A stretch of 37,041 bases of DNA from Thermodesulfobacteriota bacterium (lineage in GTDB: Bacteria > Desulfobacterota > Dissulfuribacteria > Dissulfuribacterales > QOAL01). The stretch is taken from assembly GCA_013154175.1 (NCBI GenBank), contig JAADCZ010000061.1, positions 1-37,041 on the forward strand, read 5' to 3'. The first letter of the stretch is position 1. Each line of letters starts with the position of its first letter. The position numbers and the translations under genes were made by a program. Below the pieces are notes generated by a model. It was not told the origin of the DNA. It did not search any database and saw only the letters and a list, made by a program, of their open reading frames with translations. Below, in pieces: positions 1 through 37,041 of the stretch.

Positions 1-1439
1 GCTAGCTCAAGTGGTTTCTCGACCCTTATGCAGCCGTGACTGAAGGCCCTCATGTGCCTGGAAAAGAGGAATCTTGCCGGGGTGTCGTGGAGAAAGACAA
101 AGTGTTTGTTGGGGAATATGAATTTGATTCGCCCCAATGCGTTTCTTGGCCCTGGAGCCTGACGAATTATGTATGGAAACCGCGCAGGGTTTATCTCATC
201 CCAGTCGATGGACTCAGGGTCTATCTGACGCCCCTTTGCATCCACCATCTCCATATTGTGTTTGGCAAGATATGAAGGGTCCCGCCTTAATTTTGGTATC
301 AACTCCTTTTCCAGGATGCCAGGGGGCACAACCCAATAAGGGTTTAAGACAATATACTCCATTTTGGCCCGAAAGACGGGTGTCTTCCAAAAGGGCTTTC
401 CCACCATTACCTTACAAGACCATTTTTCCTGGCCATCCTTGATGTAATAGAGTTGGAAGGCGGCAATATTTACCATTAGAAATTCACTTGGAAGATTGTG
501 AAGTATCCACCTTGCCCTTTCCAGGTTTACCCTCAGTTTGTTTACCTTGAATGAAGGTGAAAGGTTGAGGGCATGGAGGGTATTTTTCCCTACTATACCG
601 TCTATTTTGAGGCCGTGATGGAATTGGAAGAGTTTTACGGCCTTAACCAGGTCTTTGTCAAAGAGCTCAGGGTGGGGCAGCTCCTTTTCCGGATGGTAAA
701 ACTCCTCTGCCTCGAGTCTCTCTCGCAAAAGGACGACCTCGGGGCCGGAATAGCCAGGGCGTAAGGTCTTTTTAAGGGTGAGTTTTTTCCAGGGATGTTT
801 GGCAAAGGCCCTATATTTTCTTAGCCAGACACGCAAGGTTTCATAGTATGGATGATGGGGCCACAGGGCATCGAGACTTTCAGTGATGTTTCCGCTTGAT
901 ATCACCCTTGCCAGATATTGGGCCGGGTCCTTGTCTAGGATTTTTCTCTTGAAATTCCAGTTGGGGTCAAGGCTTTCCGGTGAGACCTTTCCATAAAAGA
1001 GATGAAAGCTCAGGCGAAGAAGCGCATCTGTGAGTAGTACGTCCAGGTCTGCCCTGTCTGCAGGGTTGTCTCCCTGAAGGGAAATCTTGTCCAGGAGTTC
1101 TTTAATGGCGGTGAAATGGTAATCCGCCGGATCGAGTCCATGGTCGTAGGAGGACTGGATCGCCTCCAGCATCTGATCTATGAGGGCTTCATCGGTCCAG
1201 GCGGGCTGGTAATCCCTGTCCATGTAGAATTTGGGTATGGTGACCCCGGATGCCACACAGGTGGAGCAGACAGGAGCCTTGTTAAGCTGCTGTAAATACT
1301 GGCATCTTTTCTGAATGAACTGGGAGACGGTGTCCGGCGCGGCCAGCAGACTTGCCGGATTGGCAAACAAGAGGATTTGCAGCAAAAGGCCGATGAACCG
1401 TCTGGACCTAGAACAAAAATTATATACCGGCCTTTTCAA
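1..1439 (-). CDS. YcbB/LdtD-type L,D-transpeptidase (partial, runs off left edge)
   Basis: Continuous minus-strand reading frame with no stop from 1439 to the window edge, about 479 codons. It starts at TTG 1439; no ATG precedes the signal sequence, and AAGGAG lies 12 nt upstream. Order: basic n-region (RSRR) and hydrophobic signal peptide (residues 1-36), an alpha-helical YcbB scaffold region, a peptidoglycan-binding repeat (LFQFHHGLKIDGIVGKNTL), then the YkuD catalytic domain with FLHDTPARFLF and SHGCIRVE, catalytic Cys near residue 470. Family knowledge: these periplasmic enzymes form 3-3 (mDAP-mDAP) crosslinks in peptidoglycan and resist most beta-lactams. It overlaps the upstream L,D-transpeptidase gene by 20 nt, so translational coupling is likely. 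The C-terminus lies outside the window. Confidence 0.9.
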   Translation of the reverse strand, partial: MKRPVYNFCSRSRRFIGLLLQILLFANPASLLAAPDTVSQFIQKRCQYLQQLNKAPVCSTCVASGVTIPKFYMDRDYQPAWTDEALIDQMLEAIQSSYDHGLDPADYHFTAIKELLDKISLQGDNPADRADLDVLLTDALLRLSFHLFYGKVSPESLDPNWNFKRKILDKDPAQYLARVISSGNITESLDALWPHHPYYETLRVWLRKYRAFAKHPWKKLTLKKTLRPGYSGPEVVLLRERLEAEEFYHPEKELPHPELFDKDLVKAVKLFQFHHGLKIDGIVGKNTLHALNLSPSFKVNKLRVNLERARWILHNLPSEFLMVNIAAFQLYYIKDGQEKWSCKVMVGKPFWKTPVFRAKMEYIVLNPYWVVPPGILEKELIPKLRRDPSYLAKHNMEMVDAKGRQIDPESIDWDEINPARFPYIIRQAPGPRNALGRIKFIFPNKHFVFLHDTPARFLFSRHMRAFSHGCIRVEKPLEL

Positions 1440-2199
1440 GGTATTGCAGGGCTCCTTTTGCGTTTATGAACCTGGATTTTTTGATGTAATATTTGTCAGG
1501 ACCAGAGATAAAGAGACAGCTTCCATCCTTAATCAGCTCGATAATTGAGTTGGCCACATTTCTGGGCAGGGCAGGGCAGCCGAAACTCCTTCCTGGCCTT
1601 CCATATTTTTCAATGAATTCCTGGGAAACATAGTCGGCACCGTGAATGACTATCCTTCTTTTGTATGCGTTGTCATTTATTCCCGGCTCAACTCCAAGCA
1701 AGGATAGTGACAGCCCATGTTTTCCCTCGTAGGTTTGGCCCGTGATGAAAAACCCTAGGCAGCTTTTGTGGGAACCTGGTCTGTTGGAAAAGCCCCAGGC
1801 ATACTTGTCTCCAGAGTTTTTCCCATGGGCAACCAGGCTCTTGTAGAGGAGTTTCTTTTTGTTGACATCGATGACAAAGAAACGCTCGGTATCTGATGGT
1901 TTGCTGTAGTCTATCAATACGAGAAGATCGTCTTTCTTGAGTAGCCCCTTTCTTTTCAGATTGAGATAACCTATAAGTGAGTTTTCAAAGGTTTCTAGAC
2001 TGGTAAGCCCTTCAAGACCAATATGATGATAAAGAGAACTAGCTACTTTTCTTAGTTTTGCATTGACAATTTTTTGACTGCCATGGCGATAATATGACAA
2101 GGATTTTCTGCTCAAGGATGCGTTTATGTGAATGGGATACCACAATGTAATCGAGAAGATTGCAGACCACACTGCTAATGTTCTTAAAAAATAGAGCAC
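1420..2199 (-). CDS. Murein L,D-transpeptidase catalytic domain protein (YkuD_2 type)
   Basis: 259 aa exported protein. I chose GTG 2199 because GGGAGG lies 6-7 nt upstream; an in-frame TTG at 2229 has no such site and would place that Shine-Dalgarno inside the gene. An N-terminal hydrophobic segment (residues 1-25) acts as signal or anchor. The C-terminal half carries the YkuD_2 pattern: AHGKNSGDKYAWGFSN, then VIHGADYVS (catalytic His) and SFGCPALP (catalytic Cys). Family members are periplasmic L,D-transpeptidases or carboxypeptidases acting on peptidoglycan stem peptides. The YcbB-type gene follows and overlaps its 3' end, so the two form a cell-wall remodelling pair. Confidence 0.8.
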   Translation of the reverse strand: MLYFLRTLAVWSAIFSITLWYPIHINASLSRKSLSYYRHGSQKIVNAKLRKVASSLYHHIGLEGLTSLETFENSLIGYLNLKRKGLLKKDDLLVLIDYSKPSDTERFFVIDVNKKKLLYKSLVAHGKNSGDKYAWGFSNRPGSHKSCLGFFITGQTYEGKHGLSLSLLGVEPGINDNAYKRRIVIHGADYVSQEFIEKYGRPGRSFGCPALPRNVANSIIELIKDGSCLFISGPDKYYIKKSRFINAKGALQYLEKAGI

Positions 2200-2229
2200 C
2201 TCTTCCCCTCCCGTTATTTGAAAGTGCAA

Positions 2230-2584
2230 CTACTATTTTTTCAATAAAATAAAACTACTCCAGTACTTTTTAACACAAGTTAGTATGCATGTTAAGTGCC
2301 GAAATTGATCTTTTCCCCTATTTCTCCAGTAGTGATTTGTTTTAACAATATGTCAAAGTAAGAATGTACTTGTCTTTATCCAGATAAACCATCAGCTTTG
2401 CTAAACGTTAAATCAACATGTTTAGAAAGAGAAAGTAGAAAGCCTTTCCAATGCTGACTATCAATATGCATGCCAAATTAATAAAACAAAAACAAAGGTA
2501 ATATAATGCTAATATAGCTAATAATATGCATCTTACATTAAAATTTGTGAAAAGAATAACAATTTATAATGAGAAAATATTTGC
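2230..2584. other. AT-rich intergenic leader with repeated ATGCAT palindromes
   Basis: Non-coding, strongly AT-rich stretch between divergent genes. The six-base palindrome ATGCAT occurs at 2285-2290, 2466-2471 and 2526-2531, with a fourth copy inside the promoter at 2601-2606. TAAACGTTAAA occurs at 2402-2412 and again at 2615-2625 beside the predicted transcription start. No reading frame or tRNA was recognised. The repeated motifs suggest binding sites for a regulator of the downstream Mo-enzyme operon; this is inference. Confidence 0.55.
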
Positions 2585-2613
2585 TTGACTAAAAAATGAA
2601 ATGCATGGATAAT
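2585..2613 (+). promoter_or_regulatory. Sigma-70 promoter of the Mo-oxidoreductase operon
   Basis: TTGACT at 2585-2590 and GATAAT at 2608-2613 are separated by exactly 17 nt, predicting a start near 2620 and a leader of about 60 nt. An ATGCAT palindrome (2601-2606) sits in the spacer just upstream of the -10 box, and TAAACGTTAAA (2615-2625) overlaps the predicted start, so a repressor bound at either would block initiation. The downstream gene has GGGAGG 6 nt before its ATG. Confidence 0.7.
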
Positions 2614-2678
2614 TTAAACGTTAAAATTTTATCATTGGTTGGTTCTATTTTGTTCTCAATCTAAATAGGGAGGCGTTT

Positions 2679-4793
2679 ATGAAAAAGACAGTATGGAGCA
2701 TGTGTGGAATGTGTTCCGTCAGATGCCCCATCAAGGTGGAGGTTGAAGATGGGGAAGTCACCTGGATCGAAGGCAATCCACACATACTGAAAGGGAGTCT
2801 TTGTGCCAAGGGCTCAGCTGGCGTTGCCCTTCATAAGGATCATGAAAGGCCGCAGCAACCACTCATACGAAGTGGTGGTAGGGGTGCCGGCAAGTGGGAG
2901 CCCGTCAGCTGGTACACAGCTTTAGATTACGTAGCCGAAAAAATAGAGAAAATCAAGGACAAATATGGTGCCAAGGCCTTGGTTATGAGCTGTAGGGGAG
3001 GGCCATGGCAAGATCTCGTAAAGGCATTTTGTCATGCCCTTGGTTCTCCCAATTTCACCAACCACGACAGCGCCTGTGGAAGGAACGTGCACCATGCCAG
3101 TAAGTCCGTTTATGGACTCGGCAGAAAAGGCTTCATCTATGACATAGCCAATGCCAAACACCTAATCTGCTTTGGCAGGAATTTGCTTGCATCCCTGAGG
3201 GTTGCCGAGGCAAACCAGGTCATGGACATGCTGGATAACGGAGGTAGCCTCACCTACGTGGATGTGCGCCAGACACTGACTGGTATCAAGGCTACCAGGT
3301 TTTTCCAGGTGCGTCCTGGCACGGACTATGCCCTTGCCCTGGGAATCATAAATGAAGTCATCAAGCAAGAGGCCTACGACAAGGAATTTGTCGAAAAATA
3401 TACCATTGGCTTTGACAAGATGGCCGAATTCGTGGAGCCCTACACAGCCGACTGGGCAGCCAAGGAATGCGGCATCAAGGTCAAAAAGCTGAAGGACTTC
3501 GTGACTGAGATAGGTGGGCAAAGGCCAAAGGTCATTTTTCATCCTGGCTGGATGCTGTCCAGATATAAGGATTCCTTCTATGCAAGCCGCTGCCTCCACA
3601 TCCTGAATGTCCTCATGGGCAATATCGAGGTAGAGGGCGGTCAGCAGTTTCCAAAAGGTCCTGGCGACTGTGGCGTAAAGGGCCTCAGAACCTTCAGTTC
3701 CAACGTACCCACACCTCAGGACAAGCGTGCCGACGGTGTAGGCTGGAAATATAAACACTTCGATAAGGGTCCTGGCCTGTTTCATCTGTTTTATGAGGCA
3801 ATGATGACTGGTGAGCCCTATCCAATAAAGGGCCTTATCTGTTACAGGCACGATCCATTTAGCTGTTTCCCAGATGTGAGGACCCAGAAAGAGGCTCTGG
3901 ACAATTGTGAGCTCCTAGTTTCCATTGACACCCACTACAGCGAATTTGGCTGGTACTGTGACGTCATACTGCCAGAGTCCATGTATCTTGAGCGCGAAAC
4001 CCCAATTGCAACCCAGAAGGGGTTGAAGCCAAGGTTCATCTACAGGGACAGGGCAGTTGAGCCCAAGTTCAACACAAAGCCATCTTGGGAAATCTTCAAG
4101 ATGCTGGCCGACAGGCTGGGATTTGGAGAAATGTTCCCATTCCAGACCGCAGAGGACATTTGGAAATGGCAGCTGGAGCCTACTGGTTACACAATTGATG
4201 ACTTCCAGGAAAAGGGCTTTGTTTCCCTTACAGACGAGCCCATCATGTACGATAGGGACAACCTGGAAGGAAAATTCAAGACCGAATCGGGCAAGATTGA
4301 AATTATCAATGAATCTTGGGAAAAGCTTGGAATTCCATCCTTCAAGCCCTACGAATCCCCCAAGAAACCGCCAAAGGGAAGGTTCAGACTGGTATTTGGA
4401 CGAAGCCCTGTACATGCCCACAGCCATACCATCAATAACCCGTTCCTCCATGAATTGATGCCTGAGAACAGTTTGTGGATAAACAAACGAATCGCAACGA
4501 GGCTGGGTATTTCAGAAGGAGACTGGGTGGATGTAATTGGTGACAGCCAGATAGGAACCGTCCGCGCCCATGTCACAGAGTTTATCCATCCCGAGGCGGT
4601 TTATACAGTGCATGGCTTTGGTAGACAGGTTCCCCTCCAGAGTAGGGCCTATCATGCAGGCATGAGTGACCAGAAGCTTCAGGAAGGCCTGCTGCTCATG
4701 ATGGACGAGGCAGGCGGTGGTCTCTGTCTGTGTGAGAAGTTTGTTACTGTCCGCCGTAGCTCCAGGAATCCAAGAAGGAGGGTAGAACTGTGA
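2679..4793 (+). CDS. Molybdopterin (MGD) oxidoreductase catalytic subunit, PhsA/PsrA-like, no Tat signal
   Basis: 704 aa DMSO-reductase superfamily subunit. The N-terminal [4Fe-4S] motif is Cys9, Cys12, Cys16 and Cys42, followed by the CAKG lysine typical of electron transfer to the pterin. The candidate Mo/W ligand is Cys133 in NHDSACGRNVHH. A molydopterin dinucleotide-binding domain fills the C-terminal 120 residues (VFGRSPVHAHSHT to VHGFGRQVP). The protein begins directly at the Fe-S domain with no twin-arginine leader, so it should be cytoplasmic, unlike typical periplasmic Phs/Psr/Ttr enzymes. The ferredoxin gene overlaps its stop by 4 nt, and no membrane-anchor subunit gene follows. Reduction or oxidation of a sulfur compound is the best guess; the substrate cannot be read from sequence. 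Confidence 0.85.
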   Translation: MKKTVWSMCGMCSVRCPIKVEVEDGEVTWIEGNPHILKGSLCAKGSAGVALHKDHERPQQPLIRSGGRGAGKWEPVSWYTALDYVAEKIEKIKDKYGAKALVMSCRGGPWQDLVKAFCHALGSPNFTNHDSACGRNVHHASKSVYGLGRKGFIYDIANAKHLICFGRNLLASLRVAEANQVMDMLDNGGSLTYVDVRQTLTGIKATRFFQVRPGTDYALALGIINEVIKQEAYDKEFVEKYTIGFDKMAEFVEPYTADWAAKECGIKVKKLKDFVTEIGGQRPKVIFHPGWMLSRYKDSFYASRCLHILNVLMGNIEVEGGQQFPKGPGDCGVKGLRTFSSNVPTPQDKRADGVGWKYKHFDKGPGLFHLFYEAMMTGEPYPIKGLICYRHDPFSCFPDVRTQKEALDNCELLVSIDTHYSEFGWYCDVILPESMYLERETPIATQKGLKPRFIYRDRAVEPKFNTKPSWEIFKMLADRLGFGEMFPFQTAEDIWKWQLEPTGYTIDDFQEKGFVSLTDEPIMYDRDNLEGKFKTESGKIEIINESWEKLGIPSFKPYESPKKPPKGRFRLVFGRSPVHAHSHTINNPFLHELMPENSLWINKRIATRLGISEGDWVDVIGDSQIGTVRAHVTEFIHPEAVYTVHGFGRQVPLQSRAYHAGMSDQKLQEGLLLMMDEAGGGLCLCEKFVTVRRSSRNPRRRVEL

Positions 4794-5242
4794 ACAAGTA
4801 CATGCTCTATCTAAATGCAAAACGGTGTATTGGCTGCCATGGATGCGAGGTTCACTGCAAGGCAAACAAGAATCTTCCAGTGGGCCCCATCCTTTGCGAG
4901 ATATCCCATGAACCCCTGAAGTCCGTCAAGGGTGTTCCCAAGACGGAATTCATGTTCCGCTCATGTTACCACTGTGAAGATCCCTACTGCGTGCCAATCT
5001 GCCCCACCGGGGCCATGAAAAAACGCGAGGATGGGATCGTCTATATCGAACAGGACAAATGTATCGGGTGCATGGCATGCGCTGGTGCATGCCCCTGGAA
5101 CATACCCCAGGTCAATCCGTCAACTGGGAAGGCGGTCAAGTGCGACTACTGCATGGACCGTGTGGACCAAGGGTTGAAGCCAGCCTGTGTGACGAAGTGT
5201 ACCACCAGGGCACTTAAGTTTGTTGCCCTCCAAGAAATATAA
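4790..5242 (+). CDS. Four-cluster ferredoxin subunit of the Mo-oxidoreductase (PsrB/PhsB/DmsB-like)
   Basis: 150 aa protein with sixteen cysteines in the four-cluster DMSO-reductase B-subunit arrangement: Cys13/16/19/23, Cys59/62/67/71, Cys91/94/97/101 and Cys118/121/133/137. Its GTG start overlaps the catalytic-subunit stop (GTGA), with AGGAGG about 9 nt upstream, so the two are translationally coupled. There is no signal peptide, consistent with a cytoplasmic complex. It should wire electrons between the Mo site and an external carrier. The usual NrfD/PsrC or DmsC quinone-binding partner is absent: a terminator and a convergent gene follow immediately. Confidence 0.88.
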   Translation: MNKYMLYLNAKRCIGCHGCEVHCKANKNLPVGPILCEISHEPLKSVKGVPKTEFMFRSCYHCEDPYCVPICPTGAMKKREDGIVYIEQDKCIGCMACAGACPWNIPQVNPSTGKAVKCDYCMDRVDQGLKPACVTKCTTRALKFVALQEI

Positions 5243-5263
5243 GGCATCCACTTGGAAAGAAAC

Positions 5264-5306
5264 GGGTCAGAAGGGTTTTGTTAGCCGCCCTTCTGGCCCT
5301 TTAATT
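5264..5306 (+). terminator. Rho-independent terminator, probably bidirectional
   Basis: A 12-bp stem pairs GGGTCAGAAGGG (5264-5275) with CCCTTCTGGCCC (5288-5299) with one G-U pair, followed by TTTAATT. It lies between convergent genes, and the stop codon of the minus-strand methyltransferase gene falls in the loop, so the same hairpin can serve both directions. Confidence 0.75.
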
Positions 5307-6006
5307 CTTCCTCCTTCCTGATAAGATCCCTCAAAATCTTCTCTCCATGTTTCAGCGACCGGATATGCCAAAGGGCCTCGAGCTCTGTGCATTCATCCAG
5401 ACTAAGCTGCCACTTGTCTTTTGGGAGTTCTTCAAGCCTCTTTCTGAGCTCGTACAAGAAGAGGGCTGCTGTCACTGAGACATTGAGGCTTTCCGTAAAG
5501 CCATAGAGGGGAATGTAAACCACGCCGTCGGCCTGTTCCCTGAGCCTTATGTCCAGACCGTCGAGCTCCTTGCCCAGGGCAATGGCCACTGGCCCTCTGG
5601 CAAGGTCGAGTTCATGTATGCTGAGTGCCTCCTTGCCTTGGGTCTCCTTGGCCTTGTCTGGCGGGTCTGCAGCAAAGATCCTGTACCCCATGGTTCTAAG
5701 GGTATTGACGCATTCATCAACGCTGCCATGGCGTAGGATGGTAATCCACTGCTGAGAACCCATGGCGACACCGTGGCTGGGGGCAAAACGGTTCTCTGTT
5801 TCAATCACGTGAATGTCCTGGACCCCAAAGGCCTCGCAGCTCCTGACAACTGCACTCATGTTGTGCTGATGATAAAGATCATCCAGTACCAGGGTCACAT
5901 ACCTTGTACGCTGCTGGAGGATCTGCCTGATCCTCCGGCGACGTTCAGGCGTGAGAAGTGGAGCCAAAAGCCTTATTGTTTCTTCAGAACGCGGCCTTCT
6001 CAGCAA
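5281..6006 (-). CDS. trmH: TrmH-family (SPOUT) 2'-O-ribose RNA methyltransferase
   Basis: 241 aa. SPOUT knot motifs are visible: motif 1 with Asn/Arg in HNMSAVVRSCEAFGV, motif 2 in IALGKELDGL, and motif 3 in IPLYGFTESLNVSVTAALFL. Alpha-helical extensions flank the methyltransferase core, as in TrmH. The family transfers methyl from S-adenosylmethionine to a ribose 2'-OH; tRNA Gm18 is the likely target, although other tRNA or rRNA sites cannot be excluded. Its start overlaps the 3' end of pepF by 23 nt, so the two are co-transcribed and probably coupled. Confidence 0.85.
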   Translation of the reverse strand: MLRRPRSEETIRLLAPLLTPERRRRIRQILQQRTRYVTLVLDDLYHQHNMSAVVRSCEAFGVQDIHVIETENRFAPSHGVAMGSQQWITILRHGSVDECVNTLRTMGYRIFAADPPDKAKETQGKEALSIHELDLARGPVAIALGKELDGLDIRLREQADGVVYIPLYGFTESLNVSVTAALFLYELRKRLEELPKDKWQLSLDECTELEALWHIRSLKHGEKILRDLIRKEEELKGQKGG

Positions 6007-7780
6007 GATTTTCAGCCTCTTGAACCATTTGGTCTATTATGGAAAGCCCTTTGTGCCAGAAGCCTTTGTCGTTTAGGTCGATCCCAAAGGGTTTGAGGAG
6101 TTCATAGGGATCCTGGCTGCCTCCGGCCTTTAGAAGTTCTATATACTTTTGGACGAAAGGCTGCCCCTCTTCCCTGTAGAGGCCATATAGGGACAGTACG
6201 AGAAGTTCTCCAAAGGCATAGGAGTAAACATAGCCTGGCACGTGGAGGAAGTGCGAGATATAGGACCACCATATACGGTATCGTTCCGTAAGGGTTACGC
6301 TGGATTTGAACATTGCCCTCTGGGTTTCCATCCAGTAATCAGAAAAGGTGTCGGTGGAGAGCTCTCCTTGCTGCCTTCTGTGGTTGTGGATGCCATCTTC
6401 AAATCTATTCATGGCAATTTGTCTGAAAACCGTCGCAAACGTTGATTCTATCTTTGCCGCTGTAAAACCCAGCTTTTCCTTTGGATCACTTAGGGTCGAT
6501 AGAATGTCCTGGAATACGAGCATTTCTCCAAAAACCGATGCGGTCTCTGCCAAGGTGAGGGGAGTGTCCGCATTGAAGTAACCCTTTTGGGCAGCTAGCA
6601 CCTGGTGGACTCCATGACCAAGCTCGTGGGCCAAGGTCTCTACATCGCGTAGGGTGCCAGTGAAGTTCACAAGGACGTATGGATGGGTGGAAGGTGTTAC
6701 AGGGTGGGCAAAGGCACCCCCTGTCTTGCCAGGGATGATGGGGGCATGTATCCATTTTTTCTCAAAGAACTGTCTTGCCACCTTGGCCATATCCTCTGAA
6801 AATTTCTCAAAGGAGCTTAGCACTATCTCCTTGGCCTCCTGCCATGAAACACTTCTCTGGGGCAGCCAGGGCAGGGGTGCATACCTGTCGTAGTCATAAA
6901 GTTCATCCAGGCCGAGGATCTTCCTTTTAAGGAGATAATACCTTTCGACAATATCATATCGGGAGGTCACAGCTTCAATGAGGCCGTCAACGGTTTCGTC
7001 CTTGAGCTCATTGGCCAGATTCATTGAGCTTATCCAATTGGGATATTTGCGTAGCCGGTCCTCAATCATCTTGTCTGCGAGAACCGTGTTGAAGGTGTGG
7101 GTAAAGACCAGAATTTCCTTCTTGAGGCCCTCTGTAAATTCTTCACTGGCCTTTTTGCGTACCTCCCTGTCTGGCACATAAAGATCCTTCAGGACCTCTT
7201 CCTGGGTTCGTTCCTCCTTGCCATACCGCTGATGGGCAAGGACCTTGTCAAAGAGATTGATCCAGCTCGAGCGACCCACTGGACTTATTTCTGCCAGGAG
7301 TCGTTCCTCTGTTTCAGAAAGAAGGTGAGGCTTGTACCTGCGCAAGGCCTTGAGATAGTGGCGGTAGTGCTCCAGTACCGGGTCTGAAAGGAGTTGCTGA
7401 GCCTTTTCCTCATCCAGGTTGGCCCATTCCAGCTCGAAAAATACCAGTTCCTTGGAAACCTGGCTTGTGACCTCCTTTATCTTTTGCAGAAATGCACCTG
7501 CCTCTGGATCATTGGACTTTGTCGCAAAGTTTAAAAAGGCAAAGGCACTGATTTTTCCAAGGAGCTCAGAGAGCCTTTCAAGCCTCTTAACCAGTTCAAG
7601 GAGCCCCTGGGCATCGAGGGAGTCAATCTTTCCGGCGTATTCATCCCTAATTGCAGATGCCTCCTTGAGACAGAAGTCGAGATCCTTCTGGATTGCCGGG
7701 TCATCAATGGAGGAATAGAGGTCTTCTAGTTGCCAAACAACGTCCTTTGTTCCAAGAATTTCGTTGGTATCCTTAGTCAT
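5984..7780 (-). CDS. pepF: M3 family oligoendopeptidase F
   Basis: 598 aa zinc metallopeptidase, the usual length for the PepF/M3B group. The zinc site is seen as AHELGHGVHQVLA (HExxH) with the third ligand Glu in LAETASVFGEM. No signal peptide, so it is a cytosolic enzyme that degrades short oligopeptides. The N-terminal helical domain starts with WQLEDLYSSIDDPAIQ, the typical opening of this family. ATG 7780 is the first plausible start. It precedes and overlaps the trmH-like gene. Confidence 0.92.
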   Translation of the reverse strand: MTKDTNEILGTKDVVWQLEDLYSSIDDPAIQKDLDFCLKEASAIRDEYAGKIDSLDAQGLLELVKRLERLSELLGKISAFAFLNFATKSNDPEAGAFLQKIKEVTSQVSKELVFFELEWANLDEEKAQQLLSDPVLEHYRHYLKALRRYKPHLLSETEERLLAEISPVGRSSWINLFDKVLAHQRYGKEERTQEEVLKDLYVPDREVRKKASEEFTEGLKKEILVFTHTFNTVLADKMIEDRLRKYPNWISSMNLANELKDETVDGLIEAVTSRYDIVERYYLLKRKILGLDELYDYDRYAPLPWLPQRSVSWQEAKEIVLSSFEKFSEDMAKVARQFFEKKWIHAPIIPGKTGGAFAHPVTPSTHPYVLVNFTGTLRDVETLAHELGHGVHQVLAAQKGYFNADTPLTLAETASVFGEMLVFQDILSTLSDPKEKLGFTAAKIESTFATVFRQIAMNRFEDGIHNHRRQQGELSTDTFSDYWMETQRAMFKSSVTLTERYRIWWSYISHFLHVPGYVYSYAFGELLVLSLYGLYREEGQPFVQKYIELLKAGGSQDPYELLKPFGIDLNDKGFWHKGLSIIDQMVQEAENLAEKAAF

Positions 7781-7822
7781 GTTTTTGCCACTCCAAACGC
7801 TTGAGACTGATGAATATAAAGC

Positions 7823-8212
7823 TTAGTTCGTTGCCTCCACTATCTTTCCAGAGGAGACATCCTTGTATCTAAAAATGGCCTTCAGTTCCTTGACATCAAC
7901 TTCCCTGTTGAAACGGATGAGTATGTCCAGTTTCCCAGGCTTTATTCCGGTAAGCAACCACTGGGCCTTTCGTTCCTTGTCAAGGAGCCTTGAATACTTG
8001 GGTTTTGCCTCTTCGATCTTCACACCTTCAGGCAGATCCAGGGTGATAATCACCGTGGTGGGAGCCGGAGGGGTGATTTTGACCCTGACAATGGCAATCC
8101 TATCATCCTTTTGCTCTATGGCCCCTGATATTGCACCAAGGCAAGGAGAAGCTAGAGCAAGGGATAGCAACGACAAAACCAAGACATACCAATTTGTTTT
8201 CAGCAGGTACAA
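7823..8212 (-). CDS. Small exported protein, paralogous to the periplasmic domain of the upstream regulator
   Basis: 129 aa, TTG start at 8212 with GGGAGG 5 nt upstream and only 11 nt after the stop of the upstream gene, so it is in the same operon. A clear signal peptide (residues 1-26, LVLSLLSLALASPCLGA) precedes a beta-rich domain. The stretch PKYSRLLDKERKAQWLLTG followed by KLDILIRF matches PYTSLEKGLLKWIYQG followed by LKFVYIARM in the extracytoplasmic part of the upstream transmembrane regulator, suggesting the two share a fold. I recognise no named family. A co-sensor or binding partner of that regulator is a reasonable hypothesis. Confidence 0.7.
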   Translation of the reverse strand: MYLLKTNWYVLVLSLLSLALASPCLGAISGAIEQKDDRIAIVRVKITPPAPTTVIITLDLPEGVKIEEAKPKYSRLLDKERKAQWLLTGIKPGKLDILIRFNREVDVKELKAIFRYKDVSSGKIVEATN

Positions 8213-8223
8213 TTTAACCTCCC

Positions 8224-9195
8224 TTATTCGTGGGCAATCTTTTCTGGAACAAAACGTTTAGCCCTTTCATCCCATCTATACTGGCCTGCCGCCCAGAGAG
8301 TTTCAACCTCCTTCAGCAGGCTGGACATCCCCTTTACACCGGACAGAAGTTCGTAGGCATCCAGGATTTCCTCATCATCTATACGATTGTCACCATTTTT
8401 GTCTGCCCAGTTGAAGGGGGCGGCTGTAATCTGGCTGTTACCGCCTATGGTTACGCTTACGGTCTGATTGGTTTTTATGGTGACAGTGCCCCTGAACCGG
8501 AGTGTCTTGTACTCCTTAATGCTCTGGGGCATCCTGGCTATGTAAACGAACTTGAGATTTGTAGTCTGACCTTGATAAATCCATTTTAACAGGCCTTTTT
8601 CCAAAGAGGTATAGGGAGGAACGGCCTTTGTTATTTTTAGGGTACGCGGTATATCCTCTTTGATTAACACTGTCCTCTTGTCTTCCGGGCTGATGTCGAT
8701 CCTGATGAGAACAGGGAACAAACTGCCCTTTGCACAATAGGCAGGCAGAAAACGTGCGGCATTCACCTCCAAGGAAAAGGGCGAGGGTTTGAAGATGAGA
8801 TAACCTGCCAAGATACCAGCTCCCAGGAGCCCAATGGCCCAGAGGAGAATCAGGAGAATATTCCTACCCCCTTTGTCGGCCTCTTCCTTTGGCTCCTTGT
8901 CTTCAGGAGGTTGTGTTTTCTCCTTGGGCTGTTCTTCCTTGGAAGTAGATTCATCCTGCTTTGAATCGTCTGGTTGCTCCAATATCTCCTGGACATCAAC
9001 CTCGAGGGTCTCGGCCAACTTCAGGGCATTTTCACGCTTGACGCTGGGGTAGCGTTTGTTCTCCCATCTTGAAATGGTGTCAATGGTTACCCCCACCACC
9101 GTGGCAACATAGAGTTGGGTAAGACCCCGCTCTTCACGTATTCGCCTTATCTTTTCGCTATCGAGTCTAACTGTCTGTGGAAGTGACGGTTCCAT
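8224..9195 (-). CDS. Membrane-anchored XRE-family regulator with periplasmic EF-hand loop
   Basis: 323 aa. Order: XRE helix-turn-helix (residues 14-72, RGLTQLYVATVVGVTIDTIS and WENKRYPS), highly charged Lys/Glu/Pro linker (73-109), one transmembrane helix (about 112-134), then an extracytoplasmic beta-rich domain ending in a canonical EF-hand/dockerin-type loop DKNGDNRIDDEE (265-276, ligands D265, N267, D269, D273, E276). The architecture recalls RodZ (HTH, linker, TM, periplasmic domain) but the external domain differs and carries the calcium-loop signature. It is followed by a small secreted paralogue of its own external domain and is divergent from the cytochrome operon, which may be a target. 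Confidence 0.8.
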   Translation of the reverse strand: MEPSLPQTVRLDSEKIRRIREERGLTQLYVATVVGVTIDTISRWENKRYPSVKRENALKLAETLEVDVQEILEQPDDSKQDESTSKEEQPKEKTQPPEDKEPKEEADKGGRNILLILLWAIGLLGAGILAGYLIFKPSPFSLEVNAARFLPAYCAKGSLFPVLIRIDISPEDKRTVLIKEDIPRTLKITKAVPPYTSLEKGLLKWIYQGQTTNLKFVYIARMPQSIKEYKTLRFRGTVTIKTNQTVSVTIGGNSQITAAPFNWADKNGDNRIDDEEILDAYELLSGVKGMSSLLKEVETLWAAGQYRWDERAKRFVPEKIAHE

Positions 9196-9311
9196 GTCGA
9201 ATATGTCTAAAAATCTATCTTGCTGAAATTAAAGAAAAAGTATTCTACATCTATCCGAATCGGCCAGACGTCCATTGGCATATAACCCTATGTCCATTGT
9301 TTTATCAACTC

Positions 9312-9367
9312 CCTTTACCTAAGGTCTTAAGCAAAGGCGAAAGCCAAAAACCGTTAGGAGGTAAAGG
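9312..9367 (+). promoter_or_regulatory. Leader hairpin sequestering the ribosome binding site of the cytochrome operon
   Basis: CCTTTACC (9312-9319) is perfectly complementary to GGTAAAGG (9360-9367). The pairing continues inward with TAA/TTA (9320-9322 with 9354-9356) and GG/CC (9323-9324 with 9351-9352), broken by 3-nt and 1-nt bulges. Inside sits GGC-GAAA-GCC (9336-9345). The 3' arm contains the AGGAGG Shine-Dalgarno (9356-9361) two to eight bases before the ATG region, so folding should hide the ribosome site. It matches no riboswitch class I know. Confidence 0.55.
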
Positions 9368-9369
9368 TC

Positions 9370-9942
9370 ATGAGAAAAATTGAAAGACATCGCGATGGAA
9401 AGGTCGTTAGGTTGGATTTTCGTAGATTGGTCATTTCTGCTGCAGCCTTGTGTCTCGCAGCCGGCTTTGCCAGCAGCTCCCTGGCTTCCAGTGAAGTGAA
9501 GAAGGCGGCAGAGTCCAAGGTCAAAGAGGTGGCCGTTCAGGTAAAGGATGCAGCAAAGGCCAAGGGTGAAAAGATGGTCATACCAGAGTATGTGGACATC
9601 AACACCCAGAAATCATGCCCTGATATTAAAGGTCTCAAAAAGGATATCAGGCACGTAAACCATTTCTCCCATGCTGCACACATTGAGATGCTCAAAAAGG
9701 AAAACAAGGGCTTTGTGTGCGCCACCTGCCATAAGGGTGCAAAGACCGAGGCAGACATTCTGAAGGGTGACAAATGCAAAAGGATGGAGAAGGAACTCAA
9801 TGAAGCAGGGGGACCAGCAAAACTCAAGGACTATTTTCATTCCACTTGTCTGAAGTGTCACAAGGATCTCAAAAAGGAAGGCAAGAAGACTGGACCAACT
9901 TCCTGTAAGGGATGCCATTCCAGAAAGGGAGGTGACAACTAA
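9370..9942 (+). CDS. Exported triheme c-type cytochrome (class III/c7-like)
   Basis: 190 aa with a long positively charged n-region and signal peptide ending near residue 40 (ASSSLASSE). Three CxxCH heme motifs are present: CATCH, CLKCH and CKGCH. Extra histidines (RHVNHFSHAAH, DYFHSTC) are placed to act as distal axial ligands, as in bis-His cytochrome c3/c7 proteins. A Lys/Ala-rich helical stretch separates the signal peptide from the heme domain. It is a periplasmic electron carrier, probably moving electrons between hydrogenase, formate or sulfur enzymes and membrane complexes. AGGAGG precedes the ATG. The next gene begins one base inside its stop codon. Confidence 0.85.
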   Translation: MRKIERHRDGKVVRLDFRRLVISAAALCLAAGFASSSLASSEVKKAAESKVKEVAVQVKDAAKAKGEKMVIPEYVDINTQKSCPDIKGLKKDIRHVNHFSHAAHIEMLKKENKGFVCATCHKGAKTEADILKGDKCKRMEKELNEAGGPAKLKDYFHSTCLKCHKDLKKEGKKTGPTSCKGCHSRKGGDN

Positions 9943-10442
9943 TGAAAAATAAAAGGTTTCTGACAACAATCCAGGCCTTCACCCTGATCTTGAGTCTCGT
10001 GTTCATGGCATCGGCCGCTAGTGCCTCGCAAAAGGTTAAGGGTACTGTGACCGCACTTTTCAAGGATGGTTCCGTATGCCAGGTGGCCAGCGGAATGATG
10101 GCTCGCGATAAGGTGTGCCCAGAGGGTGTAGACAAAAAGGTCGAGTCTGCCATTATGGTAGATGGTAACGACTGCAATATAAAACCTGAGAAAGATCAGA
10201 CGGTTATCTTGAAGATAAAGGGGCTTGGCAAGACAACTGGCGAAATCATAGCCGTTGTCAAAGATGAGCTTACAAACGACGATCTTGAAAAGGTTAGCGA
10301 AAAGGGTTCTCTGATCCTGTGGAAGAATGGAAATACAGGTGAAATCTTCCTTATCAAGACCAAAAAGCCTGTAACACCTGAAAAGGGTGCCCAGATCAAG
10401 ATGATTCTCAAAAAGAAGGTGACACGAGTCGAAGGGTGCTAA
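9942..10442 (+). CDS. Exported Cys-containing protein of unknown function, co-operonic with cytochrome
   Basis: 166 aa. Signal peptide residues 1-29 (VFMASAASASQ). The mature part is beta-rich and repeats a K-G-T-V/K-G-S-L pattern. It has four mature cysteines plus one at the very C-terminus (VEGC), which could form disulfides or a heme/metal contact, but there is no CxxCH. The start ATG overlaps the cytochrome stop (TAATG), so it is certainly translated with it. A partner or maturation protein for the cytochrome is inferred from context only; I do not recognise the family. Confidence 0.7.
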   Translation: MKNKRFLTTIQAFTLILSLVFMASAASASQKVKGTVTALFKDGSVCQVASGMMARDKVCPEGVDKKVESAIMVDGNDCNIKPEKDQTVILKIKGLGKTTGEIIAVVKDELTNDDLEKVSEKGSLILWKNGNTGEIFLIKTKKPVTPEKGAQIKMILKKKVTRVEGC

Positions 10443-10453
10443 GGAATCGCAAA

Positions 10454-10520
10454 AAGGCAGGCCTGTCCCCGGTGGCAGCCTGCCTTGCCATTTTGTGCAC
10501 CTTGCCAGATGGCAAGACCT
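10454..10520. terminator. Hairpin pair between convergent genes
   Basis: First hairpin: AAGGCAGGC (10454-10462) with GCCTGCCTT (10478-10486). Second: CTTGCC (10501-10506) with GGCAAG (10511-10516), followed by a short T-run. Both lie in the 85-nt gap between the cytochrome operon and the convergent 401-aa gene. The T-tracts are short, so termination strength is uncertain. Confidence 0.5.
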
Positions 10521-10527
10521 GTTTTAA

Positions 10528-11733
10528 TCAATCAGTCCCTTTTATCTCCACTTCTTTTATGAATCTCTTAAGATTGACCATCTCAGGAAAGGCCTTTTCC
10601 TGTGGCACGGTTTCAAAAAACTCGCTCAACTCCTTTATCTGCTTTTGAAGGCCACTTATTCCTCCGTCACATATCCATAGTTTTGAAGGGATAGCCTCAG
10701 ATGATGGCTGAAGTTTTTTGGACATTGTCACAAGATAGTGGCCCTTGTTATCCAAACCCATATAAAAGAATCTCAGCTGAGAGGCCGTTATACAGGTAAG
10801 GTCCTTGGCGACCCTTCCAATAAAACCAAGTCCTTTCCCATTTTTAAATGGAATATGGCTTATGTAGACGGCAAAATCGTTTATCCCTGGAACCGGCGGC
10901 AAGATGTCGAATGGTGGAGACAGGGATGAGACATCCTTGGTTAAATCCCTTTTCAATCTTGTAATTGCAATGTTTATGGCAGGGTCCTTTTGTTCCATCC
11001 ACATTTTTATGTATTTTTCTACATCTATTACCCGCATGGCCACACGTTTGCCATCCAACACCAGGGCAACATGGGTGGGAATGGGTGATACCGGCCCCAT
11101 TGCATGGGGGGAAAACGATACCTTGGGTATCAGCTCAAGTGTTGCATTTTGTCCAAGGAGTTCTGGGTTGCATGATATCTCATCGGGGAACAGGTCAACA
11201 GGGTAGGTTCCTGAAGGTTTGAGACCTGTGTCGGTAACATCGAATACCTTTAGTACTCGTTTGGTGGGGCAGGATGCCGGGTCCTTTGCCTGGTGGATTA
11301 TCATCCCCAGATAGATTGTTCCGTGCCGGTAGAGGGAGAGATAGCGTATTTTGGGCCTGTCTCCCAGGTAAAACCACGCCTTTGGTAGCCATGCCGAATC
11401 TTCAAGGGAGAGAAAATAGAGCTTTTTGAACGTTCCGCTGCCTCCAAAACCATAGGCCAAGACCACTGCGGCCACCCTGCTGCCCCTCCATGTGGCCTCA
11501 GCGCTCTTTTCAATTGTTGCCGTAAAATTGCTAGACTCACCCTGGTGGCCATGCAGTACCAACTTGCCATTTTCGAATGTCACCACGCCACCGGGGGCAT
11601 CCTTTAGGGGTAGTTGAATTTGGGAATGGAACAAGTCTGCAGGAAGTGGCTCGGAAAACCCAATGCCTTGTAGAATGATGAATGCAAGAAAGATGATGAA
11701 TGACAGTTTTGATATCCCAAAGTCTTTGGCCAT
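10528..11733 (-). CDS. Exported protein of unknown function
   Basis: 401 aa. The N-terminal hydrophobic segment (residues 9-27, LSFIIFLAFIILQGIGFSE) looks like a signal peptide. Residues about 90-170 contain a G-x-G-S-G-T-F region, then LGDRPKIRYLSL, and DPASCPTKRVLKVF, a pattern I associate with uncharacterised exported bacterial proteins. The C-terminal half is mixed alpha/beta with an amphipathic end. No catalytic motif is recognised. It is monocistronic between the cytochrome operon and tRNA-Leu. Function is left open. Confidence 0.65.
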   Translation of the reverse strand: MAKDFGISKLSFIIFLAFIILQGIGFSEPLPADLFHSQIQLPLKDAPGGVVTFENGKLVLHGHQGESSNFTATIEKSAEATWRGSRVAAVVLAYGFGGSGTFKKLYFLSLEDSAWLPKAWFYLGDRPKIRYLSLYRHGTIYLGMIIHQAKDPASCPTKRVLKVFDVTDTGLKPSGTYPVDLFPDEISCNPELLGQNATLELIPKVSFSPHAMGPVSPIPTHVALVLDGKRVAMRVIDVEKYIKMWMEQKDPAINIAITRLKRDLTKDVSSLSPPFDILPPVPGINDFAVYISHIPFKNGKGLGFIGRVAKDLTCITASQLRFFYMGLDNKGHYLVTMSKKLQPSSEAIPSKLWICDGGISGLQKQIKELSEFFETVPQEKAFPEMVNLKRFIKEVEIKGTD

Positions 11734-11826
11734 GAATACTCCTTTTGAAAAACCTAGTCCTATAAGATAGATAGAAAGTTAATAGACTCGCCCATTAAAT
11801 CAAGTCCTGGTGAAACTGCATGTCGA

Positions 11827-11855
11827 TTGACTTTTCATGCCTTGACGGATAAGTT
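11827..11855 (+). promoter_or_regulatory. Promoter of tRNA-Leu
   Basis: TTGACT (11827-11832) is followed 17 nt later by TAAGTT (11850-11855), ten bases before the tRNA 5' end. The -10 match is weak, and the placement is the main support. Confidence 0.45.
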
Positions 11856-11864
11856 TTAAGCCGT

Positions 11865-11952
11865 GCCCGGGTGGTGGAATTGGTAGACACAAGGGACTTA
11901 AAATCCCTTGGAGCTTTGCTCCGTGCGAGTTCGAGTCTCGCCCCGGGCACCA
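11865..11952 (+). tRNA. tRNA-Leu(UAA) with encoded CCA
   Basis: Acceptor stem GCCCGGG (11865-11871) pairs with CCCGGGC (11942-11948), then discriminator A and an encoded CCA (11950-11952). Anticodon stem AGGGA/TCCCT encloses CTTAAAA with anticodon TAA at 11899-11901. A long variable arm (TGGAGC/GCTCCG) marks a class II tRNA, and the T-arm is GCGAG-TTCGAGT-CTCGC. All features fit leucine. Confidence 0.97.
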
Positions 11953-12156
11953 CCTATATCCCACCAAAATCTGGTCTTCAAAAGGTTCCACTCCCCTCCT
12001 TGATAAAGGGCTCGAGGCATAGGCGCCCCCATTTTATTTCGCACTCATTTAGTGACGATAAGAAATAAAAAATCCTTTGGTTGATAGATACATTTAGATG
12101 CAAGGGGGTTTTCATAATGGGTGTTTATAGATAACAGGGGGATGGAGTCTAGAGAT

Positions 12157-12546
12157 ATGAAATGGGATAGGATCTATATGACGGGTATCAAAAAGGTGGA
12201 TGATGAGCACAAGATACTCGTTAATATGCTTAACAAATTAGAGACTTGTATCGCTACACCCTGTTCCGACGAAGTCTTGGCAATGGTGCTTAGGAATCTG
12301 GTGGATTATGTCAAGTTTCATTTCAAGAGCGAAGAGGAGGTCATGGAGCGGATTGGTTTTCCTGAACTCCAAAGACACAAGGTTCTTCATAAGGACCTTG
12401 TGAACGAGGTGGCTACCATTTTGCTAGACTTGAAAAGGGATCGTCTATGGACCGTGCCTGAGCTTACCGCCTTTTTGCAACACTGGCTCGTGGATCATAT
12501 CCTGGGCGAAGATTTGAAAATAGGCCGTTACCTCGGCTGCATCTAG
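12157..12546 (+). CDS. Bacteriohemerythrin
   Basis: About 129 aa single-domain hemerythrin. I chose ATG 12157 (MKWDRIYMTGIKKVDDEHK) because it gives the usual family N-terminus and has GGAG 9 nt upstream; in-frame GTG 12121 or ATG 12142 are possible. Diiron ligands are visible as DDEHK, HFKSEEE, HKVLHKD and the C-terminal HWLVDHILGED. Family role: a non-heme diiron site that reversibly binds O2, also proposed to handle NO or sense oxygen. In an anaerobe it likely serves oxygen protection. It is alone between tRNA-Leu and the convergent nagZ. Confidence 0.9.
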   Translation: MKWDRIYMTGIKKVDDEHKILVNMLNKLETCIATPCSDEVLAMVLRNLVDYVKFHFKSEEEVMERIGFPELQRHKVLHKDLVNEVATILLDLKRDRLWTVPELTAFLQHWLVDHILGEDLKIGRYLGCI

Positions 12547-12552
12547 GCCCAT

Positions 12553-13569
12553 TTATGTAGGCAGATTGGCAAGCTCCACCCTGCCAATGCGATAAATGGC
12601 CTCTTCTATACGGGATTTGGTTAACCGCCCTTTTTGAAAGCTCTTTTTGAAAAGCTCAAGGCTTGCTGCAACCTTATCCTGGCTTTCACATATCAACAGT
12701 AGGTCATGGCCACACACAAAGGCCTCGAGGGCTGCCTCTGGTACATCGAGATTCTTTAACGCCCCTTTCATTTCAAGGTCATCGGTGAGAAGGGGGCCGT
12801 CAAAGTGAAGTTGTTGTCTAAGAAGGTCAATGGCAATCTTTCTTGAAAAGGTAGCTGGATCGTCCTCATCGATATCGCTGAAGATTACATGGGATGTCAT
12901 GATGAAATTGGTGCCACAGCTTATTGCATCCCTGAAGGGAGAAAGTTCCTGGAAGATTAGTTCCCTAGGGGCGTCAACCCTGGGCAAATGGTGATGGGGG
13001 TCAAGCTCTACCCTTCCAATTCCAGGAAAGTGTTTGGCACATGTCATGATGCCAAGTTCCTTCATTCGCCTAATATATGCACTGCCAGCAGAGGCGACCT
13101 CCTGCGGGGTTTTCCCGAGACACCTTCCCTTTAGGACATCACTTGCCCCCTCTTTTTGAATATCCAGTACCGGGGCCAGATTCAGATCGAGACAGACGCC
13201 TTTCAGGATTTTTGCCGTGGCCTCTGCAAGCTCCAGGACCTTTAGTTGGGGATCCTGGCTTTTACGTACCTCTTCCTGACAGGGCATGTCTGGAAATAGC
13301 GGGGGTTTTAGCCTCCTAACAGGGCCGCCTTCCTGATCTACTGCCAGAAGGGGAGTGAGTCCTTCCTGACGGCACAGATTTTTTATATCCAAACAAAGGT
13401 TTCTCAGGGATTCCGGCCCCTTTTTTGCGTTTCTTGCAAAGATAATAAATCGTGATATGCCAAAGTCCCTGATGAGATCAATGGTTTTTGAGTCCAGTTC
13501 TGTGCCCGGGATGCCAACCATGAAGAGTTGGCCCAGGCCTGTACGCTTCCAGAAATTTGATTGTGTCAT
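12553..13569 (-). CDS. nagZ: Beta-N-acetylhexosaminidase NagZ (GH3)
   Basis: 338 aa, standard NagZ length, no signal peptide. Diagnostic GH3 motif KHFPGIGRVELDPHHHLP includes the catalytic His loop; LLAVDQEGGPVRRL and LLTDDLEMKGAL (nucleophile Asp) are also present. The cytosolic enzyme removes N-acetylglucosamine from anhydromuropeptides during peptidoglycan recycling. It is convergent with the hemerythrin gene and divergent from uppP, another cell-wall gene, with an 84-nt shared upstream region. Confidence 0.93.
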   Translation of the reverse strand: MTQSNFWKRTGLGQLFMVGIPGTELDSKTIDLIRDFGISRFIIFARNAKKGPESLRNLCLDIKNLCRQEGLTPLLAVDQEGGPVRRLKPPLFPDMPCQEEVRKSQDPQLKVLELAEATAKILKGVCLDLNLAPVLDIQKEGASDVLKGRCLGKTPQEVASAGSAYIRRMKELGIMTCAKHFPGIGRVELDPHHHLPRVDAPRELIFQELSPFRDAISCGTNFIMTSHVIFSDIDEDDPATFSRKIAIDLLRQQLHFDGPLLTDDLEMKGALKNLDVPEAALEAFVCGHDLLLICESQDKVAASLELFKKSFQKGRLTKSRIEEAIYRIGRVELANLPT

Positions 13570-13653
13570 GAATCCTTCTGAATTATTCTCAGGTTCTGCT
13601 TTGGATATTGATTCTAAACCCGCAGCCTTCTATTTCCAAGGAGTTGATAACCA

Positions 13654-14448
13654 ATGAATGGATTTGAAGCGGTTTTTCTTGGCGTGCTACAGGGGGTCAC
13701 GGAGTTCCTTCCTGTTTCAAGCTCTGGACACCTGGTTTTGGCAGAGTATTTCCTTCACCTGAAAGATGCAGGTCTGGCCTTTGATGTAATCTTGCATATG
13801 GGAACACTTCTGGCTGTTCTTGCCTACTTCTGGAATGATTGGTGGGCCATGGCGAAGGGTCTGTTTTCAGGAAGTAATGGCAAGGGTCCTAGAAAGCTGC
13901 TTCTTTTGCTCATAGCAGGCACTGTTCCAGGGGCAGTTGCCGGATTTTTACTTGAACATGCTGCATCCACATATTTCAGATCCCCCTGGGTTGTAGTCTG
14001 TACCCTGGCAGGCGTTGCCTTACTGTTATACTTGGCGGATAAAAAGGCACGACATTTCAGGGGGTTGGATGGTCTTGGGTTGCGAGATGCCTTGCTGGTT
14101 GGTCTTTCCCAGGCCCTGGCAATTGTCCCTGGTGTGTCGAGAAGTGGCATAACCATGACGTGTGCGCTTTTTCTTGGATTCAACAGGGAGGCAGCAGCGC
14201 ATTTTTCATTTTTGCTATCGGCGCCAATCATAGCCGGGGCAGGCCTTTACGAGACCATAAAGCTGTTGCATTCAAACACCGCCACAATGGATCTCAACTA
14301 TTTGCTTGGTTTTCTAGCCTCATTGATATCTGGTTACCTCGTTATAGCATTTCTTATGAATTATTTGAAAAACCACACATTTACACCCTTTGTGATTTAC
14401 AGATTAGTCCTGGCTGCAGTGGTTTTGGCAGCCATTTTGATTGCGTAA
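13654..14448 (+). CDS. uppP: Undecaprenyl-diphosphatase UppP (BacA)
   Basis: 264 aa polytopic membrane protein with the two BacA signatures: QGVTEFLPVSSSGHLVL near the N-terminus and VPGVSRSGITMT in the middle. It dephosphorylates undecaprenyl diphosphate to regenerate the lipid carrier for peptidoglycan and other envelope polymers. AAGGAG lies about 10 nt before ATG 13654. The HtrA-like gene follows after 12 nt and is almost certainly in the same transcript. Confidence 0.95.
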   Translation: MNGFEAVFLGVLQGVTEFLPVSSSGHLVLAEYFLHLKDAGLAFDVILHMGTLLAVLAYFWNDWWAMAKGLFSGSNGKGPRKLLLLLIAGTVPGAVAGFLLEHAASTYFRSPWVVVCTLAGVALLLYLADKKARHFRGLDGLGLRDALLVGLSQALAIVPGVSRSGITMTCALFLGFNREAAAHFSFLLSAPIIAGAGLYETIKLLHSNTATMDLNYLLGFLASLISGYLVIAFLMNYLKNHTFTPFVIYRLVLAAVVLAAILIA

Positions 14449-14460
14449 GAGGAGTTGTTA

Positions 14461-15497
14461 TGAAAAGAGTGTGTTTCTTAGCAGTAATAGTGGCAATATG
14501 TTCATTGGCAAGTGCCCAGATGGCTCTAGGCAAGGCAACCGGTCCGGATGTTGCCAAAAGGAGTGTTGTCTTTGTGTCAAGCACCACCATAGAGCCAGAG
14601 GATTTATTGCATCCTGTTGTTCACAAGGGCCTAGGTCCTGGTTTGGTTTTTGACAGAAAGGGCCACGTGTTGGTTCAAATGTCCACTATTTCTGACCCTC
14701 ACTCCATTGAATGTTCCATCCAGTCAAAGGGTTACTGGCCAGCAATGCTGATCGGCAGCGACCCCGTGACAGGAATCGGGGTTCTCCAGATAAAGGCCCC
14801 TGAAAAGGTGTTGGCCTCCCTTTCGCCAGTGCCCCAGGGGGTGAACAAGCGGCCTGGTTTCGGGGACCATATCTATATTATTGGCGTCAATCCAGATGGT
14901 TCCCCATCCATTGTTCCAGGCACTGTTTCGGCTCCTGTATGCCCTGTTGGATTGCGTGGGCGTAACATAGAGAAGCTCATCCAGACAGATATCTTTGTTC
15001 ACAGGGGTCTTGATGGTGCACCGGCCTTTTATAAATCGGGCCGATTCATTGGTATGGCCATGAGGATTGGAGAGGAGCCACCGCCCAATGTGGGCTACGT
15101 CCTGCCTGCGTCCATGGTCAAGTGGATAGCTCAAAGTATTATTGAAAATGGAACTGTTGTCAGGGCATATCTCGGGGCAAAGGTGGTCGGTGTGGACAAG
15201 GTGCTGGCCCGACTCCTGGACTTGCCAGCAGACAAGGGTGCCCTAGTCGTAGAGGTAGAGCCAGGCAGCCCGGCAAGCCGGGCAGGGCTCAGGGGTTGCA
15301 GCAGGCATCTGAGGCTTGGCAACAGGGTCTATCCCATGGGTGGAGATCTGATAGTTGCAGTGGACAGGATACCAATCGATTCTGATCAGACCCTCGATGC
15401 AGTTCTAAATCAGAAAGGCCCTGGAGCCCAGATACTCATATCTTTTTACAGAGATGGCAGACTTAAAAGGGTCAAGGCAGTCCTTGGGAAAAGGTAG
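14461..15497 (+). CDS. HtrA-like PDZ protein lacking the protease catalytic triad
   Basis: 345 aa. GAGGAG precedes ATG 14461, 12 nt after uppP. Signal peptide residues 1-24. Residues 30-225 have the trypsin-like fold of DegP/HtrA (GPGLVFDRKGHVLV, LIGSDPVTGIGVLQI, VGYVLPASMV), followed by one PDZ domain (about 237-345, YLGAKVV, DKGALVVEVEPGSPASRAGL). Aligned by eye with DegP motifs, catalytic His is Ser75, Asp is Gly105 and the GNSGG serine is Asp185 (GLDGAPA). It should therefore be proteolytically inactive and act as a binding, chaperone or adaptor protein in the periplasm. The reading frame is intact, so this is a pseudoenzyme rather than a decayed gene. Confidence 0.85.
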
Positions 15498-15951
15498 CCC
15501 AAAAGTTGTGAAAATTAGCACGTGACAATTTTTTCCGGATAAAACAAAAATGAGAGATATTGGAAGATTTTGAGAGAAATCCTGATGAGGCCCTCATTGT
15601 TGAAAAAGTTGTGTATAATTGTAACTAGTTGAAATTAAAAGGGGAATTAAATCACAAAAATATTGTGAGTTCACAGCATGTTAGGTTCAACTTGGGCAAA
15701 AATTACGAAATTTTCAGAGGATAATGCGTTGTTGAAAAAAGGAGAAGGTGACAGACTTATTTCACAATAATCTGCTTTGACAGGTCCTGGATATCAAAGT
15801 AAAAACAAGGCCATATTCCTTGGGTGATCAATTTAAACAATAAGGCTTAAAACGGAATTTTATATCAATTCGCTTTAGAAAATTTGCACAAGGCGCGTTT
15901 GCCTTAGGCCGGTGTTCTTTTGTCTTCAAATATTTGATTGGAGTTGATGTT
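15498..15951 (+). other. AT-rich dnaA leader with one perfect DnaA box
   Basis: 454 nt without a gene. TGTGTATAA (15610-15618) is a perfect DnaA box on the minus strand (TTATACACA) and overlaps TATAAT (15614-15619). A perfect inverted repeat TCACAA-N5-TTGTGA spans 15652-15668. TTGTTGAAAAA occurs near 15597 and again near 15730. A second, degenerate box ATTTGCACA occurs just before 15890. One good box is too few to call oriC, and dnaN does not follow dnaA; DnaA autoregulation is the simpler reading. Confidence 0.45.
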
Positions 15952-17277
15952 ATGAGGGAGTTGTGGGAGGAGATCAAAGAAAGGCTGCGTCAGAAGGTGT
16001 CTGATGGGAGTTTCAGACTCTGGATCGAGCCTTTGAAGTATGACAGGGTAGAGGGAAATACCCTTATATTGAAGTGCCCCAACCAGTTTTTTGCTTCCTG
16101 GGTGCAAGAACATTACTTTCCTTACATCAAAGAAGATCTCCTTTATTTGGGAATGGACCTCAAGATAAAGCTTGAGGCCGTGGAAAAGATAAAGGAATCT
16201 GCCAGGCGGCAGCTCCATTTACCAAAGTTTTCACCCACAGAAATTCCCAGGCCAAACCTGTGTGAAAGGTTTACATTTGATGAGTTCGTGGTGGGTGAAT
16301 GTAATCAGTATGCCCATGCTGCCTGTTGGGAAGCGGCTAATGGGGGTTCCATATCCTCCAAAACCATATTCCTTCACGCTTCTTCAGGCCTTGGAAAGAG
16401 CCATCTCACCCAGGCTGTCGGGCACAAGATACTGGAAAGGCGGCCAGAGGCACGCCTGTGTTATCTCACTGCAAATGATTTCACCCAGCAGGTGGTCTCT
16501 GCCATCAAGAATAATTCCCTGGACGCCTTGAAGAAGCGTTTCTACAACCAGTGTGACTGTTTGCTCATAGAACAGGTGCACTGTCTTGCAGGCAGGGAAA
16601 GGACCCAAAGTGAGCTAGCCCTTGCCCTGGACCCCCTTATCGACAGTGGCAAAATCGTGATATTTACAGGAAACCAGCTACCAAGGGCCATCCCAAAGCT
16701 GAGTGATGTGCTTCGCTCCCGTCTGGCAAGCGGGATAATAACCTCTATCAATCCGCCTGATTTTGAAACCAGGAAGAAGATAGTCACCAGAAAGGCAAAG
16801 AGCCAAGGGGTGGACATCAACAGCGAAACCGTTGAATATCTGGCTCATCACCTCAAAGGGGACATACGGCGCATAGAAAGCGCAGTCATTGGTCTGATTA
16901 CAAAATCCTCCCTATTGAAAAGGCCAATCGATCTTGAACTTGCCAGGGAGATTATCCATGAGATCGTAGGCGAGCCAGACACCCTCACAGTGTCCAAGAT
17001 TACCGACCTCATTTGTTGTCATTTCAGTCTCAAGCCAGAGCAGATAAGGTCGAGGTCTAGAAAGAGGGAGATTGCCTTGCCAAGGCAGATAGCCATGTAT
17101 TTTGCCAGAAAATATACAGATTCATCCCTTCAGTACATTGGAAAGCAGTTCAACCGGGATCATGCCACTGTCCTTCATTCAATAAAGAAGATTGACAAGA
17201 TGATAAAAACCTCCTCCAAGTTCAGGAGTCAAATAGAATACCTCACAAGCCAAGTGGAAAAACAAAAATGGCGTTAG
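15952..17277 (+). CDS. dnaA: DnaA-family replication initiator, divergent Walker B
   Basis: 441 aa. Start ATG 15952 has GGAG 8 nt upstream. Domain I opens with LWEEIKERLRQKVSDGSFRLWI; the AAA+ domain has Walker A SSGLGKS (residues 144-150); domain IV has the DnaA-box recognition motif RDHATVLHSIKKI. The Walker B, normally IDDIQ, reads IEQVH (206-210), so the second acidic residue is glutamine; sensor I is also altered (FTGNQLP). Family length is 440-470 aa. It may be the only initiator or a second regulatory copy; the neighbours (FAD oxidase, ispDF rather than dnaN) favour a non-canonical locus. The FAD-oxidase gene starts 6 nt after its stop. Confidence 0.82.
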   Translation: MRELWEEIKERLRQKVSDGSFRLWIEPLKYDRVEGNTLILKCPNQFFASWVQEHYFPYIKEDLLYLGMDLKIKLEAVEKIKESARRQLHLPKFSPTEIPRPNLCERFTFDEFVVGECNQYAHAACWEAANGGSISSKTIFLHASSGLGKSHLTQAVGHKILERRPEARLCYLTANDFTQQVVSAIKNNSLDALKKRFYNQCDCLLIEQVHCLAGRERTQSELALALDPLIDSGKIVIFTGNQLPRAIPKLSDVLRSRLASGIITSINPPDFETRKKIVTRKAKSQGVDINSETVEYLAHHLKGDIRRIESAVIGLITKSSLLKRPIDLELAREIIHEIVGEPDTLTVSKITDLICCHFSLKPEQIRSRSRKREIALPRQIAMYFARKYTDSSLQYIGKQFNRDHATVLHSIKKIDKMIKTSSKFRSQIEYLTSQVEKQKWR

Positions 17278-17283
17278 AGGCCA

Positions 17284-18666
17284 ATGGCCATCTTCAAAAA
17301 GAGTGCCCTGGAAAAAGGTCTTGAGGCAATCCTGGGAAGCCAGGGTTTCCTTAAGGAAAGGGCAGATACCCTCTGTTACGGCTTTGACTCAAGTGGCTAC
17401 GAATCAGAGCCATCCTTTGTAGCCCTTCCGGAAAATCGAGAGCAGGTGGTGGAGATAGTCAAGCTCTGCGGGGAGCTTGGCGTACCCATCACCCCAAGAG
17501 GGGCAGCGAGCAGCACCACGGGTTCTGCCGTTCCCCAAAAGGGCGGTCTGGTCATGAGTTTTGCCAAGATGAACCGCATCCTTGCCATCGACACCGTTGA
17601 ACTCACTGCCAGGGTGGAGCCGGGCGTGGTCACAGGTCGTCTCCAGGCGGAGGTTGAAGAGTGCGGGCTTTTTTATCCACCTGACCCTGCCAGTCTCAAC
17701 TTTTGCACCATTGGCGGAAACGTTGCCACAGGTGCAGGTGGTGCAAGGGCAGTTAAGTATGGAGTTACAAAGGATTATGTACGATCCCTAAAGGTAGTCC
17801 TTTCAGATGGCACCCTGCTGGATACCGGGGCGGAGACGGCAAAGGGCGTGGTTGGTTATGACCTGACAAGGCTCTTTGTGGGTTCCGAGGGTACCCTTGG
17901 AGTGGTTGTGGAGGTGCTGTTAAGGCTCCTTCCAAGGCCCGAGGCGGTTTCCACGGCGGCGGCATCATTTGCCGACGTGGACAAGGCAGTTGATTGTATC
18001 ACTTGCCTCTTTACCTCTGGGCTACTTCCAAGCTGTGCAGAATTCCTCGATGACAAAACAGTAAAGGCAGTGGAGGCGAGGCTTCCCTTCAGCCTACCGC
18101 CAGATACAGGTGCCTTTGTGCTCATAGAGGTGGATGGGATGGCCTCTTCTGTGACCGAGGAGATGGAAAGGGTTAAGGAGTGCTTTACCACTTCCCAGGC
18201 AACCCAGATTTATGTGGCTAGGGACCAAGGTGAGAGGGAGCGTCTTTGGCAGGCCAGAAGGAGCGTATCACCTGTACTCAAGGGTCTTGGCTATGAGGTG
18301 AAACTCAGTGAGGATATTTGCGTACCCAGAAAAAATATAAAGGAAATGCTCCTGTATCTCAGGTGGCTTGAAGAGTTTTACCCGGTTGCCATCTACTGTT
18401 TTGGGCACCTGGGTGATGGCAATATCCATGTAAACCTGTTATTTAATCATGACGACATGGATGTTGAGACCCTTCACAAGTTGATTAGTGCCATTATGAA
18501 GAAGACAGTCGAACTGGGTGGAACCATTTCAGGTGAGCATGGAGTGGGCCTTTCCAAAAGGGATTTTCTGCCCCTTGAACTCTCTTCAGAGGCCCTCGAG
18601 CTTGAACGGGGAATCAAAAGGCTCTTTGACCCAAAGGGAATCATGAATCCAGGGAAAATCCTTTAA
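17284..18666 (+). CDS. FAD-linked oxidase, GlcD/D-lactate dehydrogenase type
   Basis: 460 aa. The N-terminal FAD_binding_4 (PCMH) domain (residues 35-215) includes ITPRGAASSTTGSAVPQKGG and PPDPASLNFCTIGGNVATGAGG. The C-terminal FAD-oxidase domain ends with GHLGDGNIHVN and SGEHGVGLSKRDF, both diagnostic of glycolate oxidase GlcD and D-lactate dehydrogenases. It oxidises a 2-hydroxy acid, probably D-lactate or glycolate. The usual Fe-S partner (GlcF/LldE-like) is not adjacent. It starts 6 nt after dnaA and sits 13 nt before ispD, giving a dnaA-oxidase-ispD-ispF transcription unit. Confidence 0.88.
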   Translation: MAIFKKSALEKGLEAILGSQGFLKERADTLCYGFDSSGYESEPSFVALPENREQVVEIVKLCGELGVPITPRGAASSTTGSAVPQKGGLVMSFAKMNRILAIDTVELTARVEPGVVTGRLQAEVEECGLFYPPDPASLNFCTIGGNVATGAGGARAVKYGVTKDYVRSLKVVLSDGTLLDTGAETAKGVVGYDLTRLFVGSEGTLGVVVEVLLRLLPRPEAVSTAAASFADVDKAVDCITCLFTSGLLPSCAEFLDDKTVKAVEARLPFSLPPDTGAFVLIEVDGMASSVTEEMERVKECFTTSQATQIYVARDQGERERLWQARRSVSPVLKGLGYEVKLSEDICVPRKNIKEMLLYLRWLEEFYPVAIYCFGHLGDGNIHVNLLFNHDDMDVETLHKLISAIMKKTVELGGTISGEHGVGLSKRDFLPLELSSEALELERGIKRLFDPKGIMNPGKIL

Positions 18667-18679
18667 AGGTATTGAAGTT

Positions 18680-19375
18680 ATGTTGGCATCGGCAATCATT
18701 GCAGCAGGAGGTTCCGGAACCAGGCTTGGTTACAAGGAACCAAAGCAGTTTCTCGAGCTAAAGGGTAAGCCCATAATCGCATGGAGTCTCGAGGCATTTT
18801 CCAAGGCCACTGAGATTGGGGAAATCATTGTCGTAGCCCCCCTTGAACACCTAGACAGGGCAAGTGCCTATGCAGACAAATATTGTGGTACGAAGTCCTA
18901 CAAGGTCGTCCCAGGCGGGGGAACCAGGCAGGAGTCAGTAAAAAATGGCCTTTCAGCCTCTTCCAGCACCATGGAGCTTGTGGCAGTGCACGATGCGGCA
19001 CGGCCTTTCATTACACCAGATGAAATAGATGCAATCTGTCTAATGGCCAGGGACTTGGGTGCAGCCATACTAGCTCAAAGGATAAATGATACTGTCAAGG
19101 AGGTGCATGAAGGCATTGTCACCCGCACCGTCGACCGTTCCAAGCTGGTTGCTGCCCTGACACCCCAGGTCTGTAGAAAGAAAGACCTCCTTGATGCCTA
19201 CGAAAAGGCTGCGGCAGATGGTTTCATGGCAACCGATGAATCGAGTCTTCTCGAATATATCGGGGTAAATGTGGTTGTTCAGATAAGTAATTCTATAAAC
19301 TTCAAGATAACGACCGAGGCAGACCTAAAGATGGCCCAGGCCCTGGTCAACTGCATGGACTTTGGCGGGGAGTAG
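18680..19375 (+). CDS. ispD: 2-C-methyl-D-erythritol 4-phosphate cytidylyltransferase
   Basis: 231 aa, normal IspD length. The nucleotide-binding signature AAGGSGTRLGYKEPKQFLEL opens the protein; VHDAARPFI and the C-terminal ATDESSLLEY are also characteristic. It makes CDP-methylerythritol in the non-mevalonate (MEP) isoprenoid pathway. ispF follows after 4 nt. Together with uppP upstream, this links to undecaprenyl lipid supply. Confidence 0.95.
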   Translation: MLASAIIAAGGSGTRLGYKEPKQFLELKGKPIIAWSLEAFSKATEIGEIIVVAPLEHLDRASAYADKYCGTKSYKVVPGGGTRQESVKNGLSASSSTMELVAVHDAARPFITPDEIDAICLMARDLGAAILAQRINDTVKEVHEGIVTRTVDRSKLVAALTPQVCRKKDLLDAYEKAAADGFMATDESSLLEYIGVNVVVQISNSINFKITTEADLKMAQALVNCMDFGGE

Positions 19376-19379
19376 TCAG

Positions 19380-19859
19380 GTGGATTTCAGGGTAGGATTC
19401 GGATACGATGTTCACAGGCTGGTCGAAAATAGAGACCTCGTCCTCGGGGGCGTCAATATCCCCCATCACATGGGCCTCCTTGGCCATTCAGACGCAGACG
19501 TACTGCTTCATGCTGTGTGCGATGCCATCCTTGGGGCAGCGGGCCTGGGAGACATAGGCATGCACTTTCCTGACTCTGATGCATCCTTTAAGGATATCTC
19601 ATCCATGATATTGCTGGAGAACGTGGCCAAAAAGATAAAAGATGCGGGCCTCAAGCTGAACAATCTGGATGCCACAATAGTTGCCCAGGCGCCGAAACTT
19701 GCCCCATACATCCCAAATATGCGCCATAACATAGCCAGTTGCCTGAAGGTTGAAGAGGGCAGGGTAAATATCAAGGCCACAACAACCGAGGGCCTTGGCT
19801 TTACTGGGAAAAAGGAGGGGATTGCAAGCTATTGCGTGGTCACCCTACGGGGCCTCTAG
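19380..19859 (+). CDS. ispF: 2-C-methyl-D-erythritol 2,4-cyclodiphosphate synthase
   Basis: 159 aa. GTG 19380 is preferred: GGGGAG lies about 8 nt upstream and it gives the usual N-terminus (VDFRVGFGYDVHRL); TTG 19362 in frame would overlap ispD. Metal-site motifs GYDVH and GHSDADVLLHAVCDAILGA, plus the signature TTEGLGFTG near the C-terminus, are intact. It cyclises the product of IspE in the MEP pathway. IspE is not in this window. Confidence 0.95.
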   Translation: MDFRVGFGYDVHRLVENRDLVLGGVNIPHHMGLLGHSDADVLLHAVCDAILGAAGLGDIGMHFPDSDASFKDISSMILLENVAKKIKDAGLKLNNLDATIVAQAPKLAPYIPNMRHNIASCLKVEEGRVNIKATTTEGLGFTGKKEGIASYCVVTLRGL

Positions 19860-20139
19860 TATCAAATGGGCCATTCCAGCCTGTTTTTTTAAAAATTATT
19901 TCCAACAATTTTGACCTTGAACCACACAAAACCCCTCTAAAGTAAAAATTGTGTTCCCTATTGGGCATTTTGCCAACTCGAAGAGGGAAAACAGGTGTTT
20001 TTTTACCAACCGTAGGTTTTCATAAACCAGGCCAAAAAATAGCAATATTTTTTTGATATAGGCCTTTTGGGTTGGATGAAAGGCTGGGCAAGTCATAATT
20101 AATATTTTTTGGTTGTTAATGTTTAGAGTTTTATCAGAT
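19860..20139. other. Intergenic region upstream of the siroheme-protein/hcp operon
   Basis: About 280 nt, AT-rich with several T-runs (19886-19892, 19997-20003, 20046-20055). No gene, tRNA or strong hairpin recognised here. The regulatory elements of the downstream operon are listed separately. Confidence 0.5.
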
Positions 20140-20181
20140 TTGACGTAAGTCAATGTGTATAAAAATTATCCTGTTTATCAT
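20140..20181 (+). promoter_or_regulatory. FNR/HcpR-type operator and -10 box for the siroheme protein-hcp operon
   Basis: The perfect palindrome TTGAC-GTAA-GTCAA spans 20140-20153, flanked by T on both sides. TATCAT at 20176-20181 is a good -10 box and would start transcription near 20188; the palindrome centre (20146.5) is then at -41.5, the class II position for a CRP/FNR-family activator. There is no good -35 box, as expected for an activated promoter. From memory, HcpR of deltaproteobacteria is reported to use TTGAC-type half-sites and to control hcp, which is in this operon. Confidence 0.7.
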
Positions 20182-20206
20182 CGAAGCATAAAAGGGAGCC
20201 AGTGTC

Positions 20207-21010
20207 ATGAAGTGGAGTGCAGAAGCTGAAAAGACAATGAGGCGAGTGCCATTTTTCATAAGGAAAATGGTCAGAAAGAAAGTTGAGGCCTATGCTGCCA
20301 GTGCAGGGGCGGAAATAATTTTGAATGAGCACATCGAGGCTTGCAAGAAACAATATATGAAACAGATGGATAGGGATCTCAGGGGTTACTCTGTCGAGAC
20401 CTGTCTCGGTGCCCAGGAATGCTCAAACAGGACCTTGGGCCAGACCAATATAGCAGATGAGATAGAAGAGTTTTTGAAGGGCCAGAAAATGAAGGAGTTC
20501 CTGCAGGAAAGACTTGGGCGCCCCTTGAAGGTCCATAATGAATTCAGGGTATCCATATCCTTCTGCCCCAACAGCTGTTCGAGACCTCAGATTGTCGACG
20601 TTGGGCTTATCGGTGCAGTTGTGGTGGAGCCATCTGAGCAGGACGACACCTGTAACGGATGCGGAGCCTGTGCCAAGGTGTGTAAGGAAGATGCCATTGT
20701 CCTCGATGGTAGCGATGTGAAAATTCTAAGGGAAAGGTGTCTTTACTGCGGTCATTGCGAAAGGGTCTGTCCAAAATCGGCTATTTCACGTGTTGACGAG
20801 GGTTTCAGGATACTTGTTGGCGGAAAACTTGGTCGGCACCCTCAGCTAGGTATGGAGCTTCCTAGAATATATGCCCCTGAAGATGCCCTATTGGTGGTCA
20901 AGGAAGTGGTTAGATTTTTCAAGAAAGAGTGCAAGAAAGGCGAAAGGCTCGGAGAAATTGTCTCATCAATGGGTTTTGAAGCCTTCTTGCAGCAACTTAA
21001 CCTCCCTTAG
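20207..21010 (+). CDS. Small siroheme/Fe-S reductase-like protein with N-terminal PCP_red domain
   Basis: 267 aa. Residues 1-48 (WSAEAEKTMRRVPFFIR, KKVEAYA) match the PCP_red helical domain known from protochlorophyllide reductase subunits. The central part has the siroheme-[4Fe-4S] signature C-x5-C (TCLGAQECS) and C-x3-C (FCPNSCSRP), then a two-[4Fe-4S] ferredoxin insert (CNGCGACAKVC, CLYCGHCERVC), ending GFRILVGGKLGRHPQLG. This is a minimal sulfite/nitrite reductase core, smaller than DsrA/B or AsrC. No signal peptide. It precedes hcp by 30 nt and probably acts on nitrite, NO-derived species or sulfite in the same stress response. The substrate is uncertain. Confidence 0.75.
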   Translation: MKWSAEAEKTMRRVPFFIRKMVRKKVEAYAASAGAEIILNEHIEACKKQYMKQMDRDLRGYSVETCLGAQECSNRTLGQTNIADEIEEFLKGQKMKEFLQERLGRPLKVHNEFRVSISFCPNSCSRPQIVDVGLIGAVVVEPSEQDDTCNGCGACAKVCKEDAIVLDGSDVKILRERCLYCGHCERVCPKSAISRVDEGFRILVGGKLGRHPQLGMELPRIYAPEDALLVVKEVVRFFKKECKKGERLGEIVSSMGFEAFLQQLNLP

Positions 21011-21040
21011 TGAAGGGAAAAAACGAAAAGAGGTGAAAAC

Positions 21041-22669
21041 ATGTTTTGTTACCAGTGTGAACAAACTGCAAAGGGAAAGGGTTGTACAACCATAGGTGTT
21101 TGCGGCAAAAAGCCAGACGTTGCCGCACTTCAGGACCTGCTCATCTATGCCGTCAAGGGCCTGTCCCAGGTGGCTGTTGAGGGCCATAAGGTAGGCGTGA
21201 ATGACAGGGATGTAAATGTTTTTACCTGCGAGGCGGTGTTTTCAACCCTTACCAATGTGGATTTCGATCCTGACAGGTTTGTAGGGCTTTTGAAAAGGTG
21301 TGTCGAGCTTCGTGAAGACCTGAAGGACAAGGTCAAGGCTGCAGGCGGGCCCAGCGAATATCCAGAAGGGCCAGCCACCTTTGAGCTTGGTAACAATAAG
21401 GAAGAGATGGTGCGTCAGGGCGAGATGCATGGCGTGCTTTCAAATGGAGAACTCGATGAAGACAGGCGCTCCCTCAGAGAGACGATAGTTTACGGTCTCA
21501 AGGGGGTTTGTGCCTACACGGATCATGCCCAGATACTTGGCCAGGAAGATGAAGATCATTACAAGACGATTCATGAGATCTTTGCTTCAACCCTCAACAA
21601 GGATATGCCCCTTGAGGATTGGGTTGCCTTGGCCCTCAAGACAGGTATGGCCAACCTCAAGGCCATGGAGCTTCTCGATGCTGCCAACACCAGCACCTAT
21701 GGCCATCCAGTTCCAACCGAGGTTCCCCTCGGAGCCAAGAAGGGCAAGGCCATTTTGGTGTCTGGTCACGACCTGAAAGACCTGGAGCTCATACTGAAGC
21801 AGTCTGAGGGTAAGGGCATAAATGTTTACACCCACGGTGAGATGCTTCCATGCCACGGCTACCCCGAGCTCAAGAAATATCCACATTTCTATGGCCATTA
21901 TGGCACTGCATGGCAAAACCAGGCAAAGGAGTTTGAGGCCTTTCCTGGCCCCATAGTCATGACGACGAACTGTATCCAAAAGCCCCGAGAGTCCTACTTT
22001 GACAGGATCTTTACCACAGGGCTGGTGGGGTGGCCTGGAGTCAAGCACATTGCCGATAAGGATTTCACTCCAGTCATAGAAAAGGCCCTCGAGACCCCTG
22101 GCTATGCAGAGGATATAGACAAGGGAAGTGTAATGGTGGGCTTTGCCAGAAACGCCGTCCTTTCAGTGGCAGACAAGGTTATCGAAGGAGTAAAGGCAGG
22201 GAAGATAAGGCATTTCTTCCTGGTGGCCGGTTGTGACGGGGCAAAACCAAGCAGGAATTATTACACCGAATTTGTGGAAAAGGTCCCCCAGGACTGTATA
22301 GTTCTCACACTGGCCTGTGGAAAGTTCCGCTTTTTCGATAAAAAACTTGGGGATATTGAGGGCATTCCAAGGCTCCTCGATATTGGCCAGTGCAACGATG
22401 CCTACTCTGCAATCCAGATTGCCTCAGCCCTTGCTGAAGCCTTTGGATGCACAGTCAACGACCTGCCCCTTTCCATGATCCTTTCATGGTATGAGCAGAA
22501 GGCAGTGGCAATCCTTCTGACACTTTTTGCCCTTGGAATAAAGAACATTAGGCTTGGCCCGAGTCTGCCTGCCTTTATTACACCAAATGTCTTGAATGTA
22601 CTGGTTGAAAACTACAACATCATGCCCATCAAGACACCGGATGAGGATTTAAAGGCAATTTTGGGCTAA
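21041..22669 (+). CDS. hcp: Hybrid cluster protein (Hcp)
   Basis: 542 aa, normal class I length. N-terminal cluster cysteines 3, 6, 15 and 21 (FCYQCEQTAKGKGCT, GVC). Hybrid-cluster ligands are visible: His in SGHDLKDL, Glu and Cys in HGEMLPCHGYPEL, Cys in VAGCDGAKPS, LACGKF and GQCNDAYSA, Glu in SWYEQKAVA. Hcp is cytoplasmic; it was named for hydroxylamine reductase activity and is now mainly viewed as an NO reductase and nitrosylase in nitrosative stress. It follows the siroheme protein and shares its palindrome-controlled promoter. A strong terminator follows. Confidence 0.97.
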   Translation: MFCYQCEQTAKGKGCTTIGVCGKKPDVAALQDLLIYAVKGLSQVAVEGHKVGVNDRDVNVFTCEAVFSTLTNVDFDPDRFVGLLKRCVELREDLKDKVKAAGGPSEYPEGPATFELGNNKEEMVRQGEMHGVLSNGELDEDRRSLRETIVYGLKGVCAYTDHAQILGQEDEDHYKTIHEIFASTLNKDMPLEDWVALALKTGMANLKAMELLDAANTSTYGHPVPTEVPLGAKKGKAILVSGHDLKDLELILKQSEGKGINVYTHGEMLPCHGYPELKKYPHFYGHYGTAWQNQAKEFEAFPGPIVMTTNCIQKPRESYFDRIFTTGLVGWPGVKHIADKDFTPVIEKALETPGYAEDIDKGSVMVGFARNAVLSVADKVIEGVKAGKIRHFFLVAGCDGAKPSRNYYTEFVEKVPQDCIVLTLACGKFRFFDKKLGDIEGIPRLLDIGQCNDAYSAIQIASALAEAFGCTVNDLPLSMILSWYEQKAVAILLTLFALGIKNIRLGPSLPAFITPNVLNVLVENYNIMPIKTPDEDLKAILG

Positions 22670-22693
22670 GAAAAGGCTTTGACCCCTATTTTA

Positions 22694-22728
22694 AAGGCCC
22701 TCAGGCATAAGGCTTGAGGGCCTTTTTT
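22694..22728 (+). terminator. Rho-independent terminator after hcp
   Basis: AAGGCCCTCA (22694-22703) pairs with TGAGGGCCTT (22715-22724), followed by TTTT. It is close to the stop of the convergent symporter gene and could act in both directions. Confidence 0.88.
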
Positions 22729-22729
22729 G

Positions 22730-24067
22730 TCAGGAAAGGGCCTTGTCTATTCTTTTTTTGGTCTCCTGCACAAGGACGCCGCTCAACCCCAGAAGACCAA
22801 TGAGGTTTGGTATGGCCATTGCCCCATTCATTGTATCAGACAGGTTCCACACAAGGTCCACCTTTTGAAAGGCCCCAAGGGCAATCACTGTGCAGAAGAT
22901 AAACCTGTATGGCATCCTTGCCTTGATGCCAAGTATGTATTCGATGCACTCTTCTCCGTAATAAGCCCAGCCTATCATGGTGGAATATGCAAAGATGGCC
23001 AGGCCCACGGTTACGATGTAACCGCCAATGCCAGGCAGGCCAGCTTCGAATGCGCTATAGGTAAGGGAGCTTGAGGTAATTCCCTTTGTCCAGGCACCAG
23101 TTGTGAGGATGACGAGGGCCGTCATGGTACAGATGATTATGGTGTCGAAAAAGACGCCTGTCATGGCAATTAATCCCTGGCGAACCGGATCATTGGTTTT
23201 GGCTGCTGCATGGGCGATTGGCGCACTGCCAAGGCCTGCCTCGTTGGAAAATACCCCCCTTGCAACGCCATACCTGATGGCCTGGGCGACTCCTGCACCG
23301 GCAAAGCCGCCAGCGGTGGCTGCTGGGCTGAAGGCATGCTTGAGGATGAGTGCCAGGGCCTCTGGAACCTTGGAGAAGTTGGAGACAAGTATGATGAGTG
23401 CCCCTAAAACGTAGAAAAAGCCCATGAATGGGACGAGTTTTTCAGTCACCTTTCCAATACGTTTTATCCCACCAATGATGACCGCGCCGGTCAATAGGGC
23501 CAGAATTATTCCTGTGGCCCACTCAGGAACATTCCAGTGATCCTTTATGACCACGGCCACAGAATTTGATTGAACCATGCTCCCAATCCCAAAGGCTGCT
23601 ATGGAGCCCATGAGGGCAAAGAGCCAGCCAAGCCACTTGAGCCCAAGGCCTTCGGATATGTAGAGCATGGGCCCGCCCTGCATGGTGCCATCTGGCAGGA
23701 CCCGCCTATATTTCACCGCCAGGACAGCCTCTGCATACTTGGTGGCCATTCCAAAGACGGCACAGATCCACATCCAAAATATTGCCCCAGGCCCGCCAAG
23801 GAAGATGGCTGTTGCCACGCCTGCAATGTTTCCCGTGCCTATTGTTGCAGAAAGGGCCGTTGTAAGGGCCTGAAGAGGGGTAATATCCCCCTGGCCCTCC
23901 TGGCTTTTTCTGCCCTTTGTAAGCAACCTTAGGGCTGGCAAAAGCTTGGTAAACTGTATGAAACCAAGCCTTATGCTCAGATACACACCTGTTCCAACGA
24001 GAAGGGCCAGCATGTATGGCCCCCAAACAAAGGCGTTTATGTGACTGATAATCTGGTCCAGATTCAT
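22730..24067 (-). CDS. AGCS family sodium:alanine symporter
   Basis: 445 aa polytopic membrane protein with about 11 helices. It has the family signatures GTGNIAGVATAIFLGGPGA and SNEAGLGSAPIAHAAA and the WAYYGEECIEYILG segment. It imports alanine or glycine with Na+. Its ATG overlaps the upstream dehydrogenase stop (TAATG), so it is the last gene of the four-gene minus-strand operon. Alanine uptake may feed peptidoglycan synthesis; alr is also in this window but in another unit. Confidence 0.92.
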   Translation of the reverse strand: MNLDQIISHINAFVWGPYMLALLVGTGVYLSIRLGFIQFTKLLPALRLLTKGRKSQEGQGDITPLQALTTALSATIGTGNIAGVATAIFLGGPGAIFWMWICAVFGMATKYAEAVLAVKYRRVLPDGTMQGGPMLYISEGLGLKWLGWLFALMGSIAAFGIGSMVQSNSVAVVIKDHWNVPEWATGIILALLTGAVIIGGIKRIGKVTEKLVPFMGFFYVLGALIILVSNFSKVPEALALILKHAFSPAATAGGFAGAGVAQAIRYGVARGVFSNEAGLGSAPIAHAAAKTNDPVRQGLIAMTGVFFDTIIICTMTALVILTTGAWTKGITSSSLTYSAFEAGLPGIGGYIVTVGLAIFAYSTMIGWAYYGEECIEYILGIKARMPYRFIFCTVIALGAFQKVDLVWNLSDTMNGAMAIPNLIGLLGLSGVLVQETKKRIDKALS

Positions 24068-25062
24068 TATTGGCCCTCCTCAGGTATAAGGACTGCAGCT
24101 CCCTTTATCCTGCCACCACGCACTGCGTCAAGGGCCTCATTTGCCTTTTTCAGGGCAAAGGCAGTGGTGCTTAGCTCAATGGGAATCTGGGAGGCCAGTT
24201 TCATGAATTCCTCTCCATCCTTTCTCGTTAGGTTGGCCACAGACTTTATCTGCCGTTCATGCCAGAGGATGGAATAGGGGAATGAGGGGATATCGGACAT
24301 GTAAATGCCAGCGCAAATTACACATCCGCCCTTGTCAATGGCCTTCAGGGCCTGGGGAATTAGGTGGCCGGCTGGTGCGAAGATAATGGCTGCATCGAGG
24401 GGTTCTGGAGGCAATGTGCTTGAGCCGCCGGCCCAGCTTGCACCAAGGCTTATGGCAAACTTCTGCTTTTCTTCATCCCCGTCCCTGGTAAAGGCAAAGA
24501 CCTCTTTGTTCTGAAAGGCAGCAACCTGGCAAATAATATGGGCAGATGCCCCAAATCCATAAAGGCCTATTCGTTTGGCATCCTTAACCATAGCGTAAGA
24601 CCTGTATCCAATAAGGCCTGCGCAAAGAAGGGGGGCTGCCTTCTCGCTGGTGTAATTTTCAGGTATGGGAAAGGCAAAGTCTTCATAGGCGGCGCAGTAT
24701 TGGGCATAACCGCCATTTAGGGTGTAACCTGTAAAAAGTGCATTTTCACAAAGGTTTTCTAGGCCCTTTTGGCAATAAGTGCAGTGGCCACACGTGCGAC
24801 CAAGCCAGGGTACCCCCACCCGTTGAGAAAGCTCAAAACGATTTGCTTTAGAGCCCTTGGCAACCACAGTTCCAACGATTTCATGGCCTGGAATTAGGGG
24901 AAGCCTTGGATGAGTAAGTTCTCCATCAACGATGTGCAGGTCTGTGCGACACACCCCGCAGGCCTCCACCTTGATGATTATCTGGCCCTCGTCTGGGGTT
25001 GGGGTCTTGATTGTCTCATATACGAGTTTTTGGCCCTGTCTATGGAGAACCATGGCCTTCAT
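24067..25062 (-). CDS. Zinc-dependent alcohol dehydrogenase
   Basis: 331 aa medium-chain dehydrogenase. Catalytic zinc ligands: Cys38 (GVCRTDLH), His60-Glu61 (PGHEIVG) and the Cys of PLLCAG. The structural zinc loop CGHCTYCQKGLENLC is complete. The Rossmann segment reads LYGFGASAHIICQVA, a variant of GxGxxG. It is closest to the AdhA-type NAD(P)-dependent alcohol/aldehyde dehydrogenases. Its start overlaps the upstream transglutaminase-like gene by 4 nt (ATGA), so it is in the same operon. The substrate is unknown. Confidence 0.9.
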   Translation of the reverse strand: MKAMVLHRQGQKLVYETIKTPTPDEGQIIIKVEACGVCRTDLHIVDGELTHPRLPLIPGHEIVGTVVAKGSKANRFELSQRVGVPWLGRTCGHCTYCQKGLENLCENALFTGYTLNGGYAQYCAAYEDFAFPIPENYTSEKAAPLLCAGLIGYRSYAMVKDAKRIGLYGFGASAHIICQVAAFQNKEVFAFTRDGDEEKQKFAISLGASWAGGSSTLPPEPLDAAIIFAPAGHLIPQALKAIDKGGCVICAGIYMSDIPSFPYSILWHERQIKSVANLTRKDGEEFMKLASQIPIELSTTAFALKKANEALDAVRGGRIKGAAVLIPEEGQ

Positions 25063-26984
25063 TTCTGCTCACCTCCTGAGTTTTGTGCAAGAGATGGATT
25101 TTCAGGGGCAATTTCCATCATTTTTATTGTTCTTGTCCTTATATCCATGAGTCGTTGCACCGCCTTTCTAAGGCGTGAATATTCCTGCCCTTTGTCGATA
25201 AGCCCCCTCTGGACCGTTACAGTGTTGGTACAAAGAACGCTTTTGGAATCTTCACTCTTGGATCTGCAGGTGCTCATCCATGAAATTGGCCCAACGGCGC
25301 CTTTGTTGGCAGGGGGCAGACCCTTTAGCTCGAGGCCCTCTGGAAGGGTCAATGAGAAACTGACCTTCTGGATTGAAGGATTCTTTATGAAAAGATCATT
25401 TTTCCTTTCAGGCAAAAGGGCGAAAAGAGACTCGAGAAGCCCTGGGATCTTCAAGGGAAAGAAGAAGGTATTTGAGTTTTTGACTTGAAAGCCCTGGACA
25501 TTGTAGCGGGCAACTGTACGAACCTTCGTGGACTGTCTCGAAAGCCCCTGTACCTTTAGCTTCTCCAGGGGATGTGCCAAGGGATGGAGGGAATGATAAA
25601 AGATGGACTGCCGCACCTTGAACTCTTCTGGTGTTAGGTCCTTGAAGCTATTTTTCAAAAATATGCCGCTCGTTCCCTTGAACTCCCCGACATAATCCAC
25701 CACAAAGGACGCTGGAGAGGACATTTTGACCACATATTCCTGCACGGTTTCCTTGGGGCTCGTATCACGTATGGTGATGAACCTTCCACTTTCGAGGTCA
25801 AGGGCCATCTGACCATCCATACCGGTGATGCCAGGCGGTGCCTCCTTCATGTCGAAGGAGTAGAATTTGTCTTTGCATTTGAGGAGGAAGGTGTTGAAAA
25901 GGCTAGGGCAATGAGAATCCTTGAGTTTTTTAAGGAAAATTCCCCCTGAGTTTGCTGCGACCACACTTGAGTCCATACCCTTTGCCTTCAAAATGTTTTT
26001 AAAGAGGACTATGGCATCCATCTGGGAGCCGTAGCCACTTTTGAGGGTTGTGATAGGGGGCCTGATGTCAAGGTTGGACTTGAAAAAGCCTATGGGGTAT
26101 ATCTCGATGGCCTTGCTAAGTTTTATGTAAAGCTCGTCTGGATCGTCAATCTGCCTTATATTTTGGGGCAAGGCTGCTAAAAGGGCCTGTGTGTCTGTGG
26201 GGGTGGCCCTAAAAAGGGTGCTGGAGAAAAGTTTGCTCACATCCTGCCATGTGCCCAGACTGGACAGGATAAGGGTGTCCGGACGATTTTGAATAGGGGG
26301 CATAAATGGTTCAGAGATGATTTTGGGCCTGTTTTTCCCTGTCCAGGTTATGGTCTTTGTGTTGCCTTTTTCCCTCTTTTGGCTCTCTATCTCATTTGTC
26401 ATCAAATGAACAGACAGGTTCATCGTGGAGGGCATGGTAACCTCCACTTTTTTAAGAAGAATTGGGTTGTCTCCAGAAAAGGTCTCCAGGGTCCAGAAAC
26501 CCAGCCTTGATTTCTTTTCCATAAGGAGTTCAACAGTGCACCCTTCCTCAACCGAAGGGAAATTCACCACCTTGAGTCTTGCGGAGGAAAAGAGGGACGC
26601 GGACTGGGTTGAAGGGTCTGTAATGTCGTGGATTTCCTTTGGGGTTACCTTTTCAGTGGAGCCATCACGGCCTATTGTCTTGGCCTCGATTATCCGCACC
26701 TGCTCGAATTGGCTGTTGTAGGAAATCTTGAAGTCTGCCCAGTTTTTTCTTCCTCTGTAGGTGTGGATTTTGGTCTTTAGATGCAGGGTGAGGGTGTAGT
26801 TGCCATCAGGGTCGACCTGGTAATTCTTTTCCACGAGGAGGATTGTGGCATCTGGCCTGGAATCTTGCTCAGGGTTTGAACGGGCCCAGGCCGTGCAGTT
26901 TTGACTAATGGCAACCGAGACTGGCAAGTAAAGAAGTATGGTTAAAAGGATTCGTATTATTCCAAAAGGGGATGGCCTTTTCAT
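25059..26984 (-). CDS. DUF3857/transglutaminase-like exported protein, catalytic Cys and His missing
   Basis: 641 aa with an N-terminal signal sequence (residues 8-35). The first 220 residues follow the DUF3857 pattern (KNYQVDPDGNYTLTLHLKTK, RIIEAKTIGRDGSTEKV), then a transglutaminase-like domain. Compared with the upstream paralogue, YGVCRDKA becomes YGSQMDAI (Cys to Gln321) and FNH becomes FNT (His to Thr365), while the Asp is kept (FDM, Asp378). It should be inactive as a transglutaminase or protease. It overlaps its paralogue by 4 nt and the dehydrogenase by 4 nt. It has no frameshift, so a structural or regulatory partner of the active copy is likely. Confidence 0.8.
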   Translation of the reverse strand: MKRPSPFGIIRILLTILLYLPVSVAISQNCTAWARSNPEQDSRPDATILLVEKNYQVDPDGNYTLTLHLKTKIHTYRGRKNWADFKISYNSQFEQVRIIEAKTIGRDGSTEKVTPKEIHDITDPSTQSASLFSSARLKVVNFPSVEEGCTVELLMEKKSRLGFWTLETFSGDNPILLKKVEVTMPSTMNLSVHLMTNEIESQKREKGNTKTITWTGKNRPKIISEPFMPPIQNRPDTLILSSLGTWQDVSKLFSSTLFRATPTDTQALLAALPQNIRQIDDPDELYIKLSKAIEIYPIGFFKSNLDIRPPITTLKSGYGSQMDAIVLFKNILKAKGMDSSVVAANSGGIFLKKLKDSHCPSLFNTFLLKCKDKFYSFDMKEAPPGITGMDGQMALDLESGRFITIRDTSPKETVQEYVVKMSSPASFVVDYVGEFKGTSGIFLKNSFKDLTPEEFKVRQSIFYHSLHPLAHPLEKLKVQGLSRQSTKVRTVARYNVQGFQVKNSNTFFFPLKIPGLLESLFALLPERKNDLFIKNPSIQKVSFSLTLPEGLELKGLPPANKGAVGPISWMSTCRSKSEDSKSVLCTNTVTVQRGLIDKGQEYSRLRKAVQRLMDIRTRTIKMMEIAPENPSLAQNSGGEQK

Positions 26985-28912
26985 TTTTCTCCTCCGCTTC
27001 TTTTTAGGAAAATGGGCTGAAAGGATTCCTGCAAGAGTTCCCCTTGGAGTTCAAGCAAAAGGTGATAGTCATCCGGGGGGACTTCAAGGGCCTTGTTGAC
27101 AAACTGCCTCTCTATTTTCAAGCTTTTCCCGCTAGCGGTAATATGTGTGTGAAAATCAAAGTATTTATTGGAAAAGTCCCTTGTTTCAGGAATGAGAAGG
27201 CTTTTTTTCTCAGAGTGTATCGTGGTCTCTTCCTTGATGACAGTCTTGATGGCATAGCCCAGTTTCAGGGGATAGCGTCTTTTGGTCATGGAGGCCCTTT
27301 GGATTATCCAGTTGTCGAGAAGACCAAGGTCTTGAGCAAGGGAAGGGGGAAAGAGCATGGCGTCTTTTTGAGGGTTTTTCATGGAAAAGGAACATGAAAA
27401 GTGAAATGGCCTGGACATGTCTCCTGGGTCTGACCATGAAAGGTTGGTTACTTCCAGACCAGGGCGTCTTTTTAGTATGAAGCGTTCGAGAAATCTCTTT
27501 TGGTGTTCCCTGGAGCGCGACATAAGGATGCTTCTAAAGGCCGTATCAATGAAGTTTCCAGTCTGCACACTGATGCTTCCCCTGAGTGTTGAATTGGTAT
27601 CGAGTTCATCCTTTATAAGCATTACGAAGTAGTTCCTGTCTGGAGGATTTACCGGGGTGAGTAACAGTTCTGAGCCTTCCTTTGTGGCTGGCAAGCAGGA
27701 GGAATCCTGTTCATAGTCAGGAAGAAACTGGGTGCTGGTTTCAGATGTTGGATCCATGTAGATCTTGGGCTGCCCCTTTTCATCCATGATGGCCGCAATG
27801 GCATGGTTGAAATATGGTACGGGAATTTCCGGATCCAGTTTGCCACCAGCCTTTATAATGACAGGGCATGCCCTAAAGCCCGCAACCCTCAGCATTGACA
27901 CAAGAAGTGCGGCCTTGTCCCGGCAGACACCATATTTCCTGCTGAATGTCAGCCCCACATCGTGTGGTTCAAATCCTGGCCTTTTTGCCTCTTCGATCAG
28001 GCCCATGTACCTGATTTTCCTTGAGACAAAAAAGAATATGGCCTTGATGATCTCTTCTTGGTCCTTTTTGCCTTGCATCAGCTCCTTTACCTTGGCGATT
28101 ATTTCAGGGGTAGGTTTTAGCTTTGGCTCTGCAAGGTTGTAGTACCATCTGGAAACCTCCCTCCACGACTTCATAGTGGAAAAAAGGAGCCTCGTTGCCA
28201 CCCTGGACAACTCGGGCATGTTGGGCTCTGGAACCATTTCTTTGATGTCTTGAATCTTCCACTGATAAGAGTTCTTGCCACCCTTTCTGTACTTGGAAAA
28301 CATGACATCAGACCCTGCCGGTCTGTCCTTTATCAGGTGATAAAGTGGCAGGTTTTCAGGCATGTCGATGGTGAGGTGTGCGGTTTTTAATGGAAAAGAG
28401 TGCTGAAGCACTGCATTTCCGAAGAATTGCTCCTCTATCATTGGCTTAAAGGCAACGGTCTTGATGCGATAATGGATGACGTCATCAACCCTTAGACCCG
28501 GAATGAAGATCTTTATTACCTTCTGGTTCGGGTCATATATGTTCATCCGGGTGGTTTGGGCAGGGTTTGTCTCCCTTGAGTTGGCCTTCCAGTCTATGTT
28601 TATTTTTGTTCCATCTGGCCGGATGATTTCAAGAAGTTCCATCTCAAAGGTGGAATAGTTCTTGTTTAAGAAGAAGCTCAGGACCTGCTGCTGCCTTTTT
28701 CCCTTTTCATCCAGGATGGATATGAAAATTTCATCCGTATCTGTGTAGGTTCCATCAGGGTTTACATCGATGTGTTCTATTTCCTTTTGCAGAATGCAGT
28801 GGGCCTTTGTGGGATGAAAGGTGGCTTTCGAGGCATTGGCAGTGACAGTTGGTAAGAAACATATAAACGGTAATAAGAGGTAAAGGAGCAAACGGGCTTT
28901 GGAAATATTCAT
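26981..28912 (-). CDS. DUF3857 and transglutaminase-like domain exported protein (active-site residues intact)
   Basis: 643 aa with signal peptide (residues 1-27). DUF3857 covers roughly 45-215 (IDVNPDGTYTDTDEIFIS, LEIIRPDGTKINID); the transglutaminase-like domain has the triad Cys330 (KYGVCRDKA), His370 (YFNHAIA) and Asp387 (YMDPTSE). The C-terminal third is a beta-rich DUF3858-like region. This architecture is common in periplasmic or outer-membrane-associated proteins of Gram-negative bacteria; peptide-bond chemistry in the envelope is inferred. It is the first gene of the operon, with AAGGAG before ATG 28912. Confidence 0.85.
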   Translation of the reverse strand: MNISKARLLLYLLLPFICFLPTVTANASKATFHPTKAHCILQKEIEHIDVNPDGTYTDTDEIFISILDEKGKRQQQVLSFFLNKNYSTFEMELLEIIRPDGTKINIDWKANSRETNPAQTTRMNIYDPNQKVIKIFIPGLRVDDVIHYRIKTVAFKPMIEEQFFGNAVLQHSFPLKTAHLTIDMPENLPLYHLIKDRPAGSDVMFSKYRKGGKNSYQWKIQDIKEMVPEPNMPELSRVATRLLFSTMKSWREVSRWYYNLAEPKLKPTPEIIAKVKELMQGKKDQEEIIKAIFFFVSRKIRYMGLIEEAKRPGFEPHDVGLTFSRKYGVCRDKAALLVSMLRVAGFRACPVIIKAGGKLDPEIPVPYFNHAIAAIMDEKGQPKIYMDPTSETSTQFLPDYEQDSSCLPATKEGSELLLTPVNPPDRNYFVMLIKDELDTNSTLRGSISVQTGNFIDTAFRSILMSRSREHQKRFLERFILKRRPGLEVTNLSWSDPGDMSRPFHFSCSFSMKNPQKDAMLFPPSLAQDLGLLDNWIIQRASMTKRRYPLKLGYAIKTVIKEETTIHSEKKSLLIPETRDFSNKYFDFHTHITASGKSLKIERQFVNKALEVPPDDYHLLLELQGELLQESFQPIFLKRSGGEK

Positions 28913-29080
28913 AAACTTCTCCTTTTAAGGAAAATGGTAAAAAAAGAGTAGTCCAAAAGGGAGCCTTGAACCACACCTTATTTTAAGGGGTTTAGGACGC
29001 AAATATTTCGGGTGAATTTTTAAGGCGGGATGAAGGTCGTCTTCATTGAAAAAAGGTCGTGTTGGTTTTATGCTTGAGTC

Positions 29081-29707
29081 ATGGATTTCATACCGGATTT
29101 TATAAGGGATTTTTTGGACTGGCTGATGATAGCTGTGTTTACACCGCTATTTTCAGCTATTGGCCATTTTTTACAGACGATAATCATATCCCCTTTGGAT
29201 GCCCTGGGAGCGCCCCTCTGGCTTCAGGTTGCCTTGGTTGCCCTGATGACAGCGGGTATCTCCATCTTCATCAGAAAACTTCTGAGGGTCGATGAAAAGG
29301 AAGCCGAATTTCAGCGTGCCTTTATGGAACGCAAGCAGGCCCAAGAACTCATAAAGGAAATAGACGACTGGAAAAAGCAGTCGGTACTATATGATGCGAG
29401 TGATCAGGAGCTCGATGAAAGGTTCAATGATTATCTTGCCCAACGTTTTGCCAGGTATGGACTCACCTACCTAATGCCCGTGTTCTTTGCTCTATTCTGG
29501 CTGGATCACATTCCTGCCGTGATGCGTCTGAAGGAAGAGACGGGTGCTGTTTTCGTCATAACCTTCCCTGGCCAGATAAAGGGCGTAAGCGGCATCTCCC
29601 TTCCCCTTCTCTTCATGACAGTGTATCTCCTGGCAATTTTTAGTTATTTCAAATTTAGGCCGAAAAGAGAAATAGAGGCCCCCACCAGCGATTTGGAAGC
29701 CAAATAA
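29081..29707 (+). CDS. Membrane protein resembling the YidC/Oxa1-superfamily DUF106 (EMC3/TMCO1-like) group
   Basis: 208 aa. Predicted layout: membrane segments at about 12-36 and 46-66, a long charged helix (70-122, KEAEFQRAFMERKQAQELIKE split over helices), then membrane segments about 127-143 and 170-192. The order of a hydrophobic helix, a cytoplasmic helical hairpin and two further helices (RYGLTYLMPVFFALFWL) is that of DUF106 proteins, best known from archaea, which belong to the Oxa1 insertase superfamily. The match is by pattern only. The start has no strong Shine-Dalgarno. It is followed by the long rex leader. Confidence 0.6.
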   Translation: MDFIPDFIRDFLDWLMIAVFTPLFSAIGHFLQTIIISPLDALGAPLWLQVALVALMTAGISIFIRKLLRVDEKEAEFQRAFMERKQAQELIKEIDDWKKQSVLYDASDQELDERFNDYLAQRFARYGLTYLMPVFFALFWLDHIPAVMRLKEETGAVFVITFPGQIKGVSGISLPLLFMTVYLLAIFSYFKFRPKREIEAPTSDLEAK

Positions 29708-29734
29708 GCCTTTGGTTAAATTTATGTTGCAATA

Positions 29735-29754
29735 GTGCAATATTTTTGTTGCAC
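29735..29754. promoter_or_regulatory. Palindrome GTGCAA-N8-TTGCAC (copy 1, upstream of rex)
   Basis: GTGCAA (29735-29740) and TTGCAC (29749-29754) form a perfect 6-bp inverted repeat around 8 nt. A third half-site, TTGCA at 29728-29732, forms an overlapping TTGCA-N4-TGCAA palindrome. There is no T-tract after it, so it does not look like a terminator for the preceding gene. Confidence 0.55.
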
Positions 29755-29914
29755 CTCCACTTAAAGAAAAAAAATACAAATTCTCTTCTTTGTCTTTTAT
29801 ATCACAACTTAGTTAATTCTCTGAAATCACAAGTGAATTAGTTTGGGCGCTTATAGTAAGCGGTTTATCCAAAAGCGTCAAAAAAACGTGAAAAAAACCG
29901 CAATCGGGCCTTTT

Positions 29915-29934
29915 CTGCAACCTTTTTGTTGCGA
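29915..29934. promoter_or_regulatory. Palindrome CTGCAA-N8-TTGCGA (copy 2, abutting rex promoter)
   Basis: Core GCAAC-N6-GTTGC is perfect, with the same 20-bp architecture as the other two copies. It ends 3 nt before the predicted rex -35 box (29938), so a bound protein would contact RNA polymerase. Confidence 0.5.
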
Positions 29935-29937
29935 TTT

Positions 29938-29965
29938 TTGACTCTTTAGCATGTGAAAAAATAAT
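29938..29965 (+). promoter_or_regulatory. rex: Predicted rex promoter
   Basis: TTGACT (29938-29943), 16-nt spacer, AATAAT (29960-29965). This predicts a leader of about 95 nt that contains the ATTGCAGATATTT direct repeats. Confidence 0.5.
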
Positions 29966-29997
29966 GTTAAAGTGAGTGAAAAATGTAACAATGTGAA

Positions 29998-30040
29998 ATT
30001 GCAGATATTTTTTCAGGGGGCATATTTATTGCAGATATTT
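29998..30040 (+). repeat. Direct repeat ATTGCAGATATTT in the rex leader
   Basis: Two identical 13-bp copies at 29998-30010 and 30028-30040, 30 bp apart start to start, which is about three helical turns. They lie downstream of the predicted transcription start and just before the rex ribosome site. Confidence 0.7.
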
Positions 30041-30069
30041 GTGGCAATCAAATTAAAGTGGAGGTAAAG

Positions 30070-30813
30070 ATGAGAAAAGAAAAAATCCCGGCCGCTACTA
30101 TAATCCGGTTATCGGTTTATCAGCGGTACCTCAAGAGGTTATTGGCCAAAGGTGTGAAGGTTGTGTCGTCTAGCGAACTTGCATACGAGGCAAATGTAAA
30201 TCCTGCCCAGCTGAGAAAAGATTTGTCCTATTTTGGTAGATTTGGAGTAAGAGGGGTAGGCTACGACGTAGCCTCTTTATTAAATACAATTTCTGGTATA
30301 TTGGGTCTGTTGGATGAATGGAGAGTGGTACTCGTTGGGGCCGGCCCAATTGGTCAGGCACTGTTGAGGCATCCCCAGTTTTCGAGACAAGGCTATGTAT
30401 TTGAGGCGGTATTCGACTTTGATCCTACTCATATCGGTCGTGAGCTAGAGGGCGGTTTGGTAGTTCAAGACCTCAGGAATCTTCCTCGCGTGATTCAGGA
30501 AAAGGATATCCAGCTGGCTGTTCTGGCGGTTCCCTCTGAAAAGGCCCAGGAGATTGCGGACTTGCTCGTTGATTGCGGAATCAAGGGAATTCTCAATTTC
30601 TGTACCACTAGGATTAGGGTGCCTAGGGGCGTGAGTGTCCAATATGTTGATTTTACAATACTTTTGGACACGCTGACCTACAAGATTTCCCAAAGCAACA
30701 CGGAAGGTATGGACGAGCATGTTAAGGCAGGCAAGCCAAAATGGGCGCGCGAGCACAGCTGGCCCGTCGTGCAGTCCAATGTTCAAAAGCAGGGTGTTAC
30801 TTTAACAAGTTAG
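30070..30813 (+). CDS. rex: Redox-sensing transcriptional repressor Rex
   Basis: 247 aa. ATG 30070 is preferred because GGAGG lies 5 nt upstream; GTG 30058 would add four residues. N-terminal winged helix (PAATIIRLSVYQRYLKRLL, VNPAQLRKDLSYFG), Rossmann NAD(H)-binding motif VLVGAGPIGQALL, and conserved FDFDPTHIG and LNFCTTRIRVP segments. Family role: it senses the NADH/NAD+ ratio and represses fermentation, respiration and sulfate-reduction genes. Length is slightly above the usual 210-220 aa because of a C-terminal tail of about 30 residues. A palindrome touches its stop codon and the TauE/SafE gene follows after 46 nt. Confidence 0.95.
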   Translation: MRKEKIPAATIIRLSVYQRYLKRLLAKGVKVVSSSELAYEANVNPAQLRKDLSYFGRFGVRGVGYDVASLLNTISGILGLLDEWRVVLVGAGPIGQALLRHPQFSRQGYVFEAVFDFDPTHIGRELEGGLVVQDLRNLPRVIQEKDIQLAVLAVPSEKAQEIADLLVDCGIKGILNFCTTRIRVPRGVSVQYVDFTILLDTLTYKISQSNTEGMDEHVKAGKPKWAREHSWPVVQSNVQKQGVTLTS

Positions 30814-30832
30814 TGCAACAAAAAAGTTGCAC
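30813..30832. promoter_or_regulatory. Palindrome GTGCAA-N8-TTGCAC (copy 3, between rex and the transporter)
   Basis: GTGCAAC (30813-30819) and GTTGCAC (30826-30832) form a perfect 7-bp inverted repeat around AAAAAA, starting on the last base of the rex stop codon and ending 27 nt before the transporter ATG. Same arm sequence and same spacing as copy 1. It lacks a T-tract on the plus strand, so it is not a standard terminator. Confidence 0.6.
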
Positions 30833-30859
30833 AAAAATCTACAGAGAGAGGAGAGCGTT

Positions 30860-32536
30860 ATGAAGAAGAAGATTTTTGGTCAGGTCTTTTTGGTTTTCTT
30901 GACTTTGGTCTTTGCTGTGTCATCGGCATGGGCCATAGAGGCTAGCCTTGTGTCAGACAGTGTCAAGGCAGGCAAGCCCATTACCGTCAAGGGAAAGATA
31001 GACCCAGGTCAGGACATTTACATTGTGGTCTGCACAGACAAGATGTTCAAGCCAGCCGACGCCCCTGGCTCAAAGGAAAGGTCAAAGCTCACCAAAAAGT
31101 TTGGTGATACCGCCATTCCGCCTACCTATTACATCATAACGAACAAGCCCAATGATTTCGCCACACCCAAAAGTGTTGCTAAGGGTCAGACAACTGGTCC
31201 ATTTGCCTTCCCGCCCTTCAAGTTCATGGTGCGCGTCAACAAGATCAAACAGTGGAGCGAGATTCCTGAGACTGCCAAAACCATGCTCGGGCCAGTCAGC
31301 ACAGAGGCTCAGTGGAAGTTCTTGATTTACACCCATGAGAAAAAATTCGGTATCAACACCGTTTCAAAGGAAAGGCCCATTGGTGGCGGAAACGCCAGGA
31401 TGGTCATGACCGATTATGAAACCCAGAAGGAAGACTGGAACAAGGGGGTTACGCTCAAGCTGAACAAGGAAACCGGCGAATTTGAAATGACAATGACGCC
31501 ATACAAGAACCTTGCCCCCCACACCAAGATGTCTGTCTATGTAAACGGGCAGAAGACTGGTGGATTCACCATTATTCCTTCCACCTTCTACTTCCCAACA
31601 GCATGCTGCTACATGAACCCACTCATCGTTCTGTTGGGTGCATTCATCATTGGTGTGCTCTTTGTTATCATGGGTGCTGCAGGTGGTCTTTTCACTGCTG
31701 CATACCAGATTACAGTTATTGGAACCAAGGGCCCAATCGGTATCAATGCTGCTAACACCATTAAGCCCACAAACTTGTTCCTTACACTGTGTTCTCCAAT
31801 CACCGGTCTGATCTCCTACTTCAAGGCCAAGAGGTTCGCATGGCCAGTGGCTATTTTCTTTGCCCTGGGAATTCTGATTGGTGCCTTCTTCATTGGACCA
31901 ACGTTTTCCGCAAAGTATCTGCCACTCAAGGCTTACAAGTTCTATCTGGGTATCATCTGTTTGCTCATTGGATTTAAGCTCTTCCATGAATCCTTGCCCA
32001 GCACCATCGAGAAGAAAAAGGCCCTCAAGGCAATTGTTCAGAAGTTCAACAAGGCTGTTGAAGAGGCAAAGAGAACAGGCAAGGCAGCCGAGCTTGGAAA
32101 GGTCGAGTTTGACAAGTTCAACTTCATCAAGTTTGACATGAGATTCTGGGGTGAGACCTTTGTCGCACGTCCTCTCACAATGCTCATTGGTGGTATCATC
32201 ATGGGTATGATCGCATCCTCCTTTGGAGTTGGCGGTGGCTTCATGTTCATGCCCTTCATGACAACCTTCATGGGTTATCCAATGTATCTGGCCGTTCCAA
32301 TCGCTCTGGCCGGTACATTTGCAACTTCATGCGGTGGTATCGCCAAGTACATCCTCATGGGATATCAGCCCGACTGGATAATGGCTGCATGTATTGCCGG
32401 TGGTGCTATCGGCGGCGGTATGGTTGGTCCTAGGATTCAGAAGAAGCTGCCCGAAATCTTCCTGAAGAGAATGCTTGCCTTGGCACTCATTATCGTCTTC
32501 ATGAAGTACACCAAGCTGTTGCCATTCATGAGATAG
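30860..32536 (+). CDS. TauE/SafE family sulfur-anion transporter with N-terminal exported domain
   Basis: 558 aa. ATG 30860 has AGAGGAG upstream and begins a clean signal peptide (MKKKIFGQVFLVFLTLVF, cleaved near AWA). Residues about 25-240 are a beta-rich periplasmic domain (VKGKIDPGQDIYIVVCTDK, YVNGQKTGGFTIIPST); residues 250-558 are the TauE/SafE permease with two inverted halves (GAAGGLFTAAYQ, SSFGVGGGFMFMP), split by a cytoplasmic Lys/Glu-rich loop (390-430). The family exports sulfite, sulfoacetate or related anions. The extra domain is absent from ordinary members of about 250-300 aa. Its position next to rex and a shared palindrome suggest redox-linked control. Confidence 0.85.
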   Translation: MKKKIFGQVFLVFLTLVFAVSSAWAIEASLVSDSVKAGKPITVKGKIDPGQDIYIVVCTDKMFKPADAPGSKERSKLTKKFGDTAIPPTYYIITNKPNDFATPKSVAKGQTTGPFAFPPFKFMVRVNKIKQWSEIPETAKTMLGPVSTEAQWKFLIYTHEKKFGINTVSKERPIGGGNARMVMTDYETQKEDWNKGVTLKLNKETGEFEMTMTPYKNLAPHTKMSVYVNGQKTGGFTIIPSTFYFPTACCYMNPLIVLLGAFIIGVLFVIMGAAGGLFTAAYQITVIGTKGPIGINAANTIKPTNLFLTLCSPITGLISYFKAKRFAWPVAIFFALGILIGAFFIGPTFSAKYLPLKAYKFYLGIICLLIGFKLFHESLPSTIEKKKALKAIVQKFNKAVEEAKRTGKAAELGKVEFDKFNFIKFDMRFWGETFVARPLTMLIGGIIMGMIASSFGVGGGFMFMPFMTTFMGYPMYLAVPIALAGTFATSCGGIAKYILMGYQPDWIMAACIAGGAIGGGMVGPRIQKKLPEIFLKRMLALALIIVFMKYTKLLPFMR

Positions 32537-32564
32537 ACAAAGAGATAAGAATCGATTGAGAACC

Positions 32565-32602
32565 AAGGGGCTGTCTGTGAAAACGGACAGCCCCTTTCTT
32601 TT
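32565..32602 (+). terminator. Rho-independent terminator after the transporter
   Basis: AAGGGGCTGTC (32565-32575) pairs perfectly with GACAGCCCCTT (32586-32596), followed by TCTTTT. It separates the rex-transporter unit from the convergent tatC. Confidence 0.92.
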
Positions 32603-32611
32603 GACAAAGTT

Positions 32612-32639
32612 CTATGTACTTTCTGCCTATGTACTTTCT
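32612..32639. repeat. Short tandem repeat CTATGTACTTTCT
   Basis: Two exact 13-bp copies at 32612-32624 and 32627-32639, separated by 2 nt, in the gap between the terminator and the tatC stop. No function evident. Confidence 0.7.
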
Positions 32640-32648
32640 TGATGAAGG

Positions 32649-33356
32649 TTAAAATCTGGATGCCAAGAAGGCCCCAACTTCATAAATGATGACAAAGGGC
32701 ATGAATATGAGGAGTTGGGAAAAGATATCAGAGGGGACCAAGACCGCTGCCACGAGAAAGAGCAAAAGGTAGGCAGGCTTTCTATGTTTTTTGAAATAGT
32801 CCTTGGGAATCAGCCCCAGTTTGGCAGCCCCTGCCATTACGAATGGAACTTCGAAGATGATTCCAAAGAGAAATATGCTTTTTAAGGTGAAAATCAGGTA
32901 GTTCTGGAGCCTTGGCAGGGCCTGGAGATTGGTGGATGCATAACCGAGGCTGAGGCTGAGTATCACAGGCAGTATCACCCAGTAACCAAATACTGCACCA
33001 AACACAAACAGGGCACAGCTAGTAAGAATGAGGCGTCTCAGTGAGCGTTTTTCATGTTCGTAGAGGGCAGGAAGGAGGAATCTCCAGGTCTGGTAGAGGG
33101 TGAAAGGAGCTGTGACAACCATGGCTGCCCAAAAGGCCACCTTGAGATGCGCCATGAACCCTTCGGTGAGGGCCGTGAATACCATTGTGCTGCCCTGGGG
33201 AAGGCTCTCCTTTACAGGAAGGAAGAGAAAGGATATGAGAAAGTCTGAAACGGCGTAGGCTGCCCCAAATGCAACACAAAATACAATTACGCAATTTATC
33301 AGCCTTTTTCGCAGTTCACCCAGATGGTCTTGTAGGGTGTATGCTTCGTTAGTCAT
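32649..33356 (-). CDS. tatC: Sec-independent protein translocase TatC
   Basis: 235 aa with six predicted helices. Conserved N-terminus HLGELRKRLINC (the E-L-R-x-R motif that binds the twin-arginine signal) and the segment FEVPFVMAGAAKLGLIP are diagnostic. TatC recognises twin-arginine signal peptides and, with TatB, forms the receptor of the Tat system for folded proteins. It overlaps tatB by 8 nt. tatA is not in the window. Confidence 0.95.
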   Translation of the reverse strand: MTNEAYTLQDHLGELRKRLINCVIVFCVAFGAAYAVSDFLISFLFLPVKESLPQGSTMVFTALTEGFMAHLKVAFWAAMVVTAPFTLYQTWRFLLPALYEHEKRSLRRLILTSCALFVFGAVFGYWVILPVILSLSLGYASTNLQALPRLQNYLIFTLKSIFLFGIIFEVPFVMAGAAKLGLIPKDYFKKHRKPAYLLLFLVAAVLVPSDIFSQLLIFMPFVIIYEVGAFLASRF

Positions 33357-33747
33357 CCTTTTTCTGAGGCCCCTCGTCCCTGGTCAAGACATCTTCCTCT
33401 GCGGCCTTTTTATCGTCCTTTTTCCGGCTTCTTGCCTCTTTCCATTCTGGTCCCAGCCCTCCAAGGGTATTTCCACTTTGGGTGTCATCACTTAGGAAGT
33501 CGGGGTTTGTCAGGTCCTTTTTCAGCTTGTTTATATCTTCCCCTAAAAGATTTTCCAGCTTGACCGGGTTTTTGATGTCATCCAGCTTGTCAAGTTCCAG
33601 TTCCTGTTTGAATTCCTCTGTGGCCTTTTTTAGATCATGGAGGAATCTGGCCACCTGTTTGGCCACTGCAGGAAGTTTCTCAGGGCCTAGCACAATGAGC
33701 GCAAGGATGAGTATGACTATGAGTTCAGGAAGACCTATTCCAAACAT
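33349..33747 (-). CDS. tatB: Sec-independent protein translocase TatB
   Basis: 132 aa. N-terminal MFGIGLPELIVILILALI transmembrane helix, then GPEKLP and an amphipathic helix (VAKQVARFLHDLKKATEEF), followed by a charged, disordered tail. The length and the MFGIG start fit TatB better than TatA. It forms the receptor complex with TatC. alr ends 4 nt upstream of its start, so alr-tatB-tatC is one operon. Confidence 0.9.
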   Translation of the reverse strand: MFGIGLPELIVILILALIVLGPEKLPAVAKQVARFLHDLKKATEEFKQELELDKLDDIKNPVKLENLLGEDINKLKKDLTNPDFLSDDTQSGNTLGGLGPEWKEARSRKKDDKKAAEEDVLTRDEGPQKKDD

Positions 33748-33751
33748 GTCC

Positions 33752-34882
33752 TTATCCTATGAATTTTCTTCTGTTAAGTTTTCCTAGGAGACACAGTATC
33801 TCATAACTGATGGTGGATGCCCTTTGAGCAAGTTCAATGGCCCCGATGGTTTCAGCACCTTGCCTTCCCATGAGGACCACCTCGTCGCCAGGTTTGCAGC
33901 CTTTGACGTTTCCAACGTCTACCATGATGGTCTTCATGCAAACATTTCCAACAACAGGGCATCTGATTCCATTTATAAGCACGTGTGCCCTGTTAGACAA
34001 CGTCCGCAGGTAGCCATTGTCATAACCTACTGGAACAAGTGCTATCTTGGAATCCTTTTCCATTACAAAGGTGTGACCATAACTTACCCCAGCCCCCCTT
34101 GGCAATGTTCGCATATGAATAATCTTGCTTTTAAAGGTCATGGCCTGCTGCAGTTTGGTATCCAGTGCCAGGCCATGGGGCAGTTTGAGGGCTCCATAGA
34201 CGGCTATGCCTGGTCTAGCCATGGTGAAGAGGGAGTCCTTGAGGGAAAAAATTGCAGCTGAGTTTGCCATGTGTATGAATTTGGGCCTCCAGCCCATGTC
34301 ATGCACCCTGCGGACAAGCTCCTTGAAGGCGACGAGCTGTTTATGATTCGTAGGGCTGTCTGGTTCATCTGCGCATGCAAGGTGAGAATAGAGGCCGCAA
34401 ACAGTAAGGTTTTGAAATTTATCCAGATTTTCAACAATCCAGCATATTTCTTCCGGAGACATCCCAAACCTTGACATGCCGGTATCGACCTTGACGTGCA
34501 CCTGGGCCTTTTTCCCGTGGGCCCTTGCAGCCTCATTTACCTGGGTAAGCTCCTGGATTGATACGCAACCTACTGTAAGGTCGAACTCGATTACCTTCTC
34601 TGCATCGTCGCCCAATAGCCCCGACAGTAAAAAGATTGGCTTGTGAACCCCGGCCCTCCTCAAGATGGCTGCCTCGTCCATTTCATATATGCCAAAGCCC
34701 CAGATGCGTTCCTCTTCAAGCATGGATGCCACTTCCACTATCCCGTGGCCATAGGCATCTGATTTCACCACTGGCATGAGCCTGCAGCCCTTTGAAACAG
34801 AACTCAGGAGGAACCTGATGTTGTCTCTAATAGCCTCCAGGTCGATTGTTACGCTACTGGCCTCGCTTTCAAAAAAAGCCAC
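33752..34882 (-). CDS. alr: Alanine racemase
   Basis: 376 aa fold-type III PLP enzyme. PLP lysine Lys40 in MPVVKSDAYGHG; catalytic tyrosine in GAGVSYGHTF; HVKVDTGMSRFG and PVVGNVCMKTIMVDVG are conserved, and length is typical. It converts L-alanine to D-alanine for peptidoglycan. It leads the operon with tatB and tatC, an unusual pairing of wall precursor and export genes. Confidence 0.95.
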   Translation of the reverse strand: MAFFESEASSVTIDLEAIRDNIRFLLSSVSKGCRLMPVVKSDAYGHGIVEVASMLEEERIWGFGIYEMDEAAILRRAGVHKPIFLLSGLLGDDAEKVIEFDLTVGCVSIQELTQVNEAARAHGKKAQVHVKVDTGMSRFGMSPEEICWIVENLDKFQNLTVCGLYSHLACADEPDSPTNHKQLVAFKELVRRVHDMGWRPKFIHMANSAAIFSLKDSLFTMARPGIAVYGALKLPHGLALDTKLQQAMTFKSKIIHMRTLPRGAGVSYGHTFVMEKDSKIALVPVGYDNGYLRTLSNRAHVLINGIRCPVVGNVCMKTIMVDVGNVKGCKPGDEVVLMGRQGAETIGAIELAQRASTISYEILCLLGKLNRRKFIG

Positions 34883-35042
34883 GAAGAGTCCCTTTCAAAA
34901 AAATTTGAAGACAAGGCAGACAAATCACCGCTTCCAAGGGGAGCCATGAAATTGCCCCGCCTCTTTCAATAGACAAAATTAGCACTTTTTTGTAAGTTTT
35001 TTACTAATTTTTCAAACATACACCAAAAATTAGGAAGGGTTC

Positions 35043-35924
35043 ATGAACAGACTGCCAAAAGAGATGTCTCATAACTTACCCAAATTTGGATCCATGGCCA
35101 GATTCTTGATGGTGTTGGTTCTGGCCAATTTTCTGTGCACCTTGTGGGGCTGTGCCCACGTGCCAGTGACTGGCAGAACCCAGCTAAGCCTGGTGCCAGA
35201 TTCCCAGCTCCTTGCAATGAGCGAGAAGGAGTACAGGGAGTTTTTGAAAAAGCATAGACTCTGCAGCGATCGCGCTCAAGTGGAGATGGTAAAACGAGTG
35301 GGAAGACGCATCAGCCAGGCGGTGGAAAGGTTTCTTGCAGAGACGGGGCAGAGCCAGAGGATTGCCGGTTACAAGTGGGAATTCAACCTGGTTTGTGGCA
35401 AGGAAATAAATGCCTTTTGCATGCCAGGGGGCAAGGTTGTGGTTTATTCAGGGCTTCTTCCTGTAGCCAAGGACGAAAATGGCCTTGCCGTTGTCCTGGG
35501 CCACGAAATAGCCCATGCCGTTGCCAACCATGCAGCAGAACGCCTTAGCCAGCAGCTGCTTTTGCAACTAGGGGGTAATGCCCTTTCAATGCTGACTGGA
35601 AGTGCCAATCCGGCAACCAGGAACCTTTTGATGCAACTCTACGGTCTGGGGGCAAATGTGGGTGTACTCTTGCCCTACAGCAGGACCCAGGAATATGAGG
35701 CAGATCACCTTGGCCTGATTTTCATGGCCATGGCAGGGTATGACCCTCGTGGGGCAATAACCTTTTGGGAGCGGATGATGAAGGCAGGGAAGGGGCATCC
35801 AAAGCCCCCAGAATTTTTGAGCACCCATCCTTCTGACTCTGCCAGGATTCAGAAAATAAGGGAATACTTGCCTGAGGCATTGAAGTACTACAGGCGATAC
35901 CTTCAGGAACATGGTAAGCTCTAG
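35043..35924 (+). CDS. M48 family lipoprotein metalloprotease
   Basis: 293 aa. Lipoprotein signal with lipobox LCTLWGC (Cys37) after a hydrophobic run; ATG 35043 has AGGAAGGG upstream, though the inner ATG 35094 would give a shorter signal. Zinc motif GHEIAHAVANH, third ligand in QEYEADHLGL, and STHPSDSARI near the end are typical of the LoiP/BepA-type M48 peptidases that act in outer-membrane protein quality control. It opens a plus-strand unit with mdh. Confidence 0.9.
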   Translation: MNRLPKEMSHNLPKFGSMARFLMVLVLANFLCTLWGCAHVPVTGRTQLSLVPDSQLLAMSEKEYREFLKKHRLCSDRAQVEMVKRVGRRISQAVERFLAETGQSQRIAGYKWEFNLVCGKEINAFCMPGGKVVVYSGLLPVAKDENGLAVVLGHEIAHAVANHAAERLSQQLLLQLGGNALSMLTGSANPATRNLLMQLYGLGANVGVLLPYSRTQEYEADHLGLIFMAMAGYDPRGAITFWERMMKAGKGHPKPPEFLSTHPSDSARIQKIREYLPEALKYYRRYLQEHGKL

Positions 35925-35962
35925 TGAAACCAGAAGTCGAAAAGAAAGGAGCAGTAAAGAAT

Positions 35963-36901
35963 ATGTCAAGTCATAACAGGAAGTTGACTATTGTTGGGGC
36001 AGGAGCTGTGGGGACCTCTGCTGCCCACTGGGCAGTTGCCAGGAAGGTTGCAAGTGAGATTGTTCTGGTAGATGTGGTTGAGGGAATTCCCCAGGGCAAG
36101 GCGCTGGATATAAGCCAAAGCGCTCCATTGTGCGGCTATCATGGCTCGGTAATTGGCAGTTGCAGCTACGAGGATACAGCCAACTCCGATGTGGTCATCA
36201 TCACTGCAGGTCTTGCCAGAAAGCCAGGCATGAGCAGGGAGGACCTTCTTGCCAAGAATGTCCAGATAGTAAAGGAAGTTACCGAGAATATCGTCAAACA
36301 TAGTCCAGATGCCGTGATAGTGGTGGTGACGAATCCCATTGATGCCATGGTTTATACGGTTTTCAAGGTGTCTGGTTTTCCCAAGAATCGTGTGGTGGGC
36401 ATGGCTGGAGTCCTAGACTCTGCCCGATACAGGACGTTTCTCGCCCAGGCCCTGGGAGTTGCCCCCAAGGACGTGACTGCCCTGGTCATGGGTATTCATG
36501 GAGATAACATGCTTCCCCTGACAAGGCTTGCAAGTGTTGGTGGTGTGCCCGTTGAGGACCTTTTGTCAAAGGAGGAGCTGGAACGCATAGTGAAGAGGAC
36601 ACAGACCGGAGGTGGCGAGATAGTGCAACACCTCAAAACCGGCAGCGCCTTTACAACTCCTGGTCTGTGCGCAATAGAAATGGCCCAGTCAGTGCTTTTC
36701 GATGAAAAAAGGGTCCTTCCATGTGCCGCTTATCTTGAGGGTGAATTTGGAATCAGCGGCGTCTTCCTGGGTGTGCCAGTGGTTCTTGGCAGTAAAGGCG
36801 TAGAAAGGATAGTCGAGTTTCCCCTTACAGATGAAGAAAAAGAGGCCCTTCAAAAATCAGTCGAGGCAGTAAAGCGTCAGGTGGCTGCCACTGGACTTTG
36901 A
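35963..36901 (+). CDS. mdh: Malate dehydrogenase
   Basis: 312 aa from ATG 35963, the usual length; the frame extends to GTG 35924 but AAAGGAG lies 11 nt before the ATG. Rossmann motif IVGAGAVGTSAAHWA, active-site loop GLARKPGMSREDLL (the arginine marks malate rather than lactate specificity), catalytic VMGIHGDNMLP histidine. It interconverts malate and oxaloacetate with NAD. Its stop overlaps the next start (TGATG). Confidence 0.93.
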   Translation: MSSHNRKLTIVGAGAVGTSAAHWAVARKVASEIVLVDVVEGIPQGKALDISQSAPLCGYHGSVIGSCSYEDTANSDVVIITAGLARKPGMSREDLLAKNVQIVKEVTENIVKHSPDAVIVVVTNPIDAMVYTVFKVSGFPKNRVVGMAGVLDSARYRTFLAQALGVAPKDVTALVMGIHGDNMLPLTRLASVGGVPVEDLLSKEELERIVKRTQTGGGEIVQHLKTGSAFTTPGLCAIEMAQSVLFDEKRVLPCAAYLEGEFGISGVFLGVPVVLGSKGVERIVEFPLTDEEKEALQKSVEAVKRQVAATGL

Positions 36902-37041
36902 TGTCAAAAAGGACTCTAGCGATATATCTTGCGGGGTTACTGGCCCTGGTGCTGGGGCTAGTGACCCTTTTTCTTTGTCTTCACCCCAAAAAGGTGGAAG
37001 AGAATGTTCACCTGCGGCCTCTTTCCCCAGCTAGTCTGCCT
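36901..37041 (+). CDS. Start of a membrane-anchored protein (partial, runs off right edge)
   Basis: 47 codons open from ATG 36901 to the window end. MSKRTLAIYLAG begins a single hydrophobic helix (residues 6-28) followed by a charged and Pro-rich stretch, so it is an exported or inner-membrane-anchored protein. The TGATG overlap with mdh supports translation. Too little is visible to name it. Confidence 0.6.
   Translation, partial: MSKRTLAIYLAGLLALVLGLVTLFLCLHPKKVEENVHLRPLSPASLP

Follow-up and report, generated by a model that had tools for sequence, protein, structure and literature searches.

The window, i.e. the whole stretch of 37,041 nucleotides that was analysed, carries a rex gene followed by a tauE-family transporter gene. 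The rex gene (30070-30813, + strand; start placed at 30070 by alignment, TAG stop codon at 30811-30813) encodes a NADH-sensing repressor of 247 amino acids, which scored above the cut-off of the NCBIfam Rex equivalog and contains the Pfam domains PF06971 (winged HTH) and PF02629 (NADH-binding). The tauE gene (30860-32536, + strand) encodes 558 amino acids, with a signal-peptide/extracytoplasmic N-terminus and the Pfam TauE/SafE domain (PF01925) in the C-terminal half. Three palindromes, to which no strand was assigned, surround rex: site 1 (UAS1, distal and enhancer-like; 29735-29754, GTGCAATATTTTTGTTGCAC, core TGCAAT-N6-GTTGCA at 29736-29753), site 2 (UAS2, proximal and enhancer-like; 29915-29934, CTGCAACCTTTTTGTTGCGA, core TGCAAC-N6-GTTGCG at 29916-29933) and, between rex and tauE, site 3 (UAS3; 30813-30832, GTGCAACAAAAAAGTTGCAC, core TGCAAC-N6-GTTGCA at 30814-30831). 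A putative sigma-54 promoter, with the -24/-12 element GGGGCATATTTATTGCAG at 30017-30034 (+ strand; GG at 30019-30020, GC at 30031-30032), lies between site 2 and rex. The genome also contains a second rex paralog (G000:C126:14595-15332), which is 67 % identical to the first and is likewise followed by tauE. Upstream of the sites, positions 29081-29707 encode a membrane protein of 208 amino acids with no Pfam or NCBIfam match; a membrane protein gene of similar size directly follows tauE in G009, G022, G027 and G030, and this protein is probably a functional partner of the tauE product.

The original prediction described three palindromes sharing the arms GTGCAA-N8-TTGCAC. Sites 1 and 3 match this pattern exactly (0.00 expected from 100 dinucleotide shuffles), and no other exact match exists in the 2.33-Mb genome, genome-wide scans being pattern searches; site 2 departs from it by three mismatches in arm positions. 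The core TGCAAC-N6-GTTGCA is a better shared description of all three sites: with one mismatch allowed, it occurs three times in the window, i.e. at the three sites, against 0.10 expected, and none of the 100 shuffles reached three. Site 3 had been placed on the rex stop codon, which is accurate, the overlap consisting of the last base of the stop. A half-site reported next to site 1 is also present (TTGCAA, 29727-29732), but it is unconserved in the genus alignment and the cooperative role suggested for it is unsupported. Elsewhere in the genus, one-mismatch matches to the core are scattered and, among the matches listed, mostly devoid of an A/T-rich spacer; therefore, no further regulon targets are claimed, and a larger regulon built from such sites was dropped.

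Conservation was assessed on an alignment of nine rex loci of the same type (rex1-type) from two genera, scored as mean pairwise identity, the deposited relatives being Deltaproteobacteria MAGs. The sites stand at about -335, about -155 and 2-3 bp past the last sense codon of rex in rex1-type loci of relatives, and the place of site 1, about -335 of rex, is kept in all nine. The arms are conserved in these orthologous loci, with identities of 0.81 for site 1 and 0.94 for site 2 compared with 0.46 for the remaining intergenic region. Site 3 is kept in all nine rex1-type loci across the two genera and absent from rex2-type loci; the second rex locus of the genome carries a pair of these sites, one near -356 and one near -168. 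Every perfect core match in same-genus genomes falls at a rex-tauE locus. Among 395 genomes of the phylum, six have a perfect palindrome followed by the promoter within 70-100 bp, in each case at a rex(-tauE) locus of this order, and the reversed-pattern control returned none. The palindromes of the G022, G027 and G033 loci carry two mismatches, and tandem sites 19 bp apart occur in several loci.

Upstream of the operon, a GG-N10-GC element is present (GGCATATTTATTGC, GGCAT-N5-TTGC, 30019-30032). Its occurrence in the window carries no significance by itself, 0.55 matches being expected by chance, and the promoter claim is therefore based on conservation: GGCAY-N5-TTGC stands ~50 bp upstream of rex in 9/9 loci with a core identity of 0.96, and a strict or near-strict -24/-12 element was found upstream of rex in every genus and family locus examined. 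In the g5 genomes (G012, G015 and G017), strict sigma-54 criteria missed the promoter and a looser scan gave TTGGCTTAATCTTTGCA or ATGGCGTGCCCCTTGCA. The distance from palindrome centre to the -24 GG is 94 bp for site 2 and 274 bp for site 1. Relatives mostly show distances of 93-96 or 102-106 bp between the centre and the -24 GG downstream of it, i.e. two clusters one helical turn apart, with R of 0.77-0.80 at periods 10.5 and 10 (n = 26). Sites 1 and 2 and the putative promoter have together the layout of sigma-54, NtrC-type enhancers. In enterobacteria, NtrC enhancers of the glnA type comprise a palindrome pair located ~100-150 bp and further upstream of the -24/-12 element, with TGC-type half-sites (TGCACC with N5); here the half-site is TGCAAC with N6, the target genes differ and so, presumably, does the signal. 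The -35 box that had been read behind site 2 was not retained, the corresponding sigma-70-like sequence (TTGACT-16-AATAAT, 29938-29965) being a chance-level match with alignment columns conserved below background (0.14 and 0.26 vs 0.46). IHF-site matches in the stretch from UAS2 to the promoter were no better than in shuffles, and such a site was likewise rejected.

As to the protein acting on these sites, the original prediction offered two possibilities, i.e. Rex itself, autoregulating through a divergent operator, or a different regulator with joint control of rex and the transporter. According to the first, Rex would bind the palindromes and repress its own operon at low NADH. Rex proteins of other bacteria commonly control their own gene. 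In genomes having both rex and the sites, the gene is mostly flanked by them, and this genome has sites at each of its two rex paralogs. As in described Rex regulons, a bona fide Rex is encoded here; the difference is that the canonical operator TTGTGAA-N4-TTCACAA, from which the palindromes differ in spacing, was found at neither rex locus with up to two mismatches allowed. Genome-wide, exact matches to this operator are lacking, and those with two mismatches number 13, little if anything above the 7 of the reversed control, none of the 13 being at the rex loci.

Co-occurrence was then examined in a set of 61 genomes, palindromes being counted with up to two mismatches. A palindrome at rex or tauE was found in 28/28 genomes with an ortholog of one response regulator (RR), six of which have no detectable Rex (G010, G012, G013, G015, G017 and G025; palindrome in 6/6). 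In G010, G012, G015, G017 and G025 the palindrome is contiguous with tauE, and in G013 it lies beside the RR gene, the contig ending after it and tauE beginning another contig. More generally, the tauE ortholog is placed after rex or, where rex is missing, directly after the palindrome. The seven Rex-containing genomes without RR ortholog have no palindrome (0/7), their best upstream match showing 4-5 mismatches. The presence of the operator is thus associated with the RR ortholog (Fisher p = 1.5e-7, uncorrected for phylogeny) and does not follow that of Rex.

The arms of the operator also covary with the recognition helix of the RR across the phylum (Glu with TGCAAC, Gly with TGCATC, Arg with TGCCAC). 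Helices of the form E/D/K-RQ (G-x-E-R-Q) pair with TGCAAC at 15 loci, and those of the form G-x-G-R-(Q/P) with TGCATC in 7/7; the two groups differ with a Fisher value of 5.9e-6, uncorrected for phylogeny, and the Gly/TGCATC group, belonging mainly to one lineage, may therefore represent few independent events. The Arg pairing comes from a single locus (L299 of G305), where the RR helix is R-R-Q and the end of the RR gene adjoins a tandem TGCCAC-N6-GTGGCA with rex directly downstream. Such covariation would not be produced by a repressor unrelated to the RR, and it therefore speaks for the RR as the binder. Given that the palindrome persists without Rex, is absent without the RR and covaries with the RR helix, we regard autoregulation by Rex as very unlikely. 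The second possibility is the one supported, and co-occurrence and covariation allow the other regulator to be named, as a prediction, as an NtrC-family sigma-54 RR.

The RR ortholog of this genome (P0004) is G000:C171:3339-4772, with 64 % identity to the G009 protein, compared with 43 % for the next-best paralog. It contains a receiver domain (PF00072), a sigma-54 AAA+ domain (PF00158) with the sequence KGAFTGA and a Fis-type HTH_8 domain (PF02954); several sigma-54 activators with GAFTGA are encoded in this genome. G009, G022, G027, G030 and G034 have the RR gene immediately before the palindrome, promoter, rex and tauE. In G020, the palindrome comes after this gene where the contig ends, and rex-tauE is found on another contig that opens with the same promoter sequence. 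In the genus studied here, the RR gene adjoins guaB and is unlinked to rex-tauE, so that its link to the operon rests on orthology. A histidine kinase (HK) and a small companion membrane protein precede the RR in G022 and G030, and a kinase homolog with a similar companion gene is located on G000:C164. Loci of the Desulfobulbales type lack rex and have a sigma-54 promoter and tauE enclosed by HK and RR; in loci of this type without adjacent RR, neither palindrome nor promoter was found upstream of tauE.

We are highly confident, on the basis of these sequence comparisons, that the palindromes are enhancers for a sigma-54-dependent NtrC-family RR with a Fis-type HTH, which would activate rex-tauE from the promoter at 30017-30034. 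In the proposed circuit, a membrane histidine kinase (PAS-HisKA-HATPase, with its small companion membrane protein) would phosphorylate the RR, dimers of which would occupy the TGCAAC-N6-GTTGCA sites near -95 and -275 relative to the promoter. Looping of the DNA would then carry the AAA+ GAFTGA ring to the sigma-54 RNA polymerase, and rex and tauE would be co-transcribed. The ancestral unit appears to be kinase-RR-enhancer-promoter-tauE, to which rex would have been added later, coming under the control of the activator. The signal is probably a sulfur compound. At one further locus (L308 of G343), HK, RR, palindrome and sigma-54 promoter precede a molybdoenzyme-like gene standing in tauE's place, whose predicted product carries a cysteine motif after a Tat-like signal and seems to resemble molybdenum sulfur oxidoreductases; this gene, taken with tauE, suggests a sulfur compound as signal.

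A broader reading is put forward tentatively, our confidence in it falling a little short of even. A sulfur-responsive two-component sigma-54 regulon would have taken up rex, such that the levels of the NADH sensor and of the sulfur-anion transporter would be set jointly by an extracytoplasmic signal. A single residue of the RR recognition helix, being E, G or R, would determine the variable base of the operator, amounting to a readable specificity code of the Fis-type HTH, and site 3 would act within the operon as a downstream enhancer.

No sigma-54 element follows site 3 within the 27-bp gap to tauE, and the standard sigma-54 model does not account for the site. Most likely it binds the same RR from downstream, and our preferred interpretation is a downstream enhancer for the rex promoter, the main alternative being an mRNA hairpin. 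Extended to the other repeats, that alternative would make them RNA elements acting in termination, processing or stability, at least in the case of site 3. A stem of 6-8 bp is possible at each repeat, and site 3 falls exactly in the rex-tauE gap, a position kept in the nine loci. However, no U-tract follows site 3, folding energies are unremarkable (z of -1.3, -2.2 and 0.1), no Rfam match was obtained and the arms hold one consensus with N6 spacing rather than showing compensatory changes. In addition, sites 1 and 2 are upstream of the inferred promoter and so would not be transcribed from it. We thus consider RNA elements highly improbable. The scattered one-mismatch matches elsewhere in the genome would fit palindromes that arose by chance, or that are a dispersed or terminator-like element of this genome, but this explanation is left with a negligible probability by arm conservation far above background and by the confinement of perfect cores to rex-tauE loci in all same-genus genomes.

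The predicted enhancer system of rex-tauE can be compared with those of Desulfovibrio vulgaris, which has 37 sigma-54 activators and nine sigma-54 operons encoding transporters of the TSUP or PSE family (Kazakov et al. 2015, PMC4641369). The sigma-54-dependent RRs of this species are of the NtrC family with a Fis-type HTH and have mostly palindromic sites with 4-6 bp arms and 3-8 bp spacers, and its sigma-54 two-component regulons are small, i.e. one to four operons (PMC4641369; Rajeev et al. 2011, PMC3333781). The likeness extends to RR family, HTH type, palindromic sites and TSUP/PSE transporter operons; unlike the D. vulgaris systems, rex is here inserted between promoter and transporter gene, and the rex-tauE operon is duplicated. 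TauE, Rex and TGCAAC are absent from the main text of the D. vulgaris regulome paper (PMC4641369), and a literature search restricted to open-licence papers retrieved none that substantively connected sigma-54 with Rex. Systems of this class are already known, and sigma-54 control of rex is the part for which no precedent was found in the open-licence literature. In D. vulgaris, loss of rex raises nitrate resistance, as does loss of the TauE-like gene DVU0251 (PMC4001038), and a functional link between rex and TauE is therefore not far-fetched.

A self-regulating Rex with a new operator is thereby replaced by a testable circuit in which a two-component system and sigma-54 would set rex expression in uncultured Desulfobacterota. 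An orphan regulator gains a predicted target set and operator, and the helix and operator variants offer a natural series for testing how NtrC-family proteins read DNA. The locus also calls for caution, as an operator should not be credited to a regulator gene merely because it adjoins it.

Several minor observations were made. The gene for a PhsA-like molybdopterin oxidoreductase (2679-4793) is preceded, at a distance of ~117 bp, by a Rex-operator-like sequence (TTGTGAAAAGAATAACAA, two mismatches; 2545-2562 of the window). G003 has a comparable site with two mismatches at the same distance, G002 and G006 have weaker counterparts and G001 and G005 have none; it is possible that the site in the window is a real Rex target. 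In Desulfobulbus rhabdoformis (L225, position 1090), a perfect palindrome (GTGCAACTCTATTGTTGCAC) precedes a tandem pair of tauE genes, ~980 bp from the first of them. The tauE gene following rex is split into two ORFs in two families (L156 5288-6984 in G023; L155 1956-3677 in G024), each ORF of G023 carrying half of the TauE domain. Finally, a run of ORFs at positions 37-1893 of L155 (G024) is built from the repeating peptides FQSTPPRGGR / FNPRPHAGGD and has the appearance of a translated CRISPR-type repeat array.
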